From Acidobacteriota bacterium (GTDB taxonomy: Bacteria; Acidobacteriota; Blastocatellia; Pyrinomonadales; Pyrinomonadaceae), in NCBI GenBank assembly GCA_003697135.1, contig RFGC01000018.1, positions 186,001 through 250,000 on the forward strand: a DNA stretch of 64,000 nt. Reading direction: 5' to 3'. Below the pieces are notes generated by a model. It was not told the origin of the DNA. It did not search any database and worked only from the letters and a program-made list of their open reading frames with translations. Positions 1 to 64,000 of this stretch are shown in pieces. How positions within the stretch are numbered: position 1 is the first letter of the stretch; each line of letters opens with the position of its first letter. Position numbers and translations under genes: made by a program.

Positions 1-11
1 AAGTCATTTAA

Positions 12-1043
12 TCAAAGTAGAATTTCTCTCATAGCTTTTAGCGTGGTTTCTATATCTTCGCTTGAGACGTCGTAATGAGTGACCATGCGGATTCGGTTGC
101 CGAAGGGAATTGCAAGAATGCCTTTCTCTTTTAGCTCGGCGCAGATTTGACTTGCTGTTTTCCCTGTTTCCGCAACGTCGAAAATAACGATGTTTGTTAC
201 GACCTTTTCAGGATTTATACAGATGCCTTTAATCTCAGCCAATCCTTCTGCTAATCTCTTTGCGTTTTTGTGATCTTCGTAGAGTTTAGGTGGCGATTCT
301 TCCAAAGCAACTAGTCCTGCGGCGGCTAAAATGCCGACTTGACGCATTCCGCCACCGAGACGCTTCCGCCAAACTCTAGCTTCGCGAATAAAATCTTTTG
401 TGCCGAGCAAAATCGAGCCTACGGGCGCGCCCAAACCCTTCGATAAACAAAACTGCACTGAGTCAACCGATTTTGTAAGCTCTGCTACCGATTCTCCTAA
501 AGCAACAGAAGCGTTGAAAATTCTAGCACCGTCGAGATGAACTGGAATTTTGAGACTATGAGCTTTTTGGCAGATTTCATCAGTTTGAGCGGCTGTCATT
601 ACGCTTCCGCCGCCGAAATTATGAGTGTTTTCAAGGCAGATTAGACCCGTAGGGCAAGCGTAATAAGGTTGATTGTGATGAATTGCAGGTTCGATTTCTT
701 CCCATGTGAGGATTCCGCTATCGTCTTTAGCACGAATTGGACGAATCAAAACACCCGAAACGACACTTGGAGTTGCCATTTCGTAGTTAAAGATATGACC
801 GCGCTCTTCGATGATTACTTCATCGCCGGGTTTAGTGTGAAGTTTAACGGCGATTTGATTTCCCATAGAGCCTGTCGGGACAAAAAGTGCCGCTTCTTTG
901 TTGAAAATCTCTGCCGCTTTTTCTTGAAGTTTCTCTACTGTTGGGTCTTCACCAAATACGTCGTCGCCTACTTCAGCTTCGGCCATTGCTCGGCGCATCG
1001 CAGGTGTTGGCTTTGTAACTGTGTCGCTTCTTAAGTCTATCAT
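12..1043 (-). CDS. ltaE: Low-specificity L-threonine aldolase
   Basis: PLP-dependent fold-type I enzyme that splits L-threonine or L-allo-threonine into glycine and acetaldehyde in the cytoplasm. The 343-residue length is normal for the family. The N-terminus has the typical RSDTVTKPT signature at residues 5-13. [12 protein letters not shown] around residue 200 carries the PLP-binding lysine, and [10 protein letters not shown] around 170 supplies the cofactor aspartate and arginine. The stop codon lies at the window edge but the gene is complete. Its start overlaps the end of the upstream GGCT-like gene by 4 bp, so the two are probably co-transcribed and translationally coupled. Function is confident from family signatures; stereospecificity cannot be read from sequence. 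Confidence 0.93.
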
Positions 1044-1438
1044 CTTTCGTTTTTCATGTATTCTTTGAAATTTCCACTTTCGATAAGTTCGGCAAATTCA
1101 ATTTCCCAATTATACTCGTAAATCCAGCAATCTAATTTTCTGTCATGCAAATAAGCAGGCACGATTTTTCTAACAAAGAGGCTTTTTTCGGGATCGTTCA
1201 GATAAAAACCTTCGTATTGATCGAATTTTTCGAGTTCCTGTTCGCTTGGCAACCTGAAAATCTCTCCAAAAACCTTGTTTTCCGATGAATCTGACAAGAT
1301 CACGCCTGGATATGCACCGAGATCATAAAGTTTTCCGTAAACAAAGCCTTCGCCGATGAATTCGAGTTTATGAATTTCAAGTTCTGGTGGAGCGAATTCT
1401 TGCATCAGCGTTCCGTAGAAGAAAATATAGTCGGTCAC
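1040..1438 (-). CDS. Gamma-glutamylcyclotransferase-fold (AIG2-like) protein
   Basis: A 132-residue protein of the GGCT/AIG2 fold. FFYGTLM at residues 6-12 is the family's substrate-loop signature, and the [12 protein letters not shown] stretch near residue 75 holds the usual acidic residues including the likely catalytic glutamate. Relatives release 5-oxoproline from gamma-glutamyl compounds or cleave gamma-glutamylamines; the substrate here is unknown. The start codon is GTG (at 1438) with no Shine-Dalgarno sequence in front of it. It is the first gene of a two-gene unit with threonine aldolase, which starts inside its last codons. Confidence 0.8.
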
Positions 1439-1724
1439 AAAAGGTAATTTTAGAAAAATTTTTAGAAAAATGCTTTTTCGGGTTTGCAGTTTTCACAAAA
1501 TAAAGTCATACTTAAACAAGCTTAAGCTCTTTCAGGTTTTTGGTAAACCTGCCGAAATCGTAACAAGCGACAGTTTCGTTTCGGGAAAGAGTCAGGTTTT
1601 GGCAAGTTAAAGAAGCAGTCCGCTAGATGTGCGGCGAGAACGATGGGTCGCAAAGGTTTCAGAAAAAGCCTTTCATCATTCTTTTTGCTTCTCGTTTTTA
1701 TGGTTAGAAGGTTAGAAGAAAAAG
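1439..1724. other. Intergenic region between the divergent GGCT gene and the RRM gene
   Basis: No credible gene. It holds a perfect 10-bp palindrome AGCTTAAGCT at 1519-1528 and a nested hairpin at 1552-1584 (CCGAAA pairing TTTCGG, with an inner TCG/CGA). A short AAAGG/CCTTT pairing lies at 1652-1673. Long structured leaders are common on cold-induced RNA-binding protein genes, so some of this may be 5' UTR of the RRM gene; that is inference. Confidence 0.4.
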
Positions 1725-2012
1725 ATGAAACTTTACGTAGGAAATTTGTCATATAGAGTAACGAGTGAAGATTTGTTTGAATACTTTTCCCAAGCAGGAA
1801 CGGTAGAGTCAGCCAATGTCGTTTACGACAGAGAAACAGGAAGGTCAAGAGGTTTCGGATTTGTAGAAATGGCTACAAAGGAAGAAGCATTTGAGGCGAT
1901 AGCAAAATTTAACGGTCAAGAATACGACGGTCGGCACATCGTCGTAAACGAAGCTCGTCCAAAAACAGAAAACATAAGTAGCAAACGCAATAACTCCAGA
2001 TACCGCTGGTAG
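1725..2012 (+). CDS. RRM-domain RNA-binding protein
   Basis: A 95-residue protein made almost entirely of one RNA recognition motif. RNP2 is LYVGNL at residues 3-8 and RNP1 is RGFGFVEM near residues 44-51, with the aromatic residues that stack on RNA intact. The tail after the RRM is short, basic and not glycine-rich. Such single-RRM proteins occur in cyanobacteria and several other phyla, often induced by cold or stress, and bind single-stranded RNA in the cytoplasm. The gene stands alone: a hairpin terminator follows directly at 2020-2066. The ribosome site is weak (GAAGAAAAAG before ATG). Confidence 0.9.
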   Translation: MKLYVGNLSYRVTSEDLFEYFSQAGTVESANVVYDRETGRSRGFGFVEMATKEEAFEAIAKFNGQEYDGRHIVVNEARPKTENISSKRNNSRYRW

Positions 2013-2019
2013 TTTTCAG

Positions 2020-2066
2020 GCAGAAAGGAAGTTTTTATTTACAAGAACTTTCTTTCTGCTTATCTT
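2020..2066 (+). terminator. Rho-independent terminator of the RRM gene
   Basis: GCAGAAAGGAAGTT at 2020-2033 pairs with AACTTTCTTTCTGC at 2046-2059 (14 bp, one G-U pair), followed by TTATCTTTTT. It begins 8 bp after the RRM stop codon. Confidence 0.85.
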
Positions 2067-2119
2067 TTTGTGGTATCAATCCAAAGTAAATTACCGCATT
2101 GGTTCAAATACGAGCAACG

Positions 2120-2200
2120 GCTGCGAGTAAGTTAGCTTCTTGCGCAAGTTGATTTCTTGCAGAAGCTAATCTCTTGCAAAAGCTGCCTTCTTGCAAATTT
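2120..2200. repeat. 17-bp tandem repeat upstream of comM
   Basis: Units begin at 2137, 2154, 2171 and 2188 with an exact 17-bp period; consensus TTCTTGCAAAAGCTRAT. A degraded copy can be seen at 2120-2136 and the fourth copy fades after TTCTTGCAAA. Each unit is partly self-complementary (AGCTTCT TGC AGAAGCT type). The array ends about 30 bp before the comM start codon. Confidence 0.85.
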
Positions 2201-2228
2201 TCTCTTTTGATGGTAGAAAAAACTTCAA

Positions 2229-3797
2229 ATGTTATTTCGCACTCTTTCGGCGGCTGTTTATGGAATAGAAGCCGATTTGGTGGAGATAGAAGTTAACCTT
2301 ACACCAACGAGAGGGGAAAGCGATATTGCTTCTCCGATTGTGATCGTAGGGCTTCCGGACCTTGCGGTTCGTGAGTCGCGAGAAAGAATCCGTGCGGCAA
2401 TCGTCAACAGTTCCTTCTTTTTCCCTTTTCACAAAACGACGATAAATCTAGCTCCTGCCGATGTGCGTAAAGAAGGTGCTAGCTTCGATCTACCAATAGC
2501 TATCGGGATTTTGGGTGCAAATGGTGATCTAGGAAACTTCGATTCAATCGAAGGCACGATGAGCGTTGGTGAACTTTCGTTAGATGGAAGAATCCGTCCG
2601 ATCAGAGGCGCTCTTTCAATTGCTTTGCTTGCAAGGGAGAAAGGCGTCAAAAATTTGATTTTGCCTGAAGAAAATGCAAATGAAGCAGCTGTTGTTAAAG
2701 GCGTCAATGCTTATCCCGTAAAGAACCTTAAGGAAACAGTTGAGTTGATTAAAGCTCTGCAAAATGGGCAGGAAACCCCTGTAAAACCACTGGAGATTGA
2801 TCTAAACAAACTCGAAAAAGAACAAAGCGTTTACAAAGTTGATTTTTCCGATGTTCGCGGGCAGTATCAAGCGAAACGGGCGTTGGAAATCGCAAGTGCT
2901 GGCGGGCATAACATTTTGATGATAGGTTCTCCGGGTTCGGGGAAAACCATGCTGGCAAGGCGACTTCCGACAATCTTGCCGCCGCTTGAATTTGAAGAAG
3001 CACTTGAGATTACAAAAATTCATTCTGTCGCTGGTTTGACGGGAAAATCAGGCTTGATTACTGAAAGACCTTTCCGAAGTCCACATCATACGATCTCAGA
3101 CGCAGGTTTGATTGGCGGTGGGGCTGTGCCTCGTCCTGGTGAAGTTTCTTTAGCGCATAATGGAGTTTTGTTTTTAGATGAACTGCCTGAATTCGATAGA
3201 AGCGTGCTTGAGGTTCTTCGCCAGCCACTTGAAGATAAAAAAGTCACTATTAGTCGGGCTTCCATGAGCTTGACTTTTCCGGCAAATTTTATGCTTGTAG
3301 CCGCAATGAATCCATGTCCCTGCGGTTATTTTGGCTCTGGGCGCGAATGCAAATGCACGCCTGCGCAGATTCAGCGTTACGTCGGGAAAATCTCAGGACC
3401 ACTACTTGACAGGATTGATATACATATCGAGGTTCCAGCCGTTAATTTCAAAGAACTTCGCGGTAAAGGTGTCCCTATGGGCGAAAGCTCGGCTTCAATT
3501 CGAGAAAGAGTCGTAAAGGCTAGGAGTATTCAAGTAAAAAGATTTGCTGGTGAAGGCATATTCTTCAATGCTGCAATGACATCGGCTCAAATTCGCAAAT
3601 ACTGCCAGCTAGACGCTGAAGGTGAAGCAATTTTGGAAAAAGCAATGCAGATGCAAGGTTTGTCCGCACGTGCTCATGATCGAATTCTAAAAGTTGCCAG
3701 AACAATTGCGGATTTGGACGGTAGCGAAAATATCAAAGCTAGGCACATAGCTGAAGCAGTAATGTATCGTTCATTAGATAGAAGTTATTGGCTTTGA
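2229..3797 (+). CDS. comM: YifB/ComM-family AAA+ ATPase (Mg-chelatase-like)
   Basis: A 522-residue member of the ComM/YifB family. In naturally competent bacteria ComM is a hexameric branch-migration helicase that helps integrate incoming DNA. The S5-like N-terminal domain spans roughly residues 20-170. The AAA+ core has Walker A GSPGSGKT near residue 233 and Walker [12 protein letters not shown] near 312. A cysteine cluster [14 protein letters not shown] near 365 is typical of the family, followed by the C-terminal Mg-chelatase domain. Length and all motifs are intact. The ATG start has no clear ribosome site. The gene is preceded by the 17-bp repeat array. It does not by itself prove competence, since the family also occurs in non-competent species. 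Confidence 0.92.
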
Positions 3798-3965
3798 TAA
3801 AGGAGAAGAAACTCGAAAATTTGAGATCGTGTTTTTCTTTTAAGGAAGTTTGCCAAGGCAATCTGAAGGGAATAAAATTTCTAGTGTCAAGCAACTGAAT
3901 TTTTTGCTTGATACATCGTAACGAGGCGAGAGCTTTTGAAACTTGATCTTGGGGGAAGTGAGGTA

Positions 3966-4595
3966 ATGAATTTAGCTTCATTGTTTGTGGGATCGAACGA
4001 TGAAAAAATCCAGCTAGAAGATGAGTTTCAACCGACTTTAACTGAAGAGCTTTCTGAGTGTGATGATCTAATGCTTGCCAAAATGGCTTCTGAAGGAAAC
4101 TTGGAAGCGTTTGAGACTCTTTATCATCGGCACTACAAGCGTGTTTACAATCTTTGTTTGAGAATGCTTAATGATAGTTCTGAAGCCGAAGATTTGACTC
4201 AAGAGGTTTTTATTCAGCTTTACCGCAAGATCAAAAGTTTCAGAGGCGATTCAGCATTTTCGACGTGGCTTTATCGCTTAACGGTCAACCAAGTTTTAAT
4301 GCATTTCAGGAAAAGGCAAGTAAGAAACGAAAAGACTACGGAAGATGGCGAGATGCCACCGCAAGTTTTGAACCAAGATGCTCCTGCTAATTCAAATCCG
4401 ATTGACAAAATAGCCATAGAAAAAGCGGTGATGCAGCTGCCAAGAGGCTATCGGACAGTTTTTGTCCTTCACGACGTAAAAGGTTTCGAGCATGAAGAAA
4501 TAGCCAAAATGCTAGGGCTTTCTGTTGGGACTTCAAAATCTCAACTACACAAAGCACGGTTAAAACTACGTAGCTTGCTACTCAAAAAACAATAA
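3966..4595 (+). CDS. ECF-family RNA polymerase sigma factor
   Basis: A 209-residue group-4 sigma factor of the RpoE/SigW type. Region 2 (about residues 45-110) contains the [14 protein letters not shown] helix and the WLYRLTVNQ segment that reads the -10 element. Region 4 (about 140-200) ends in the helix-turn-helix around [21 protein letters not shown]. The ATG at 3966 is chosen over an in-frame TTG at 3936 because GGGGGAAGTGAGG sits just before it. An acidic N-terminal tail of about 35 residues precedes region 2. The gene directly precedes a zinc-finger anti-sigma factor and two DUF4097 genes, a layout that suggests an envelope-signal regulon. Confidence 0.92.
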
Positions 4596-4668
4596 AAATC
4601 TGATTCTGCCTTGAAAAGGCAACCAGATCGAAGCTTGCTTTAATCATAGCTTTTCGGGAAAACCATCT

Positions 4669-5388
4669 ATGAATTGCAAAGATTATCAAAATCTGATAAT
4701 CAGATTTTTATCAGAAGACCGTCTAGATGAGAGTTTGCAAGACGTTTTGCAAGAACACTTATTGAGTTGTGATAGATGTGCAAAATACGCTGAAGAAGTA
4801 ATGCTTTTGTTGGATTTTTACGCTAGAAAGCAAACTCTCGAAGATTCTTTTGAGGACTCTTTTGAAATCAAAGAACCGAATCATCATCGAATATGGCGCG
4901 GTGTTAAAAATGCAATAGGAAAAGAAAGCATTTCGACCAAATCCTTAAAGAAACAGCGCTTTTCTTTTGGTAGAAATGTTCTTGCGATTTTAGCTGTAGC
5001 TTTATTAAGCTCGACTTTAACGGCTTTACTAGTCGCTAATTTTGTAAAGCCGAAGGAAAGTTTTGAGGCTTTTTCTGAGCCAACGTTTTTAGAAAAGGCT
5101 TTGAGCTACGTTGGTTTATTGGAAACACCGCAGCAGGAAAGACTGCGAAGAATAAAGGAGCAGAAAGCTTTGATTGAATACTGGAACCAGCGAATTCAAA
5201 TGCGACAGCATCAGTGGAATCAAAAACTCAGAGAAGCTTTTGAAAGAAATTTGAGCGAGATTGATCAAGCAGTTTTGGAGTGCGAAAAGATGCTCGAAAA
5301 AAATCCTTACGATGAGGTTTCCGCTGAGATGTTGGATTCCGCAATGAGAGAGAAACTAGAATTACTACAGGAATTTGCTCAACTTTGA
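4669..5388 (+). CDS. Membrane anti-sigma factor with zf-HC2 domain
   Basis: A 239-residue protein with an N-terminal anti-sigma zinc finger: C3, then HLLSCDRC at about residues 30-37 gives the H-x3-C-x2-C metal site. One transmembrane helix follows near residues 104-128 (VLAILAVALLSSTLTALLVA). The C-terminal part is charged and predicted coiled-coil, rich in Gln, Arg and Glu, and would face the periplasm. By analogy with RseA/RsiW relatives it holds the adjacent sigma factor inactive until an envelope signal arrives. It starts 73 bp after the sigma gene and ends 4 bp before the next start codon, so the three are likely one operon. Confidence 0.85.
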   Translation: MNCKDYQNLIIRFLSEDRLDESLQDVLQEHLLSCDRCAKYAEEVMLLLDFYARKQTLEDSFEDSFEIKEPNHHRIWRGVKNAIGKESISTKSLKKQRFSFGRNVLAILAVALLSSTLTALLVANFVKPKESFEAFSEPTFLEKALSYVGLLETPQQERLRRIKEQKALIEYWNQRIQMRQHQWNQKLREAFERNLSEIDQAVLECEKMLEKNPYDEVSAEMLDSAMREKLELLQEFAQL

Positions 5389-5392
5389 ACCC

Positions 5393-6133
5393 ATGAAAAC
5401 CCGAAATTTCAAAATCATAGCCTTGTTGTTTGCGTTGTTTTTTTTCGGTTTTGAAGAAACTTTTGCTCAGAAGAAGTTCACAAAAACATATCCGGCAAGC
5501 AAAAATGTTCGGCTTCAACTAACAAACCGCACAGGAACGGTTACTGTTGAGGGCTGGGAGAAAGATTCAGTGGAGATTTCTGCCGAACTAGAAACACCTG
5601 CAGCAACAATCTCGCCACAGAATTTGAGCGGAACGATTGTTATAAATGTTGTCAAGGATAATCAAGGTAGGGACGATGTTGGAAGTGTAAATTTCTACGT
5701 CAAGCTTCCTTATGCTTCATCTGTGAGTATTGAAACAATAATGGGGAATCTGAACATTTCAAATATCACAGGAGGGCTTGTTAGAGCGCATGTTACTTCT
5801 GAGGGTGATATTACTTTGACAAACATTTCGGCTCTTTCAGTTTCGGCGGAAAACGTTATGGGAGACATTTTTTTTGACGGAGACCTCAAACCGGGAGGAA
5901 TCTATCGGTTCAGCTCTGTTCGCGGCAACATCAGTTTGCGAATACCTTTTGAGGCTTCTTTCCGTGTAGTTGCTACAGCTCCTTCCACAAAGGATATTTC
6001 CGTCGGTGCTTTGGTGAACTTGGGATTTAGATTTGTTAGTGAAGGGCGTCGTGTTGTAGGACAGGTCGGCGATGGTAATGCAACTATAACAGTTACGAAT
6101 CAACGCGGAAGAATAACCTTCTTACCACGCTAA
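5393..6133 (+). CDS. Exported DUF4097-family beta-helical protein
   Basis: A 246-residue protein with a signal peptide (MKTRNFKIIALLFALFFF, cleavage after FAQ near residue 26) and short beta repeats of the DUF4097/putative adhesin type: repeated GTVTVEGW, GNLNISNITGG, GDITLTNISAL and GNISLRIPF steps. The ATG at 5393 is chosen over a TTG at 5375 because the signal peptide begins there and it clears the anti-sigma stop by 4 bp. DUF4097 proteins often accompany ECF sigma/anti-sigma pairs and PspC-like proteins, but their biochemical role is unknown. Probably the third gene of the sigma operon. Confidence 0.78.
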   Translation: MKTRNFKIIALLFALFFFGFEETFAQKKFTKTYPASKNVRLQLTNRTGTVTVEGWEKDSVEISAELETPAATISPQNLSGTIVINVVKDNQGRDDVGSVNFYVKLPYASSVSIETIMGNLNISNITGGLVRAHVTSEGDITLTNISALSVSAENVMGDIFFDGDLKPGGIYRFSSVRGNISLRIPFEASFRVVATAPSTKDISVGALVNLGFRFVSEGRRVVGQVGDGNATITVTNQRGRITFLPR

Positions 6134-6306
6134 TTGCTTGTTTTAGAATTGAAGGTATCACAGAAAGACTTCAAAGATTCAGAACAGATAAGTTTGTGGA
6201 TTCCGAGCAAGTATTGTATAAATGCACTAAAGCAATTTTGATGGTCAAGTCTTTTTGTCTGCAAAGAGACGTCTTCATAGGGATTTGTAGAAGAGGGAAG
6301 CTATTT

Positions 6307-7179
6307 GTGTTTTCGGAAAGCATTTTAAGGATAAAAAGAATTCTTTTGATCTTTGGTCTATTTTCAATCACGTTTTACGCTTCACTTGCTCAAAAAGCTG
6401 GCGAGAAACTAGTAAAGAGCACGAGCTTTAAGCAGGCGAAAGTTGAATTCGGAGTAGGCGGGACGGTGACAATCATTGGCGCTCCTGTTGGTTCGATTCA
6501 AATAAAGGGATGGGGAGAAAACCAAATTGAGATAGAGGCTAAAATCGAAATCCAAGCCGAAAATGAGAATGATATAGCTCAAATTGCTTCGGTTAGCGGC
6601 TTTTTGATAGACCGAGATATGACCCATGTTAGAGTGATCAGTGTTGGAACATACGACAAAGACTACATAAAACGCGTCGCAAAGAAGTTTCCGAAAAGAC
6701 TTGTTGGCTTGCCGCTTAGAATTGACTACGTGATAAAGGTTCCGGCTTACTGTGATCTAGAGGTAAACGGTGGAAAAGGTGAGTTTGCAATTGAAGGTGT
6801 TGAAGGTTCGGTTTTGATAAGATTTTTAGAATCAAAGGCTAGACTAAATGTGTCCGGCGGGGCGATTGATGCTACTTTCGGCAGTGGCGAAGTTGAAGTA
6901 AATGTTCTTTCACCGAGTTGGCGCGGTCGGTGGCTTAATGTAGGATTGGCAAACGGTAACATGAGGGTTACGCTACCGCAAAATATGAATGCCGAAATCA
7001 GCATGAGTGTTTTGCAAAATGGCAGGATCGAAAATCTCACTTCAAGTTTAAGGCCACGACGAAGTTCTGATCATATCGGTGAAAAAAGCATAAACACCAA
7101 ACTTGGTAACGGCGGTGCTAGCATGAGCTTTAGGGTGGGAAACGGAAACATAAAAATTGCAGAGACCATCGAGAGATAG
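6307..7179 (+). CDS. Second exported DUF4097-like protein
   Basis: A 290-residue relative of the preceding protein with the same plan: signal peptide (LRIKRILLIFGLFSITFYASLAQ), then beta-helical steps such as GTVTIIGAPVGSIQIKGW, GEFAIEGVEGSVLI and GNGNIKIAE. GTG at 6307 is the best start because AGAGGGAAG stands 6 bp upstream and it places the signal peptide at the N-terminus; an earlier ATG at 6241 has no ribosome site. It carries a basic segment in the middle (YDKDYIKRVAKKFPKR) that the first copy lacks. The pair looks like an old tandem duplication that has diverged strongly. Confidence 0.7.
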   Translation: MFSESILRIKRILLIFGLFSITFYASLAQKAGEKLVKSTSFKQAKVEFGVGGTVTIIGAPVGSIQIKGWGENQIEIEAKIEIQAENENDIAQIASVSGFLIDRDMTHVRVISVGTYDKDYIKRVAKKFPKRLVGLPLRIDYVIKVPAYCDLEVNGGKGEFAIEGVEGSVLIRFLESKARLNVSGGAIDATFGSGEVEVNVLSPSWRGRWLNVGLANGNMRVTLPQNMNAEISMSVLQNGRIENLTSSLRPRRSSDHIGEKSINTKLGNGGASMSFRVGNGNIKIAETIER

Positions 7180-7246
7180 TCTTTTTCTTAAGACTTCGCG
7201 TGATTTGGCGAGAAAAGTTTCAAAACCATGAGAGAGCGATAAGGCT

Positions 7247-8899
7247 TTAGTTGTTACGTTTGACAATGACTAGAGTAATGTCATCTTTGAAGTTATCGGT
7301 GAAAGCCGAGAGAGCAGAGTCAATTTTATCGCGTATCTCTGCGGCAGAGAGATGATGATTTTCTTGCACAACTTTGATCAATCTTTCAGAACCGAATTCA
7401 TCACCAGCTTGATTTGTGGCTTCAGAGATACCATCTGAATAGATAACTAAAATATCACCAATGCCTAGATGAGATGTTAACGTTTCGTATTTTTGATTCT
7501 CAAAAAGTCCTAAAGGCAATGAGTTAGCTTTTAACTTTTCAGCCTCGCCATTTTTTCTGATCAGAATTGCCGGTTCGTGCGCGGCGTTGATGTATTCAAA
7601 TTTACCTGTTTTGCAATCCAATTCTGCTATGAAAAGCGTAACAAACCGATTTGATGGAGTGTGTTTAGCTAGGTATTCATTAACCGCAAAGAGGATTTTT
7701 GAGAGTTCAGATTCGACCAAAACCTGTCCGTGAATTGATGCATGGAGGCTTGACATCAAGAGAGCGGCTGATGCTCCTTTCCCAGATACGTCACCGAGCG
7801 CTACTATAACCTTTTTGTCATCTTTGGCAATAAAGTCATAATAATCGCCGCCGACTTCTTGGCAAGAGATGCTTATGCCTTGAAATTCATAATTCTCCAC
7901 AGACGGAAATTGAGAAGGTTGAAGTTGCTGTTGAATCTCTGCTGCTAGCCTCAACTCTTGCTCTAGCCTTTCTCTTTCGATTCTTTCTTCGGCTAGACGT
8001 GCATTTTCAACTCTTATGGAAGCTACAGAGGCAAGCGTAGTCAAGATTTTTAGGTGATCTTCTGTAAAAACTGCCTCATTTGTTGGAGAATCAGCGTATA
8101 TGATTCCGAAGGTTTCGTCTCTGACTCGCAAGGGTGTAGCTAAAATCGAGCGAACGCCCGATAGGATCAAAGTTTGGCTCTTCAAGTTTGGGTCCTGCTG
8201 TGCGTCTGAGGTTAATACGGAACTACCTCTTTTGAATACTTCCTCGATTATTTTGCGACTGATGCGCATTTCTGAGGACAAATTTTTATTCCCGCGTTCT
8301 TTAGATGCCGCAATTTTCAGGTTGTCTGGATTCTTTTCATCACGGAGCAGAATAGCGCATCTTTCGGCAGGCACTACATCGAACACAAGTGAAACCAAAA
8401 GTTCTAAGGTTTTGGCTAAAGAATCAGAGCCTAGTAATGCAACTCCAACCCTGCTGATCAAGGTGAGAAGTTCTTGTCTGTCATTAGTCCCCAGAGTTTC
8501 TTTTGATTCGATTATTTCTGAGGTTCGACTTTTAATCTCAGAAAAGAGCATTGTAGCTTGTGGATTGAAAGCACTATCATTTACCAAAGTTGCATGTCTT
8601 GCAGGTTCATCTTGTTGAAAAAAGATAATGGTTTCGCCAATCTGGATTTCATCGCCGGGCATCAGCAAAACAGGTGCTTTTACTGGTTTCCCGTTGCAAA
8701 AGGTCCCATTGGCTGAGCCTAAATCTTGGAGCCAGAAGTTATCGCCTTCTCGTCTTATTTCGGCGTGGAATCTAGAGGCGAATTTATCATATACGCAAAC
8801 ATTATTTCTGACAGAACGCCCAATTGTTGTGCGCAGGCGTGTCAGAGGAATGGCTTTTTCGTCTTGTTGGGTTTTGATTATCAGTTTAGGCATATTCAT
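7247..8899 (-). CDS. FHA-GAF-PP2C (SpoIIE-type) serine phosphatase
   Basis: A 550-residue cytoplasmic signalling protein with three parts. An FHA domain at residues 1-100 has the phosphothreonine-binding signature GRS, SRFHAEI and DLGSANGT. A GAF sensor covers about 150-315, followed by a short coiled linker. The SpoIIE/RsbU PP2C domain covers about 340-550, with VGGDYYDF near 350, GDVSGKGASAAL near 375, YSDGISEA near 490 and DDITLVIVK near 540, so the metal-binding aspartates are present. It likely removes phosphate from proteins marked by the kinase encoded two genes upstream, in answer to a GAF ligand. Its start overlaps the RDD gene stop by 14 bp, so translation is coupled. The last gene of the FHA operon. 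Confidence 0.9.
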   Translation of the reverse strand: MNMPKLIIKTQQDEKAIPLTRLRTTIGRSVRNNVCVYDKFASRFHAEIRREGDNFWLQDLGSANGTFCNGKPVKAPVLLMPGDEIQIGETIIFFQQDEPARHATLVNDSAFNPQATMLFSEIKSRTSEIIESKETLGTNDRQELLTLISRVGVALLGSDSLAKTLELLVSLVFDVVPAERCAILLRDEKNPDNLKIAASKERGNKNLSSEMRISRKIIEEVFKRGSSVLTSDAQQDPNLKSQTLILSGVRSILATPLRVRDETFGIIYADSPTNEAVFTEDHLKILTTLASVASIRVENARLAEERIERERLEQELRLAAEIQQQLQPSQFPSVENYEFQGISISCQEVGGDYYDFIAKDDKKVIVALGDVSGKGASAALLMSSLHASIHGQVLVESELSKILFAVNEYLAKHTPSNRFVTLFIAELDCKTGKFEYINAAHEPAILIRKNGEAEKLKANSLPLGLFENQKYETLTSHLGIGDILVIYSDGISEATNQAGDEFGSERLIKVVQENHHLSAAEIRDKIDSALSAFTDNFKDDITLVIVKRNN

Positions 8900-9362
8900 T
8901 TTTGGTTGTTTTAATAACTGTTGTGCCAGCGAGGAAGTCGTGTAAAGCTCTACCTTGAGAATTGAAAGCGCATAGCAAGAAGCCTAGTCCAAGAGTTAAG
9001 AATGTTACCAAATACCCTAGAAAATTACGAACCAAGATTCTTTTGAAAGTAGCTTTTTTGCCCTTTTTAGTGACAATTCTTAATCCTGTAAGCATTTTAC
9101 CTACGCTTTGTCCTGATATTACAGGTAGAATCAGAAGGTTTGCTATGGCGATTAGGGAGGCAACAAACAGGCTAACATCGTAAATGGAACTGTTGAGAAG
9201 TTTTGCTCCATCGTATCCGTAAAATCGCGCTATGATCAGACCTATTGCAGGCAGTAAAACTATCAAGATGTAATCTATAATCAACGCCCCACAGCGAAGT
9301 AGAAAAGGAGCTTGTAGTTTATCTGCACCTAATATCTCTGTATTCTTCAAGGAGGCTTCCAT
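8886..9362 (-). CDS. RDD-family membrane protein
   Basis: A 158-residue protein of the RDD family, named for its conserved Arg and Asp residues, here LLRCGALIIDYILIVLLPAIG near residues 21-41 and SVGKMLTGLRIVTKKG near 86-101. Three to four membrane helices are visible. RDD proteins are poorly understood; some act as Na+/H+ antiporters. It sits between kinase (gap 10 bp) and phosphatase (overlap 14 bp), so it is made with the FHA signalling proteins and may be a membrane target or anchor of the circuit (inference). Confidence 0.85.
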   Translation of the reverse strand: MEASLKNTEILGADKLQAPFLLRCGALIIDYILIVLLPAIGLIIARFYGYDGAKLLNSSIYDVSLFVASLIAIANLLILPVISGQSVGKMLTGLRIVTKKGKKATFKRILVRNFLGYLVTFLTLGLGFLLCAFNSQGRALHDFLAGTTVIKTTKNEYA

Positions 9363-9372
9363 ATTTTTGAGA

Positions 9373-11631
9373 TCAGCTTACAACAAAACGCAAAATTGTG
9401 TCTCCGAGCTTTATTTTGTCACCATTTGAGAGTATTTTTGGCTGTTTTGGCAAGAGTCTCATTACTTCGTTTGTTATTTTTATCAAAACTGTGCCATTAG
9501 AGGAGCCTAAATCTTCTATCATGAACTTATCATTCTCGCGCCAAATTCTAAGGTGGCGACGTGATATTTTTGTTTGTGGATCGTATTTTGTTAAATCAAT
9601 ATCAGGATAGATATGCGATAACGGGTCTCTTCTGCCGATCAGCACAGAATCTTTCTCAATATCGAAAAATGGCACGCTAGGTTCTTCAGTATTGATCACA
9701 TAAAGACGGGCTTTTGTTTTGGGAATACTTATGGTTTGCTGTATAGGTTCTTTCTCAGTTGCGGCTTTTGTAGGTGAAACTGGGATTTGTTGAGCACCGC
9801 AGAATGGGCAGTACATATCTGTTGCTAAAATCTTTTTCCCACAAAAGGCGCAGAAAACGTGCTCTTGATCTGCCTTTGCGGAAATTGATTTTTTCCCGAA
9901 AGTAACTTTGCCAAGTTCCAAGTTCTCTAGATGCTGAACTAACACATCGTGCATTTCACGTGCTGAAGAGAATCTTTTCTCAGGTTTATATTCAACGGCT
10001 CGCATTATAATTTGCTCTATCTGATCAGAAAGAGTCGGATTTATTTGTCGTGGACGTGGATTTTTACTGAAATCGAAGATGAGTAGAGGATTGTTTTGTG
10101 GATCAGCACCTGTTAGAAGATGAAACATCGTGGCGCCGAGGCTGTAAATATCTGATCGTGCTTCTGCGTGTCCGCTAAAAAGCTCTGGCGGAGCATAGCC
10201 CATTGTTCCTACAGCCGTAACACCTTTTTCTTCACGACGAACCCAGCGGGCAATGCCAAAGTCAATCAGCACTATCTTTCCTGTGTTACTTTCAATCATT
10301 ATATTCGATGGTTTAAGGTCTCGGTATATCACAGGCGGTTGATGGTTATGCAAATAATCTAGAACATCTGTTATTTGGATTGCCCATTTAACCACGGTTT
10401 TTTCTTCAATACGACCTTCTGGAGATGAGCGAAGTTTGGCGGCTAGGTCGCTACCTGCGATATACTTCATTACAAGGTAAAATCTTCCTTCCTTTTCATC
10501 ATGGAAATAATCATAGATAGTCGGAATTGACGGATGTTCTAGCGACGATAAAAGTAGAGCCTCACGCTTAAAGTCATTTATTGCTTTTTCCTGCTTTTCT
10601 TCTTCAACGTAGGATTGAATCATCTCCTTTACTGCTCGCAATGCTCCGCCCAGATTCAAATCCTTTGCCAGATAAACTGCTCCCATTCCGCCACCACCGA
10701 TCTTTTTCACAATCTCGTATCTGTTAGCCAAAATAGTTCCTTCTGAGAGCAAAGTGAGTTTTGTTTTGCGTGTTTCAGGTGTAGCCGATATTTGCTTTTT
10801 AGATTCTGCTTCACTTTTCTTTTCAGTAACTTCACCTTTTTTGATTTCTTCGGCTTTCCAACCTGGCTCGCTTCTTTCTTTTGCTACAGGAGTTTCTTCG
10901 AGGTTTTCTATGTCTTCTTTTGGAGTGGATTCAGCATGTAGAACGAACTCTTTTTGTTGGGGTTGTTCTTGTGAGCTTTTTTGTGAGATTACTTCTCTTT
11001 GAACTTTATCCTTTATCTCTTCACGTTCCAGAAAGGGCTTAGGCTGAGCTATTTCTAGCAGTCTCTCTTTTTCTAAGTCTTCTGGTTCGTATGGGAGTGT
11101 TTCTTCAAGACTTATAGATTCCCTTCCTATGGAATCTTGAATTTCTGCTTTTTCTTCGTGCTCTACTTCGTCTTGCGTAATCTCAAGCGGTACTTTTTCA
11201 GGTTTCTGGATTCCTAAAGGTTTTGCTTCCTTAACTTCGGATGTTTGAGGTTCTTCAGGTTTAGATGATTCTTCAAGACTTGGTATTTGTTCTTTGGGTT
11301 TCAAGATTCTAGGTGTTGGTACTTCTTGCCATACTTCTAGTGGTGGTTCAGGTTCTTCCTCTAGATGAATGCTTGGATATTCGCGAATGCTCAAAGGTCC
11401 TGACATAGTAAGCTCTGAAACAGAAGGTGTTTGGATTTCTTCGGGTTTTGAAGGAGAAGGTTTTGGAGGAGTTTCGGATTCAGGAGAATATTGTGAAGGG
11501 ATTGCCGTAGATTCGGAAGTCGAAGTGTCTTCAGGTTCAGAAGGAATAGATTCCCTTAAGCGAATTCCGCAGTAAGGGCAATATATGTCTTCAGGTTGAA
11601 TTATTTCTGAGCATTCACGACATCTAAGCAT
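9373..11631 (-). CDS. Ser/Thr protein kinase with two zinc ribbons and a C-terminal FHA domain
   Basis: A 752-residue Hanks-type kinase. The N-terminus is a zinc ribbon (CRECSEIIQPEDIYCPYC, residues 4-21). A long Pro/Glu/Lys/Ser-rich disordered linker runs to about residue 295. The kinase domain covers about 300-570, with glycine loop IGGGGMGAVY, invariant lysine in AVKEM, catalytic loop YRDLKPSNI near 435 and DFGIA near 457, so it should be active. A second zinc ribbon (CAFCGKK, CPFCGAQ) lies near 594-612 and an FHA domain near 665-750 (GRRDPLS, ISRRHLRI, DLGSSNGT). No transmembrane helix is seen, unlike PknB. It phosphorylates Ser/Thr; FHA domains in three operon members would read the mark. 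Confidence 0.93.
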   Translation of the reverse strand: MLRCRECSEIIQPEDIYCPYCGIRLRESIPSEPEDTSTSESTAIPSQYSPESETPPKPSPSKPEEIQTPSVSELTMSGPLSIREYPSIHLEEEPEPPLEVWQEVPTPRILKPKEQIPSLEESSKPEEPQTSEVKEAKPLGIQKPEKVPLEITQDEVEHEEKAEIQDSIGRESISLEETLPYEPEDLEKERLLEIAQPKPFLEREEIKDKVQREVISQKSSQEQPQQKEFVLHAESTPKEDIENLEETPVAKERSEPGWKAEEIKKGEVTEKKSEAESKKQISATPETRKTKLTLLSEGTILANRYEIVKKIGGGGMGAVYLAKDLNLGGALRAVKEMIQSYVEEEKQEKAINDFKREALLLSSLEHPSIPTIYDYFHDEKEGRFYLVMKYIAGSDLAAKLRSSPEGRIEEKTVVKWAIQITDVLDYLHNHQPPVIYRDLKPSNIMIESNTGKIVLIDFGIARWVRREEKGVTAVGTMGYAPPELFSGHAEARSDIYSLGATMFHLLTGADPQNNPLLIFDFSKNPRPRQINPTLSDQIEQIIMRAVEYKPEKRFSSAREMHDVLVQHLENLELGKVTFGKKSISAKADQEHVFCAFCGKKILATDMYCPFCGAQQIPVSPTKAATEKEPIQQTISIPKTKARLYVINTEEPSVPFFDIEKDSVLIGRRDPLSHIYPDIDLTKYDPQTKISRRHLRIWRENDKFMIEDLGSSNGTVLIKITNEVMRLLPKQPKILSNGDKIKLGDTILRFVVS

Positions 11632-11651
11632 TGGTCTTTCATCCTGAGATT

Positions 11652-12206
11652 TTATCTTTTACAAATACGAAATCTCAAAAAAGTTTTGCCAACAATAATC
11701 TCGTCGCCATCTTCTAGCTTTTGTCGCACTCCCGGAACAAGTCTTTTACCTCTGTTTATGAAAGTTCCGTTTGTTGAGCCTAAATCTTCTATGTAGTAAT
11801 TTTCTCCTTCTTTGATGATTTTTGCATGACGCCTCGAAACCTTTGCTTCAGGGTCGTAGATGTCAAGATCAATATCAGGAAAAATTCCATTATCGGCATC
11901 CCAGCGTCCAATGTATGAATCCTCAGCAGTTAAGTAAAATTCAGTGCCAACCGCAGAGCCTCTTTCAATAGTTAAAACTGCATGGACACCTTTAGGTATT
12001 TCCCTTTCCTCGAAGTTTCGCTTTTCAGCAAACAAACTCTTGTTTTGGGAGACTTTTTCTACTTGAGAAAGCTCGATAGGAGTTTCCCCAGATTCATTTA
12101 TTGGCGGTGTGGGTTTCCCGTTATTATTGATTAACCCAGCACCACACTCACCGCAATAGATTGCTTCAGTAGGGTTATCTTTTTCACATCTAGGACACTT
12201 CATCAT
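11652..12206 (-). CDS. Zinc-ribbon FHA-domain protein
   Basis: A 184-residue protein with an N-terminal zinc ribbon (CPRCEKDNPTEAIYCGEC) and a C-terminal FHA domain carrying GRWDADN, VSRRHAKI and DLGSTNGTF. It resembles the last part of the neighbouring kinase without the catalytic domain, so it is a phospho-reader. The start at 12206 (ATG ATG AAG TGT) puts the zinc ribbon at the N-terminus as in relatives; the open frame extends to 12407 but would overlap the upstream gene by 73 bp. No ribosome site is seen. Instead a promoter-like TTGAGA-16-TAAAAT ends 10 bp before the start, so the transcript may be leaderless. First gene of the four-gene signalling operon. Confidence 0.82.
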   Translation of the reverse strand: MMKCPRCEKDNPTEAIYCGECGAGLINNNGKPTPPINESGETPIELSQVEKVSQNKSLFAEKRNFEEREIPKGVHAVLTIERGSAVGTEFYLTAEDSYIGRWDADNGIFPDIDLDIYDPEAKVSRRHAKIIKEGENYYIEDLGSTNGTFINRGKRLVPGVRQKLEDGDEIIVGKTFLRFRICKR

Positions 12207-12216
12207 CTGCAAAGCT

Positions 12217-12244
12217 ATTTTACTCATTAAACTAAAAATCTCAA
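12217..12244 (-). promoter_or_regulatory. Candidate promoter of the FHA-kinase operon
   Basis: On the minus strand TTGAGA (12244-12239), a 16-bp spacer and TAAAAT (12222-12217). Each hexamer matches sigma-70 consensus at five of six positions. Transcription would start at about 12210, within a few bases of the ATG at 12206. Confidence 0.55.
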
Positions 12245-12334
12245 ATACTGAGTTTCTTTGGTAGAAAGTGAATACGAGAATGGTCGTGCTATGAACCTTG
12301 GTGGTGAGGGCTGAACAACTTTCAAGGCTAGAAT

Positions 12335-12994
12335 TCATTTCAGTATTTTTGATTTCAGTTTTTTGGCTTCTTGCAAAAAAAATTCCTGCCATTCTTGAGG
12401 TTGGCATTCTTTTATCATGTAAGGATAATCTTTTGGACTGTCAGCTTTTATAAACTGCGTTCCCAGTTGTAAAAAATCAATGTGCCAATCAAACTTTGCT
12501 TTCGCTTTCTTTACAAGGTCTTCGATTTTGTATCCTTTCTCTTTACAAATGAAAAATAAATCAATGTAATCCCTTGCTACGCTTCGCTGATAAATGGCAA
12601 AAAGCTTATTGACCGCAATATCGAGTAAGCTGTCAACTATAACGCCATGCCTGATTATACCTTTCTCTAGTGGTGGAAATGGAAAATAGGTAAACTCTGT
12701 TTTCAAAACTTGGTCGCAAAAATGAAAAAAGATTAGATTGCGATTATAGCTTTGCTCGAAGTCAATTTTCTTGGCACCGATATGTTTTTTTATTGTGTCG
12801 GCCGCAATTGTGAGACTTAAAAAATCAATCTCTTTAGTCGAAAAAAAATCTAAATCTTCAGAATAACGATGTTCGAGATAGAAGGCGGCAAGTGCTGAGC
12901 CACCAGTTAGATAGAAATTCTCCCTTAAATAGTCAAGTTTGGCGATTTGCTCAAGCAAGGTTTTTTGGTGATCGTTTAGGATTTCAGCTTTCAT
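12335..12994 (-). CDS. AbiEii/AbiGii-family nucleotidyltransferase (putative toxin)
   Basis: A 219-residue protein of the DUF1814/AbiEii nucleotidyltransferase family. The catalytic signature is intact: YLTGGSALAAFYL at residues 28-40 and EDLDFF with D47 and D49 as the metal-binding pair. Family members act as toxins of type IV-like toxin-antitoxin and abortive-infection systems; MenT relatives add nucleotides to tRNA 3' ends. The usual AbiEi antitoxin is absent. Instead a 67-residue gene overlaps its start by 11 bp, so that protein is the natural partner candidate. Stand-alone housekeeping roles of such proteins are also possible. Confidence 0.78.
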   Translation of the reverse strand: MKAEILNDHQKTLLEQIAKLDYLRENFYLTGGSALAAFYLEHRYSEDLDFFSTKEIDFLSLTIAADTIKKHIGAKKIDFEQSYNRNLIFFHFCDQVLKTEFTYFPFPPLEKGIIRHGVIVDSLLDIAVNKLFAIYQRSVARDYIDLFFICKEKGYKIEDLVKKAKAKFDWHIDFLQLGTQFIKADSPKDYPYMIKECQPQEWQEFFLQEAKKLKSKILK

Positions 12995-13187
12995 CTAGAA
13001 GTATCTGCAAAAATCTCTTTCTTGCAGGATCAATGCGAAGTTGCTCCCAGTGTTTTTTTAGTTCGGATGCTGAAATTTTTTGATCGTTAAGACCGAAATT
13101 TATCAACTGTTCTAAGCGCCATATTTCGTAAGCTTCTGCGTCACCTTCTCGTTTGAATTTTTCTTTATCAACCGTCCAATTATACAT
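12984..13187 (-). CDS. Small protein paired with the AbiEii nucleotidyltransferase
   Basis: A 67-residue, charged, mostly helical protein without signal peptide, membrane helix or recognisable DNA-binding motif. Its last codons overlap the start of the nucleotidyltransferase gene (stop at 12984-12986, next start at 12994), the coupling typical of antitoxin-toxin pairs. The tail ISASELKKHWEQLRIDPARKR is basic. I do not recognise a family; an antitoxin or substrate-delivery role is inference from position and size only. Confidence 0.6.
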   Translation of the reverse strand: MYNWTVDKEKFKREGDAEAYEIWRLEQLINFGLNDQKISASELKKHWEQLRIDPARKRFLQILLDES

Positions 13188-13370
13188 ATCAACATTATAT
13201 CATTTTGCATTTGTGTAAATTTCTGATTTGTCTCAGTTCGTTGATTTGCTTTAAGAGCGCACTTTGCGATGATGCGGAAAAAGCAAAAGTTTTGCAGGAT
13301 TGGATTCCTTATGAGAAAATGTCGAGTGACACCAGTTTACAGCGAGTTTACATAGAAACGCAGTGGAATA

Positions 13371-13940
13371 GTGAGAAAAGTTAAATTTTGGTTTTTCCTA
13401 TTGCTTCTTTTGGCGTTGGCCGTAGTTTTTTTGTGGTTTTTTGAAGCATATTGGACGCATCGTTACGATCACATAATTGCTCGTCAAGCTAGGATATATC
13501 GGCTAGATGAGGAGTTGGTTTGGAGCATAATTTACGAAGAAACTTATTTTAGGGCTTGGAAAAGGGGAGCGGCTGGTGAGATTGGGTTGATGCAGATTAC
13601 TCCTGCGGTAGCAAGGGAATGGGCGGCGGAAACAGGTTTGAAAAGTTTGGAAAAGCAGGTAGAAGAAAACTTGGAGGAGTTTCTTTTCGACCCAGAGAGA
13701 AATATTCAAATTGGCTGTTGGTATTTGGAGAAGCTAAGGGGGAAATACCGTGGATTACCTGCAGAAACTGCTATGATGCTCGCCGCTTACAATGCAGGGG
13801 CAAGTCGCGTTGAAGAATGGCTCAAAAATAGCCGACCTGAGGAAATCTCCGAAGCAGAGTTTATCGAAAGAATCGCAATTCCTTCAACGAAATCTTATGT
13901 AATCTCGATTTTGAAGAGGTATCGAAAGCTAAAAAACTGA
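13371..13940 (+). CDS. Membrane-anchored lytic transglycosylase (Slt-type)
   Basis: A 189-residue protein with an N-terminal membrane anchor or uncleaved signal (residues 4-24) and an SLT goose-lysozyme-like domain. The catalytic glutamate lies in the EET segment at residues 56-58, and GEIGLMQITP (69-78) and AYNAG near 144 are the family's other motifs. It would cleave peptidoglycan glycan strands in the periplasm, leaving 1,6-anhydro ends. The start is GTG with only a weak ribosome site. It ends 13 bp before the amidohydrolase gene. A short open frame upstream overlaps its start by 14 bp. Confidence 0.88.
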   Translation: MRKVKFWFFLLLLLALAVVFLWFFEAYWTHRYDHIIARQARIYRLDEELVWSIIYEETYFRAWKRGAAGEIGLMQITPAVAREWAAETGLKSLEKQVEENLEEFLFDPERNIQIGCWYLEKLRGKYRGLPAETAMMLAAYNAGASRVEEWLKNSRPEEISEAEFIERIAIPSTKSYVISILKRYRKLKN

Positions 13941-13953
13941 AGAGTTCAATCGT

Positions 13954-15426
13954 ATGCGAAAAATTCTGCTTACTGCTGATTATGTTTTGCCGATCACTTC
14001 ATCGCCAATAGAAAAAGGAGCTGTTTTGATTGAAGGCGATAAAATCAAGGCTGTTGGACGTCAAGATGAATTCAGATTTGATGAGAACTTTCTGTTGAAT
14101 GGTGAAGTTGAGATCAAAGACTTTGGGCAAAGTGTTTTGATGCCTGGATTCGTGAATGCTCACTCGCACCTTGAGCTTACGATCATGCGAAATATGCTCG
14201 GTGCAGTTGAGGACAATTTTCTCAAATGGCTACTAACACTAGCAAAAATCCGAAGGAATCTTTCTGAAGAAGAGATTTATTTTTCAGCAATTCTAGGGGT
14301 TGTTGAAGGCATAAAATCAGGGATAACTTGTTTTGCTGATGTTGGCAATATAGGAAAAGCGAGTTTCGATGCTTTGAAGCAATGCAACTTACGCGGGATT
14401 GTTTATCAAGAAACTAACTTTTCACCTTCTAACATGACTGCTTCGTTAGACTTTGAGGCTTTGCGTGAGAAGTTTCTTGCACTTCGTCAGGAAGAGAGTT
14501 TTCTTGTTCGTGTTGGAATCTCGCCTCATGCACCATATACCGTGAGCAAAAAACTCTTTGAAAAAATAGCTCAATACTCCCTTGATGAGAGCATTCCTGT
14601 TATGATTCATGTGGCTGAAAGCAAAGCAGAGCTTTCTTTTTTGCTTAACGGGAAAGGAGTTTTTGCTGATCTTTACACAAAGCAACTTAAAAACTTAGGT
14701 CCAAATAGCCTTGAGTTTTCTAAGGGGCTTTCATGGTTTCCACCTAAGAAACGTCCAATTGATTATTTGAAGGAAACTAGTATCCTTTCTTCAAAACCCC
14801 TTCTTGTTCATTGCGTTCATGTTACAGATGAAGAAATTGCTTCCATAAGCGAAAACAAATGCTCTATAGCTCATTGTCCACGTTCAAATGCTCGTTTCGG
14901 GCATGGTATAGCGCCTTTGCGGAAGTTTTTGGATTCGGGAGTCTCTGTAGGTATAGGGACAGATGGAGCACCAAGTTGTGGGACTCTTGATATTTTTCAA
15001 GAAGGCACTGCTGCGATTTTGTTTTCTCGCTTAAAGGCTAATAGGGAAGAAGAATTTGTCAAGCCTGAAGAAGTAATCAAACTTGCTACAATAGGTGGAG
15101 CTTCAGCACTCGGATTGGAAAAAGAAATCGGCTCGCTTGAAGTGGGAAAACAAGCTGATATTATCGCAATCAGATTAGATTCTGTTTATCAACAGCCTTT
15201 ACTGAATGCAGAAGAACATGGAGTTTTTGGAGAAAATCCTGAAACTGAAATTTTTGATGACATTTACTCCCGCCTTTTATTTACTTGCACATCACGGGAC
15301 GTTTGTTGGACTTCAGTAGTAGGGCAAGAACTCTACAGAGATGGAAAAATTTTGATATTCGATGAAAACGAGTTGAGAAAAGAAATCATCAAAACAGCGA
15401 AAAAACTTGAGAGGAGAAGGTTATGA
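13954..15426 (+). CDS. Amidohydrolase, MTA/SAH or chlorohydrolase-type deaminase
   Basis: A 490-residue cyclic-deaminase subgroup member of the amidohydrolase superfamily (TrzN/MtaD/SsnA-like). Metal ligands are seen as H70-S-H72 in NAHSHLE, H219 in IHVAESKAE, a later histidine in LLVHCVHVTDEE, and D337 in GTDGAPS. Relatives deaminate S-adenosylhomocysteine, 5'-methylthioadenosine or guanine. It is longer than usual because of an insertion around residues 230-270 (FADLYTKQ to PIDYLKE). It ends in an ATGA overlap with the next gene, so they are translationally coupled. Substrate is not decided by sequence alone. Confidence 0.85.
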   Translation: MRKILLTADYVLPITSSPIEKGAVLIEGDKIKAVGRQDEFRFDENFLLNGEVEIKDFGQSVLMPGFVNAHSHLELTIMRNMLGAVEDNFLKWLLTLAKIRRNLSEEEIYFSAILGVVEGIKSGITCFADVGNIGKASFDALKQCNLRGIVYQETNFSPSNMTASLDFEALREKFLALRQEESFLVRVGISPHAPYTVSKKLFEKIAQYSLDESIPVMIHVAESKAELSFLLNGKGVFADLYTKQLKNLGPNSLEFSKGLSWFPPKKRPIDYLKETSILSSKPLLVHCVHVTDEEIASISENKCSIAHCPRSNARFGHGIAPLRKFLDSGVSVGIGTDGAPSCGTLDIFQEGTAAILFSRLKANREEEFVKPEEVIKLATIGGASALGLEKEIGSLEVGKQADIIAIRLDSVYQQPLLNAEEHGVFGENPETEIFDDIYSRLLFTCTSRDVCWTSVVGQELYRDGKILIFDENELRKEIIKTAKKLERRRL

Positions 15427-16292
15427 GAGTTTTTGCTGGTATAATTATGCTGATTTCTCTTTTGCTGAGCGGTATAACTGCGGTAGAAGCTCAAAAGAGA
15501 AAAAATGAAAAGAAATCTGTAAAAAAGATGGACCGAACCAGCGATCAAAGCAGTCAGTTTAGAGTAGTTTTAGAAGGTGATTATTCAGGTATTGAAGAAC
15601 CTTTTATTTTTGTTGCGCGTGATATTGAAACCTATAATTTGCTGAAAGAGTTGGGAATAGACCTTCCCAGTGCTTCAAAATTTAACTTTCCCTATGTTGG
15701 GATTGTTGCGATTTTTGCGGGGACAAGGCCGACACCTGGTTACAAGATTCAAGTATCTCAGAAAAACGGAGCAGTTGCTATTTCGGTAGTTTCACCACCG
15801 CCTAATGCAATTCTGCCACAGGTTTTAACGTCGCCTTATAAAATCGTGGCGATACCGGTTGATGAAGAAAAGCCTTTACCTGTTGAGGTTCCTTCGTCTT
15901 GGAAGATGGAGACCTACAGAATTTCAAGAGGCAATATAGGCTATTCAGGAGGTTTTGCACCACGTGAGAAGAATTTTGATGTGGACGGAAAAATAAATGT
16001 CTTTAGACTTAGAGGATTTGAAGGTCTTGTTACATTGAGCTTTTCTTTGACAGCAAAATCGGACGTGGAGATAAAAATGTTTGAAACGGCTTCGGGCAAA
16101 ATTGAAGGGGGTAAGGTAAAGCTTAACTGGGTCGATCCGGGCAACTTTTCTGAGTTTCCACGACCTTCAATGAAAGCGTCGGGTGTGCTTTTGCAAAATC
16201 GTATAACCTTGAAGTTTGAGCCGAATCCAACAAATGTTGCTGATGGTTTCGAGGCTTATGGTGAGATCGAGGCTGTAAAATCGCGAAACTGA
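15423..16292 (+). CDS. Exported PrcB_C-domain protein
   Basis: A 289-residue protein with signal peptide (residues 1-23, ending AVEA-Q). Residues about 40-155 fit the PrcB_C pattern seen in protease-complex-associated proteins: IVAIFAGTRPTPGYKIQV then a P-rich step and SPYKIVAIPV. The C-terminal half (160-289) is all-beta in character and unrecognised; it resembles a lipocalin-like strand pattern. It is coupled to the preceding deaminase by a 4-bp overlap, although the two act in different compartments. Function unknown. Confidence 0.65.
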   Translation: MRVFAGIIMLISLLLSGITAVEAQKRKNEKKSVKKMDRTSDQSSQFRVVLEGDYSGIEEPFIFVARDIETYNLLKELGIDLPSASKFNFPYVGIVAIFAGTRPTPGYKIQVSQKNGAVAISVVSPPPNAILPQVLTSPYKIVAIPVDEEKPLPVEVPSSWKMETYRISRGNIGYSGGFAPREKNFDVDGKINVFRLRGFEGLVTLSFSLTAKSDVEIKMFETASGKIEGGKVKLNWVDPGNFSEFPRPSMKASGVLLQNRITLKFEPNPTNVADGFEAYGEIEAVKSRN

Positions 16293-16337
16293 ACAACTTC
16301 AGTGGTGTTAGGCTTTTGATAGGCTATTCGGGTTTGG

Positions 16338-17630
16338 TCAGATTCCGTAGATTTTTACATGAAATTCATCGTTGATTAAAGAGATTTCTGGTTTTCTACC
16401 TGAAAAAATGCGTGCTTCTCTGAGCATTGCAGGGAAACCTTTGATGCCAAGCTTGACGTCGTAGGCGGAACTGGTGAAAATGGTTGCAATTTGAGGGTTA
16501 AGTCTTTGAGTAATCCCATAACAAATAGCTTTTGAGGCAAACGGTATAAATCCATTGTGCCTTCGCGGATTGATGATTTCAATTGAGTCGTCAAATATCA
16601 AAATCCTAGTTTGAGAATCTTTTAACGCCAAATCTCGATGAATTAGTGCATTTGTTATAGCTTCTCTTATCACAGGTTCAGAATAATTTTGTCTTGCTGG
16701 GATTGGAGATTCTGCTCTTTTGATGAATTTGGGTTTTTCGTGCCAAAGATCGCAGTATTTTTTTATGAAATTTAGAGATGCTTCAAAGAGAGTAAACAGG
16801 TTACCTTTGAGTTCTGATTTTTCGACTATGGGAACATTTGTAGTGTTTCCAGAGTATCTGATAGCGTGAACTGAAGAACGTGGCAAGAGTTCCGCTACTC
16901 TTTGATTTTTACCGAAAAGCAGGATTGCGGCAACCGTCGGTGTAAAATCTTCGCCGCTTCCCGTAGCCAGTAGAAGGTCTCTTTTCAGAAAATCTTCGGT
17001 ATCGTAGGAGATTTTTTCTTCGGATATATCTTCAAAAGCCCTTGCAAAGCTCCATAAGAGGGCGTCGTCAATATCGTTTCTAGTTGCACCCGGGACGGGA
17101 AGATTTTCATATCCAAGTGGACGAATTTCTTCCAAAAAACCTGAGAGTTCCTCGCGAGTTGCTTCTCGTTTTTCGGCACCGATTCTGAGGAAAAATCTAC
17201 CGTCTTTGGTTCGATAAGGACGACGTTTACCTTGAATCTCTAAGACAACAATTCGTCTGCCGTTATCAAATGAAATTATATCCAGAAAAGGCACAAGAGG
17301 GGGTATTATTTCTTCACGACAAATTCTTGCAAGTTCTTCAACGACATCTTCTGGATAGTCAACTCCTTCGATGCGAAGTTGATCCGTAACGCCAAAAATT
17401 AAAAAACCACCTGCCGTATTTGCAATTGCGACAATCTCCTGAGCAATTCTCTCAGGATTTGAAAGTTTTACTTTAAGCTCAAGGTATGTGTCTTCACCTC
17501 CACGGATCAAGCGCAGAAGCTCTGTTCGCGAGGTTTGAGGTAATGGTTGAGTTAAGAAATACTCTTGGAGCGAACGATCAGAAGTCAAGCGTTCACTATG
17601 GCGAAATTTCTTGCGTGTCATTTTTGTCAA
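16338..17630 (-). CDS. AlbA_2 (Schlafen-like) domain protein with HATPase_c_4 domain
   Basis: A 430-residue protein. AlbA_2 domain at about residues 35-150 includes EDTYLELKVKL and ANTAGGFLIFGV. The HATPase_c_4 ATP-binding region follows near 300-400, with EPVIREAITNALIHRDL as its helix. Such proteins are called ATP-binding or putative DNA-binding transcriptional regulators; none of their ligands is well established. A perfect 7-bp inverted repeat at 17675-17695 lies 45 bp upstream of its start, a natural place for self-regulation. Next to the start a second ATG at 17621 is possible. Confidence 0.78.
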   Translation of the reverse strand: MTKMTRKKFRHSERLTSDRSLQEYFLTQPLPQTSRTELLRLIRGGEDTYLELKVKLSNPERIAQEIVAIANTAGGFLIFGVTDQLRIEGVDYPEDVVEELARICREEIIPPLVPFLDIISFDNGRRIVVLEIQGKRRPYRTKDGRFFLRIGAEKREATREELSGFLEEIRPLGYENLPVPGATRNDIDDALLWSFARAFEDISEEKISYDTEDFLKRDLLLATGSGEDFTPTVAAILLFGKNQRVAELLPRSSVHAIRYSGNTTNVPIVEKSELKGNLFTLFEASLNFIKKYCDLWHEKPKFIKRAESPIPARQNYSEPVIREAITNALIHRDLALKDSQTRILIFDDSIEIINPRRHNGFIPFASKAICYGITQRLNPQIATIFTSSAYDVKLGIKGFPAMLREARIFSGRKPEISLINDEFHVKIYGI

Positions 17631-17674
17631 AACGGAACGCTAAATCCGCTCAAATACACCTTTTTGAAAGCCCT

Positions 17675-17695
17675 TCGTTGGTGTAAAACCAACGA
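17675..17695. promoter_or_regulatory. Inverted repeat upstream of the AlbA_2 gene
   Basis: TCGTTGG at 17675-17681 and CCAACGA at 17689-17695 are separated by 7 bp. No U-run follows on either strand, so it looks like an operator or leader hairpin rather than a terminator. Confidence 0.4.
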
Positions 17696-17791
17696 TTCTA
17701 TTGAAACATTTTACAATAAAAAAGTAAAAGAAGGTTCAGGGTTTTGTGTGACTTTTCCCGAAGGAGTTTTTGATTGAAGCGATTAGACAAT

Positions 17792-17820
17792 TTGAAACTG
17801 CGCAGTTAGTTTCATAAATT
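17792..17820 (+). promoter_or_regulatory. Promoter with overlapping inverted repeat before the carbonic anhydrase gene
   Basis: TTGAAA at 17792, 17-bp spacer, TAAATT at 17815-17820. A 7-bp inverted repeat TGAAACT (17793-17799) and AGTTTCA (17808-17814) covers the -35 box and the spacer. A protein bound there would block RNA polymerase, so it reads as a repressor operator. Confidence 0.55.
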
Positions 17821-17853
17821 TGAGGATAGGAGTGTCTTTGGAAATTCCGCAGC

Positions 17854-18378
17854 ATGTTCATAAAAGCTTTTCGCAATTTTGAACCGAAAATCCATCCAAC
17901 GGCTTATGTGGCGGAAAACGCTGTTATCATAGGTGATGTTGAGATTGGAGAGCAAGCCAGCATTTGGTATAACTGCGTTTTGCGAGGTGATGTTAATTAC
18001 ATTCGCATCGGTGCGAGAACGAACATTCAAGATGGAACGATAATTCATGTCTCACGTCAAACGCATCCGACAATCATTGAGGACGAAGTTACTGTCGGAC
18101 ACAGCGCAACGATTCATGGTTGCTACATCGAAAGAGGTTCTTTGGTCGGTATCGGTGCAATTGTTCTAGACGGTTCAAGAATTGGTGCGTATTCGCTTAT
18201 TGCAGCAGGAAGTTTGGTAACGCCGAATACCGAAATACCGCCACGTTCACTCGTCATGGGAACTCCTGCACGCGTGAAAAGACAACTCTCGGACAACGAA
18301 GTCGAAGATTTACAGAGATTTTGGCGAAACTATGTCAGTTTAATTGGCGAATATCAGGTAAGGTCCAATCAATTATGA
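17854..18378 (+). CDS. Gamma-class carbonic anhydrase family protein
   Basis: A 174-residue left-handed beta-helix protein built from hexapeptide repeats (AVIIGD, VEIGEQ, NCVLRGD). The three metal-binding histidines of gamma-carbonic anhydrases are present at H65, H83 and H88 (TIIHV, VGHSATIHGC). Members hydrate CO2 or, in the YrdA/PaaY branch, have weak or other activity. ATG at 17854 has only a distant ribosome site (AGGAG 23 bp upstream). The stop overlaps the next start (ATGA). The upstream promoter is overlaid by an inverted repeat. Confidence 0.88.
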   Translation: MFIKAFRNFEPKIHPTAYVAENAVIIGDVEIGEQASIWYNCVLRGDVNYIRIGARTNIQDGTIIHVSRQTHPTIIEDEVTVGHSATIHGCYIERGSLVGIGAIVLDGSRIGAYSLIAAGSLVTPNTEIPPRSLVMGTPARVKRQLSDNEVEDLQRFWRNYVSLIGEYQVRSNQL

Positions 18379-18968
18379 AGATAAAAGCTTTGGTTTTTTT
18401 GAAGTTTTTACTGCTCGTTTCATTTTCGTTCGCTCAATCGGAAAAAGAAAATGAACTTAATTTTTACGGCAATTATTCTCCTGATTCAAATACGATTTTT
18501 AGCATTGCGAGGACAAGAGATGCACGCTTGAGGTTTTTTAGCATCGAGTATACCAGAGTTTTCTATAGAAATGAAAAAATAAGCCTGAAATATACTGCTA
18601 GTTTTGTTCCATTAGCTTTGCTCGATTTTCCCATTTCGCATCGTAGCAATGTGCGCACAAAAGCTAGTGCCTTTGGTGCAGCTCCAGTTGGGCTAAAATT
18701 CCTGTTCAATCCCGAGAAAAAGATAAAGCCTTTTATTACATTGTCGGTTGGCGTGCTACGTTTTGATAAACCGATCCCGAATAATTTCGGCAAGAAACTG
18801 AATTTCACGGCAGATTTGGGCGGTGGAATCGAAGTAAGCCTGGGAAGAAAGCGCTCATTGATGTTCGGCTACAAATACTATCACATATCGAATGCAAATC
18901 GCGGTTTGATAAATCCAGGCTTTGACAATAACATCTTTTTTGTCGGATACAGATTTTTTTCTAAGTAG
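18375..18968 (+). CDS. PagL-like lipid A 3-O-deacylase (acyloxyacyl hydrolase family)
   Basis: A 197-residue outer-membrane beta-barrel candidate with a signal peptide (cleavage after SFAQ near residue 20). The C-terminal part carries YKYYHISNANRG, matching the His-x-Ser-Asn motif of PagL, which removes the 3-O acyl chain of lipid A in the outer leaflet. H170 and S172 would be catalytic; the residue 14 positions after the histidine, where PagL has glutamate, is D184. The protein ends in the aromatic GYRFF typical of barrel proteins. ATG at 18375 is used because it begins the signal peptide and overlaps the carbonic anhydrase stop; an out-of-context upstream extension to 18120 runs through that gene. 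Confidence 0.68.
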   Translation: MKIKALVFLKFLLLVSFSFAQSEKENELNFYGNYSPDSNTIFSIARTRDARLRFFSIEYTRVFYRNEKISLKYTASFVPLALLDFPISHRSNVRTKASAFGAAPVGLKFLFNPEKKIKPFITLSVGVLRFDKPIPNNFGKKLNFTADLGGGIEVSLGRKRSLMFGYKYYHISNANRGLINPGFDNNIFFVGYRFFSK

Positions 18969-18982
18969 TTTTTTCGGGCCTT

Positions 18983-20311
18983 ATGAAAGCGCAAGTAGCA
19001 CGCGGAATGAGGGATTTTTTGCCCGCAGATGTCCGCAAGCGTAATTATGTCGTAAATATCATCAGAGAAGTTTACGAATCATACGGATACGAGCCTATAG
19101 AAACGCCTGCAATTGAGAATCTAGAAACTTTACTTGGAAAATACGGTGAAGAAGGTAATCAACTGATTTTTAAGATTCTCAAGCGTGGCGAGAAACTCCG
19201 GCAAGCTTTAGGTGATGCGGAAAATGAAAACGCACTGGCAGATTTAGCATTGCGTTATGATTTAACGGTTCCGCTAGCTCGTGTCGTTGCTAATTATAAA
19301 GACAAATTGCCAAAGTTTTTCAAAAGATACCAGATTCAACCTGTTTGGCGCGCTGATCGCCCTGCGCGTGGGCGCTTCAGAGAATTTTATCAGTGCGATC
19401 TAGACGCAATAGGTTCAACGTCTCCCATAGTTGAAGTCGAGATTTTTTCGGTCATCTGCGATGTTTTAGAACGACTTGGATTTGATGACTTCACAATTCG
19501 CCTAAATCATCGGAAGCTTTTGAAGGAATTGCTTGATGCTTGTGGAATTGTCGAGTCACTTCAGATGGAGGCACTAACGGCAATTGATAAGCTTGACAAA
19601 ATCGGCATCGAAGGAGTCAAGAAAGAGTTTCAGGAGAGAGGAATCCAAAAGGAACCATCTGAGAGGATTTTGAGCTTTTTTGATGATCTTCAAGGGCGAG
19701 AAAATGAAACTATACTGCAAGAAGTTGAAAAGTTTATTGGGCAGAAGACGCAAAGCATTGAAAACTTGGAGACTTTATTGAGATTGGCAGAAAATCCGCG
19801 TTTGAAATTAGATGTGTCGCTAGCTCGTGGTTTGACCTACTACACGGGTGCAATCATGGAGCTTGCGGTGAAAGATTTATCTGGCAGTCTCGGTGGTGGT
19901 GGTCGTTATGACTGTTTGATTGGAATGTTCGGAAAGGAGCAAATCCCTGCATGTGGTTTTTCACTAGGACTTGAAAGAATACTCGTTGTTATGGAAGAAA
20001 GAAATCTTTTTCCCGAAAAGCTCCAGGCACCGTTGGTTGATGTGATGGTTACTGTCTGGGATGAGCGTTCAATCACAGAATCACTGAAAATTGCCGATTT
20101 TCTGAGAAGAGAAGGTTTCAAAGTGCTTGTTTATCCAGAAGTTGATAAACTCAATAAGCAACTCAAATATGCTTCTCAGATTGGTGTGCCTTACGTTTGC
20201 ATTCTTGGAGAGAGCGAGATTGCGGAAGGCAAAGTGTCTTTGAAAAATATGGTGAACGGTAGTCAAGAAAAATTAGACAGGAATGAATTGAAATCGAAAA
20301 TTTTGAGATAA
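18983..20311 (+). CDS. hisS: Histidyl-tRNA synthetase
   Basis: A 442-residue class II synthetase that charges tRNA-His. Motif 2 region is seen in RADRPARGRFREFYQCD; the histidine-specific loops are LRYDLTVPLARVV and LARGLTYYTGAIME near 290-305. The anticodon-binding domain fills the last 100 residues (VDVMVTVWDE to the end). Length is normal. It starts 15 bp after the PagL-like gene, so it is in the same transcription direction and may be read through. Confidence 0.97.
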   Translation: MKAQVARGMRDFLPADVRKRNYVVNIIREVYESYGYEPIETPAIENLETLLGKYGEEGNQLIFKILKRGEKLRQALGDAENENALADLALRYDLTVPLARVVANYKDKLPKFFKRYQIQPVWRADRPARGRFREFYQCDLDAIGSTSPIVEVEIFSVICDVLERLGFDDFTIRLNHRKLLKELLDACGIVESLQMEALTAIDKLDKIGIEGVKKEFQERGIQKEPSERILSFFDDLQGRENETILQEVEKFIGQKTQSIENLETLLRLAENPRLKLDVSLARGLTYYTGAIMELAVKDLSGSLGGGGRYDCLIGMFGKEQIPACGFSLGLERILVVMEERNLFPEKLQAPLVDVMVTVWDERSITESLKIADFLRREGFKVLVYPEVDKLNKQLKYASQIGVPYVCILGESEIAEGKVSLKNMVNGSQEKLDRNELKSKILR

Positions 20312-20336
20312 GGACTTAAAAGCGTTTCATTTGAGG

Positions 20337-20816
20337 CTAACTTTTAGCTTCTAAAGAGAAGTTTTGTTTTTTAGGTTTTATTCTTCCACGAAGTCGGAGG
20401 AATTCTTCGTAGATTTCTTTAGACATTGGGTCTATACTGATTATCCTTGCTCCAATCAGGTATTTAGATTCGGAATCGTGAATTTCTATTTGCTCGTATC
20501 TGACGCCTAAAAGTTCCATTCTCACCTTTCCGTTCGGCAGGTCTATTTCGGAGTAGAGAGTTCTATTCTCGCCGACCAGATAGTGCTCTTTTAGGCGGAT
20601 AGCAGAGACTACGAAACCGACACCAGTTTTGCTTAGGTCAACCGTCTCACCACTAATTGAGAGAGAAGGTCGCCTTGCTGATTTGAGCTTTCCAGTCACG
20701 ATTTCCGGATAAATTGTAACTTTTATCGGAAATCTGGCTTGGAATCTCTTACTGCTGAGTTTTTTGGTAAGTGACTCGTTGAGCTTACGAAGTAGTTTTC
20801 GCAAAAAATCTGGCAT
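20337..20816 (-). CDS. PilZ-domain protein
   Basis: A 159-residue protein with a single PilZ domain, the common receptor for cyclic di-GMP. R24-x3-R28 (RFQAR) and D60-x-S62-x2-G65 (DLSKTG) are the two binding motifs, both intact, so nucleotide binding is likely. The short lysine/arginine-rich N-terminus has no membrane helix. No diguanylate cyclase or motility gene is near. The downstream neighbour (minus) is a secreted protein of unknown role 117 bp further upstream in transcription. Confidence 0.85.
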   Translation of the reverse strand: MPDFLRKLLRKLNESLTKKLSSKRFQARFPIKVTIYPEIVTGKLKSARRPSLSISGETVDLSKTGVGFVVSAIRLKEHYLVGENRTLYSEIDLPNGKVRMELLGVRYEQIEIHDSESKYLIGARIISIDPMSKEIYEEFLRLRGRIKPKKQNFSLEAKS

Positions 20817-20932
20817 TTGTTTTTCTTTTCCGAAGAAGATTCAAACTACTCAGGGCGGATGGCTTACCTAATAGCTTTATAACTCTTCTACGAAAAATTT
20901 TCAACGTTTTTTTCAGAATTTTAAGAAAAATT

Positions 20933-21811
20933 TTATTCTTTAAGCGGACGACCTTTGTTGTCCTTGCTTTTGAGCTTAGCTTCTTTTTCAAGGGATTCAA
21001 CTTCGACTAAGAAAGAGAGCTTTCCCGTTTTGTTATAGACGAGTGGTTCTGCCGTGATGTAATAACTTCTCTTATTAGAAGCGAGGACAATTTTGTATTT
21101 ATAGCCCGTCATTTTCGGGTCTTGCAATTCTTCCGGCAGCAGACCTTGCTGAATTAGAGTTCTCAAGTCAGCAAATTGACCTTCGTTTTGTAAGGCATAA
21201 ATGGTTTGTGCGCGCACGATTCTCTGCAAAAGTTCCTGCGTTTGAGTTTGATACGCTTCGATTCTGAGTTGGTAAAGATAGTTTTTGCCCTCTCTTTTCA
21301 AAGATGCTTCTGCTGATTCATCGAGCCATAAAATTATCCATAAGTCATTGTCCCTACGAAGTTGTATAGCTTTATCTTCAAGTGTGTTGGTGATTTCATT
21401 CAGAACCTTGACTGTAACAGTAGCTCGATTGCCGTTTATGATTTCGCCGCTGATCTGAATCTCTTCAGGCACTTCAAGCGCAGCACTTTCAAAGTCTGTC
21501 TGAAAGTCCGATAATTCCTCATCTGTCATGGCTTCAATGGCAGGTTTAAGATTTGTCATCATCAGTGCTTCGCGAAATCGCCTCTCTCGTAGATTTTTGT
21601 AAAACTTCCTAACCGTTTCTGCAGGTGAACCGGGCGAAATTTGTATTGTTTTGGGCTTTGCATTTGTTTTAGAGTCAGGTAGAAAATCCAAAAATTTTTC
21701 TCCAGAGGCGACGCTTTCGCTTTTTATTTCTTCGGCTTTGAGATTACAGCTACTGCTGAAAGATAAAAAAACAAGAAGTGAAAGGCAAAAAGTGAAAAGA
21801 AAAATTTTCAT
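20933..21811 (-). CDS. Exported protein, NTF2-like region joined to a pilin-like region
   Basis: A 292-residue protein with a signal peptide or lipobox-like end (SFSSSC around residue 22). Residues about 55-165 look like the DUF4878/NTF2-like fold (PAETVRKFYKNLRERRFREA, with the WIILWLDE strand). Residues about 180-275 have the pattern of secreted type II pseudopilin-like domains: VRAQTIYALQNEGQFADL, GYKYKIVL, YYITAEPL. The combination is unusual and its role unknown. Co-directional with the PilZ gene; separated by 117 bp. Confidence 0.6.
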   Translation of the reverse strand: MKIFLFTFCLSLLVFLSFSSSCNLKAEEIKSESVASGEKFLDFLPDSKTNAKPKTIQISPGSPAETVRKFYKNLRERRFREALMMTNLKPAIEAMTDEELSDFQTDFESAALEVPEEIQISGEIINGNRATVTVKVLNEITNTLEDKAIQLRRDNDLWIILWLDESAEASLKREGKNYLYQLRIEAYQTQTQELLQRIVRAQTIYALQNEGQFADLRTLIQQGLLPEELQDPKMTGYKYKIVLASNKRSYYITAEPLVYNKTGKLSFLVEVESLEKEAKLKSKDNKGRPLKE

Positions 21812-21896
21812 GCCAAAAGCTCCTGAAACGCTAAAAGTTTCATAGAAATTATAGCCTTTTGTATTTTACAATGTAAACGTTTTGCGCATGCTGATT

Positions 21897-22535
21897 TTAA
21901 GGTGTTAACCACTTCGTTTCGAGTTCCCCTTTTTCGTTCCAAATGAACAATGAACGGCGATGGCCGTGAATATGAAGTTCTAGGCAGTCTATCGAATCAA
22001 TCGTTGAGAAAACGACTGCAAAGTTTTTGCGTCCGATTTCTGATTCTTCAAGAGTTGGTTCTCTGTCAATTAAATAATCGGGAAATCCCGGAACAGGCTT
22101 TTCGCTTAATTTCGACGGTGCTTCCCCAAGGTAGCAACGCCTCGAAAGCAATTTCGTAGCCTGCCACTGCTGCTCTGCAAGATCGTCGTCCGTATGAATC
22201 GAGGCTTTTCCTTTTATGCGAAGCTGAAATCGCTCTTGCGGGTGATAGAAGACCCAGCAAATATAAGGATTTTTGCGGATTTCGGAAACTTTCGGAGCGC
22301 CTACGTGAGTGTGAAAAATAAGGCCGCGATGCGGATTTTTACGCCAAACACGCCTCAAAACAACAACGCGCATCGAAGGTGTGCCATCTTCGCTTATTGT
22401 TCCTACTACGGGTGTGTGAAAAGGATGATTTCTCTTAGTTGCACCAGCTTCCAGATGCTTCCAAATTTTTTTCAAAATCTCACCATGGCTGATGCTTGAT
22501 GTGTTCTTTGAGTTTCCAGAAGGATTTTCTTTCAT
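21897..22535 (-). CDS. Pyridoxamine 5'-phosphate oxidase-like flavoprotein
   Basis: A 212-residue split-barrel FMN-binding protein of the PNPOx-like family: PSMRVVVLRRV and GLIFHTHVGAPKVSEIRKNPYICWVFYHP are the flavin-site strands. Relatives in the family oxidise pyridoxine phosphates or are uncharacterised flavin reductases. The ATG at 22535 is taken; a TTG at 22574 in the same frame would extend it by 13 residues, and neither has a ribosome site. It lies directly behind the NRAMP transporter gene, so it is likely the second gene of that operon. Confidence 0.75.
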   Translation of the reverse strand: MKENPSGNSKNTSSISHGEILKKIWKHLEAGATKRNHPFHTPVVGTISEDGTPSMRVVVLRRVWRKNPHRGLIFHTHVGAPKVSEIRKNPYICWVFYHPQERFQLRIKGKASIHTDDDLAEQQWQATKLLSRRCYLGEAPSKLSEKPVPGFPDYLIDREPTLEESEIGRKNFAVVFSTIDSIDCLELHIHGHRRSLFIWNEKGELETKWLTP

Positions 22536-22578
22536 AGCTGACCAATCAATTTGAGTTCGGCAGTCTCTATTCAAAATT

Positions 22579-23760
22579 TTAATAAAAAACTTGAAAGGCT
22601 GTGTAAATGCTGAAAGCCGACATTACGGCAACTACGAGCCAGCCGCTGATCTCAAGCCAGAGCGGATGACTGTAATTGCCTATCAGGTTTTTGTTTCTCG
22701 CCGCAACTAAGATTATTGCTAATGCAATCGGCAATATAAAACCGTTCAAAACGCCGACAATCACCAAAACTTTTGCTGGTTGGCCTGTAATCAAGAAAAT
22801 CAAAGTTGAAAGGGTAATGAAAGAAATTATAGCAGTTCTCTCTTTCTTGTTTACTTTATCGGAGAAAGTTTTGAGAAAAGAAACAGAGGTATAAGCGGCA
22901 CCGACGACTGAAGTAATAGCAGCGGAAAACATTACAACGCCGAAGATTTTGTATCCGATAAATCCTGCTGCAATTTGAAAAACAGAAGCCGCCGGGTTTT
23001 TCTCGTCGAGCTTACCGCCTAAAGAAATAATGACACCTAGAGCCGCTAAAAACAGCAAAAAGCGAATTAAAGCAGTTATCAAGATGCCGCTAATTGCACT
23101 TCGATTAACTTCCGACAAATTTTCTATGCCTGATACTCCGGCGTCCAGTAATCTGTGCGCTCCTGCAAAAGAAATGTATCCGCCGACAGTTCCACCAACC
23201 AAGGCGACTGTGGCGAGAGCATCTACTTTTTCAGGAAATATGGTTTTTGAAAGAGCTTCTCCGAAGGGTGGCGACGCTGTCCAAACAACATAAACAATCA
23301 AGCCAATCATTACAAATCCTAAGATTCTAGTAAACCAGTCAAGCGCTTTTCCCGCTTCTTTGAAGAGAAAAACGCCGATACCGATAACTGCAGAAATTAA
23401 AGCACATGAGTTTAAGTCAAGTTCTAGCAAAACATTTAATCCAAGTGCCGCTCCGCCGATATTTCCAATGTTGAATGCTAATCCACCAGAGGCAACCAGA
23501 AAAGCCAAAAGATAGCCACTGCCTTTGATAGTTTGGTTCGCAATATCCTGTGCTCTCTTTTCGGTAATTGCGATGATTCGCCAGATATTTAACTGAGCGA
23601 AAATGTCCAAAATGACCGAAAGCAAGATAACGAAGCCGAAACTTGCTAAAAGGTCTTGTGTGAATTTGCTGGTGTTATTCAAAAAGCCCGGACCGACGGC
23701 TGAAGTCGCCATCAAGAAGGATGCTCCTGAAAAAAATGACAAGAGAAATCTATTTTTCAT
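22579..23760 (-). CDS. NRAMP-family divalent metal transporter
   Basis: A 393-residue membrane protein with about 11 helices and the NRAMP signatures: GPGF in the first helix (residues 23-26), ASGGLAFNIGNIGGAALGL near 115 and the MPA-like loop region replaced by weaker signals. It would import Mn2+/Fe2+ (or Mg2+) with protons. The canonical helix 1 DPGN metal motif reads VGPGFLNNTSKF, so D is missing and the metal choice may be different, as in divergent Nramp-related proteins. Start at 23760 (MKNRFLLSFF) is preferred over the frame's earlier start at 23844 because it begins the first transmembrane segment. Confidence 0.8.
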   Translation of the reverse strand: MKNRFLLSFFSGASFLMATSAVGPGFLNNTSKFTQDLLASFGFVILLSVILDIFAQLNIWRIIAITEKRAQDIANQTIKGSGYLLAFLVASGGLAFNIGNIGGAALGLNVLLELDLNSCALISAVIGIGVFLFKEAGKALDWFTRILGFVMIGLIVYVVWTASPPFGEALSKTIFPEKVDALATVALVGGTVGGYISFAGAHRLLDAGVSGIENLSEVNRSAISGILITALIRFLLFLAALGVIISLGGKLDEKNPAASVFQIAAGFIGYKIFGVVMFSAAITSVVGAAYTSVSFLKTFSDKVNKKERTAIISFITLSTLIFLITGQPAKVLVIVGVLNGFILPIALAIILVAARNKNLIGNYSHPLWLEISGWLVVAVMSAFSIYTAFQVFY

Positions 23761-23958
23761 CGCAAGAAAAATATCCGAGCAAACACAGTTTACAATCAAG
23801 CATAGTAGTTGCAAAGGCACTTTGTCGAGGATTGCACAAAGCAAAACTAAGCCCTTTCAATCCTATTTTATTTTCGGTTGGAACAAGGCAATGTTAACAT
23901 AGGCTTTAGATACGAATCCTTCAAATTAAGCTTCGAAGCAAAAAGTGGAGAGCGAGCT

Positions 23959-25878
23959 ATGGTGAGAATTGGGTTAGCGATGATTATTTTTGTGAGCTTT
24001 GCGTTCTCGATTGTGGCACAGCAGAAATACACGATTCAGCAATACTTGAGCATTCGATCTGCTACATCGCCGAGTCTTTCGCCTGATGGCAAAAGGCTTG
24101 TTTTTCTAACAAACGTCAGCGGAACTTCGCAAGTTTGGATGATAGATTTGCCTTCGGGAGTTAATCTTGAATCTGCCAATCTCAAACCGCGACAACTCAC
24201 TGACTACGAAGACAACGTTAGCTTCGTTCGTTTCTCGCCTACAGGAAGCGGAATTGTTTTCGGTAAGTCAAGGGGCGGAGACGAAAACACTCAGCTTTTT
24301 TGGATGAGTCCAGACGGTAGCGAAATCAAGCAGCTGACAAACGATCCGAAAATTCGTCACAACTTCGGAGGATGGTCTGAGGACGGAACAAAAATTTTCT
24401 ACGCTTCAAACAAACGCAACAGAAACTTTTTCGATATTTATTCGATGGATATTGCAACAGGCAAGGAAGAGCTTATCTATCAAAACGACGGCTCAAATAG
24501 TTTTTCAGCAATATCGCCTGATGGAAGTAAGTTGATTGTTTCGCGGGCAAGTGAGCGTTTCAGTCTTGATAACGACCTTTATTTGATTGACCTGAAAACG
24601 GGCAAGACAACGCATTTAACACCACACGATGAAGCGACAATCTACAGTGATGTTCACTTTTTAGCAGACGGAAAGAGAATCTTGCTTGGGACGAATCAAA
24701 ATCGCGAATTTATCAATCTCGCATTCATGAGTCTTGATGAAGAAAGGATTAAAGAAACGAAACTACCTGCAATAACTTTCTTGGATAACACCAAATGGGA
24801 TTTAGGCGTAAGCGAACTTTCTCCAGACCGAACGCTTTTAGCCTATACAATCAATCGCGAAGGTTTTAGCGAACTTTATTTGCGAAAGATAGAAAAGAAT
24901 GGGAGTTTGAGCAGGAATTTTGAAGTGATAAAGTTGCCTGCGCAAGGCATAGTGGGAAGTTTGAGTTTTACCAAAGACAAAATAGCCCTTACGTTTTCAA
25001 GTGCAAAGTATAACACTGACATTTGGATTTACGATTTGAAGGCTAAGAAGCTGGCAAGAGTAACTAAAAGTGATCTTGCTGGAATTTCGCAGGATAGTTT
25101 CGTAGAACCTAGACTTATCAAATACAAAACCTTCGACAATCTTGAAATCCCAGCTTGGTATTATGTTCCGAAAGAGTCCGTAGCGGAAAAACTACCTGTG
25201 ATTGTTAGTGTTCATGGTGGACCGGAAAGCCAGGAGCGCCCAGGTTTTAATGCGCTTTATCAGTATTTTCTTTCTCGTGGATATGCGATACTAGCGCCGA
25301 ATGTTCGGGGTTCAACCGGATACGGGAAAACTTACGCTTCGCTTGACAACATTCGTCTCCGTGAAAATGCCGTAAAGGATTTGGCTTATGCTGTTGAGTG
25401 GCTAAAAAGCTTTGGTAATGCCGATCCAAAAAGAATTGCCGTGATGGGCGGTTCTTACGGTGGTTACATGACGATGGCGGCGATTACGCTTTATCCCGAC
25501 TTGTGGGCGGCGGCTGTTAATACGGTTGGAATCGTGAATTGGGAAACTTTCTTGAAAAACACATCGGGCTATCGTCGTCGCCAGCGTGAAGTTGAATACG
25601 GCTTTCTTGACAAGGATTTGGAATTTCTCCGTCAAATTTCGCCGATCTCAAGAGTTGATCGAATCAAGACACCGCTTTTTGTCATTCATGGCAAGAACGA
25701 CCCGCGCGTTCCTTACACAGAAGCCGAGCAGATAGTCAAGGCATTGCGCGAGCGCGGAGCAATCGTTGAATACAAACTTTTTGAAGATGAAGGGCATGGC
25801 GTATCAAAACTGAAAAATCGGCTTGAGCTTTATCCTTTAGTTGCCGATTTTCTCGATAGATACATGAAGAAACCTTGA
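23959..25878 (+). CDS. Secreted S9-family prolyl oligopeptidase-like peptidase
   Basis: A 639-residue serine peptidase with a signal peptide (VRIGLAMIIFVSFAFSIVAQ). The beta-propeller N-terminal half (YTIQQYLSIRSATSPSLSPDG and WD40-like repeats) covers about residues 20-370. The hydrolase half has S499 in GGSYGGYM, D581 in NDPRVP and H613 in GHG. It removes dipeptides or cleaves after proline in exported peptides; specificity is not visible. ATG at 23959 follows GGAG at a usable distance and starts the signal peptide. Divergent from the NRAMP gene (199 bp between starts). Confidence 0.92.
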   Translation: MVRIGLAMIIFVSFAFSIVAQQKYTIQQYLSIRSATSPSLSPDGKRLVFLTNVSGTSQVWMIDLPSGVNLESANLKPRQLTDYEDNVSFVRFSPTGSGIVFGKSRGGDENTQLFWMSPDGSEIKQLTNDPKIRHNFGGWSEDGTKIFYASNKRNRNFFDIYSMDIATGKEELIYQNDGSNSFSAISPDGSKLIVSRASERFSLDNDLYLIDLKTGKTTHLTPHDEATIYSDVHFLADGKRILLGTNQNREFINLAFMSLDEERIKETKLPAITFLDNTKWDLGVSELSPDRTLLAYTINREGFSELYLRKIEKNGSLSRNFEVIKLPAQGIVGSLSFTKDKIALTFSSAKYNTDIWIYDLKAKKLARVTKSDLAGISQDSFVEPRLIKYKTFDNLEIPAWYYVPKESVAEKLPVIVSVHGGPESQERPGFNALYQYFLSRGYAILAPNVRGSTGYGKTYASLDNIRLRENAVKDLAYAVEWLKSFGNADPKRIAVMGGSYGGYMTMAAITLYPDLWAAAVNTVGIVNWETFLKNTSGYRRRQREVEYGFLDKDLEFLRQISPISRVDRIKTPLFVIHGKNDPRVPYTEAEQIVKALRERGAIVEYKLFEDEGHGVSKLKNRLELYPLVADFLDRYMKKP

Positions 25879-25923
25879 GGTTTTGACCATACGGCAATAC
25901 TGTTAAATCTGGTATTCGGCAGT

Positions 25924-25953
25924 TTCACGAAGTAAGAGCTGTGTAGTTATAAT
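25924..25953 (+). promoter_or_regulatory. Candidate promoter of the dienelactone hydrolase gene
   Basis: Perfect -10 TATAAT at 25948-25953 with TTCACG at 25924-25929, spacer 18 bp. It stands 39 bp upstream of the chosen ATG at 25992. Confidence 0.5.
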
Positions 25954-25991
25954 CTGGTTTATACTAACAACATTTTTAAGGAGAAGTGACT

Positions 25992-26660
25992 ATGAGAACG
26001 GAAACATTAGAGTTCAATACCGCTAATGGCACAACAACAGCTTACGTAGCTTTGCCAGATGCAGAGACCGACAAAGCAGTTATTTTGATTCACGAATGGT
26101 GGGGATTAAACGATCACATCAAAGATGTTGCCAACCGTTATGCTAATGAAGGTTTTATAGCAATAGCTCCCGATCTTTTTCGCGGGAAAGTAACGTCCGA
26201 TCCGGCCGAAGCTTCTAAATTGATGCATGGTCTTGCGATTGAAGATGGATTGGACACAATAAAAAATGCGATTGCGAAGGCTAAGGAAAAGTATAATGTT
26301 TCTAGCTTCGCAATTACGGGCTTTTGCATGGGAGGGACTTTCGCTTTGCGCGCCGCTTGTGAAATTGAGGATTTGAAAGCTTCAGCGCCGTTTTACGGTG
26401 ATATTCCTGAAGAGGAGATTTTGAAGAAGCTTAAAGTCCCGACGATTTTTATTTCCGGTAAGCGCGATCAGTGGATAACTACGGAAAAGGTTGCGGAGAT
26501 GGAAAGAATAGCTTCCAATTACAATCTTCCTTTGGAGTCAGTGAAATACGATGCCGATCATGCTTTCTTCAACAACACTCGGCCTGAAGTGTATGATGAA
26601 GCATCGGCAAAAGATGCTTGGGATAAGGTTTTGAAATTTTTCAAAGAAAAACTTTCTTGA
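25992..26660 (+). CDS. Dienelactone hydrolase family protein
   Basis: A 222-residue alpha/beta hydrolase of the DLH family, typical of carboxymethylenebutenolidases. The nucleophile is C112 in GFCMGG, with acid D in GKRDQW and histidine in ADHAFF near the C-terminus. HEWWGLNDHIKD near 34 is the family N-terminal signature. The second ATG at 25992 is chosen since AAGGAG lies 7 bp upstream; a GTG at 25986 is too close to it. No aromatic degradation genes are adjacent, so substrate is unknown. A hairpin terminator follows at 26687. Confidence 0.88.
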   Translation: MRTETLEFNTANGTTTAYVALPDAETDKAVILIHEWWGLNDHIKDVANRYANEGFIAIAPDLFRGKVTSDPAEASKLMHGLAIEDGLDTIKNAIAKAKEKYNVSSFAITGFCMGGTFALRAACEIEDLKASAPFYGDIPEEEILKKLKVPTIFISGKRDQWITTEKVAEMERIASNYNLPLESVKYDADHAFFNNTRPEVYDEASAKDAWDKVLKFFKEKLS

Positions 26661-26686
26661 ATTTTGTCTCTTTCGACGAAAAGATT

Positions 26687-26725
26687 AGCCTGAAGCCTAG
26701 TAGTTGCTAGGCTTCAGGCTTTTGT
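26687..26725 (+). terminator. Rho-independent terminator after the dienelactone hydrolase gene
   Basis: A perfect 14-bp stem AGCCTGAAGCCTAG (26687-26700) with CTAGGCTTCAGGCT (26707-26720), 6-base loop, then TTTGTTAGTT. The next gene starts 30 bp further. Confidence 0.9.
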
Positions 26726-26752
26726 TAGTTGTTTGGTTTCGGCAGGGAGAAT

Positions 26753-28999
26753 ATGAGGAAAAAGATTTTAGTCTTAACGTTTGTTATCTGGTTTGTTTCT
26801 TTCGTAGCGGGACAGAGTTTAACAGTTAGGCAAATAATGGCTGAACCTTCAATAGCCGGGATGCGGCCTGTGAGTGAAAGAATTTCACCTGATGGACGCT
26901 GGGTTGCTTTTTTGTGGAATGCTGAAGGCAAAAGCCCAGGCAATTTGTATGTGGTATCCACGAGCGATGGAAAGGCGCGGCTTTTAGTGGATGCTGAGAA
27001 GAATTACGAAGAGCGATCAACTTCGGTAGAAAGCTCGCTCAATTACGGGCTTGTAGTTCGTGACGATTTTGTAAAGGCACGCGAGAAAAACTTGAGTGGA
27101 ATAGAGTTTTCGCCGGACTCGAAAAAAATTTTGTTTGTTCAGAATGGTGACGTTTACGTCGTGGATATTGAAACTTCTGTCTTGAAAAGAATAACACGCA
27201 CTCAGGGTGTTGAAACACAGGCTAGATGGCTTAATGACACAACCGTAATTTTTTCTTCTGGTGGAAACTTTTTCGCACTCGATCTCGAAAAAGGTTCTCT
27301 TGTTCAAATCACAAAAGAAGCCAATCCTTCAGCATTTCTTACAATCACGGGCGGAGTTGCAAACAAGGACGGTAAGCTTTTTGCATACGTTTTAAGCGAT
27401 GGCTCAAGACAGCGAGCTTTGATAGTGCCTAACTATTTGGGCGAATTCGTTCAAGCTCCGACTTTTAGGCGCGGTTGGACTGAGCAAAAGGTTCTCGTTG
27501 CACGAACAGATGGTAGTTTGGATAAGCCGTTTGAAATAAAACTTCCAAAGCCAGAAGGAAACTCTTACATTCGTGGCATAAAATGGGCTTCAGATGATAA
27601 ATCTTTGATTGTTGACAGGATTGATCGCGATACAAAACGCAGGCAGATATTCTTGGTCAAAGATGTTGGTGAAAAGAATGAAAAGACGATTTTGGTTGAA
27701 GAAGAAGTAGATGAAAAGTGGATTGCGCCGCTTTCGAGAATAGTCGAACCGCATCCGAAGGATTTATCGAAAATTTTGTTTGCATCTGAAAAAGATGGAT
27801 TCAACCATCTTTACCTTGCAAGTATTGACTTTGACAAGGGGCAGGCAGGCAAGATTCAACTTACACGAGGAAATTGGGAAGTTGATTGGGCAAAGTGGAT
27901 AAACGGCGATTCGATAATCTACAGCTCTACAGAAGAAAACACTGCCGAGCGTGAGTTTTATTTGTTGAACTTGAATCTTAAAACCCTCGGCATCGAGCGA
28001 AAAACTAAAGTAGCAACTTCAGGCAAAGGCATGAAAATCAATCCGCAACTAAGCGAAAGCGAGTCAAACAGGGTTTTGCTTTACTCTTTTTCAACTTGGA
28101 AAACGCCAACAGAGCTTTATTCAATAATGCTTTTCTGTCCTAAAGACGTAGTATGTTCTTCGGTTAAGCTAACGAATTCTGTTCCAACACAGTTTTTGCA
28201 GAGAAAATGGAACGAACCGAAATTTGTTGACATTCCGACTCGTGATGGCAAATTCGTAAAATCGAAGATTTACCTGCCTGCCGATTTCGATCCGGCGAAG
28301 AAATATCCGATGGTTATTTTCATTCATGGCGCTGGATATTTGCAGAACACCATAAACGGCTGGAACAACTACTATCGTGAATTCATGTTCAATCAACTGC
28401 TGACAGAGCGCGGCTATGTTGTTTTGGATATTGATTACAGAGGATCGGCAGGTTACGGCCGTGACTGGCGAACCGATGTTTACGGCTTTTTAGGTGGCAA
28501 AGACTATGAAGATCACCTAGACGCAATTGATTTCATGGTGAAAAATTATTCGGTTGATCCAAAAAGAGTTGGGGTTTATGGCGGAAGCTATGGCGGTTTT
28601 CTATCAGCTATGTTGGTAATGAGGTCGCCCGATAAAATCGCTTGTGCGGCGGCACTTCGCCCTGTCTTCGACTGGAAAAATTATTTCTACTCCTCGCCAA
28701 TCTACACCACGGAAAGACTCGGTTATCCTGACAAAAACCCTGAAGCCTACAAACGTTCTTCGCCAATCGCTTACGCTGAAAATCTGCAAAAGCCATTGTT
28801 GATTCTTCACGGACTTCTGGACGATAACGTTCATGCCCAAGACTCAATTCAGCTCATAGAAAAGCTAATCAGACTCGAAAAAACCGAATTCTTTGAAGCA
28901 ATGTTGTATCCTTCGGAAAATCACGGCTTCCAACGTCCTACAAGTTGGGCTGATGAATACGAAAGGATTTTGATATTTTTTGAAAAGCACTTAAAATAG
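26753..28999 (+). CDS. Secreted S9-family dipeptidyl-peptidase-like protein
   Basis: A 748-residue second S9 peptidase, DPP-IV-like. Signal peptide MRKKILVLTFVIWFVSFVAG (residues 1-20). Beta-propeller to about residue 500. Catalytic S612 in GGSYGGF, D690/D691 in LDDNVH and H724 in ENHGF. It is only distantly similar to the other S9 protein in this window, and has a longer propeller. ATG at 26753 is chosen because AGGGAG lies 3-5 bp ahead and the signal peptide begins there. It likely takes dipeptides off exported peptides for nutrition. Confidence 0.92.
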   Translation: MRKKILVLTFVIWFVSFVAGQSLTVRQIMAEPSIAGMRPVSERISPDGRWVAFLWNAEGKSPGNLYVVSTSDGKARLLVDAEKNYEERSTSVESSLNYGLVVRDDFVKAREKNLSGIEFSPDSKKILFVQNGDVYVVDIETSVLKRITRTQGVETQARWLNDTTVIFSSGGNFFALDLEKGSLVQITKEANPSAFLTITGGVANKDGKLFAYVLSDGSRQRALIVPNYLGEFVQAPTFRRGWTEQKVLVARTDGSLDKPFEIKLPKPEGNSYIRGIKWASDDKSLIVDRIDRDTKRRQIFLVKDVGEKNEKTILVEEEVDEKWIAPLSRIVEPHPKDLSKILFASEKDGFNHLYLASIDFDKGQAGKIQLTRGNWEVDWAKWINGDSIIYSSTEENTAEREFYLLNLNLKTLGIERKTKVATSGKGMKINPQLSESESNRVLLYSFSTWKTPTELYSIMLFCPKDVVCSSVKLTNSVPTQFLQRKWNEPKFVDIPTRDGKFVKSKIYLPADFDPAKKYPMVIFIHGAGYLQNTINGWNNYYREFMFNQLLTERGYVVLDIDYRGSAGYGRDWRTDVYGFLGGKDYEDHLDAIDFMVKNYSVDPKRVGVYGGSYGGFLSAMLVMRSPDKIACAAALRPVFDWKNYFYSSPIYTTERLGYPDKNPEAYKRSSPIAYAENLQKPLLILHGLLDDNVHAQDSIQLIEKLIRLEKTEFFEAMLYPSENHGFQRPTSWADEYERILIFFEKHLK

Positions 29000-29020
29000 T
29001 CGAGAGACTAGGGTTTTGAT

Positions 29021-29977
29021 ATGAGAGTTCTTGTGACAGGTGGGGCTGGATTTATAGGCTCTCACCTTTGCGAAAGACTTTTGGCTGAAGGACATGAAGT
29101 AATCTGTTTAGATAACTACTTCACGGGAAGAAAAGAAAATATAGCCCATCTGCTTGGCAATCCACGTTTTGAGGCGATAAGGCATGACGTTATTCAGCCC
29201 ATATTGCTTGAGGTTGACAGGATTTTTAATTTAGCCTGTCCGGCTTCACCGATTCACTATCAATACAATCCTGTGAAAACCGTCAAAACCAACGTAATGG
29301 GCGCAATCAACATGCTTGGGCTGGCTAAAAGAGTCAAGGCTAGGATTCTTCAGGCTTCTACGTCCGAAGTCTATGGTGATCCGCAAGTTCATCCGCAACC
29401 AGAGGATTATTGGGGCAATGTAAATCCGATTGGGCTTAGAAGTTGTTACGACGAAGGAAAACGCCTTGCAGAAACTCTTTTCATGGATTATCATCGGCAA
29501 AACGGCGTTGATATAAGAATTGCCAGAATTTTCAACTGCTATGGGCCCAGAATGCTGGAAAACGACGGACGCGTAGTTTCAAATTTTATCGTTCAAGCTT
29601 TGAGAGGGCAGGAACTGACGGTTTACGGCGATGGAACTCAAACACGCTCGTTTTGCTACATAGATGACATGATCGAAGGACTCATTAGATTGATGGATGC
29701 TGAAGGTGACGATGTTCACTTGCCGGTAAATCTTGGAAATCCGGTTGAATTTACCATAAAGGGCTTGGCAGAGGAAATCGGAAAGATTTTGGGCATGGAA
29801 TTGAAGATTAAATATCTACCTTTGCCACCTGATGATCCCAAACAGCGAAAACCTGATATAACGCGTGCCGAAAAACTTCTAGGTTGGAAGCCAAAAGTTC
29901 CTTTGTCGGAAGGATTGAAAAAGACAATCGAGTATTTTGCTTCAAGAATCAAAAACGAAAAAATCGCAAGTGCTTAA
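29021..29977 (+). CDS. UDP-glucuronate decarboxylase-type nucleotide-sugar epimerase
   Basis: A 318-residue short-chain dehydrogenase/reductase of the extended NAD+ type. GGAGFIGS at residues 7-14 binds [11 protein letters not shown] near 115 holds the catalytic Thr/Ser, and Y143-x3-K147 is the catalytic pair. The sequence fits UXS (UDP-xylose synthase) best, with [12 protein letters not shown] and [16 protein letters not shown] as family segments. Product would be UDP-xylose from UDP-glucuronate for polysaccharide synthesis. A weak ribosome site precedes the ATG. The next gene follows after 13 bp. Confidence 0.85.
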
Positions 29978-29990
29978 AGGAGAAAGATAA

Positions 29991-30980
29991 ATGAAAATTT
30001 TAATTACAGGCGGAGCTGGTTTCGTTGGCTCACATTTAGCAGATAAACTTCATGCAGAAGGACATGAAATAGTTGTAATTGACAATCTTTCAACTGGAAG
30101 ATATGCGAACATAGCTCATCTTGAAGGAAAAGAGCGCTTTCGGTTGATAATTGACACGGTTTTGAACGAAAGGTTGATGGAGGAGTTGATTCGTGAAGCC
30201 GACAGAGTTTTTCACATGGCAAGTGCAGTCGGCGTCAAACTAATAATGGAACGTCCGGTTTATACGATAGAAAACATATTCAAGGGAACAGATATTGTTT
30301 TGAGTTTTTGTTCTCGATATAGAAAGCGTGTTTTGATTCCTTCGACTTCAGAAGTTTACGGTAAAGGAACAGCAGTTCCTTTTCGCGAAGACGACGACAT
30401 ATTGAAAGGCTCTACGTCGAAGCACCGATGGGCTTATGCTTGTGCTAAAGAATTAGACGAATTCCTAGCTTTGGCGCATTGGAAAGAATCACGTTTGCCT
30501 GTTGTGGTTGTAAGGCTTTTCAATACGGTCGGACCACGACAAACAGGGCAATATGGAATGGTAGTTCCGAGATTTGTTAAAGCCGCCCTTCGGAATGAGC
30601 CTTTGTATGTTTACGGCGATGGCTTGCAATCTCGATGCTTTGCTCATGTGGCTGATGTCGTCGAAGCGCTACCGAAACTTTTAGAGACGCCTGCTTGCTT
30701 TGGTCAGGTTATAAACATCGGAAATGATCGCGAAATAACAATCAAAGAACTTGCGGAAAAAGTTATACAGCTTACGGGAAGCAAAAGCGAAATCCGCTAC
30801 GTTGACTACAAAGACGTTTATGGCGATGGCTTTGAAGACATGAGAAGGCGCGTGCCTTGCCTAGAAAAAGCCAAGAAGTTAATCGGATACAATCCAACCA
30901 GAACGCTTGAAGACATCATCAACGATGTTGTCAGAGAGTTCCGACGAGAGATGATGAAATCAGAAGGAGCTAGTGCCTGA
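29991..30980 (+). CDS. NAD-dependent epimerase/dehydratase
   Basis: A 329-residue extended SDR. GGAGFVGSHLA near residues 7-17, TSEVYGKGTAVPF near 116 and YACAK (Tyr-x3-Lys) near 150 give the NAD site and catalytic pair. It differs from its neighbour by a lower-similarity C-terminal half. Likely acts on a UDP- or GDP-sugar; the substrate is not assignable. A strong ribosome site (AAAGGAGAAAG) precedes the ATG. Together with the UXS-like gene it may supply an exopolysaccharide or LPS sugar, although no glycosyltransferase is within the window. Confidence 0.82.
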   Translation: MKILITGGAGFVGSHLADKLHAEGHEIVVIDNLSTGRYANIAHLEGKERFRLIIDTVLNERLMEELIREADRVFHMASAVGVKLIMERPVYTIENIFKGTDIVLSFCSRYRKRVLIPSTSEVYGKGTAVPFREDDDILKGSTSKHRWAYACAKELDEFLALAHWKESRLPVVVVRLFNTVGPRQTGQYGMVVPRFVKAALRNEPLYVYGDGLQSRCFAHVADVVEALPKLLETPACFGQVINIGNDREITIKELAEKVIQLTGSKSEIRYVDYKDVYGDGFEDMRRRVPCLEKAKKLIGYNPTRTLEDIINDVVREFRREMMKSEGASA

Positions 30981-31063
30981 TGACTTTTTTGCGGGTGATG
31001 CAGAAATTGCAGAGCGGCTTTCAATCGAACAACATTTGTTTATCGAGTCTTTTTTCTTCCCGT

Positions 31064-31690
31064 ATGAAACTGTATGAGATATTTCAAAGCATCGGTGCAG
31101 TTTTGATTTTGTGTTTGTCGTTCTCGCTAGGTTTCTCTCAAGGCACTGGAAATGTTAAGGGAAAAGTGCGAACACCGGAAGGCAAGGCACTAGCCGATGT
31201 CACGATAGTTGCAAAGCAAAAAGATAACGAAGTCAAATCAACAAAGACGAACTCAAAAGGCGAATTCATTTTGGAGAACCTACCTGCAGGCAGATACAAT
31301 TTTACGTTCACAAAAACGGGTTACAGCGTCGGGATTCTTTATAACGTCGAAGTGCGTGAAAAGAAAACAACAGATTTAGGCGACAGGTTAATCTTGACCG
31401 TTGATCAAGGCACTTTGGTTATCATAAAGGGAAGTGTTTTTGACCAAAACGGTTTGAGTGTTCCAGATGCGAAAGTAGAAATTGAAAGAATCTTCAGCGA
31501 CGGAACCACGAAGAAGGTGGGTTCGGCTTACACGACCGAAACAGGCGAATTTACTTTTCGATTTCCCGAAGAAGAAGCAAAATTCCGTGTGACTGCAACA
31601 AAAGATGGCGTTTCTGCGAGCAAGGAAATCTCGGTTGATGCGGCGGCAGTTTATCGCTTATCGTTAAAATTAGAAATCAAGAGACAATAG
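31064..31690 (+). CDS. Secreted protein with two carboxypeptidase-regulatory-like domains
   Basis: A 208-residue protein with a signal peptide (IGAVLILCLSFSLGFSQ). Two CarboxypepD_reg-like beta sandwiches follow: GNVKGKVRTPEGKALADVTI at about 30-115 and VIIKGSVFDQNGLSVPDAKVEI at about 120-205. Such domains are common on Acidobacteriota surface proteins and probably bind or space. The open frame begins at 30980, one base into the upstream stop codon and 11 bp after an AGGAG. The ATG at 31064 starts the signal peptide but has no ribosome site, so the true start is not certain. Confidence 0.68.
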   Translation: MKLYEIFQSIGAVLILCLSFSLGFSQGTGNVKGKVRTPEGKALADVTIVAKQKDNEVKSTKTNSKGEFILENLPAGRYNFTFTKTGYSVGILYNVEVREKKTTDLGDRLILTVDQGTLVIIKGSVFDQNGLSVPDAKVEIERIFSDGTTKKVGSAYTTETGEFTFRFPEEEAKFRVTATKDGVSASKEISVDAAAVYRLSLKLEIKRQ

Positions 31691-31729
31691 ACCTCAAAGA
31701 TTTTGTCTTCGTAATCCATTGGATTCTTT

Positions 31730-32026
31730 ATGGCAACTGTCATTTATCAGGTGGAAGCAAAGGTTCGTGGCGACCTAATTGCGGACTTTGAAGAATACAT
31801 GCTTGAAACCCACATTTGCGATGTCATGAAAACGGGGAAGTTTGAGAAATGTATTTTTGCAGGTAAGGGAAATGGAATCTACCAAATTCAGTATTTTACC
31901 GATCATGAACAACTGCAAGAGTATATCGAGAAGGAAGCACCTGCCCTTCGTGGAGATTTTATCAAGCGATTTCCCGAAGGTGTGGAGATCAACCGAAGTG
32001 AATTAGAGATTCTTCGGATTTGGTAA
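31730..32026 (+). CDS. DUF4286-family protein
   Basis: A 98-residue protein. The pattern YQVEAKVRGDLIADFEEYMLETHICDVMKTGKF, FTDHEQLQEYIEKEAPALRGDFIKRFP identifies DUF4286, a ferredoxin-like alpha-beta protein of unknown function found in Bacteroidetes and Acidobacteria. No signal peptide. Convergent with hpt, whose stop lies 10 bp away, so transcription of the two meets. Confidence 0.8.
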   Translation: MATVIYQVEAKVRGDLIADFEEYMLETHICDVMKTGKFEKCIFAGKGNGIYQIQYFTDHEQLQEYIEKEAPALRGDFIKRFPEGVEINRSELEILRIW

Positions 32027-32036
32027 CTTTTGCTTT

Positions 32037-32612
32037 TTATGCACTAATTTCCTGTGGATTTTTCAGAGTAGCTATAAATGGAAGGTTTCTAAAGCGATTT
32101 GCGGCATCGAGTCCGTATCCCACAACAAATTTGTTCGGTATCTGAAAACCGCAGTAGTCAATCTTCAACTCTTTTTTTATTCTCGGCTCTGGTTTGTCTA
32201 AAAGTGCGGCGACTTTTAGTGAGTTTGCACCGCGTGTTTGCAGGATTTCAAGCAGTCTAAAAAGCGTTAATCCCGTATCAACAATATCTTCAACCACGAT
32301 TACATCTTTGCCGCGAATTGGGTGAGTTAAGTCTTTCAAAATTTCAATATCGCCTGAGCTGACTTGAGCATCTTTGTAGCTTGAAACTACCATGAAGTCT
32401 ATTGAGAGTTTTAGGTCAATTTCCCGCATCAAATCCGATAGAAAGACACAACTTCCTTTCAAAATACCGATCAACACGAGGTCTTTATCGGCATAATCCT
32501 TAGTGATTTGTTTTCCGAGTTCTGCAACACGATGGCGAATTTGCTCGGCAGTGAACATGATTTCTAAATTCGGATTTGTGAATTCACTATATTTTTTCGA
32601 TTCGGCCGTCAT
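32037..32612 (-). CDS. hpt: Hypoxanthine phosphoribosyltransferase
   Basis: A 191-residue purine-salvage enzyme that makes IMP and GMP from hypoxanthine or guanine with PRPP. The PRPP loop VIVVEDIVDTGLT is near residues 105-117, the flexible-loop segment around GSCVFLSDLMR and SSYKDAQVSSG near 55-85 is present, and the C-terminal GYGLDAANRFRNLPFIA completes the purine site. ATG at 32612 is preferred over the frame's earlier ATG at 32642 because AAGGAAGG precedes it by a few bases. Divergent with the RpiB-like gene. Confidence 0.93.
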   Translation of the reverse strand: MTAESKKYSEFTNPNLEIMFTAEQIRHRVAELGKQITKDYADKDLVLIGILKGSCVFLSDLMREIDLKLSIDFMVVSSYKDAQVSSGDIEILKDLTHPIRGKDVIVVEDIVDTGLTLFRLLEILQTRGANSLKVAALLDKPEPRIKKELKIDYCGFQIPNKFVVGYGLDAANRFRNLPFIATLKNPQEISA

Positions 32613-32620
32613 AACCTTCC

Positions 32621-32650
32621 TTGAGTTTGAAGAAAATTTCAAGATACTAT
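32621..32650 (+). promoter_or_regulatory. Candidate promoter between hpt and the RpiB-like gene
   Basis: TTGAGT at 32621-32626, 18-bp spacer, TACTAT at 32645-32650, with an inverted repeat TTGAA-N6-TTCAA at 32627-32642 inside the spacer. Only 74 bp separate the two divergent start codons. Confidence 0.35.
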
Positions 32651-32686
32651 TTCAAAAGATGCCATGCAACAAAGTCAAATTGTCGT

Positions 32687-33457
32687 ATGAATCGTGAAAA
32701 AATCCGTAGCATCGTAAAGGAAGTTCTAGATGAAACTTTAGCGATTTCAGAATCCTCGGAAACGGAAAAAGTTTTTCCTGAAAGGTTGATTGTGAATTCT
32801 CTCAAAGAGAAACTTGCGCGTGATTACGACGCAGACGAGTCAGAAAAGGCTTTGATTACGGAAGATGAATTGCGCAAGTTAGAGCAGGGAAGTAGGCTTC
32901 TTGTTTCGGAAAATGCGCGTTTTACTCCGCTCGCATTGGACATTATTCGTGAAAAACAAATTCAGATAATCAAAAAAAGCAGGTCCGGGTTTAGCCAAGT
33001 CAAGTCAATTGGTTTAGGTTGTGATCACGGCGGTTTTGAATATAAGGAAAAACTCAAAAGTTACTTGGTCGAAAGAGGTTTTAGAGTAAATGATTTCGGG
33101 ACTGACTCGAAGGAGTCGGTTGACTATCCTGACTTTGCGCATCAAGTTGCTAAAGCAGTTGCCGAAGGGAAAGTTGATGTTGGAATCATAATTGATGGGG
33201 CTGGCATTGGAAGCGCAATCACTGCAAATAAAGTTCCGGGCGTTAGAGCGGCAGCTTGCTACAATGTCGCATTAGCAAAAAACGCCCGCGAACATAACGG
33301 CGCAAACATTTTAACGCTTGGAAGCGGGCAAAATTCATTTGATGAAATCGTTCAAATAGTCGAAGCGTTTTTATCTTCTGACATAACAGAAGAAAGACAC
33401 AAAAGGCGCGTGCGGAAAATAGAAAGCATCGAGAAGCAATACCTTAGTAGATTCTAA
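32687..33457 (+). CDS. RpiB/LacAB-family sugar-phosphate isomerase with an extra N-terminal domain
   Basis: A 256-residue protein in which an RpiB/LacAB domain (residues about 105-250) follows a roughly 100-residue N-terminal piece. D113-H114 in GCDHGGFEYK, GSGQNSF near 212 and the C-terminal RRVRKIE fit RpiB. The catalytic cysteine of ribose-5-phosphate isomerase B is replaced: GIIIDGAGIGS has D170 where CGTGIG is usual. The N-terminal segment ITEDELRKLEQ ... ARFTPLALDII resembles the LTP-x-AR motif at the start of EutT- and EutQ-like microcompartment proteins. No shell genes are near. ATG at 32687 lacks a ribosome site; the frame opens earlier at 32621. Confidence 0.72.
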   Translation: MNREKIRSIVKEVLDETLAISESSETEKVFPERLIVNSLKEKLARDYDADESEKALITEDELRKLEQGSRLLVSENARFTPLALDIIREKQIQIIKKSRSGFSQVKSIGLGCDHGGFEYKEKLKSYLVERGFRVNDFGTDSKESVDYPDFAHQVAKAVAEGKVDVGIIIDGAGIGSAITANKVPGVRAAACYNVALAKNAREHNGANILTLGSGQNSFDEIVQIVEAFLSSDITEERHKRRVRKIESIEKQYLSRF

Positions 33458-33537
33458 AGACTTCTAGAAGATAAGCCCTAGAATTTCTAGAAGAAAGTTT
33501 CTAACAAAGGTCAACTTTCGGAAGGAGGAGCGATGCA

Positions 33538-34923
33538 ATGATAAAGCGGTTGTGCATTTTGGTTTTGGTTTTGATTCTCAAAGCCAGTTTGTTTGCGCAA
33601 AATGAGCGCTACGAACTTGGTAAAAGACTACGGAAGCTAGAGGCAGAATTAGAAAATGCGTCTCCGCAACTTCGTAAAGAGGCTTTTGCTGAAATAAAAA
33701 AAGCGGTTGATGGCTTTTTTACATTTCGGTTTTCCGATGTTGCAAAAAGTTTGGATAAAGCTTACTTGATTCTCAAGCAAAGGAACGATGAACAATCGCT
33801 TTGGGCAGAGAGTCTGTCCGTGTTACCTGAATACCGCTTTATTGATGGAAAAAATACAGAGTTGGAGCTTGCAATTTCAGCATTTTATCGAACACTTGAC
33901 ACAATACCGCAAAATGCTACTTTGAATTTGAGTTTAACAGACTCAAAAGGCAAGGCTTTCAAAAAATTTCAACCCGTTTTGATAAAGTCTCTGCCGATTT
34001 CGGAAAAGATCAGCCTTGGAAGAATCAAGGCTGGTGATTATTTCTTGAGGTCTGAAATTTTGATAGGCGGGAAAATCCTATCAGTGAGCGAACAGGTTAT
34101 TTCGATTTCAGATAATCTCGAACAAAGGCTTGAAGGACTAGAAAAGAAACTTGAGTCAAATAAAAGCGATTGGAAGAAGGAAACCGCCCTTGAGTATCTT
34201 AAAATTTTGCAAAGACTGAAAAAAGGTGAGACTCTAGAAACCGATTACAAAGCTGACGAAATTCTAAAAAAGGTTGAGATTTTGGCTTTTAAGCCCGAAG
34301 GATTTGAGGTTCGGCCGGGACAAACTTTGATAGCAATTCCGCTCAGTGACGGAGTTCAGGTAAGTCGCGTTTTTTTACCGAAGGACTACAACAAAGCAAA
34401 AGCCTTGCCATTAGTGATAGCACTTCACGGAGCCGGTGGGAGTGAGAATCTCTTTTTTGAAAGCTACGGAAACGGTAAGATCGTTAAGCTTTGCCAAGAC
34501 AGAGGTTGGATTCTAATCGCTCCAAGAAACTTCGGTTTCAAAGCGGTGAAAATGCAAGAGTTTATCGAGTCTTTAAGCGAAATCTACAAAATTGACAAAA
34601 GCAAGATATTTCTGATTGGACACTCTTTGGGTTCGATACAAGCGCTAACAATAGCTTCAGAAAGAGCAGAGCTTTTTCGTGCCATTGCGCTTGTCAGTGC
34701 TGGTGGCAACTTCAAGAGTGATGAGAAACTAAAGAACTTGCCGATATTTATTGCCACTGGAACTGCTGACTTTTCGTTTAGAAACTCAAAATTACTGCAA
34801 GAAAGAATGCTGCAAGCAGGATTTACAAACGTAAAATTTGTAGCTTATGAGGATGTAGAACATCTAACGGCTGTCCAGTTTTCTCTGAATGAGATTTTCG
34901 ATTTTTTCGACAAAACGCTTTAA
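33538..34923 (+). CDS. Secreted alpha/beta-hydrolase (esterase) with N-terminal helical region
   Basis: A 461-residue exported protein (signal peptide about 1-20). Residues 30-240 are mainly helical and unrecognised, with a coiled-coil stretch (NLEQRLEGLEKKLESNKSDWKKE). Residues 270-461 form an alpha/beta hydrolase: LHGAGGSENLF oxyanion region, nucleophile serine in GHSLGS, aspartate in GTADFS and histidine in VEHL. Fits the esterase/PHB depolymerase (COG3509/4099) group. Strong ribosome site GGAAGGAGGAG before the ATG. Two TTCTAGAAG palindromes lie upstream at 33461-33493. Confidence 0.75.
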   Translation: MIKRLCILVLVLILKASLFAQNERYELGKRLRKLEAELENASPQLRKEAFAEIKKAVDGFFTFRFSDVAKSLDKAYLILKQRNDEQSLWAESLSVLPEYRFIDGKNTELELAISAFYRTLDTIPQNATLNLSLTDSKGKAFKKFQPVLIKSLPISEKISLGRIKAGDYFLRSEILIGGKILSVSEQVISISDNLEQRLEGLEKKLESNKSDWKKETALEYLKILQRLKKGETLETDYKADEILKKVEILAFKPEGFEVRPGQTLIAIPLSDGVQVSRVFLPKDYNKAKALPLVIALHGAGGSENLFFESYGNGKIVKLCQDRGWILIAPRNFGFKAVKMQEFIESLSEIYKIDKSKIFLIGHSLGSIQALTIASERAELFRAIALVSAGGNFKSDEKLKNLPIFIATGTADFSFRNSKLLQERMLQAGFTNVKFVAYEDVEHLTAVQFSLNEIFDFFDKTL

Positions 34924-34939
34924 TTGATGAAAAAAATCC

Positions 34940-34968
34940 TTGACAATTTATCACTTGTGTTTTAGTTT
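34940..34968 (+). promoter_or_regulatory. Promoter of the duplicated-domain secreted protein gene
   Basis: Perfect -35 TTGACA at 34940-34945, 17-bp spacer, TAGTTT at 34963-34968, 73 bp upstream of the ATG at 35041. Confidence 0.5.
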
Positions 34969-35040
34969 TGAGTTGTTCAAATCAAGCGGGACTGCTGTTT
35001 TGGACGTTTTGTTAATTTCTGGTTTAAGGAACTCGAAGAA

Positions 35041-35907
35041 ATGAAAGAAACAATAAAGGAAGTGGTGTTGTTTTGCGCAATTGTTTTCAGTGGTTTTCTT
35101 GTTGGCAGTGTTCAAGCTCAAGAAGCCAGACTTGAAAAATTATGGGTTGATTTCGATGTCACCAGAGAAGGCAGAAAGGGCATGTTGATACATCTGAAAT
35201 TCACCGTTATCAGGATGAAAAATGTTGATGCGGCTGTAAGAATAATGTTCAAAGACAAAAGCAATGACAAATTCTTGCCTGATAGAAACAAGGCATTTTA
35301 CACCACAACGGGGTATGTAGCTGTTTTCAGGAATTTGCAAATTGATTACGATCCGGGTTACTATGAAGACCTACAAATTTTCATGCCCTACGAGGAGCTA
35401 GATTTATCGCCTTTTCCTGGCAGATACAATATTTCGATGGATATTGATGTGATTTATGCTGATACTGGCGAGCTTATAAGCCATTTGACGTTTTACGATT
35501 TTGAATATTTTGAGCCTGAAATGGCTACTGCCGAAAGGGTTTGGATTGATTACAATGTAACTCAAGGCGGGAAGAAAGGGATGTTAATTCATGTGAAGCT
35601 ACGAGTTCAAGGCTTAAAGCAAACCAATTCTTATCTTGCTATTTACTTTGAAAAAAGTAACGGCGATCCGGTTAAGGGAAAAAGCCTTAAGTTTCAGACC
35701 AAAAGTGGAGCGATGGCCGGCTTTATTGACTTGAGACCTTGCTGTGATGTTACAGTTTATGATGATTTATCAATTTTTGTCCCTTATGAAGAATTTGTTC
35801 TTCCTGCAGGAAAACATGCTTTGAGAATGCATTTTGATTTGCATTATGAGAATGCCGAACTTTTCCAACATTTGACCTATTATGATTTCGAGTTTTCTAG
35901 AAGGTAA
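35041..35907 (+). CDS. Secreted protein of two tandem duplicated domains
   Basis: A 288-residue protein with a signal peptide (cleavage after VQAQ near residue 29). Two homologous beta-rich repeats of about 125 residues follow: the first begins LEKLWVDFDVTREGRKGMLIH and the second ERVWIDYNVTQGGKKGMLIH, and both end with LTFYDFEYF or LTYYDFEFS. Shared positions include VT-x-GG/EG-R/KKGMLIH-V/LK, the PYEE turn and the closing aromatic run. No known family is recognised; similar to no enzyme motif. The next gene starts 2 bp after its stop, so it is coupled to the membrane acyltransferase-like gene. Confidence 0.75.
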   Translation: MKETIKEVVLFCAIVFSGFLVGSVQAQEARLEKLWVDFDVTREGRKGMLIHLKFTVIRMKNVDAAVRIMFKDKSNDKFLPDRNKAFYTTTGYVAVFRNLQIDYDPGYYEDLQIFMPYEELDLSPFPGRYNISMDIDVIYADTGELISHLTFYDFEYFEPEMATAERVWIDYNVTQGGKKGMLIHVKLRVQGLKQTNSYLAIYFEKSNGDPVKGKSLKFQTKSGAMAGFIDLRPCCDVTVYDDLSIFVPYEEFVLPAGKHALRMHFDLHYENAELFQHLTYYDFEFSRR

Positions 35908-35909
35908 GA

Positions 35910-37049
35910 ATGAAGGAACGTTTGGTTTCTCTGGATGTTTTTCGTGGCATCACGATAGCAGGCATGGTTTTGGTGAATAATCCCGGCACTTGGTCGGCTG
36001 TTTATTCACCGCTAAAGCATGCTGACTGGCACGGCATAACACCTACAGATTACATTTTCCCGTTCTTCCTTTTCATCGTTGGTGTGGCAATCACGCTGTC
36101 GCTTGGTAAGAGAGTTGAGGTGTCAGAATCAAAGGCCGATATTTACCTGAAGATAATCAAGCGATCTGTTGTGATATTTTTGCTTGGGATTTTTTTGGCG
36201 GCTTTTCCTTTTTACAATTTTGAAAAAGGAGAATGGATAGACTTATCACAACTGAGAATAATGGGAGTTTTGCAAAGAATTGCCATTTGCTATCTGATAG
36301 CATCGCTGATTTTTATTCACACAAATTGGAAACAACAAGCTTTGATTGCAATTGCGCTTTGCTTGATTTATTGGGTTTTGATGACGCTTGTTTCTGTTCC
36401 CGGCTGCTTGATTACCACTATTGACGACAAAGCCTGCAATTTAGCCGCTTATCTTGACAGACTAATTCTTGGTGAAAATCATCTTTGGAAATCGGCAAAA
36501 GTCTATGATCCTGAAGGATTGCTTTCGACGATTCCTGCGATTTCAACTACTCTTGCAGGTGTCCTGACAGGGCACTGGTTGAAGAAAAATGTAAATCACT
36601 ACGAGAAAGTTTCTGGCTTTTTCTTTTTCGGGATTGTTTTGCTTGCTGTTGGATACCTTTGGAGCCTAGTTTTTCCGCTCAACAAGTCTCTTTGGACAAG
36701 CTCTTATGTTGTTTATACGGCAGGCTTGGCACTTTGCTTTTTGGGCTTTTGTTACTACTTGATAGATATCAAGGGATACAAAACTTGGACAAAGCCTTTT
36801 GTGATATTCGGTGTTAATCCTCTTGTTTTGTTTGTTGGTTCAGGGCTTATGGCAAAAACTTTGATAGCCATAAAGGTTGTAGATGCAAATGGAGCGAAAA
36901 TAAGTCTTCAAAAATGGATTTTCGATAATGTTTTTCTTCCGCTTGCATCGCCGATAAATGCTTCGCTTCTTTATGCAGTCTGTTTTATTTTGCTTTGGCT
37001 TTTCCTGATGTGGCTTCTTTACAGAAAAGGCATATACATAAAAGTTTAA
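35910..37049 (+). CDS. COG4299/DUF5009-family membrane protein (HGSNAT-like acyltransferase)
   Basis: A 379-residue inner-membrane protein with about ten helices. The start RLVSLDVFRGITIAGMVLVNNPGTW and TPTDYIFPFFLFIVGVAI is the signature of the heparan-alpha-glucosaminide N-acetyltransferase catalytic domain family. Bacterial members are thought to acylate sugars in the envelope. Ribosome site GAAGG 5 bp ahead of the ATG. Its stop codon shares TTAA with the stop codon of the convergent small membrane gene (overlap of 4 bp), so both termini meet exactly. Confidence 0.85.
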   Translation: MKERLVSLDVFRGITIAGMVLVNNPGTWSAVYSPLKHADWHGITPTDYIFPFFLFIVGVAITLSLGKRVEVSESKADIYLKIIKRSVVIFLLGIFLAAFPFYNFEKGEWIDLSQLRIMGVLQRIAICYLIASLIFIHTNWKQQALIAIALCLIYWVLMTLVSVPGCLITTIDDKACNLAAYLDRLILGENHLWKSAKVYDPEGLLSTIPAISTTLAGVLTGHWLKKNVNHYEKVSGFFFFGIVLLAVGYLWSLVFPLNKSLWTSSYVVYTAGLALCFLGFCYYLIDIKGYKTWTKPFVIFGVNPLVLFVGSGLMAKTLIAIKVVDANGAKISLQKWIFDNVFLPLASPINASLLYAVCFILLWLFLMWLLYRKGIYIKV

Positions 37050-37264
37050 GCCGATTCTTCCTTGTTCTTACGCTGTTCCTGTAGGGAACGAAAAACAAGG
37101 TAGCCGATGAAGAAAATCAAAGCTACAAAAGCTAGCACAAGCAGGATTTTTATTACGGTCATTAAAAAGCCGATAAAGCTGATGATTTGTTTGACCAAAG
37201 CAATCAAAAGAGCGATTAAAACCAAGATGCTTCCCCATTTTCCCGCCGTTTTTAGTGCTTTCAT
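37046..37264 (-). CDS. Small membrane protein
   Basis: A 72-residue protein with two hydrophobic helices (ILVLIALLIALVKQIISF and TVIKILLVLAFVALIFFIGYLVF) followed by a basic-charged tail RSLQEQRKNKEE. The ATG at 37264 has an ideal AAGGAGTAAATTT ribosome site, so it is chosen over the frame's earlier start at 37315. No family recognised. Convergent with the COG4299 gene, sharing the stop-codon palindrome TTAA. Confidence 0.65.
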   Translation of the reverse strand: MKALKTAGKWGSILVLIALLIALVKQIISFIGFLMTVIKILLVLAFVALIFFIGYLVFRSLQEQRKNKEESA

Positions 37265-37436
37265 AAATTTACTCCTTCCTTGTTTCATTTTGCCGAATCC
37301 TTTTCCAATAGGCAAGGGTGTCTTGGTAAAAAGGCGATTCTTACCGAGAAAAAGTTACCTTCAAAATTTGAAAGGCTCGACTTTTCCTTGTTAGACTTTG
37401 TGCTTTGGACAATTGATTTATTCAGCTTAAGGTTTT

Positions 37437-37910
37437 ATGGAAGAGAAAAAATCGCTTCAAGAAACTTATGCTCCGAATAGCATTTGCTTTGGATGCGGTG
37501 TAAAGAACGAAAAAGGCTTGCGCATTCGTAGTTTTCCGAGTGAAACCGAAGACGAAGTGATAGCATGGTGGCAGGCCGAGCCTCATCATCAAGCTTTTCC
37601 GGGGATGCTAAGTGGCGGAATTATCGGCACTTTGCTTGATTGTCATTCAAATTGGACAGCCGCTTATTTTTTAATGAAAAAGCGCGGTCGTTCAAAACCT
37701 GAATGCACCGTAACGGCAAAATATGCGGTAACGCTTTTGAGACCGACACCTTTCGATGCAAAGATTCATTTGAGAGCGCGCGTTATTGAATCTGAAGAGG
37801 ATAGGGCAACGGTAGAAGCCGAGTTGATAGCAAACGAAAAGATTTGCGCTACTTGCCGCGGGCTTTTTGTGATTGTTAAAGAAGGTCATCCGGCATATCA
37901 TCGTTGGTGA
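37437..37910 (+). CDS. PaaI-type hotdog-fold thioesterase
   Basis: A 157-residue single hotdog domain protein. PGMLSGGIIGTLLDCHSNWTAAYF near residues 56-79 is the hotdog helix with the acidic catalytic residue of PaaI/COG2050 thioesterases, and TVTAKYAVTLLRPTPFDAKIHLRARV forms the following strands. It hydrolyses acyl-CoA; which acyl chain is unknown. CFGCGVKNEKG near 18-28 is a short Cys motif seen in this subgroup. Its stop overlaps the next gene's frame, so it is coupled to the geranylgeranyl-reductase-like flavoprotein. Confidence 0.85.
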   Translation: MEEKKSLQETYAPNSICFGCGVKNEKGLRIRSFPSETEDEVIAWWQAEPHHQAFPGMLSGGIIGTLLDCHSNWTAAYFLMKKRGRSKPECTVTAKYAVTLLRPTPFDAKIHLRARVIESEEDRATVEAELIANEKICATCRGLFVIVKEGHPAYHRW

Positions 37911-37915
37911 ATAAA

Positions 37916-39082
37916 ATGCCAAAAGGTTTTGATGTCGCAATAATCGGAGCTGGGCCGGCTGGTTCGAGTCTTGCGATTCGTTTAGCAACACAAGGATACA
38001 AAATTGCATTGATTGAAGAGCAAAGATTTCCTCGTGATAAATTATGCGGCGAGTTTATATCGCCAGAATGCATAAACCACTTTCAGGAATTGGGCATCAG
38101 CGAAAGAATAAAATTCCATGGCGGTGCTTTTTTGCAAGAGACGGTCTTTTATTCGCCGAGCGGAGTTGCATTTTCGGTTCCGAGCAGTTGGTTTGGCGGC
38201 GTAGCATTCGGCTTGAGCCGTGCCATTATGGATAATGAGCTTTTAAGGCGCGCTATAGAACTCAAAATAGATGTTCTTACCGAAACGCATATCACTGATT
38301 TTTCATTCAGCAGAAATCGCATAGAAAGGCTTACACTGAAACGAAAAGAACAACTCGAAGAAATTAAAGCCTCGATTTTTGTTGATGCTACTGGCAGAAG
38401 GCGCTACGTTATCAAGAAACTAAAACAAATCAAAGGAGTTCCAGAAGCTAAAAGAAAGGAAAAAAGGCTGGTTGCTTTCAAAGCTCATTTACTTGGTGCA
38501 AAGCCGTCTGAAGAGACTTGCGAGATTTATTTTTACGATGGTGGCTACGGCGGATTAAGCTCTATCGAGAATGGACTTTGCAATCTTTGCTTTATTGTTC
38601 GAGAAGATCAAGCACGCGTGTTTGGCGGTGATGCCTTAAGACTGATGCGTGAAGTGGTATGCTCAAATGGACGAGCGAAAATGACATTAAAAAACGCTGA
38701 AATTGTTTCTACATGGCATAGCACGACGCTTCAAAGTTTCGGTTATAGTTCACCTGCTGATGCAGAAAATCTTTTTGCTGTCGGCGATGCGGCAGCTTTT
38801 GTTGATCCATTTACGGGAAGCGGAATACTGATAGCGTTGGAAAGTTCAAAATTGCTTTCTCAAGTGATCAGAGAATACGGCATCTCAACGGATTTAACAA
38901 GCCTTAAGCGAGCTTATATGCAAGCTTGCAGAGCGAAGTTTGACAGAAGATTCCGCTACTGTTCGCTCCTAAGATTTTTCGCTTTTTCATCGCCATTATT
39001 TGTGGAGTTGGCGGCGTTTCTTTTTAGCAAAAGTCCTCAGCTTTGGCTAAAATCAATTGCGCAGTTGACAAGGGCAAGCTGA
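37916..39082 (+). CDS. Geranylgeranyl reductase-family FAD-dependent oxidoreductase
   Basis: A 388-residue FAD protein. FDVAIIGAGPAGSSLAIRLA (residues 5-24) is the FAD dinucleotide fold; DKLCGEF near 44 is the GGR signature; AVGDAAAFVDPFTGSGILIALES near 286-308 is the second FAD motif. Members reduce isoprenoid or modify aromatic or quinone compounds. ATG at 37916 is chosen; GTG at 37907 and TTG at 37904 lie earlier in frame and would overlap the thioesterase stop. Likely co-transcribed with the thioesterase, which suggests a lipid or polyketide-related step (inference). Confidence 0.85.
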   Translation: MPKGFDVAIIGAGPAGSSLAIRLATQGYKIALIEEQRFPRDKLCGEFISPECINHFQELGISERIKFHGGAFLQETVFYSPSGVAFSVPSSWFGGVAFGLSRAIMDNELLRRAIELKIDVLTETHITDFSFSRNRIERLTLKRKEQLEEIKASIFVDATGRRRYVIKKLKQIKGVPEAKRKEKRLVAFKAHLLGAKPSEETCEIYFYDGGYGGLSSIENGLCNLCFIVREDQARVFGGDALRLMREVVCSNGRAKMTLKNAEIVSTWHSTTLQSFGYSSPADAENLFAVGDAAAFVDPFTGSGILIALESSKLLSQVIREYGISTDLTSLKRAYMQACRAKFDRRFRYCSLLRFFAFSSPLFVELAAFLFSKSPQLWLKSIAQLTRAS

Positions 39083-39128
39083 AGCTGTTGTTTTCGATTT
39101 GGAAGTTACCGTTTGACTTTGAGTCGAT

Positions 39129-40361
39129 CTAATCCCAGTCACCGACGCCTTCTCTCTCGACATGATAGCCAGATTCTTCTAGATGTCCGATAACTTGTCG
39201 AGCGTGTTCTTCATCACGAACTTCCAAAAGTAACTCAATACCAACATAACCAAGTGGAGCGAGCCACATTGCCCTGCGGTGGAATACTTCTATGATATTT
39301 GCCCGTGCTTCAGCAACTGTCTTTGTTAAAGCGGCCAGCATTCCCGGACGATCTGCAACTAGGAGTTTCAAGAAGATATATCTTCCACGACGGACCAAAA
39401 CCTGTTCCAGAACTCTTGTAAGCAAGTTTGCATCAATGTTTCCGCCACAAAGAACTGCACAGACGGTATCATCAGGCTTTAGTTTAACTTTTCCAGCGAG
39501 TAAAGCCGCAACTCCTGCCGCTCCAGCTCCTTCAACAACTAGCTTGGTGTTTTGAACACAGTGAAAAATAGCATTTGCGATTTCTTCTTCGGAAACTTCC
39601 ACCACTTCGTCAACAAATTCTTTGATTATCGGCAATGTTTTCTCTCCCGGACGTTTAACGGCAATGCCATCAGCTATTGTGAAGCGGCTGTAGTTGGTTT
39701 CTACAGGTTTTCCTGCTTTCAATGATTCTTTGATGGAAGCGCAATTTTCCGCTTGAACGCCTATGACTCTGACATTCGGGAGCAAATTTTTTACCGTAAA
39801 AGCTATTCCTGAGATTATCCCGCCACCGCCGATTGGAACGACTACAACAGTAGTTTCCGGCAAATCTTCTATGATTTCCCAGCCTATTGTTCCTTGTCCT
39901 GCAATAACCAAATCATCGTCAAATGCGTGAACATAAGTGTATCCATAGGTTTCCTGAAGATGCTTTGAGTATGCTACCGACTCATCAAAAGTTGCACCGT
40001 GCAAGACAACTTCAGCGCCTTGGGCTTTAGTTGCCGTTATTTTTGTCAAAGGAGCAAATTCTGGCAAGACAATTGTTGCTTTTATGTTGTGAAGTCTTGC
40101 GGCTAGAGCTACTCCTTGAGCATGGTTTCCAGCAGAAGCGGTCACAACACCATGCTTTTTCTCGTCATCAGAAAGACGAGCGATTTTATTGTATGCCCCG
40201 CGCACTTTGAAGGAACCACTACGTTGCAGACATTCAGCCTTCAGAAATGCCTTTGCTCCAATCTGTTTAGAAAGCTGTTCGTCGGAAAGTATCGGCGTCG
40301 GGATTATTATTCCTTGCAGAATTTTCCTGGCGTCTTGAATGTCGGAAAGTCGCAAGCTCAC
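39129..40361 (-). CDS. ilvA: Threonine ammonia-lyase (threonine deaminase) with ACT domain
   Basis: A 410-residue PLP enzyme converting L-threonine to 2-oxobutanoate, the entry to isoleucine. The Schiff-base lysine is K52 in SGSFKVRGAYN, the phosphate cup is GGGGIISG near 177-184, and a C-terminal ACT-like domain starts near 325 (FLKLLVADRPGMLAALTKTV). Length fits the single-ACT form found in many thermophiles and anaerobes, so allosteric control by isoleucine or other ligand is likely. The convergent flavoprotein ends 47 bp away. Confidence 0.92.
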   Translation of the reverse strand: MSLRLSDIQDARKILQGIIIPTPILSDEQLSKQIGAKAFLKAECLQRSGSFKVRGAYNKIARLSDDEKKHGVVTASAGNHAQGVALAARLHNIKATIVLPEFAPLTKITATKAQGAEVVLHGATFDESVAYSKHLQETYGYTYVHAFDDDLVIAGQGTIGWEIIEDLPETTVVVVPIGGGGIISGIAFTVKNLLPNVRVIGVQAENCASIKESLKAGKPVETNYSRFTIADGIAVKRPGEKTLPIIKEFVDEVVEVSEEEIANAIFHCVQNTKLVVEGAGAAGVAALLAGKVKLKPDDTVCAVLCGGNIDANLLTRVLEQVLVRRGRYIFLKLLVADRPGMLAALTKTVAEARANIIEVFHRRAMWLAPLGYVGIELLLEVRDEEHARQVIGHLEESGYHVEREGVGDWD

Positions 40362-40435
40362 AATGTTTCAAGTTAATTCCATCAGCAAGGATTTGTCAAA
40401 TGTTTGGAAGCTCGGTTAAGCTAAATTCTTGTAGT

Positions 40436-40732
40436 ATGTTTTTGCACATAGTTTGCTGGAAATACAAGGCTGAAACGACTCAAGAGGAAAAAGAAAGACA
40501 TTTGCAGATGTTGAGGAGTTTGAAAGATAAAATTCCTAATATTTTGAGCCTTCAAGTTGGGCGAGATGAACTTCATATTGAGCGTTCGTTTGATACTGGA
40601 CTAGTTGCTACGTATCCGAATCGTGAAGCATACGAATTTTACGCCGCGCATCCTGAACATCAAAAGGTTGCGGAATTTGGCAAGAAAATTTCAGAAAAAG
40701 CCGTATCAGTTGATTTTCACGTTCAAGAATGA
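40436..40732 (+). CDS. Dabb-family stress-responsive A/B-barrel protein
   Basis: A 98-residue dimeric alpha-beta-barrel domain protein of the Dabb group (MFLHIVCWKYKAETTQEEK, YEFYAAHPEHQKVAEFG). Bacterial Dabb proteins are often linked to stress or to heme/aromatic metabolism. ATG at 40436 is preferred to ATG at 40400 because relatives begin with MFLHIVxW. Its stop overlaps the PHP gene's ATG (ATGA), so translation is coupled. Confidence 0.82.
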   Translation: MFLHIVCWKYKAETTQEEKERHLQMLRSLKDKIPNILSLQVGRDELHIERSFDTGLVATYPNREAYEFYAAHPEHQKVAEFGKKISEKAVSVDFHVQE

Positions 40733-41916
40733 AACTCTGGAAGAAAATTCTAATTGTTTTTGTCTGCCTGTTGCTGCTCATTCAAATCCCCTTCATTTAT
40801 CGTCGCTACGAGCTTGGGAGGCTATCGGAAAACATAAAAAGACTGAATTCGGAAAAAGAAGAAAATCCTTTAATAACAGGATTTGATGAATACAAAGGCG
40901 TTATTCATGTCCACACAAGTTTAGGCGGACACAGCACGGGAAGTTTTGAAGAGTTGATCCCGGCATCTCAAGATTTAGATTTCGTTTTGATGACGGAGCA
41001 CACCTCTGCGCTTTTCGACACTTCTGCCCAAACACTTAAAGGCCAATACGGCAGGACTCTTTTTGTGAATGGGCAAGAAGTTGACACTGCAAGCGGTGAT
41101 AGATTCTTGCTGATTCCAGGGCATTCGGATTCCTTCAAAGATGCAAAACTTCAAACAGATGCTTTTATTGAGAAATACAAAGCACAAGAAAGATTGATTT
41201 TGGTAGCTTATCCCGAAAGATTGAAATCCTTGCAGGCAGATTTCGACGGTATCGAAGTTTTTTCACTCAATACAAATGCCAAGAAAATGAATCCTTTTAC
41301 TTTCTTTTTCGATGCTTTATGGTCTTTTCGATGTTGCGACCGCTTGCTTTTGTCTAAATACTTCATGCGTCCTGATTCAAATCTCAAACTTGCTGATGAA
41401 CTAGCTAGAAAAAAGAAACTCACGATTTTTGCCGGGACCGATGCACACTCAAACATCGGCTTTCATCTTTTGGGCGATGACGCAGGAAACAAGCTTTTTT
41501 ATTTGAAATTCGATCCTTATGAGAGAATTTTTTCGCTGATGCGAAATCATGTTTTGATAAGAAAAGGCGAGCCGTTAAATGAGCAAACACTCCTTCAAGC
41601 CGTAAAAGATGGGAAACTCTACGTTTGCGTTGATGTTTGGGGCGATCCAAAAGGTTTTTCCTTCACGGCAAACGACGAAAAAACAATGGGCGATGAAATT
41701 CTCATAGGGCAAGAGCCGATAAGCCTGAAAGTTTCGTCGCCACTTGAGGGCCAAATAAAAATTTTTCGCAATGGCGAAAAGATTTTTGAAACATTTGGTA
41801 AATATGCTGAGTTTCAAGCTACCGAAAGGGGCGCTTATCGTGTTGAAATTTATCTTTCATCTCTAGGATTAACACAAATGCCCTGGATAATTTCTAATCC
41901 GATTTACATTCGTTAG
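40729..41916 (+). CDS. Membrane-anchored PHP-domain phosphoesterase-like protein
   Basis: A 395-residue protein with an N-terminal anchor (residues 3-23) and a PHP-domain metal site: HVHTSLGGHSTG near 60-71, TEHTSA near 87 and GTDAHSNIGFH near 238-248. PHP proteins hydrolyse phosphoesters, for example histidinol phosphatase and polymerase proofreading domains. The C-terminal 100 residues look like a beta-sandwich (GEILIGQEPISLKV, VEIYLSSLGLTQMPW), as in extracytoplasmic members of COG0613/PHP relatives. Substrate unknown. Coupled to the Dabb gene. Confidence 0.78.
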   Translation: MKLWKKILIVFVCLLLLIQIPFIYRRYELGRLSENIKRLNSEKEENPLITGFDEYKGVIHVHTSLGGHSTGSFEELIPASQDLDFVLMTEHTSALFDTSAQTLKGQYGRTLFVNGQEVDTASGDRFLLIPGHSDSFKDAKLQTDAFIEKYKAQERLILVAYPERLKSLQADFDGIEVFSLNTNAKKMNPFTFFFDALWSFRCCDRLLLSKYFMRPDSNLKLADELARKKKLTIFAGTDAHSNIGFHLLGDDAGNKLFYLKFDPYERIFSLMRNHVLIRKGEPLNEQTLLQAVKDGKLYVCVDVWGDPKGFSFTANDEKTMGDEILIGQEPISLKVSSPLEGQIKIFRNGEKIFETFGKYAEFQATERGAYRVEIYLSSLGLTQMPWIISNPIYIR

Positions 41917-41953
41917 GATTTCATTCGTTAGCTTCGAGAGAAACTTCCATCTT

Positions 41954-43687
41954 TTAGTATCCGATTGCTTCGCCATCGCTTCTTGAATCAATAGCGCCAA
42001 GTCGAACACCTGTTTTTTCTTCGATTTCTATTCCCGTTGCTGAGGCTATGTAAGCTGGCCGTGATGCCATCTTGTGACCTAGTTTTTCCAAAATCTTTAT
42101 CGTGTCTTGGCTTAATCCGAAAGGTTCATGGAAAACTTCGTCAGGTAACCACTGATGATGGACTCTGGGCGCGTCAATAGCTTGCTGGATGTTCATGTCG
42201 TGGTCAATCATGTTGATTACAGTTTGCAAGACAGCCGAGATAATGCGTGGTCCACCTCTTGCGCCGACTGCAAACCAAAGAGAGCCGTCTTTGCGCAAAA
42301 CTATTGTTGGAGTCATCGAGGACAAAGGTCTTTTGCCGCCTTCGACTTTGTTTCTTTCGCCTTGGATCAGTCCAAAAAGATTAGGTTTGCCGGGGCGTGC
42401 GGCGAAGTCGTCCATTTCATTGTTCATCAAGATTCCTGTTCCCTTGATTGTTACGGCTGAGCCAAAAAGATCATTTATCGTGTATGTGTTTGCGACAACA
42501 TTTCCTTCAGCGTCAACGACAGTGAAATGAGTAGTTTCTGAGCCTTCAGCCATGACTATCGAACCGGGTTTTACTTCTGAGCTTGGAGTTGCGCGATTTG
42601 GGTCAATTGTCGAGGCACGCATCTGAGCGTATTTTTTGTCCGTTAGAATTGAAGTAGGAACATCTGCGAAATCAGGATCGCCCATCCATTCGGCGCGATC
42701 AGCGAAAGCGCGGCGCATTGCTTCGATAAGAAGGTGATATTTTTCAGCCGAAGCCCATCCCATTTTGCGAATGTCGTATTGTTCAAGCATGTTCAAAACT
42801 TGTAGCATCACGATTCCGCCAGAGCTTGGTGGTGGCATCGTGATGATTTCATAGCCGCGGTAGGTTCCTCTCAAAGGTGTTCTTTCTTTTGCTTGATAAT
42901 TTTTCAAGTCTTCCAAAGTTATCAATCCGTTATTTCGCCGCATGTCTTCGGCGATGAGTCTAGCGGTTTCTCCAGTGTAGAATTCTCTTGCACCTTCTTT
43001 CTGAATTCTTGCAAGCGTTCTAGCAAGATCGGGCTGCTTCAAAATGTCGCCTTCTTCAAAGAGTTTTCCATTATTCAGAAAGATCCGCTTGCTTTCTTCG
43101 TATTTTTCGAGATTCTTTTGATAAGACTTAAACAGGTTTGCTTGTCTGTGGCTCAGAACAAAACCTTCTTCAGCTAATTTGCGTGCAGGCTCGACTAATT
43201 CTGCCCAAGAGATTTTGCCTGAGGCATATTTTTTGTAAGCCAGTTCAAGTCCTGCCAGCGTTCCCGGAACTCCCGAAGCTCTGTAGCCAATGGTTGAACT
43301 TCCTTCACCTTGGATTAAATTGCCGTCTTTGTCAACGAACATATCTCTAAAGGCGGCTTTAGGTGCCGCTTCTCGGTAGTCAATTGCATAAGTTCTCCCG
43401 TCTTTGAACCTAATCAACATAAAGCCGCCGCCACCTAAGTTTCCTGCTTCTGGATAAACAACTGCTAAAGCAAGGGCAACTGCGATTGCGGCATCAACAG
43501 CGTTGCCACCTTTTTTCATGATTTCGACACCTATTTTTGAAGCCAATTCATGCTGAGAAGCCACCATCGCTTGTTTGGCGCGCACTGGTTCTCTCCATGC
43601 CGCTTCTACAGGAAACTTGCTTGGAAGTTCAGCAAAAGCAAGTATTAGGGCAAGCTGAAAGATGGAAAATTTTTTGAGATTTTTCAT
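41954..43687 (-). CDS. ggt: Gamma-glutamyltransferase
   Basis: A 577-residue secreted enzyme with signal peptide MKNLKKFSIFQLALILAFA. It self-cleaves at the threonine in SETTHFTVVDAEG near residue 385 to give large and small subunits, then transfers or hydrolyses gamma-glutamyl groups such as glutathione. GNLGGGGFMLIRF near 82 and SSMTPTIVL near 450 (the lid/substrate residues) are present. Acts in the periplasm. The GAAGTATG start is preceded by GGAG. Confidence 0.95.
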   Translation of the reverse strand: MKNLKKFSIFQLALILAFAELPSKFPVEAAWREPVRAKQAMVASQHELASKIGVEIMKKGGNAVDAAIAVALALAVVYPEAGNLGGGGFMLIRFKDGRTYAIDYREAAPKAAFRDMFVDKDGNLIQGEGSSTIGYRASGVPGTLAGLELAYKKYASGKISWAELVEPARKLAEEGFVLSHRQANLFKSYQKNLEKYEESKRIFLNNGKLFEEGDILKQPDLARTLARIQKEGAREFYTGETARLIAEDMRRNNGLITLEDLKNYQAKERTPLRGTYRGYEIITMPPPSSGGIVMLQVLNMLEQYDIRKMGWASAEKYHLLIEAMRRAFADRAEWMGDPDFADVPTSILTDKKYAQMRASTIDPNRATPSSEVKPGSIVMAEGSETTHFTVVDAEGNVVANTYTINDLFGSAVTIKGTGILMNNEMDDFAARPGKPNLFGLIQGERNKVEGGKRPLSSMTPTIVLRKDGSLWFAVGARGGPRIISAVLQTVINMIDHDMNIQQAIDAPRVHHQWLPDEVFHEPFGLSQDTIKILEKLGHKMASRPAYIASATGIEIEEKTGVRLGAIDSRSDGEAIGY

Positions 43688-43995
43688 ACTTCGCCGTCTC
43701 CGTCAATGTTATGAATTTTACAGAGATTTCAAACATAAACAAAATGGGCTTGAAAACAGAGGGGCAGGGATTGAAAAGAGAGCTGAAGTGATATTCGATT
43801 TGCGAAGGTCGGTGAGGCTGAGCGCGACTAATAGCATTAGGACAAAAAGTTAAAGCAAAACGATCGTAGGATCTTGAGATGGGATTTTGAGGGAATAGTT
43901 TTTTAGAAAAGGAAAAAGCGCGTTCCTTATTGTAGGAGACGCGCTTTTGGCAGGTTTTCTTCGGAAGGGGGACCGAAGAGGGAAGGCAAAATCAG
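43688..43995. other. Spacer between ggt and the small CxxC protein gene
   Basis: 308 bp without a gene. It contains the upstream region of ggt and, at 43914-43948, a strong hairpin listed separately that ends transcription of the gene at 43996-44214. Nothing else is recognised. Confidence 0.6.
43914..43948 (-). terminator. Terminator of the small CxxC-protein gene
   Basis: AAAAGCGCGT and ACGCGCTTTT form a perfect 10-bp stem, extended inward by TCCT/AGGA with one bulge. On the minus strand the stem ends in a T-run, so it stops transcription about 45 bp after the gene's stop codon; it may also act for read-through in the other direction. Confidence 0.8.
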
Positions 43996-44214
43996 CTAAG
44001 CCTTTCGGCTTGCCGATTTTGCCGGCGGGTAGTAAAAAGGTCCAAAGGTTTTCAAACTTTTCTGATCAAAAGCCTTCCTAGCGCCGCATTTCAAACAGAC
44101 TCTATAAGCTTTTTTGGTTTCTGGATCGACAAAAGGACGACTTAAGCCTTGCTTGTGCCAACAACCAAAAATGCTTCTTAAAAAACTGATTCGATAGCCT
44201 AAATTTTCATTCAT
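43996..44214 (-). CDS. Conserved small CxxC protein
   Basis: A 72-residue basic protein: GCWHKQGLSRPF, then RVCLKCGARKAFD near residues 38-50 and a Pro/Tyr-rich tail. The C-x2-C site with a nearby C18 and H20 suggests a single zinc site. I recall similar short GCWHK...CLKCGA proteins only in Acidobacteriota genomes, from memory and not checked. A terminator follows. Function unknown. Confidence 0.65.
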   Translation of the reverse strand: MNENLGYRISFLRSIFGCWHKQGLSRPFVDPETKKAYRVCLKCGARKAFDQKSLKTFGPFYYPPAKSASRKA

Positions 44215-44421
44215 CGTTTTCTTTTCCGAAACCTGTTTTTTCTTTCCGAACTAATGCTACATAAAGGCAGAAGGTAGAAAAGCAATCTTTTTGCCAAAAA
44301 TTTCTAAAAAATTTTTCGAGAAATTTGCGCCGGCAGATGCCTTCTCTTTTAAGAAGGTAGTTTCTTTCGAGTATCGTTTTGAGGTGCGATAAAATCGAAT
44401 TAAAGTTTGAGGAGAGACAAA

Positions 44422-45339
44422 ATGAACTTGAGGCTACTGATAGTTTTTATCTTTTTAGTGTCTTTCGTTGCAGTTAAGGCTCAGGATTCTGCTTCGGTGA
44501 CTATTTCAACTCAACCGAGAGCAAGAATTTGGGTTAATGGAGTTTTTTGGGGAACAACAGACGAAAAGGGAGAGATTACGCTAAAGAACCTACCTTCTGG
44601 CGTCAAAAGATTGCGTGTTCGTGCTGTAGGTTTCAAAGAAGCAAATCTCCCGCTAAGGATTACAGGGAAGAGAGTTTTGAAGATCGAGTTGGTCAAAACG
44701 GAAAATGAGGCGGAATTAGCGTTTCAGCGAGCCGAGGAAATTGTTTCATCTGATAGGCAGAAGGCAATAGAGCTTTATCGGCAGGCTATAAACTTGAATC
44801 AAAATTATGCTGAAGCTTATGTTGGACTAGCGAGAGCATTATCGGATAGTGGTGACACAGAAGAAGCGCTAGAGGCAATCTCGAAGGCAAGACGAATTCG
44901 CCCTGTTTATCCAGAAGCATCGGCAGTTGAAGGAAGAATTTACAAATCTGAAGGCAATGAGCAAAAGGCGATTTCTGCTTTTCAGCGTGCAATACGTGAA
45001 GGGAGGGGTTTTCAGCCTGAGGCACATACAGGACTTGGCCTTCTTTACCAGGAAAAGGCTGAAGGCTTTGCTTCGGAAGGTGATTTTGAACAGGAGCGAA
45101 AAACTTACGATTTAGCCGCATATCATCTCAAAAAAGCAATAGAGCAACTTGCAGGTGCTCCTGAGGCAGTGGTGGTTTATCAAATTCTCGGTGCTCTCTA
45201 CGAGAAGCAGGAAAGATACATCCAGGCGATAAGACTTTATGAGGAGTTCTTGAGAAAATTTCCAGATAGTGACGAACGTGAGGCAATCGAGTCTTTCATA
45301 ACGCAAATAAAAAGAAGGCTACAAGGGCAAAACCAGTGA
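44422..45339 (+). CDS. Exported PEGA/TPR-repeat protein
   Basis: A 305-residue protein with signal peptide (LRLLIVFIFLVSFVAVKAQ), a PEGA-like domain at about 25-95 (ATVSISTQPRARIWVNGVFWG, VGFKEANLPLRI), and four TPR-like helix pairs at about 105-300 (KAIELYRQAINLNQNYAEAYVGLARAL and similar). PEGA often recognises other surface proteins; TPRs form a protein-binding scaffold. The ATG at 44422 has a GAGGAGAG ribosome site 6 bp ahead, preferable to the ATG at 44407. Stands alone. Confidence 0.8.
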   Translation: MNLRLLIVFIFLVSFVAVKAQDSASVTISTQPRARIWVNGVFWGTTDEKGEITLKNLPSGVKRLRVRAVGFKEANLPLRITGKRVLKIELVKTENEAELAFQRAEEIVSSDRQKAIELYRQAINLNQNYAEAYVGLARALSDSGDTEEALEAISKARRIRPVYPEASAVEGRIYKSEGNEQKAISAFQRAIREGRGFQPEAHTGLGLLYQEKAEGFASEGDFEQERKTYDLAAYHLKKAIEQLAGAPEAVVVYQILGALYEKQERYIQAIRLYEEFLRKFPDSDEREAIESFITQIKRRLQGQNQ

Positions 45340-45531
45340 CAAATCTAGCCCTCGGATTGATTGTCTGAAAAAGAAGCAAAGTTCGGAGAGTTTTGTTTGG
45401 ATTTCTGCTGAGAAACGAGCCTAAATTCCTAACAACCCTAGTTTTTGCATTTGCTTTGGTTGCAAGATGAATAAAACGTAAAATCGTTGTATTATATTTG
45501 ACTATCGAGGTTTAGAAAGGGAGTTTGCTTA

Positions 45532-47361
45532 ATGTTTGGTGAAAATATTGCAGGTTTTGAGAAACTGCCGCAGACGGTGCCACATTTTTTGATGGAGTCT
45601 TTTAGAAGAAACAAAAACAGAGAATTACTCCATCACAAAGTTGATGGTGGTTGGATAAGATTAACTGGGAAGCAAGCATCTGAGAAAGTTAAGAACATTA
45701 CTTTGGGCTTGAAGGAACTAGGAGTTGAAAAGGGAGAAAAGATAGCCATAATTTCTGAGAATCGTCCTGAATGGTCTTTGGCAGACTTGGCTATTCTCTC
45801 GCTTGGGGCAGTTAACGTTCCTATCTTTACAACACAAGCGGTAGATCAAATCAGGTATATTTTGGAAAATTCCCGCGCAAAGATGCTTTTCATTTCCAAC
45901 AAAAAGCTTTTTCAATATGCGAAACCTGCGATTGAATCCGTAGAGTCTCTGGAAAAGTTGATTTTCTTTGACGAATTAGAGGAGAAATCTGAAAAGATCA
46001 CAAGTTTCAGAGCGCTTGAGGAAATAGGAGAGCGAGTTAGAAAGAAGAAAAGCGATGCTTATGAGAATTTGCTTGAGAATATAAAAACGGAAGACTTGGC
46101 GACGATCATATACACATCGGGAACAACAGGTGAGCCGAAAGGCGTGATGCTAACTCACAAGAACTTCACATCGAACATTTTAGCGGTTTCAAGGGGCTTG
46201 CCGATTGAGAAAACCGATCGCTCGCTGGCTGTGCTTCCGCTATCGCATATTTTCGAGCGATGTGTTTTCTATATTTTATGCTCAAACGGTGTTGCGGTTC
46301 ACTATTGTTCATCATACGATCAGCTAGCTTCACTTATAGCCGAAGTGAAGCCTACTGTTATGACTGCTGTTCCGCGTCTTTTCGAGCAGGTTTATCACAA
46401 GATAGTAAAAAAGGGCATGTCGGCGGGTGGTTGGAAGACAAAGCTTTTCGTTTGGGCGCTTGAGATAGGTCAGCAATACTGGAAAGCAAAGGAAGAGAAA
46501 AAGCATGTGCCGGTTTCTTTGGCCGCTAAACATGCAATCGCAGACAGGCTTGTTTTTTCAAAATGGCGTGAAGGTGTAGGTGGAAGACTTAGGTTTTTCG
46601 TATCGGGCGGTGCGCCATTATCGAAAAAACTCGCTTATGCTTTTTGGGCGGCAGGGATTCCGATTTTGCAAGGTTATGGTATGACTGAAGCCTGCTTAGT
46701 TTGTGCAAACCGTCCAGACGATAATAAAGTAGGTTCGATCGGTAAGCCCTTTGAAGGGATTGAAATGAAAATAGACGAGAAAACGGGCGAGATTCTGATT
46801 CGTGGCGATAACGTCATGCTAGGATATTACAACAAGCCTGAAGAGACGGCAAAAGTCATTGACGAAGAAGGTTGGTATCACAGTGGAGATGTCGGCTACA
46901 TGGATGAAGACGGACATTTTTACGTAACGGATCGTCTGAAAGACCTTTTCAAGCTCTCAAATGGCAAATACGTTGCTCCGCTCCAGATAGAAAGTCTTTT
47001 GAAGCAATCACCTTTGGTTTCTCAAGTTGTAGTAGTTGGTTCAGGCAGAAAGCAGGTTGGGGCATTGATCGTGCCTGATTGGATTGCCTTAAGACAAGCA
47101 CTTGAGGAAAAAGGTTTCGATACAAAAAACCTTACAAACGAAGAGCTTTGTGAAGACCCTCATGCAATAAAACTCGTGCAAAATGATGCTTACGAGCTAA
47201 CGAAGGAATTAGCTGAATATGAACGGGTGAAGAGAGTTTATCTTTTACCACGCGAATTTTCTATTGATAAGGGCGAAATAACACCAACTCTGAAGGTCAA
47301 ACGAAGCGTTATTGATGAAAAATACGCTGAAGCAATTGATGAAATCTGCGGCACAGCTTGA
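45532..47361 (+). CDS. fadD: Long-chain fatty acid-CoA ligase (AMP-forming)
   Basis: A 609-residue adenylate-forming enzyme. The AMP-binding P-loop YTSGTTGEPKGVMLTH lies near residues 198-213; QGYGMTEACLVCA near 385 and YHSGDVGYMDEDGHFYVTDRLKDLFKLSNGKYVAP near 455-490 hold the adenylate and lysine-bearing C-terminal hinge. N-terminus has a typical LCFA-CoA ligase start. Makes acyl-CoA for lipid synthesis or degradation, at the membrane. SD AGGGAG 9 bp before ATG. A bidirectional hairpin terminator follows at 47460. Confidence 0.93.
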   Translation: MFGENIAGFEKLPQTVPHFLMESFRRNKNRELLHHKVDGGWIRLTGKQASEKVKNITLGLKELGVEKGEKIAIISENRPEWSLADLAILSLGAVNVPIFTTQAVDQIRYILENSRAKMLFISNKKLFQYAKPAIESVESLEKLIFFDELEEKSEKITSFRALEEIGERVRKKKSDAYENLLENIKTEDLATIIYTSGTTGEPKGVMLTHKNFTSNILAVSRGLPIEKTDRSLAVLPLSHIFERCVFYILCSNGVAVHYCSSYDQLASLIAEVKPTVMTAVPRLFEQVYHKIVKKGMSAGGWKTKLFVWALEIGQQYWKAKEEKKHVPVSLAAKHAIADRLVFSKWREGVGGRLRFFVSGGAPLSKKLAYAFWAAGIPILQGYGMTEACLVCANRPDDNKVGSIGKPFEGIEMKIDEKTGEILIRGDNVMLGYYNKPEETAKVIDEEGWYHSGDVGYMDEDGHFYVTDRLKDLFKLSNGKYVAPLQIESLLKQSPLVSQVVVVGSGRKQVGALIVPDWIALRQALEEKGFDTKNLTNEELCEDPHAIKLVQNDAYELTKELAEYERVKRVYLLPREFSIDKGEITPTLKVKRSVIDEKYAEAIDEICGTA

Positions 47362-47459
47362 TCTCGAAAAGATGAACATTTTAGAGTTTACGACTTTTGG
47401 TTCTGCGTTCAGGTGCAAATCTGTAGAACCTGTCTCAAGAAGTTTCTTCGTTTAAGCCA

Positions 47460-47500
47460 AATAAAGAAGAAACCCGAAAAGCTCAGGTTTCTTCTTTATT
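47460..47500. terminator. Bidirectional terminator between fadD and the convergent secreted-protein gene
   Basis: A perfect 15-bp stem AATAAAGAAGAAACC (47460-47474) with GGTTTCTTCTTTATT (47486-47500) and an 11-base loop. The stem has A-runs on one side and T-runs on the other, so it can work for fadD and for the minus-strand gene ending at 47509. Confidence 0.85.
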
Positions 47501-47508
47501 GGAAAAGC

Positions 47509-48615
47509 CTAGTTAGGCAAGATCACGCCTGTTACGTCATAATCTCTTTGCGTGGAATTGCCGGGGAAGGCAAATGAAGTCATGGTTGGTGCAATGTATT
47601 GCTCTAAGCAAAGCACAGTGTAAGTTCTATTGCCAATAGTGCGTTGCGTGCCGCAAACAGGGTCATTAGGCCCACTGACTATCTCACCGAACTGAGTAGA
47701 ATAGAATCTACCTGTCGGATGCGGTCTAAATGCATACCAAGCTATTTCTATTCTTCGAGTATCGTTTAGCAATCCTGTTGGGAGCCAAGTATTCATCGCT
47801 CCTAAATCCGGATTGCTGGATTGCCCTTGTGCTGGCCCGTGATAATACTGCGGTTTGACATTAAAGCCCAAGTCCCAACCCCATTCGGGTGCACCCGCTC
47901 GGCTATACCAGGTTTCAAATGATATGGGACATTCTGGGAAGTTTACTGAGATAATCGGCCTTATTGACTGCGGCGCACCGCAAGTGTCAGACGGACGCAC
48001 ATTAGGGCCAGTATTGTTTCCTTGCCCAAAGTCAGCCCATAAGTTCCAGTAACTTATGTTTCCAGCGGTGTCTCTAGCCCAGAGTTGATAGGAATGAAAA
48101 CGCGAAGCATGGCCATTAGGGTTAGTGTCTAAATGCATAATGACGTAAACGTCAATACCATCATCACGAAGCGAGAACCCTTTGAAACTGGTGTGTTTAT
48201 GCACGTTTTCGCCTGGAGTATTTCCAGGATGGCCAAACATAGGCATCCATTCAGAGCTTTGCACCCATTTGGGTGGTGGATCGCCGTGTTCGTGGCCATA
48301 GTAACATCCGCTTGGATGAACTGGTGAATGCCAGAGATTCGGATCATGCAAATCTGGAGAGCACAGTTGTCCGGATGGCGGGGTCGGGCTAGGCGTCGGC
48401 GTTGGTGTTGTTCCCGGAGCACAATTAACAACAACCTGCCCAGGAGAGCGGCGCACGACCCTTATGCCTGTAGGACAATTGACTCTCAATGATGAACCCG
48501 GTTCAAGAGTAATTGTTTGCGATTGGGATTGTGCTTGCGACAAGTTATCTATGCTAAGCACTATCAAAAACAAAAACGCACAGCACACCCCAAGCACCAC
48601 TATAGTTTTTTTCAT
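47509..48615 (-). CDS. Unknown secreted protein with a Thr-Pro linker
   Basis: A 368-residue exported protein. Signal peptide MKKTIVVLGVCCAFLFLIVL, a small N-terminal module that ends VRRSPGQVVVNCAPG near residue 75, a linker of repeated Thr-Pro/Ser-Pro (TPTPTPSPTPPSG) near 77-92, and a 270-residue C-terminal domain rich in Trp, His, Pro and Gly (HSPVHPSGCYYGHEHGD). Several His and Asp clusters could bind metal. I do not recognise the family. ATG at 48615 is preceded by GGAAGGAGG, a strong ribosome site, so the frame's earlier start at 48669 is dropped. Confidence 0.7.
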   Translation of the reverse strand: MKKTIVVLGVCCAFLFLIVLSIDNLSQAQSQSQTITLEPGSSLRVNCPTGIRVVRRSPGQVVVNCAPGTTPTPTPSPTPPSGQLCSPDLHDPNLWHSPVHPSGCYYGHEHGDPPPKWVQSSEWMPMFGHPGNTPGENVHKHTSFKGFSLRDDGIDVYVIMHLDTNPNGHASRFHSYQLWARDTAGNISYWNLWADFGQGNNTGPNVRPSDTCGAPQSIRPIISVNFPECPISFETWYSRAGAPEWGWDLGFNVKPQYYHGPAQGQSSNPDLGAMNTWLPTGLLNDTRRIEIAWYAFRPHPTGRFYSTQFGEIVSGPNDPVCGTQRTIGNRTYTVLCLEQYIAPTMTSFAFPGNSTQRDYDVTGVILPN

Positions 48616-48689
48616 CTTTTGTTTCCTCCTTCCGCAAATTTCTGCTCGGTTTGCAAGAAGTGATTGCAAACCTCTTATTTGTTATAACG

Positions 48690-48706
48690 TTAGCACGAAT
48701 TGCTAA
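48690..48706. promoter_or_regulatory. Inverted repeat upstream of the 47509-48615 gene
   Basis: TTAGCA (48690-48695) and TGCTAA (48701-48706) with a 5-bp spacer, next to a GTTATAAC palindrome at 48681-48688. It could be an operator; no strong -35 accompanies it. Confidence 0.3.
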
Positions 48707-49352
48707 AAAAGAACAAGTTTTTATTGCATTGATTTACAAATTTATAATGAGTCTAAGTTTTCACAGTAAACATTAGTTGTGGAAGCGTTAATTAGCAAGT
48801 TGCAGGTGGTCCTTCAGAGATGGCAAAGATGAATGGTTGCGGGCGATTGGGGCACAGGACAAGCTCTAGCCAATCTAGAAGGTTTTTTTGAATGGTAGAT
48901 TCAGGAAAACAAGAAAATGGAAGCGGAGGAGACAGAAGTTACTTGCCTTGCGCAATTATCATGCTTGAACTTTTGGGGAGTGAGAAAAGGTAACCCTTAC
49001 TTACGGTGCAATTGTAATCCACGGAATCTGTTCGGATGCGCAACCTGTTGTTAGATGGCTGGAATCTCTAGCTACGTTTGATATGCTGCCATCGCCGAAA
49101 AGGTGGAGATGAAAAGTTGATACCAAACAGCACCAATATGAGGTCGAAGGTGCGATTGATTGTTAGGCCGAGAAACACTAGCGCACAATGCGTGGCTACA
49201 ACCGTAAGCACTAGGCAGTGAATGTAAGCCGACTAATTTGCTTAGTGTGGGAACTGTTTAGCAACTGGTCTAAACATCGCTACCCTGTCTGGAATAAAAA
49301 GCCGTCTAGAAAAGTGACTAGCAGGCTTAGGATTTTTCGTCTTTTTCACCAA

Positions 49353-49370
49353 TTTGTGAAAGATCACAAA
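49353..49370. promoter_or_regulatory. CRP/FNR-like inverted repeat upstream of the surface protein
   Basis: TTTGTGA-AAGA-TCACAAA, two perfect 7-bp arms. Half-sites match CRP's TGTGA/TCACA but the spacer is 4 bp, not 6, so it may be recognised by a different CRP/FNR-family regulator. It ends 6 bp before the -35 box. Confidence 0.4.
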
Positions 49371-49376
49371 AATCTC

Positions 49377-49405
49377 TTGACTTTACAGAAAGAGTAGCTT
49401 ATTCT
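49377..49405 (+). promoter_or_regulatory. Promoter of the giant surface protein gene
   Basis: TTGACT (49377-49382), 17-bp spacer, TATTCT (49400-49405): a near-consensus sigma-70 promoter, 46 bp before the ATG at 49451 and with GGGGAGA ahead of that ATG. Confidence 0.65.
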
Positions 49406-49450
49406 ATAGGCCACAAGAGTTTAAGCACTTCTTTTCGGGGAGATTTTGTC

Positions 49451-52400
49451 ATGAAAGTTGGTTCTGTTTTGTGTATCGCAGCTATTCTAGTAGCATTCTT
49501 GAGCTACAAAATCGGTATAGTTACAGCAGAAAGAGATCTCAACGAAACAACGGAACAAAAGACGAACATAGAGAAGTCATTCAGAGAAAATCCCAGCACT
49601 ATCAGTAATCTTACGCCCGGCACTTGTGATCAAGGGATAGATCCCATAGAAGTTGAGTCTTCTGGAGGAACGACTTTTGCGACATACGCAACGCTTGGAG
49701 CGGCGTTTAGTGCTATCAATAGTGGCACACATACAGGCGTGATTACGATTGATGTCTGCGGTAATACAACAGAACCGGCTACTGCCACACTCAACGCAAG
49801 TGGTCAGGGAGGAGCCAGTTACACTTCGATCACGATTTCTCCCGCAGGCGGCGCGGCACGAACGATTTCAGGAGATATCGCAGGTAATGCTTTAATTCAA
49901 TTAAACGGAGCAGATAACGTCACGATTGATGGACTGAACACTGGTGGAAACTCTTTGACGATTTCAAATACTTCAACTTCTAGTACTAGCGGCACCTCAA
50001 CAATCCGCTTAGTCAATGATGCTACAAATAATCTCATAACAAATTGCTCGATTCTAGGCTCTTCAACAATGGCAACCATAACAAATGGCGGGACGATTTT
50101 TATCAGCACTGCCGCAAGTGGTGGCAATGGCAATGACAACAACACTTTCTCGAACAACAAGATTGGTCCTGCTGGAACAAACCTGCCAACTAAGGCAATC
50201 TATGGTAATGGTTCAATATCAACCACTGCTTCTTACAACAACAATATCACTTTCTCGAACAACGAGATTTTCGATTACTTCAACGCCTCTGCAGCAAGTC
50301 ACGGTGTTTATCTTTCAGCTGGTAATGACAATTGGACGTTCAGCAACAACAAGTTCTATCAAACTACCGCAAGGACTCAAACTTCAGGCGTGGTTCATGC
50401 CGCAATTCAAGTTGCAGCCATACCAGGAAATACCTCACACACTTTCACTGGTAACATCATCGGTTACTCAAGCCCATCGGGCACGGGAACTTATCAGGTA
50501 ACCCTCGGAAATGCCGGGAGGTTTTTTGGTATTCTTATTTCTGGATCGAGCGTTGGTGGCACCCACATTATTCAAAACAATACGATTACAAATATAAGCA
50601 TAGACGGATTGGGTAGCGGCACAAACACTTCATCTCCTTTTACCGCAATCTTGGTGTCATCAGGTAGTGCTACTACTATCACAGGAAATACGATCGGAAG
50701 CGTTGCAGTAAGCGGCGCTATAAATTTTTCCTCCTCTAGCACTACTAGCAGTCACATTCATGGAATTTATCTGTCATCGGTAAACGGAACAATTTCTAAC
50801 AATACAATCGCAGGGATAACAGCAACTAATACTTCAAATGGTACAGTTCTGGTTTACGGAATTCGTGCCTCTACGATTCTATCAATGATAAACACAATTC
50901 AAAACAACACTATAGGGACCACTAATGCCCCGATTCAAAACAATGCCTCTCAAGCAGGCTCACGTGTATGGGGAATTTATTCTCAAACAGGAGCTTCTGT
51001 TATAACCGGCAATGTCGTGCAAAATCTAACAATGAGTGCTGGCACTACAGGAGGGGGAGTAACGGCTTCTGTGATAGGTATCGTCAGTGATAATCAAACT
51101 GCAACGAATAACAACAACATCTCACAAAACACCATTCACTCACTGAGCAACACGAACCCAACCGCAGCAGTTCAGGTCACTGGAATTGTTTATAGAGGTA
51201 ACATATCGTCCAATGTTGGGAATGTAGTGGCAAGAAACTTTATTCATTCTCTATCCGTCTCAAGCTCTGGTGCAGCGTCTCTGCGCGGCATTCAACACTT
51301 GGGCGGTAATGCCAATTATCAAAACAACATGATTAGACTCGGCATTGATGCATCGGGTAACTCTGTGACTGGCGCTTACAATATAGCAGGTTATGAAGAA
51401 ACATCAGGCTCAAATAACTTTTACCACAACACGATTTACATAGGTGGCTCTGCTGGAACTTCAAACACGTTTTCAAATGCCTTTCTGAGTTCTGTAACTT
51501 CCAGTACAAGAAACTTCATCAACAACGTTCTCATAAATGACCGTTCGATTTCAGGTGGCACAGGAGCAAATCTTGCAGCCACCTACAGTGGCACTTTGCC
51601 TAATCCTTTAGGATTGAACTCAAATTACAATTTTTACTATTCACAAAACAACGCAACGATTATCCGAAACGGGACAACGAACTATTCGCTGGTCGCGTGG
51701 CGAGCTGCTTCAGGCAATCAAGATGGAAACAGCTTTCAAGCCTTAAATGTTGCGCAGTTCAATCTTGTAAATCCAACAGGCAACGCTGGTTCAGTTGATC
51801 TACACATTGCAAACATTGGACTAAGCATACTTGAACAATCAGGCACGCCTATCGGTTCGGTGACAGATGACTTTGATGGGCAACTTCGAGCCAATTTTAC
51901 GCCCGTTGACGTAGGCGCTGATGCTGGCAATTTCACACAACTTGATGCCATTCCGCCAATAATTACCTACACACCTTTTGCTAGAACGAGTTCGACATCT
52001 AATCGGAATTTGAGCGTGAATATTACGGATTCCACAGGTGTAGCTTCAGGACTTTTTGCTCCGCGAATCTACTATCGGAAAGGAACAAGCGGACCTTACG
52101 TTTCGACACAATGCACTGGCACACAACCAAATTACACCTGCACGATTGATTATTCACAAGTCGGTGGTGTAGTGGTAGGTGATGTAATTCAATACTTCGT
52201 TGTTGCACAAGATACCTTAGGAAACTTGGGAGCAAATCCAAGCGGTAGCTTTGCGGGAACAGATGTGAACAACATTACCACTCCGCCTACGAATCCGAAT
52301 CAATACCTAATTGCTCAAGCATTCAGTGGTTCATATAACGTTGGCACAGGTGAAACGTATACCAGCTTGACCAACACAGGCGGGATTTTTGAAGCTATCA

Positions 52401-54700
52401 ACAACGGAGTTCTGACCGGCAATGTTACGATTAACATCACTTCAGATTTGACAGGAGAAACTGGGACAGTTGCTCTGAATGAAACCGTTTCAGAAGGTGG
52501 AGGACCTTTCAGCATAACGATAAAACCAAGTGGGATGCCGAGGACAGTTTCGAGCACAACTACGGCAGTTCGACTGATCATGCTGAATGGAGCAGACAAT
52601 ATAACTATAGACGGCTCTCTATCAGGTGGCACAGACCGCAGCTTGACGCTTTCGCTTACTAATTCTTCAAATTCAGGAACGGTTGTTGTTTGGGTTGGTA
52701 GTCTCGGTGCCGGAGCAGGTGCAACTAATGTCACAATCAAAAACTGCATCATCCAAAACGGCACGAACTTCAACAATACAACCATAAATCTAAACTTTGG
52801 TATCTTTGCGGGAGCTTCCAGTGGTTCTTCGTATGGATTTGACAACGACAATCTAGTAATTCAAAACAATCTGATTCAAAGAACCTCGATTGCCATTCAA
52901 GCAGCCGGTGATCCCAGCGGATTAGCTGACAATATGCTAATTGCTGACAATATCATTGGTGGTGCGGCGACGGCCGATTATATTGGACTTAACGGTATAG
53001 TAATTGCACAAGCAAATGGCGCTACTATCACACGCAACATAGTCAGAAACATAGCTAATTCGGCAGATACGAACTTATTCGGCATTGCAGCATCGGAAAG
53101 GACTTTTAATTCAAGCATCACACACAATTCAGTAAGCAATATGGAAGCAAGTGCTCCTAGTGGTTACGGTTCTAATGGCATCACCATATCCACAGGCACT
53201 GCTATGAGTAACATAACGGTTGCTAACAACTTTATCTACGACCTTCGTGGCACGAGCAGCGATACAGGCAATCTCGCCAGAACCAATGCAGGAATTCGCA
53301 TTGCAGTTTCAAACACTGGTGGGATCAATGTATGGAATAACTCGGTTAATCTGTTTGGCAACTATGCTGGCTTTAATACTGCAACAGTAACCGCTGCGCT
53401 GATGGTCAACGCATTTAATCCGAGTAACCTAGACATCCGTAACAACATTTTCGCCAACTCGTTTAACAATACAAGCAATACAGGTGCTGGAAATTATGCC
53501 ATATACACGACCTCTCCGAATACTATCTTCTCTAATATCAACTACAATGACTACTTCGTGAGTGGAACGCAAGGTCTTGCGCTTGGTGTAGTAAATAATA
53601 TAACTGTAGCAAATCTTTCTGCGCTTCAAGCTGCAACTGGTCAAGATGCAAATTCAATCAGCGCTAATCCGCTGTTCTTATCGGATAATGATCTGCACCT
53701 TCAAGTGCCAGCCAGTCCGGTTCTTAATGCCGGGATTTCGATTTCGGGTATCACTAATGATTTCGATACAGACCCGCGTCCTTCGGGTGCAGGAGTCGAG
53801 ATTGGAGCAGACGAGGTTGTGCAGTCAAGCGGTGGCTTGATTGCAGGTGGAAATTACTACAACGTTTTAGCCTCTACGGGAGACAGCTTAGGCGGTAACG
53901 TTACTGTTAGAGGTTACTTGACTGTGAATGGACTTCCTAACTTGAACGGACAAACTCTGACGCTTGGTTGTCAAGCTACTGTTTACGGTGTTGATTCCAA
54001 TAATTACCTTGTTGGAAACAATGATGGTAGGATAGCAAGACAGATTTGCTCAACTGGGTCATACACATTTCCGATAGGCTTAAATGGCTACTCACCTGTT
54101 GATGTCAATGTCACTACGCTGACAACAAATCCATCAACTCTGTCGGTGCTAGTGATAAATGGACACATGCCAGGATTAAATCCTGCAATTTCACTGAACA
54201 GGCGATGGTATCTGGATTTGACCGGCAACATGACTGCTGATTTGACCTTCAATTATGTAGATGCTGACGTAAACGGCAATGAGTCAGATTACAGAATTTA
54301 CAGAATAACATTGCCGAACCCTACACCAATGTTGATGTGCTCAACGCCATGCGTCAACACGGCTACTAATCAACTGACCATAACAAATATCAACCAATTT
54401 TCTTTGTGGTCTGGTGGTCAAAGCCAGATTGTAACGGCAGCAAGCGTAACGTTGATGGGAAGAGTGATGACTGCGGACGGCAGAGGCATAAGGAATGCGC
54501 TTGTCACGATGATAGAGTCGAACGGGAATGTAAGGACAGTAGTAACAGGTCCGTTTGGATACTATCGCTTCACCGACGTTGAAGCAGGTCAAACGGTGAT
54601 TTTGATGGTGACTTCCAAGAGATTCACCTTTGACCAGCCGACGCAGGTTGTAACTGTGACAGAAGAGATGAAGGAAGTAAACTTTGTGGCTCGTGAGTAG
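49451..54700 (+). CDS. Giant secreted right-handed beta-helix surface protein
   Basis: A 1749-residue exported protein (signal peptide about 1-26). Two parallel beta-helix regions with NNTI/FSNNKI rungs occupy about 55-820 and 957-1460; both begin alike (LNGADNVTIDGLNTGG; LNGADNITIDGSLSGG). Between them lies an Ig-like module at about 829-955. Residues 1460-1660 are another beta region. The end, about 1666-1749, is a carboxypeptidase-regulatory-like module (LMGRVMTADGRGIRNALV, FGYYRFTDVEAGQTV) that I recall at the C-terminus of many secreted proteins in this phylum. Composition is Asn/Thr/Ser/Gly-rich. Probably an adhesin, sugar-binding or surface-layer-like protein; catalytic residues not visible. 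Promoter at 49377, terminator at 54730. Confidence 0.83.
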   Translation: MKVGSVLCIAAILVAFLSYKIGIVTAERDLNETTEQKTNIEKSFRENPSTISNLTPGTCDQGIDPIEVESSGGTTFATYATLGAAFSAINSGTHTGVITIDVCGNTTEPATATLNASGQGGASYTSITISPAGGAARTISGDIAGNALIQLNGADNVTIDGLNTGGNSLTISNTSTSSTSGTSTIRLVNDATNNLITNCSILGSSTMATITNGGTIFISTAASGGNGNDNNTFSNNKIGPAGTNLPTKAIYGNGSISTTASYNNNITFSNNEIFDYFNASAASHGVYLSAGNDNWTFSNNKFYQTTARTQTSGVVHAAIQVAAIPGNTSHTFTGNIIGYSSPSGTGTYQVTLGNAGRFFGILISGSSVGGTHIIQNNTITNISIDGLGSGTNTSSPFTAILVSSGSATTITGNTIGSVAVSGAINFSSSSTTSSHIHGIYLSSVNGTISNNTIAGITATNTSNGTVLVYGIRASTILSMINTIQNNTIGTTNAPIQNNASQAGSRVWGIYSQTGASVITGNVVQNLTMSAGTTGGGVTASVIGIVSDNQTATNNNNISQNTIHSLSNTNPTAAVQVTGIVYRGNISSNVGNVVARNFIHSLSVSSSGAASLRGIQHLGGNANYQNNMIRLGIDASGNSVTGAYNIAGYEETSGSNNFYHNTIYIGGSAGTSNTFSNAFLSSVTSSTRNFINNVLINDRSISGGTGANLAATYSGTLPNPLGLNSNYNFYYSQNNATIIRNGTTNYSLVAWRAASGNQDGNSFQALNVAQFNLVNPTGNAGSVDLHIANIGLSILEQSGTPIGSVTDDFDGQLRANFTPVDVGADAGNFTQLDAIPPIITYTPFARTSSTSNRNLSVNITDSTGVASGLFAPRIYYRKGTSGPYVSTQCTGTQPNYTCTIDYSQVGGVVVGDVIQYFVVAQDTLGNLGANPSGSFAGTDVNNITTPPTNPNQYLIAQAFSGSYNVGTGETYTSLTNTGGIFEAINNGVLTGNVTINITSDLTGETGTVALNETVSEGGGPFSITIKPSGMPRTVSSTTTAVRLIMLNGADNITIDGSLSGGTDRSLTLSLTNSSNSGTVVVWVGSLGAGAGATNVTIKNCIIQNGTNFNNTTINLNFGIFAGASSGSSYGFDNDNLVIQNNLIQRTSIAIQAAGDPSGLADNMLIADNIIGGAATADYIGLNGIVIAQANGATITRNIVRNIANSADTNLFGIAASERTFNSSITHNSVSNMEASAPSGYGSNGITISTGTAMSNITVANNFIYDLRGTSSDTGNLARTNAGIRIAVSNTGGINVWNNSVNLFGNYAGFNTATVTAALMVNAFNPSNLDIRNNIFANSFNNTSNTGAGNYAIYTTSPNTIFSNINYNDYFVSGTQGLALGVVNNITVANLSALQAATGQDANSISANPLFLSDNDLHLQVPASPVLNAGISISGITNDFDTDPRPSGAGVEIGADEVVQSSGGLIAGGNYYNVLASTGDSLGGNVTVRGYLTVNGLPNLNGQTLTLGCQATVYGVDSNNYLVGNNDGRIARQICSTGSYTFPIGLNGYSPVDVNVTTLTTNPSTLSVLVINGHMPGLNPAISLNRRWYLDLTGNMTADLTFNYVDADVNGNESDYRIYRITLPNPTPMLMCSTPCVNTATNQLTITNINQFSLWSGGQSQIVTAASVTLMGRVMTADGRGIRNALVTMIESNGNVRTVVTGPFGYYRFTDVEAGQTVILMVTSKRFTFDQPTQVVTVTEEMKEVNFVARE

Positions 54701-54729
54701 CACTGTGAATGAGAAAAACAACGGTGAAA

Positions 54730-54764
54730 AAGGCAGGAATTTGAAACTCCTGCCTTCTTGTTTT
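54730..54764 (+). terminator. Terminator of the giant surface protein gene
   Basis: AAGGCAGGA (54730-54738) pairs with TCCTGCCTT (54748-54756), 9-base loop, followed by TCTTGTTTT. It lies 30 bp after the stop codon. Confidence 0.85.
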
Positions 54765-54895
54765 GGTGAATCTTCCGTGAATTTCTCTGAATTTTCTGTT
54801 CTCGGCTGATAAAAAGTTCATCGAAAATGCGAAAGAAAATCAAAGAAACACTACGGAATAAAGTCTCCGTGCCCTTGTCCTTATAAGAAGATACC

Positions 54896-55087
54896 ATGCA
54901 CCTAGGCTTGATTCTCGGGGTTCTTGGGCTACAAACTTTCTCCATCCTTCGTCAATGCACGTTTTGTGACCGCAAAAAAGTGCCAAGCAAAAAGTGTATT
55001 AGACGACAGGTTTTGGGCGAGTGTCTAGATCACAAAAACTGCGAATGGAAAAGCATCATCAGAGAGGTTTTCGATAAGTGTTTTTAG
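54896..55087 (+). CDS. Possible small cysteine-rich protein
   Basis: A 63-residue open frame with a hydrophobic N-terminus (HLGLILGVLGLQTFSIL), then six cysteines (CTFC, KKC, GEC, KNC, DKC) among many charged residues. It ends 2 bp before a strong plus-strand hairpin terminator at 55090, which suggests something transcribed here stops at that point. No clear ribosome site; a TATAAG lies only 10 bp ahead of the ATG. Alternatives are a small noncoding RNA, or chance. No family recognised. Confidence 0.35.
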   Translation: MHLGLILGVLGLQTFSILRQCTFCDRKKVPSKKCIRRQVLGECLDHKNCEWKSIIREVFDKCF

Positions 55088-55089
55088 AT

Positions 55090-55139
55090 AGCCGGGTTGC
55101 GTTGAGATGCTTGTATGGCAAATTGCAACCCGGCTTTTT
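55090..55139 (+). terminator. Strong terminator downstream of the cysteine-rich frame
   Basis: AGCCGGGTTGC (55090-55100) pairs with GCAACCCGGCT (55124-55134), a perfect 11-bp stem, followed by TTTTTC. The T-run is only on the plus side. Confidence 0.85.
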
Positions 55140-55220
55140 CTATGCTTGACTCAAAAAAGTGCAGAGGAATAAGCTTGAAGAACCATCGAGATTATCGAAA
55201 AAGCAATCTTCAACAGAGTC

Positions 55221-56342
55221 CTATTCTTTTTCCAGAATTGCATTAAAGGTTTTTGCAGTTCCCGGTTTGATTATGACTCTTCTTTCCCAGGGTTTATAGC
55301 CGGGACGGGAAACCCGAATTATGTATTCAGCAGGTTTCAGAGAAAGTTGTGAAGGCGTATTTCCTTCATAAGTTCCGTCAATCTCGATCTCGGCTCCTGA
55401 GGGTTCAGAAGTTATAGTAACGGGCACTTCTGCTTCTTGTTGAGTTTGTTGCTGCTGCTGTCCTTGTTGCATTGTTTGTCCGAAGACATTTGCCATTTGG
55501 TTACCGATAGCAAAGCCCGCACCAAGTCCTGCGCCGAGTCCGGCACCACCGCCTTCATTTTGCGCGGCGTCACGCAAAGCATCAGCGGCTTGAAATTGCA
55601 TGTATCTTGCCGGGTCTCCCAAAGCTCCCATTGCCGTTCTTCTGTCAAGGGCTTTCTCAACTTCTTCGGGGAGGGAAATGTTCTCGATATAAAACTTTGT
55701 AACTTCGATGCCATAGTCTTTGAAATCTTCGTTAATCTTGCTACGGATTACATCGCCCAATTCTTTGTATTGGGCTGCTAGATCGAGAGCGGGGATTTTC
55801 ATTTCTCCCAAAGCATCTGAAAACTGTGAAACTACGGCGCGCTTTAGTTGTGTTTCAATATCTTCGGTTTCAAATTTGGCGTTGGTGCCTGCTATTTGTT
55901 TGATGAAAGTGGCTGGATCAACAACTCTCATCGAATAGCCTCCAAAGGCTCTAAGCCTTACAATTCCGAAGTCACTATCTCTGAGCATTATAGGATTCGC
56001 TGTTCCCCATTTCATGTCGGTAAACTGTTTCGTGTTGACAAAGTAAACTTCAGATTTCAAAGGAGAATTGAATCCGTATTTCCATGCTCCTAACTTCGAG
56101 AGAATCGGTGTGTTGCCTCCATCTATTGTGTATTTACCAGGGCCAAAGGTATCGGCAACCTGCCCTTGATAGACAAAAACAGCCGCTTGTGATTCTCGAA
56201 CAATTAGCTGTGCGCCGTTTTTTATCTCCTGATTATAAACCGGAAAACGATAAACAAGTGTATTTCCGCTTTCATCGAGCCACTCGATTACCTCGATGAA
56301 TTGATTCAAAGCAGCTTCCTTAAATTTGTCGAATATACCCAT
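55221..56342 (-). CDS. SPFH-domain protein with C-terminal PEGA domain
   Basis: A 373-residue protein. SPFH/band-7 domain (YdjI-like, virion-core type) at about residues 20-250: FIEVIEWLDESGNTLVYRFP, then IDGGNTPILSKLGAW. A Gly-rich and Gln-rich stretch (GGGAGLGAGLGAGF, QQGQQQQQTQQ) covers about 255-305. The last 70 residues are a PEGA domain (VTITSEPSGAEIEIDGTYEGNTPSQL). Most relatives end in a zinc ribbon, so PEGA is unusual. No signal peptide or anchor. Ribosome site AAGGAG precedes ATG. SPFH proteins form membrane-associated rings; role unknown. Confidence 0.82.
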   Translation of the reverse strand: MGIFDKFKEAALNQFIEVIEWLDESGNTLVYRFPVYNQEIKNGAQLIVRESQAAVFVYQGQVADTFGPGKYTIDGGNTPILSKLGAWKYGFNSPLKSEVYFVNTKQFTDMKWGTANPIMLRDSDFGIVRLRAFGGYSMRVVDPATFIKQIAGTNAKFETEDIETQLKRAVVSQFSDALGEMKIPALDLAAQYKELGDVIRSKINEDFKDYGIEVTKFYIENISLPEEVEKALDRRTAMGALGDPARYMQFQAADALRDAAQNEGGGAGLGAGLGAGFAIGNQMANVFGQTMQQGQQQQQTQQEAEVPVTITSEPSGAEIEIDGTYEGNTPSQLSLKPAEYIIRVSRPGYKPWERRVIIKPGTAKTFNAILEKE

Positions 56343-56408
56343 AAAACTTTTCTCCTTAGCTTTTTTAAGCCTCTAATAACTTACCACAGATTGAACTGAA
56401 AGAAAAGA

Positions 56409-56876
56409 TCAACTGAGTTTTCCGATGGCTTTGAAAGCAAAAAACAGTAGGATCATTACAAGACCGCCGAAGCAATCTAGCATGACGTCGAAGGGAGAAG
56501 CTGTGCGTGAAGAGAGAAAACTTTGATTAAATTCGTCCAAACAAGCGACTGCAACTACTAGGGCGAAAGAGAAGACAAACCAGTTTTTGGCGATTGTGTT
56601 TACTGAAGATGAGAAGAAAGCTCTTGATGCAAAGAAAGCTAAAATGGCGTATTCTGTTACGTGAGCAAGTTTACGAATGTATCCGTGATAAATTTGCAAA
56701 AGTTCTTCTGGGGCATCTGGGAAAAGGAATCTTAAAAGCGGGCGAATAAAGCGAGATGTGTTGTTCATTGAACCTACGTTCGATGAAAGCAGAAATATAA
56801 CGCCGATCCATAAAATCAATGGCGCATATCGCAAGAAGCGACTGCGCCATTTTTCTGAATCTGTCAGTGCTCGCAT
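56409..56876 (-). CDS. VanZ-like membrane protein
   Basis: A 155-residue protein with four to five helices, VanZ-like: WIGVIFLLSSN near 18-28, KLAHVTEYAILAFFASRAF near 66-84, and VAVACLDEFNQSFLSSRTASPFDVMLDCFGG near 108-138. These are the VanZ motifs, but the function of such proteins is largely unknown outside the teicoplanin-resistance relatives. It starts 6 bp after atpG ends, so it is probably the last gene of the atp operon. Confidence 0.8.
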   Translation of the reverse strand: MRALTDSEKWRSRFLRYAPLILWIGVIFLLSSNVGSMNNTSRFIRPLLRFLFPDAPEELLQIYHGYIRKLAHVTEYAILAFFASRAFFSSSVNTIAKNWFVFSFALVVAVACLDEFNQSFLSSRTASPFDVMLDCFGGLVMILLFFAFKAIGKLS

Positions 56877-56882
56877 TTTTTA

Positions 56883-57752
56883 TTACAGAGCAGAAGCGCC
56901 GGAGACAACTTCGATGATTTCTTTCGTGATGGTTGCTTGGCGAATTCTATTCATCGTAAGCGTGAGTTTATCAATAAGTTCACCCGCGTTCTTTGATGCT
57001 GAGTCCATAGCTGTCATTCTTGAGCCTTGCTCTGAAGCTACGGATTCCAGAAGCGCCTTATAGACCTGAGTTTCAATTTGCATCGGCAGGAGTTTACCGA
57101 AAATTTCGTTCGGTGGCTGTTCGTAGATGTATTCTGCTTGTGGTTTGTTGGTTTCTTCAGAACTACTACGTGGTATTGGAAGAAGTTGCTCCACGACGGG
57201 TTTTTGGGATAAAACCGATTTGAATTCGCTGTAGACAATAAATACTTTGTCAATTGACTCGTCTTCGGTGAAGATTTTGATGATGTTTTGGGCAATTTTT
57301 ACTGCGTCGGAATGCTCAGCACGCCCTTTGCTGGTTAAGCCAACGTATTCGGCAAGAAAAGGTATCGAACGGCGCCTGAAGAAATCTCTGCCCTTGCGTC
57401 CAACAGGAATTAGACGAAAGTTTTTGTCGGAATTTTCTTGCATGAAATTTTGCGCCGTTCTTATGATATTTGCATTAAAAGCTCCACAAAGCCCTCTGTC
57501 GGCTGTTACCAGAACAATCAGATAGTTTTTGTCGCCTCTTTCATTCAGTAGCGGGTGCGAGAAGTCTTCGGAAATCTTCGAGCTTAGATTAGACAGCACT
57601 TCCGACATTTTTTGTGCAAAGGGTCTTGAAGCAACAACTCTTTCTTGGGCACGCTTGAGCTTTGCCGCCGCTACCATTTTCATTGCTTTCGTGATTTGCT
57701 GAGTGCTTTTGACCGACTTTATTCGTCGGCGCATGTCTAGTAAGCTAGGCAT
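56883..57752 (-). CDS. atpG: ATP synthase F1 gamma subunit
   Basis: A 289-residue gamma subunit, central rotor shaft of F1. N-terminus PSLLDMRRRIKSVKSTQQITKAMKMVAAAKL and C-terminus EGSRMTAMDSASKNAGELIDKLTLTMNRIRQATITKEIIEVVSGASAL are the conserved rotating helices. Ribosome site AAGGAG before the ATG. It lies 15 bp after atpA. Small insertions in the middle (PRSSSEETNKPQ) are phylum-specific. Confidence 0.96.
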   Translation of the reverse strand: MPSLLDMRRRIKSVKSTQQITKAMKMVAAAKLKRAQERVVASRPFAQKMSEVLSNLSSKISEDFSHPLLNERGDKNYLIVLVTADRGLCGAFNANIIRTAQNFMQENSDKNFRLIPVGRKGRDFFRRRSIPFLAEYVGLTSKGRAEHSDAVKIAQNIIKIFTEDESIDKVFIVYSEFKSVLSQKPVVEQLLPIPRSSSEETNKPQAEYIYEQPPNEIFGKLLPMQIETQVYKALLESVASEQGSRMTAMDSASKNAGELIDKLTLTMNRIRQATITKEIIEVVSGASAL

Positions 57753-57767
57753 ATCGAAACTCCTTGT

Positions 57768-59351
57768 TTAGACTTGGGCTGCAGTAGCAACAGGTGTTTC
57801 ACTCTGCTGAGTCGCTTTAGTTTCAACTTCAGCAGAAGACTTCATCCATCGTGTTGCTTTGAAATCTTCTACCGCTTGCCTCATCGCTGCAATCAAGTTA
57901 TCGTCAAGAGCCTTTTTCGTTCTTATTCCTTCTAAAACAGCAGGATGAGAATTCTCGACGAAATTGAGAAACTCCTTCTCAAACTTTCTGATGTCTTCAA
58001 CGGCGACATCATCAACATATCCGTTAGTTCCTGCCCAGATAATCAGGACTTGTTTTTCAACTTCCATCGGTTGATATTGATCTTGCTTAAGAATTTCTGT
58101 TAAGCGTTTTCCGCGTTCAAGTTGTGCTTGTGAAGCTTTGTCTAGGTCAGAGCCGAATTGAGCGAATGCGGCAAGTTCGCGATATTGTGCAAGCTCGATT
58201 CTTAAGGTTCCTGCAACTTGCTTCATTGCTTTGATCTGAGCTGAGCCACCGACTCTTGAAACCGAGTTTCCGACGTTGATAGCAGGACGAATACCTGCAT
58301 TGAACAGATCGGCTTCCAAGAAGATTTGTCCATCAGTAATCGAGATAACGTTTGTAGGAATGTATGCAGAAATATCGCCTGCTTGGGTTTCGATTATGGG
58401 CAGACTGGTCAAGCTTCCGCCACCTTTAGCATCTGAAAGCTTTGCCGCACGCTCAAGAAGCCTTGAGTGCAAATAGAAGATATCGCCCGGATAGGCTTCA
58501 CGTCCCGGCGGACGACGAAGTAGCAACGAAATCTCACGATACGCCGCGGCTTGCTTTGATAAATCGTCGTAAATCGTCAAGGCATGCCTTCCTGTGTCAC
58601 GGAAGTATTCGCCCATAGCGCATCCGCAGTAAGGCGCCAAAAACTGCATTGCGGCAGGCTCTGAAGCAGTAGCAGAAACGACTATGGTATATTCCATAGC
58701 GCCGTAGTCTTCGAGCTTTTTAACGACCTGGGCAACTGTTGAAGCCTTCTGACCAATAGCAACGTAGATACAGATTACGCCCTTGCCTTTTTGATTGATT
58801 ATGGTGTCAATCGCAATTGCTGTTTTACCTGTCTGGCGGTCGCCTATGATAAGCTCACGCTGGCCGCGCCCAATTGGGACCATTGCGTCAATCGCTTTTA
58901 TACCGGTTTGCAACGGTTCTTTCACGGGTTGGCGGTCTATCACGCCCGGAGCGATTCTTTCTACCGGGTTGAATTTGTCGGTGACTATCTCGCCTTTACC
59001 GTCAATTGGATTTCCGAGAGCATCAACGACTCTACCAATCAGGGCTTCGCCGACAGGTACGCTCATTATTTTCTTAGTTCGCTTGACTTGGTCGCCTTCC
59101 TTGATTTTATGGAAATCTCCGAATAAAACGCATCCGACTTTGTCTTCTTCAAGGTTCAGGGCCAGTCCGCGAACTCCGTAGGGGAATTCAAGTAATTCTC
59201 CTGCCATGACTTTCTCAAGGCCATAGACTTCTGCAATACCGTCGCCCACTTTGATAACCGTTCCGACTTCATCAACGGTCATTGCAACATCAAAGTTCTC
59301 GATCTGAGCACGAATCAATTCGGTGATTTCGTTCGCTTTTATTGTTTCCAT
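57768..59351 (-). CDS. atpA: ATP synthase F1 alpha subunit
   Basis: A 527-residue alpha subunit that carries the non-catalytic nucleotide sites. Walker A GDRQTGKT at residues 170-177; [24 protein letters not shown] and [22 protein letters not shown] are intact. About 20 extra residues at the C-terminus ([14 protein letters not shown]) are low-complexity. AGGAAAG precedes the ATG. Complex sits on the cytoplasmic side of the inner membrane. The beta subunit gene (atpD) is not in this cluster. Confidence 0.98.
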
Positions 59352-59372
59352 ACTTTCCTTCTTCCACTTAAT

Positions 59373-59915
59373 TTAACTTGCTATAAGACGCTTTTTCAAA
59401 ACTTCTAGACGAGTCCGAACGGAACCGTCGTAAACAGTCGAACCGACAGTAGCGATGATCCCGCCGATAATGTCTGGGTTAACAGATAAACTCAATTTTA
59501 TTTTCTTGCCAGTTCTTTTTTCTAAACTTTTTCTTAAATCTTCCTTTTCATTTTCAGAAAGCTCTCTTGCGGAGACGACATGAGCAGACATGATACCTTG
59601 TCTATCTTCAAGCACGTTCACAAACTCTTCATTAATTTCAGGAAGGATAACGAAACGATTATTTTGTAGTAGAACCCGTAAGAAATTTGCGGTTATTCTT
59701 GAAGTTTTACTTCTTTGAATCAGTTCTTCCAAAATCTTTTCTTTATCGTGGTGGTAAAAGATTGGGTTGCGGAAGAAAGTCATCATGTCTTGATTTTCTT
59801 CCAGCATGTTTTTCCATTGCTCAAGTTCCTGCTTTACTTGCTCAGTTTGTCCGTTTTTTTCGACCACGTCGGCTAAAGCAGTAGCATAGCGACGTGCAAT
59901 AGCTTTGATGCTCAT
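59373..59915 (-). CDS. atpH: ATP synthase F1 delta subunit
   Basis: A 180-residue delta subunit that links the peripheral stalk to F1. IARRYATALADVVEK near residue 5 and the C-terminal VNPDIIGGIIATVGSTVYDGSVRTRLEVLKKRL are the conserved ends. Its ATG overlaps the preceding atpF stop by one base (TGATG), the usual translational coupling. Confidence 0.94.
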   Translation of the reverse strand: MSIKAIARRYATALADVVEKNGQTEQVKQELEQWKNMLEENQDMMTFFRNPIFYHHDKEKILEELIQRSKTSRITANFLRVLLQNNRFVILPEINEEFVNVLEDRQGIMSAHVVSARELSENEKEDLRKSLEKRTGKKIKLSLSVNPDIIGGIIATVGSTVYDGSVRTRLEVLKKRLIAS

Positions 59916-60481
59916 CAGTTCAAGCCTCCGATCGATTCGATATTTGCTTTGACGAGCTTAGAGTCTATCTGCGGTGTTATTCTCTGTCTTATGATCTGCT
60001 CAGCTAAGCGAATTGTCTCCTCGGCCGAAAATCTCCGCAATTCTTGCTCTACTTGTTTGACAAGACGCTGAATCTCGTTTTCAGCTTGCTTTTGGATTTT
60101 TTGTATTTCTACCTCGGCCTCATAGATGAGTCTTTGTTTTTCCGCTTCTGCTTCTTGTTTTGCTTCTTCAATTACTCTTTGTTTTTCAGCTTCTAAATTT
60201 GCCAATTTAGCTTCGATTGCAACTAGCTCAGCTTGGGCTTTCTCGCGTTCTTGGCGTGCTTGAATTAGTTCTTTTCTTATCTGTTCGCGTTTTGCCTTAA
60301 AAGATTCACTCAAAGGCTTGCGCAAAAGATGAATAATTATTGCTACAAAGATTGCAAGGTTGAGGAATTTCCAAAATTCAAATCCAGGATAGTTCAGTAT
60401 TGGATCGGCATTCTCATACCACCACTTCAAGAAACCGCTAGAAGCGTGACCTTTTTCGGCAAGAAACAGAATCAAGTTCAT
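59915..60481 (-). CDS. atpF: ATP synthase F0 b subunit
   Basis: A 188-residue membrane-anchored stalk subunit. One N-terminal helix (WKFLNLAIFVAIIIHLLRKPLSESF) and a long heptad coiled coil (KREQIRKELIQARQEREKAQAELVAIEAK). N-terminal tail of about 40 residues is longer than usual. Coupled to atpH. This is the second b-type subunit in tandem with the next one upstream (b'). Confidence 0.9.
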   Translation of the reverse strand: MNLILFLAEKGHASSGFLKWWYENADPILNYPGFEFWKFLNLAIFVAIIIHLLRKPLSESFKAKREQIRKELIQARQEREKAQAELVAIEAKLANLEAEKQRVIEEAKQEAEAEKQRLIYEAEVEIQKIQKQAENEIQRLVKQVEQELRRFSAEETIRLAEQIIRQRITPQIDSKLVKANIESIGGLN

Positions 60482-60544
60482 AATTTGAGAACCAAAATTT
60501 CTAGTCTAGAAAGAAAAATCTCTAAAACCTGTGAAAGCTCGGTT

Positions 60545-60985
60545 TTAGCCCAAGATGCCAGAGCTGATTTTTTCGGCGAGTTCCTTTGCTTCCTTTTGGA
60601 GTTCTTCACGAGCCTTTTCGGTTTGCCTCAAAATAGATGCTTTCTCCGCTGCTGCTTGTTTTGTTATTTCCGATTTAGCTCTTTCTATCCTATCTTGAAT
60701 ATTTGCTAAAGTTTCTTTTCTGATGCTTTCGATTAACTTATAGCCTTCATTTCGAGCTTTTAGCATTTCAGCTTCGTAAGCTTCTTTTTTCCGCTTTGCA
60801 TTAAGCAAAATTTCCTCTGCTTCAGTTAGATGGGTTTTCTTAGTCTTCTCTCTCGACTCCAGAACACGATTGATTGGGCGAAAGAAAGTTCTATTGAGAA
60901 TGAAAATCATTAACAAGATTATCGCTATATGAAGCAGTAGAAACCCATTTGGGATTAAGTCAACTCCGGCAAAAGCTAAAACCAT
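60545..60985 (-). CDS. ATP synthase F0 b' subunit
   Basis: A 146-residue second b-type stalk protein: N-terminal membrane helix (GFLLLHIAIILLMIFILNRTFFRPINRVLESREKT) and a coiled coil with many Glu/Lys. It has the PINRVLESRE segment of b' of photosynthetic and related bacteria. First gene of the cluster. Leader of about 34 bp behind a near-consensus promoter at 61026-61054. No clear ribosome site. It is separated from atpF by 63 bp. Confidence 0.85.
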   Translation of the reverse strand: MVLAFAGVDLIPNGFLLLHIAIILLMIFILNRTFFRPINRVLESREKTKKTHLTEAEEILLNAKRKKEAYEAEMLKARNEGYKLIESIRKETLANIQDRIERAKSEITKQAAAEKASILRQTEKAREELQKEAKELAEKISSGILG

Positions 60986-61025
60986 AAAGTTAAAAAGCCT
61001 TTTGATGTTTTATTCAAAAAAACTA

Positions 61026-61054
61026 AATATAACACTCTCATCTTACTTGGTCAA
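61026..61054 (-). promoter_or_regulatory. Promoter of the atpF'-atpF-atpH-atpA-atpG operon
   Basis: On the minus strand TTGACC (61054-61049), 17-bp spacer, TATATT (61031-61026). Near-consensus spacing and hexamers; the first codon of the b' gene is 41 bp downstream. Confidence 0.65.
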
Positions 61055-61109
61055 GCTGGGATTTGCTTTTCCAAAAACAAAAGGTTTGTTTTGTATTTTG
61101 TCGTTCTAT

Positions 61110-61138
61110 TTGACACATTGAGAATTCCTTTATAGACT
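61110..61138 (+). promoter_or_regulatory. Promoter of the TM2 gene
   Basis: Perfect TTGACA at 61110-61115, 17-bp spacer and TAGACT at 61133-61138, 37 bp before the ATG at 61175. Confidence 0.5.
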
Positions 61139-61174
61139 TTATGAAGAAATAAAAACTCATTAAAGGAGAAGAAA

Positions 61175-61504
61175 ATGCAACAATATCCACAACCATCAGG
61201 AAGTCAATCACCAGATTATTGGAAATCTCAAGGAGCAGACAAAAAAATACTTGCCGGCATATTGGGAATTCTCTTCGGCGCTTTTGGTGTTCATAAGTTC
61301 ATATTAGGTTATACGAACGAGGGGATAATAATGCTAGCTGTTGGACTAGGTTCTTTAATTTTATCTCCGTTCACATGTGGTCTAACTATTCCTTTAACGA
61401 TGGCTGTTAGCATTGTAGGACTGGTTGAGGGGATAATGTACCTGCTGAAGTCTGATGAGGAATTTGTTCGGACCTATATTTACAACAAAAGACCCTGGTT
61501 TTAG
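61175..61504 (+). CDS. TM2-domain membrane protein
   Basis: A 109-residue protein. The first 25 residues are Gln/Pro/Ser-rich (QQYPQPSGSQSPDYWKSQ); then the TM2 pair of helices: LAGILGILFGAFGVHKFILGYTNEGIIMLAVGLGSL with the conserved G-x-F-G-xH-x-FYLG pattern. The second domain is PLTMAVSIVGLVEGIMYLL. AAGGAGAAG ribosome site. Role unknown in bacteria. Divergent from the atp operon. Confidence 0.9.
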   Translation: MQQYPQPSGSQSPDYWKSQGADKKILAGILGILFGAFGVHKFILGYTNEGIIMLAVGLGSLILSPFTCGLTIPLTMAVSIVGLVEGIMYLLKSDEEFVRTYIYNKRPWF

Positions 61505-61546
61505 TTTTTTCGTTAGTCCTTCTGAAATGATAGACTTTCTCCTGTA

Positions 61547-62491
61547 ATGGAGACATTTTTGACGGAATCTGTCGAAGAAGCGGCGAAGTTCATAAAACTC
61601 GGTGGTGTGGTTGCGTTTCCGACGGAAACCGTTTATGGTCTCGGTGCAAATGTTTTTAATGAGAAGGCAGTAGCGAAAATCTTTAAGGCTAAAAGGCGTC
61701 CTGCTGACAATCCTCTGATTGCTCACATAAGCGATTTCAATCAAATAAAACTGTTAGCAAAAAAGGTAACGCCGATTGCTGAGAAAATCATACAGGAGTT
61801 CTTTCCTGGGCCTTTAACCGTTGTTTTACCGAAAGCAGAGAAAGTGCCTTTGATAGCAACGGCAGGTTTAGACACAATTGGTATTCGGATGCCGCGCCAT
61901 GAAATAGCGAAGCGTTTTCTTCAGTGTTGTGAGACTCCTGTAGTTGCTCCATCAGCCAATCTTTCAGGCAGACCTTCTCCGACCGATTGGAGGGCAGTTT
62001 ACGAAGACTTGAGCGGGCGGATAGATTGCATCCTCATAGGCGAGGTTACCGAAATAGGTTTAGAGTCAACCGTAGTAGATTGCACTACAGAAACGCCAGT
62101 AGTCTTGAGACCGGGAGCCATTTCGCTTGAAGATATAAGAAAAATCTTTCCAGCGGCCTGTCTTTTCTCGCCAAAGTCAAATGAACCTGTCAGGAGTCCG
62201 GGCTTGAAGCACAAACACTATTCACCAAAGGCAAAGGTAGTCTTGATAAAGTCACTTGAAGAAGCCGAAAGTGCTGAAAATCCGAAAGCTTTTATAGGAT
62301 TGAGCAAGCCGACAGGCGATTTTGATTTGATAAAGTCATGCGAATCAGTTGAAGAATATGCTCATGAAGTTTTTTCTTTTTTCAGAGAATGTGACCGCCG
62401 AAAGATCGGTAAAATATATTGTGAAGAAGTCGAAGAAAAGGGTATTGGGCTAGCTTTGATGGATAGGCTCAGAAGAGCTTCTGCTCGATAG
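61547..62491 (+). CDS. Threonylcarbamoyl-AMP synthase (Sua5/TsaC type)
   Basis: A 314-residue enzyme that makes threonylcarbamoyl-AMP from threonine, bicarbonate and ATP for the t6A tRNA modification. FPTETVYGLGANVF near residues 24-37, KRRPADNPLIAH and SANLSGRPSPT are the nucleotide and threonine-binding motifs. The last 110 residues form the extra Sua5 domain (SPGLKHKHYSPKAKVVL), so it is the long form. No ribosome site in front of the ATG. It ends 8 bp before the SbcC-like gene. Confidence 0.93.
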   Translation: METFLTESVEEAAKFIKLGGVVAFPTETVYGLGANVFNEKAVAKIFKAKRRPADNPLIAHISDFNQIKLLAKKVTPIAEKIIQEFFPGPLTVVLPKAEKVPLIATAGLDTIGIRMPRHEIAKRFLQCCETPVVAPSANLSGRPSPTDWRAVYEDLSGRIDCILIGEVTEIGLESTVVDCTTETPVVLRPGAISLEDIRKIFPAACLFSPKSNEPVRSPGLKHKHYSPKAKVVLIKSLEEAESAENPKAFIGLSKPTGDFDLIKSCESVEEYAHEVFSFFRECDRRKIGKIYCEEVEEKGIGLALMDRLRRASAR

Positions 62492-62499
62492 GAGAAGTT

Positions 62500-64000
62500 A
62501 TGTTAGTAAAAACTCTGGAACTTGAAAACATAAAATCCTATGAAGCCGCTCGTTATGAGTTTGATGAAGGGATAATTGCGATTATTGGTGAAAACGGTTC
62601 TGGGAAAACTACCATCATTGAAGCGATTGCATGGGCGCTTTTCGATGTTCTCGAATACAAAAAGGAAGATTTTATTAGACGTGGGCAAAAAAGAGGTGTT
62701 GTTAGAGTTACCTTTGTAAGTCCTACGGATGGGCGTGAATATGTTGTTCAAAGAGATACAGCCAACCAATATGAGGTGTATGATCCGCAAAACAAGATTC
62801 GCATCGCTCAAGGTAAAAGCGAAGTGATGAGTTTCATTCATAAGGCTTTGGGTGTTGGCAGTGTGGATTTACAAGTTTTCTTTAGGTGTGCTATTGGTGT
62901 TCCCCAAGGAACTTTCACAGCAGATTTTCTTCGCACGCCTTCGGAAAGAAAAGTCACGTTTGACAAGCTGCTAAAGGTCGAAGAATACAAACAAGCTTCG
63001 GAAGCACTTCTCTTGACTCAACGCTATGGAGAACAGCAGAGAAGTGAAGTTGTAAAAAGAATTCTCAGAATGGAAGGAGAAATCGAACACCTGCAAGACT
63101 ACGAGGAGAAGATTAAAAGCATAGGAAATGAGATTCAAAAACTTTCTGATGAGTTAGAAAAACTGGAAGCAGAAATCAAACAAAAGTCGGAGTTGGTGGA
63201 AAAGCTCGATGAACAGGAGAAAAAGTTTGTCGAGATGGAAAACGCTTTAAGAAGTCTAAGAGAAGAAAAACGGAAGAATGAAAGCTTGCTCAACCAAAAG
63301 CAAAGGGAGTTAGAAGAAGCAAAAGAGGCTGTTGAAAAAGTTAGTGAAGTCAAGGAGGATTATTTGCGTCATCGGGAGATTACAGAACTTCTTGGCGAAT
63401 TAGACAAAAAACGTAATCAACGCAGCAAATTATTAGAAAAGAGAAATAACGCCGAAATTCAGATTTCCAAACTCAGTTCTGATTTAGAAAAGCTTAAAGA
63501 AAATTTGCAAAAGGTTGAAGAAGCAAAAGCTAAAATTGGCGATCTCAAGTCTTTTGTTCCGAAGCAAGAAGAATTGGAGAAAAGACTAGAAGAAGCTCAA
63601 AGTCTGGTTCATCGTGAAAAAAGTCTTCAAGAGCAGGTGAAAAATCTTGAAGAGAAGATAAAAAAACTACGTAGAGAATATGAGAACAAGAATAAGCAGA
63701 GGCAGGAGTTAGAAAAGGAACTCAAGGATGATATTGAGAAGTATGATTCGTTAAACGCTCGTTTAGATGAATTGAACAAGCAAATAACTTATCTTCAGGC
63801 CAAATGGGAAGCAGAAAAGAAATTTAGACAGGAAATAAAAGGTGGTCTTTGTCCCATTCTGAATCAAAAATGCCTTAACATCCGTGAAGGTGAAACTTTG
63901 GAAAATGTTGTAGCCAAGAAGGTATCAGATTCTTATAGTGAAATTGAAGTTTTAGAGACCGAGAAAAAATCAGTTGAAACAAAGCTTCAGGCTTTTCAGG
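62500..64000 (+). CDS. SbcC/Rad50-type ATPase, N-terminal part (cut by window end)
   Basis: At least 500 residues of an SMC-like DNA-repair ATPase, partial because the window ends. Walker A GENGSGKT at residues 30-37, Q-loop-like VFFRCAIGVPQGTFTADFL near 125-143, then long coiled coil from about residue 170. The hook region has two cysteines at 451 and 458 (CPILNQKC), C-x6-C spaced rather than the usual C-x2-C zinc hook. Strong AGGAGAAG ribosome site just before ATG at 62500. With an SbcD/Mre11 nuclease it would process double-strand breaks; no sbcD is visible here. Confidence 0.85.
   Translation, partial: MLVKTLELENIKSYEAARYEFDEGIIAIIGENGSGKTTIIEAIAWALFDVLEYKKEDFIRRGQKRGVVRVTFVSPTDGREYVVQRDTANQYEVYDPQNKIRIAQGKSEVMSFIHKALGVGSVDLQVFFRCAIGVPQGTFTADFLRTPSERKVTFDKLLKVEEYKQASEALLLTQRYGEQQRSEVVKRILRMEGEIEHLQDYEEKIKSIGNEIQKLSDELEKLEAEIKQKSELVEKLDEQEKKFVEMENALRSLREEKRKNESLLNQKQRELEEAKEAVEKVSEVKEDYLRHREITELLGELDKKRNQRSKLLEKRNNAEIQISKLSSDLEKLKENLQKVEEAKAKIGDLKSFVPKQEELEKRLEEAQSLVHREKSLQEQVKNLEEKIKKLRREYENKNKQRQELEKELKDDIEKYDSLNARLDELNKQITYLQAKWEAEKKFRQEIKGGLCPILNQKCLNIREGETLENVVAKKVSDSYSEIEVLETEKKSVETKLQAFQ

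Follow-up and report, generated by a model that had tools for sequence, protein, structure and literature searches.

Microcompartment loci of the SPU (sugar phosphate utilization) type code for RpiB and deoxyribose-phosphate aldolase (DeoC), and two published accounts read the two enzymes as acting in parallel on ribose- and deoxyribose-phosphate (PMC8217296, PMC4207490). A second type, ACI, is described in PMC8217296 as found only in Acidobacteria, with its aldehyde dehydrogenase on a satellite locus, and is listed there among metabolosomes with no obvious aldehyde-generating enzyme. The chemistry of RpiB itself is described for the trypanosomatid enzyme, in which the base at C2 is Cys and a proton is shuttled between O2 and O1 by Thr71; C69S and C69A substitutions abolish activity, with Asp not among the substitutions tested, and the base of the Mycobacterium tuberculosis enzyme is Glu75 (PMC4783025).

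The window (the whole 64,000-nucleotide stretch analyzed here) codes on its forward strand for a 256-residue protein, P0001 (positions 32687 to 33457, from the ORF translation), an RpiB with Asp in place of the catalytic Cys (D-type) and a putative N-terminal targeting region. Residues 108 to 245 match PF02502 (6.6e-51; 172.3 bits against a cut-off of 24.7), which places the protein in the RpiB family, and the NCBIfam equivalog rpiB (TIGR01120) is also passed, at 145.9 bits against 138.65. The isomerase domain (residues 107 to 252; 33005 to 33442, forward strand) is delimited by the PF02502 match, alignment, and an AlphaFold model, in which it lies within an rmsd of 1.4 Å of the solved RpiB 3he8. 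From its N terminus the model has a helix (residues 3 to 22), a low-confidence linker (24 to 43), a confidently predicted small domain (about 49 to 97), and then the RpiB domain. The genome has a second RpiB, on contig C18, which is ordinary, 47% identical to P0001, and reads CGSGIG at the catalytic site. The divergent neighbor of P0001 is a hypoxanthine phosphoribosyltransferase gene (32037 to 32642, reverse strand), and a phosphoribosyltransferase is also near the D-type rpiB in a relative (G003); downstream, 33538 to 34923 codes for a protein that resembles alpha/beta hydrolases or esterases and, weakly, PHA depolymerases.

The RpiB motif CGTGIG reads DGAGIG in P0001, as the sequence-only reading had noted, and alignment to solved RpiBs bears this out, placing D170 (33194 to 33196; this and the codons that follow are on the forward strand) on the catalytic Cys. 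That reading had left room for an alignment with another active-site Cys, but no other Cys aligns there; as a substitute catalytic residue, C191 was rejected, as it is outside the loop and 18 of 144 D-types have Ala in its place. All 29 orthologues examined in the P0001 family and all 144 D-type sequences have this Asp, and D-type RpiBs span 14 named phyla. Alignment of D-types with Cys-types shows that the position of Thr71 is occupied by Ala172 (33200 to 33202), with Thr replaced by Ala in 137/144 D-types, and that Asn199 is present in 119/144. Ser176 (33212 to 33214) is invariant in the D-types (144/144), whereas Cys-types nearly all have Met, Ile, or Val, and by the numbering of PMC4783025 the M. 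tuberculosis Glu75 would correspond to this residue. His203, the ring-opening His of RpiB, is aligned and retained (His203-Asn204, 33293 to 33298), and D-types keep it together with Tyr147 and the Arg residues. A tree of 185 RpiB domains, built with the motif columns left out, requires two changes, and a topology that unites all D-types is not rejected; a single origin of the D-type clade is thus possible, and counts of D-types are not independent events since the type perhaps arose once. Both signature and tree place P0001 in the same sequence clade as the shell-linked (SPU-type) RpiBs. A Cys-to-Asp change in RpiB was not found in the literature searched, whose scope leaves out most subscription journals.

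The sequence-only reading had proposed a survey of genomic neighbors, and this finds Asp-type RpiBs near shell genes and DeoC across phyla. RpiBs were gathered from Acidobacteriota genomes and from a single scan that covered 84,980 species genomes, with closeness to shell genes scored inside the fetched stretch only; so scored, all 54 RpiBs with a shell gene in the fetched locus carry Asp, and no shell gene lies near any of the 41 Cys-types (50/50 and 0/30, respectively, for loci L013 to L181). The choice of loci relied partly on a DGAG-containing pattern and retained the 80 that most resembled D-types, which could leave Cys-types from shell loci under-represented. Four extra RpiBs between BMC-P genes, read as a check, are all Asp-type, and the second RpiB read in three of these genomes has Cys and no link to shell genes, which lessens this concern without removing it. 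Among 297 Acidobacteriota genomes, BMC-P is present in 86 of the 87 with a D-type RpiB (the Asp being inferred from score and not read in 14 of them) versus 32 of the 210 without (Fisher p = 2.6e-46, with relatedness ignored). The single genome with a D-type RpiB and no BMC-P detected (G311, locus L086) may reflect an assembly gap or a genuine loss. A strict one-to-one pairing of ACI with D-type RpiB was rejected, and the enzyme is not obligatory for ACI, because it is not detected in these 32 BMC-P genomes, 11 of which have a strong ACI-type aldolase match.

The window is part of contig C40, and the earlier statement that the gene stands alone with no shell genes nearby holds for that contig; it fails for the genome, in which the suggested search for shell proteins recovers three BMC-H genes (contigs C12 and C14) and three BMC-P genes (C12). 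Contig C12 also codes for an ACI-type class II aldolase bearing a C-terminal extension, and C14 has an aldehyde dehydrogenase gene flanked by two BMC-H genes, its product being closest to acetaldehyde dehydrogenase (acetylating) at 568 bits, below the cut-off of 620. The arrangement is close to that published for ACI: class II aldolase with a putative C-terminal peptide, BMC-P triplet, BMC-H, and satellite aldehyde dehydrogenase. An SPU-type layout, with rpiB and deoC within the shell locus, was not found, as rpiB is on C40 and the main shell locus on C12. We note that the best match of the aldolase (L010:9888-10682) is 3-oxo-tetronate 4-phosphate decarboxylase, below cut-off, followed by fuculose-phosphate aldolase, and that no hydroxyacid dehydrogenase was recognized among the ORFs of the C12 locus (L010), to which that search was limited.

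The region preceding the isomerase domain has three parts. The predicted N-terminal helix REKIRSIVKEVLDETLAISE (residues 3 to 22; 32693 to 32752, forward strand), of which orthologues keep TRDRVRALVREVL, is a candidate encapsulation peptide and is missing in the canonical paralogue. Its hydrophobic moment is not significant against shuffles, so we do not use amphipathicity as evidence. The linker (residues 24 to 43; 32756 to 32815, forward strand) varies among orthologues and has pLDDT values below 50. In the sister genome G001 the orthologue (L014:1492-2163 / L198) has the small domain but not the helix, which may thus be dispensable or recently lost.

The small domain (ITExxL...FTPLA, residues 53 to 100; 32843 to 32986, forward strand) is EutT/EutQ/PduM-like and is also present at the C terminus of the ACI aldehyde dehydrogenase. 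Across the whole window genome its profile finds only two proteins, P0001 (1.3e-19) and the C terminus of the C14 aldehyde dehydrogenase (1.9e-4). An NCBIfam search with members of the domain matches TIGR02536, PduM, and EutT, all microcompartment families (TIGR02536 and PduM for P0001 residues 53 to 100), with matches to EutT/PduM-type families above chance and below the whole-family curated cut-offs; the sole match outside such families is a weak one to a DeoR-type regulator. Since the domain also matches EutT and EutQ of E. coli, the likeness of the N-terminal segment to EutT/EutQ-like proteins, first noted from the sequence alone as an LTP-type motif, is real homology. The further suggestion, that the protein may interact with a compartment encoded elsewhere, has good support from the shell genes on C12 and C14, from the sharing of the domain with the C14 dehydrogenase only, and from the presence of BMC-P in nearly all D-type genomes. 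Neither a fold search nor a profile search of PDB sequences gave a significant solved structure for the domain. Four of 39 members in its alignment weakly match the E3-binding domain of 2-oxoacid dehydrogenase complexes (best 0.0032), a possible hint of a role in assembly. Stand-alone small LTP-type-domain proteins are also encoded in shell-gene-bearing Chloroflexota loci (L152:15255-15584, L129:15120-15557, and L134:6281-6634).

Members of the D-type clade are in most cases either fused to DeoC or encoded beside it. Several join RpiB to a DeoC portion that scores 281 bits against the equivalog TIGR00126, and from L042 onward 96 of 110 D-types have DeoC in their locus, versus none of 30 Cys-types. 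In Pyrinomonadaceae, D-type rpiB is followed by a deoC whose product has the conserved N-terminal segment NYEKLVEQITDLVL, which is probably helical and of the same kind as the P0001 helix. In the window genome the single deoC carries a segment of this type and is on C14, where about 127 kb separates it from the BMC-H and aldehyde dehydrogenase genes; the pair is thus split here, and in the sister genome G001 the two genes are about 1.4 kb apart. In 13 relatives the phosphopentomutase gene (deoB) is near D-type rpiB, and in the window genome it lies about 5 kb from the aldehyde dehydrogenase gene, a relocation that rules out deoB always lying beside D-type rpiB. The clusters of relatives also include 5'-nucleotidase genes and a phosphoribosyltransferase, and beside D-type rpiB at L205:9118-11010 and L206:5356-7247 the 5'-nucleotidase is split into two adjacent genes, for the catalytic and C-terminal domains.

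From the Asp-type clade with its shell-gene and DeoC links, the shared small domain, and the DeoC, DeoB, aldehyde dehydrogenase, and shell genes of the genome, all established from sequence, we infer encapsulation, the order of the pathway, and the reaction itself: P0001 is probably cargo of an ACI compartment that breaks deoxyribose-5-phosphate via acetaldehyde to acetyl-CoA. Although encoded apart from the shell, the protein would be put in the lumen by its N-terminal helix and EutT/PduM-like domain, and the acetylating-type aldehyde dehydrogenase would make acetyl-CoA while the shell retained acetaldehyde. The RpiB domain is most likely still a pentose-phosphate isomerase, in which Asp170 would be the base replacing Cys and Ser176 would be the hydroxyl source, as Thr is in ordinary RpiB. 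Against this reading stand the loss of activity in the trypanosomatid C69S and C69A enzymes (PMC4783025; Asp not being among them), the BMC-P genomes lacking a D-type RpiB, the G001 orthologue lacking the helix, and the helix not being significantly amphipathic. Moreover, the usual substrate of DeoC has no 2-OH, so there is no obvious step before DeoC for an aldose-ketose isomerase; since deoxyribose-5-phosphate cannot undergo that step, the enzyme would either treat ribose-5-phosphate in parallel or do something else, such as ring opening.

The first of these, in which the same cargo isomerizes ribose-5-phosphate from RNA nucleosides parallel to the action of DeoC on deoxyribose-5-phosphate, as proposed for SPU, is possible, with the chances somewhat against it. 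DeoB takes both pentose-1-phosphates, which counts in its favor, as do the 5'-nucleotidase genes near D-type rpiB in relatives. SPU loci are read in this way in PMC8217296 and PMC4207490, but a canonical RpiB is already present in the genome and the active-site loop is consistently altered. Doubtful, in our view, is that the cargo has lost ribose-5-phosphate isomerization and feeds DeoC by ring opening of 2-deoxyribose-5-phosphate, or by acting on some other 2-deoxy sugar phosphate. The D-types fused or adjacent to DeoC fit this, as does the replacement of both the C2-base Cys and the O2/O1-shuttle Thr with His203 and the phosphate-binding residues kept (roles as in PMC4783025); however, Asp is a competent isomerization base, and spontaneous opening of deoxyribose-5-phosphate may be quick enough. 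Less likely is a role as a triose isomerase, since PMC4207490 reports an SPU locus that has a TIM of its own. It is very unlikely that P0001 has lost catalysis altogether and acts as a scaffold within the compartment: the lost Cys is essential in trypanosomatid RpiB, but all other catalytic residues are kept, and the Asp and Ser are strictly conserved across phyla. Least probable is a standard cytosolic RpiB whose Asp arose by chance and whose N-terminal extension has no relevance: although TIGR01120 is passed, the Asp is invariant in D-types and tied to shell genes and DeoC, and the N-terminal domain is conserved and BMC-specific.

If cargo of ACI is the correct reading, the distant DeoC and Asp-type RpiB, with their likely targeting parts, give a testable proposal for soil Acidobacteria whose ACI has no obvious aldehyde producer, with deoxyribose from DNA as the fuel. 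The Asp/Ala/Ser signature is a simple marker for compartment-linked RpiBs labeled as plain ribose-5-phosphate isomerases in databases, and replacement of the catalytic Cys by Asp poses a clean question in enzymology. A stronger version, to which we give rather low weight, is that across a clade of 14 phyla Cys gave way to Asp with coordinated loop changes, yielding a new deoxyribose-5-phosphate reaction that feeds DeoC in the compartment and would also be the missing signature pathway of ACI.

Compared with canonical RpiB (E. coli, C. thermocellum, and T. cruzi), P0001 shares the fold and most active-site residues, but has Asp for the catalytic Cys, Ala for Thr, an added Ser176, and an N-terminal extension. 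It shares with EutT, EutQ, PduM, and TIGR02536 the small ITExxL...TPxAR-type domain of microcompartment proteins, although in the window genome this domain is fused to RpiB and to aldehyde dehydrogenase and scores below the whole-protein cut-offs of those families. The closest counterpart is the SPU microcompartment RpiB (pfam02502; Axen 2014, Sutter 2021), likewise an RpiB-family isomerase tied to DeoC, aldehyde dehydrogenase, and shell genes, and an RpiB-aldolase fusion has already been noted in Marinimicrobia. P0001 differs in being unlinked from shell genes and in its extra EutT/PduM-like domain, and its Asp/Ala/Ser signature was not found in the accessible text of either paper; RpiB in SPU compartments is thus already published, and the Asp signature and the ACI link appear to be new within the literature searched. 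With ACI as described in Sutter 2021, the genome shares a class II aldolase with a C-terminal extension, a BMC-P triplet, BMC-H, and a satellite aldehyde dehydrogenase, and to that description we add D-type RpiB and DeoC as proposed candidates for the absent aldehyde-producing signature enzyme.
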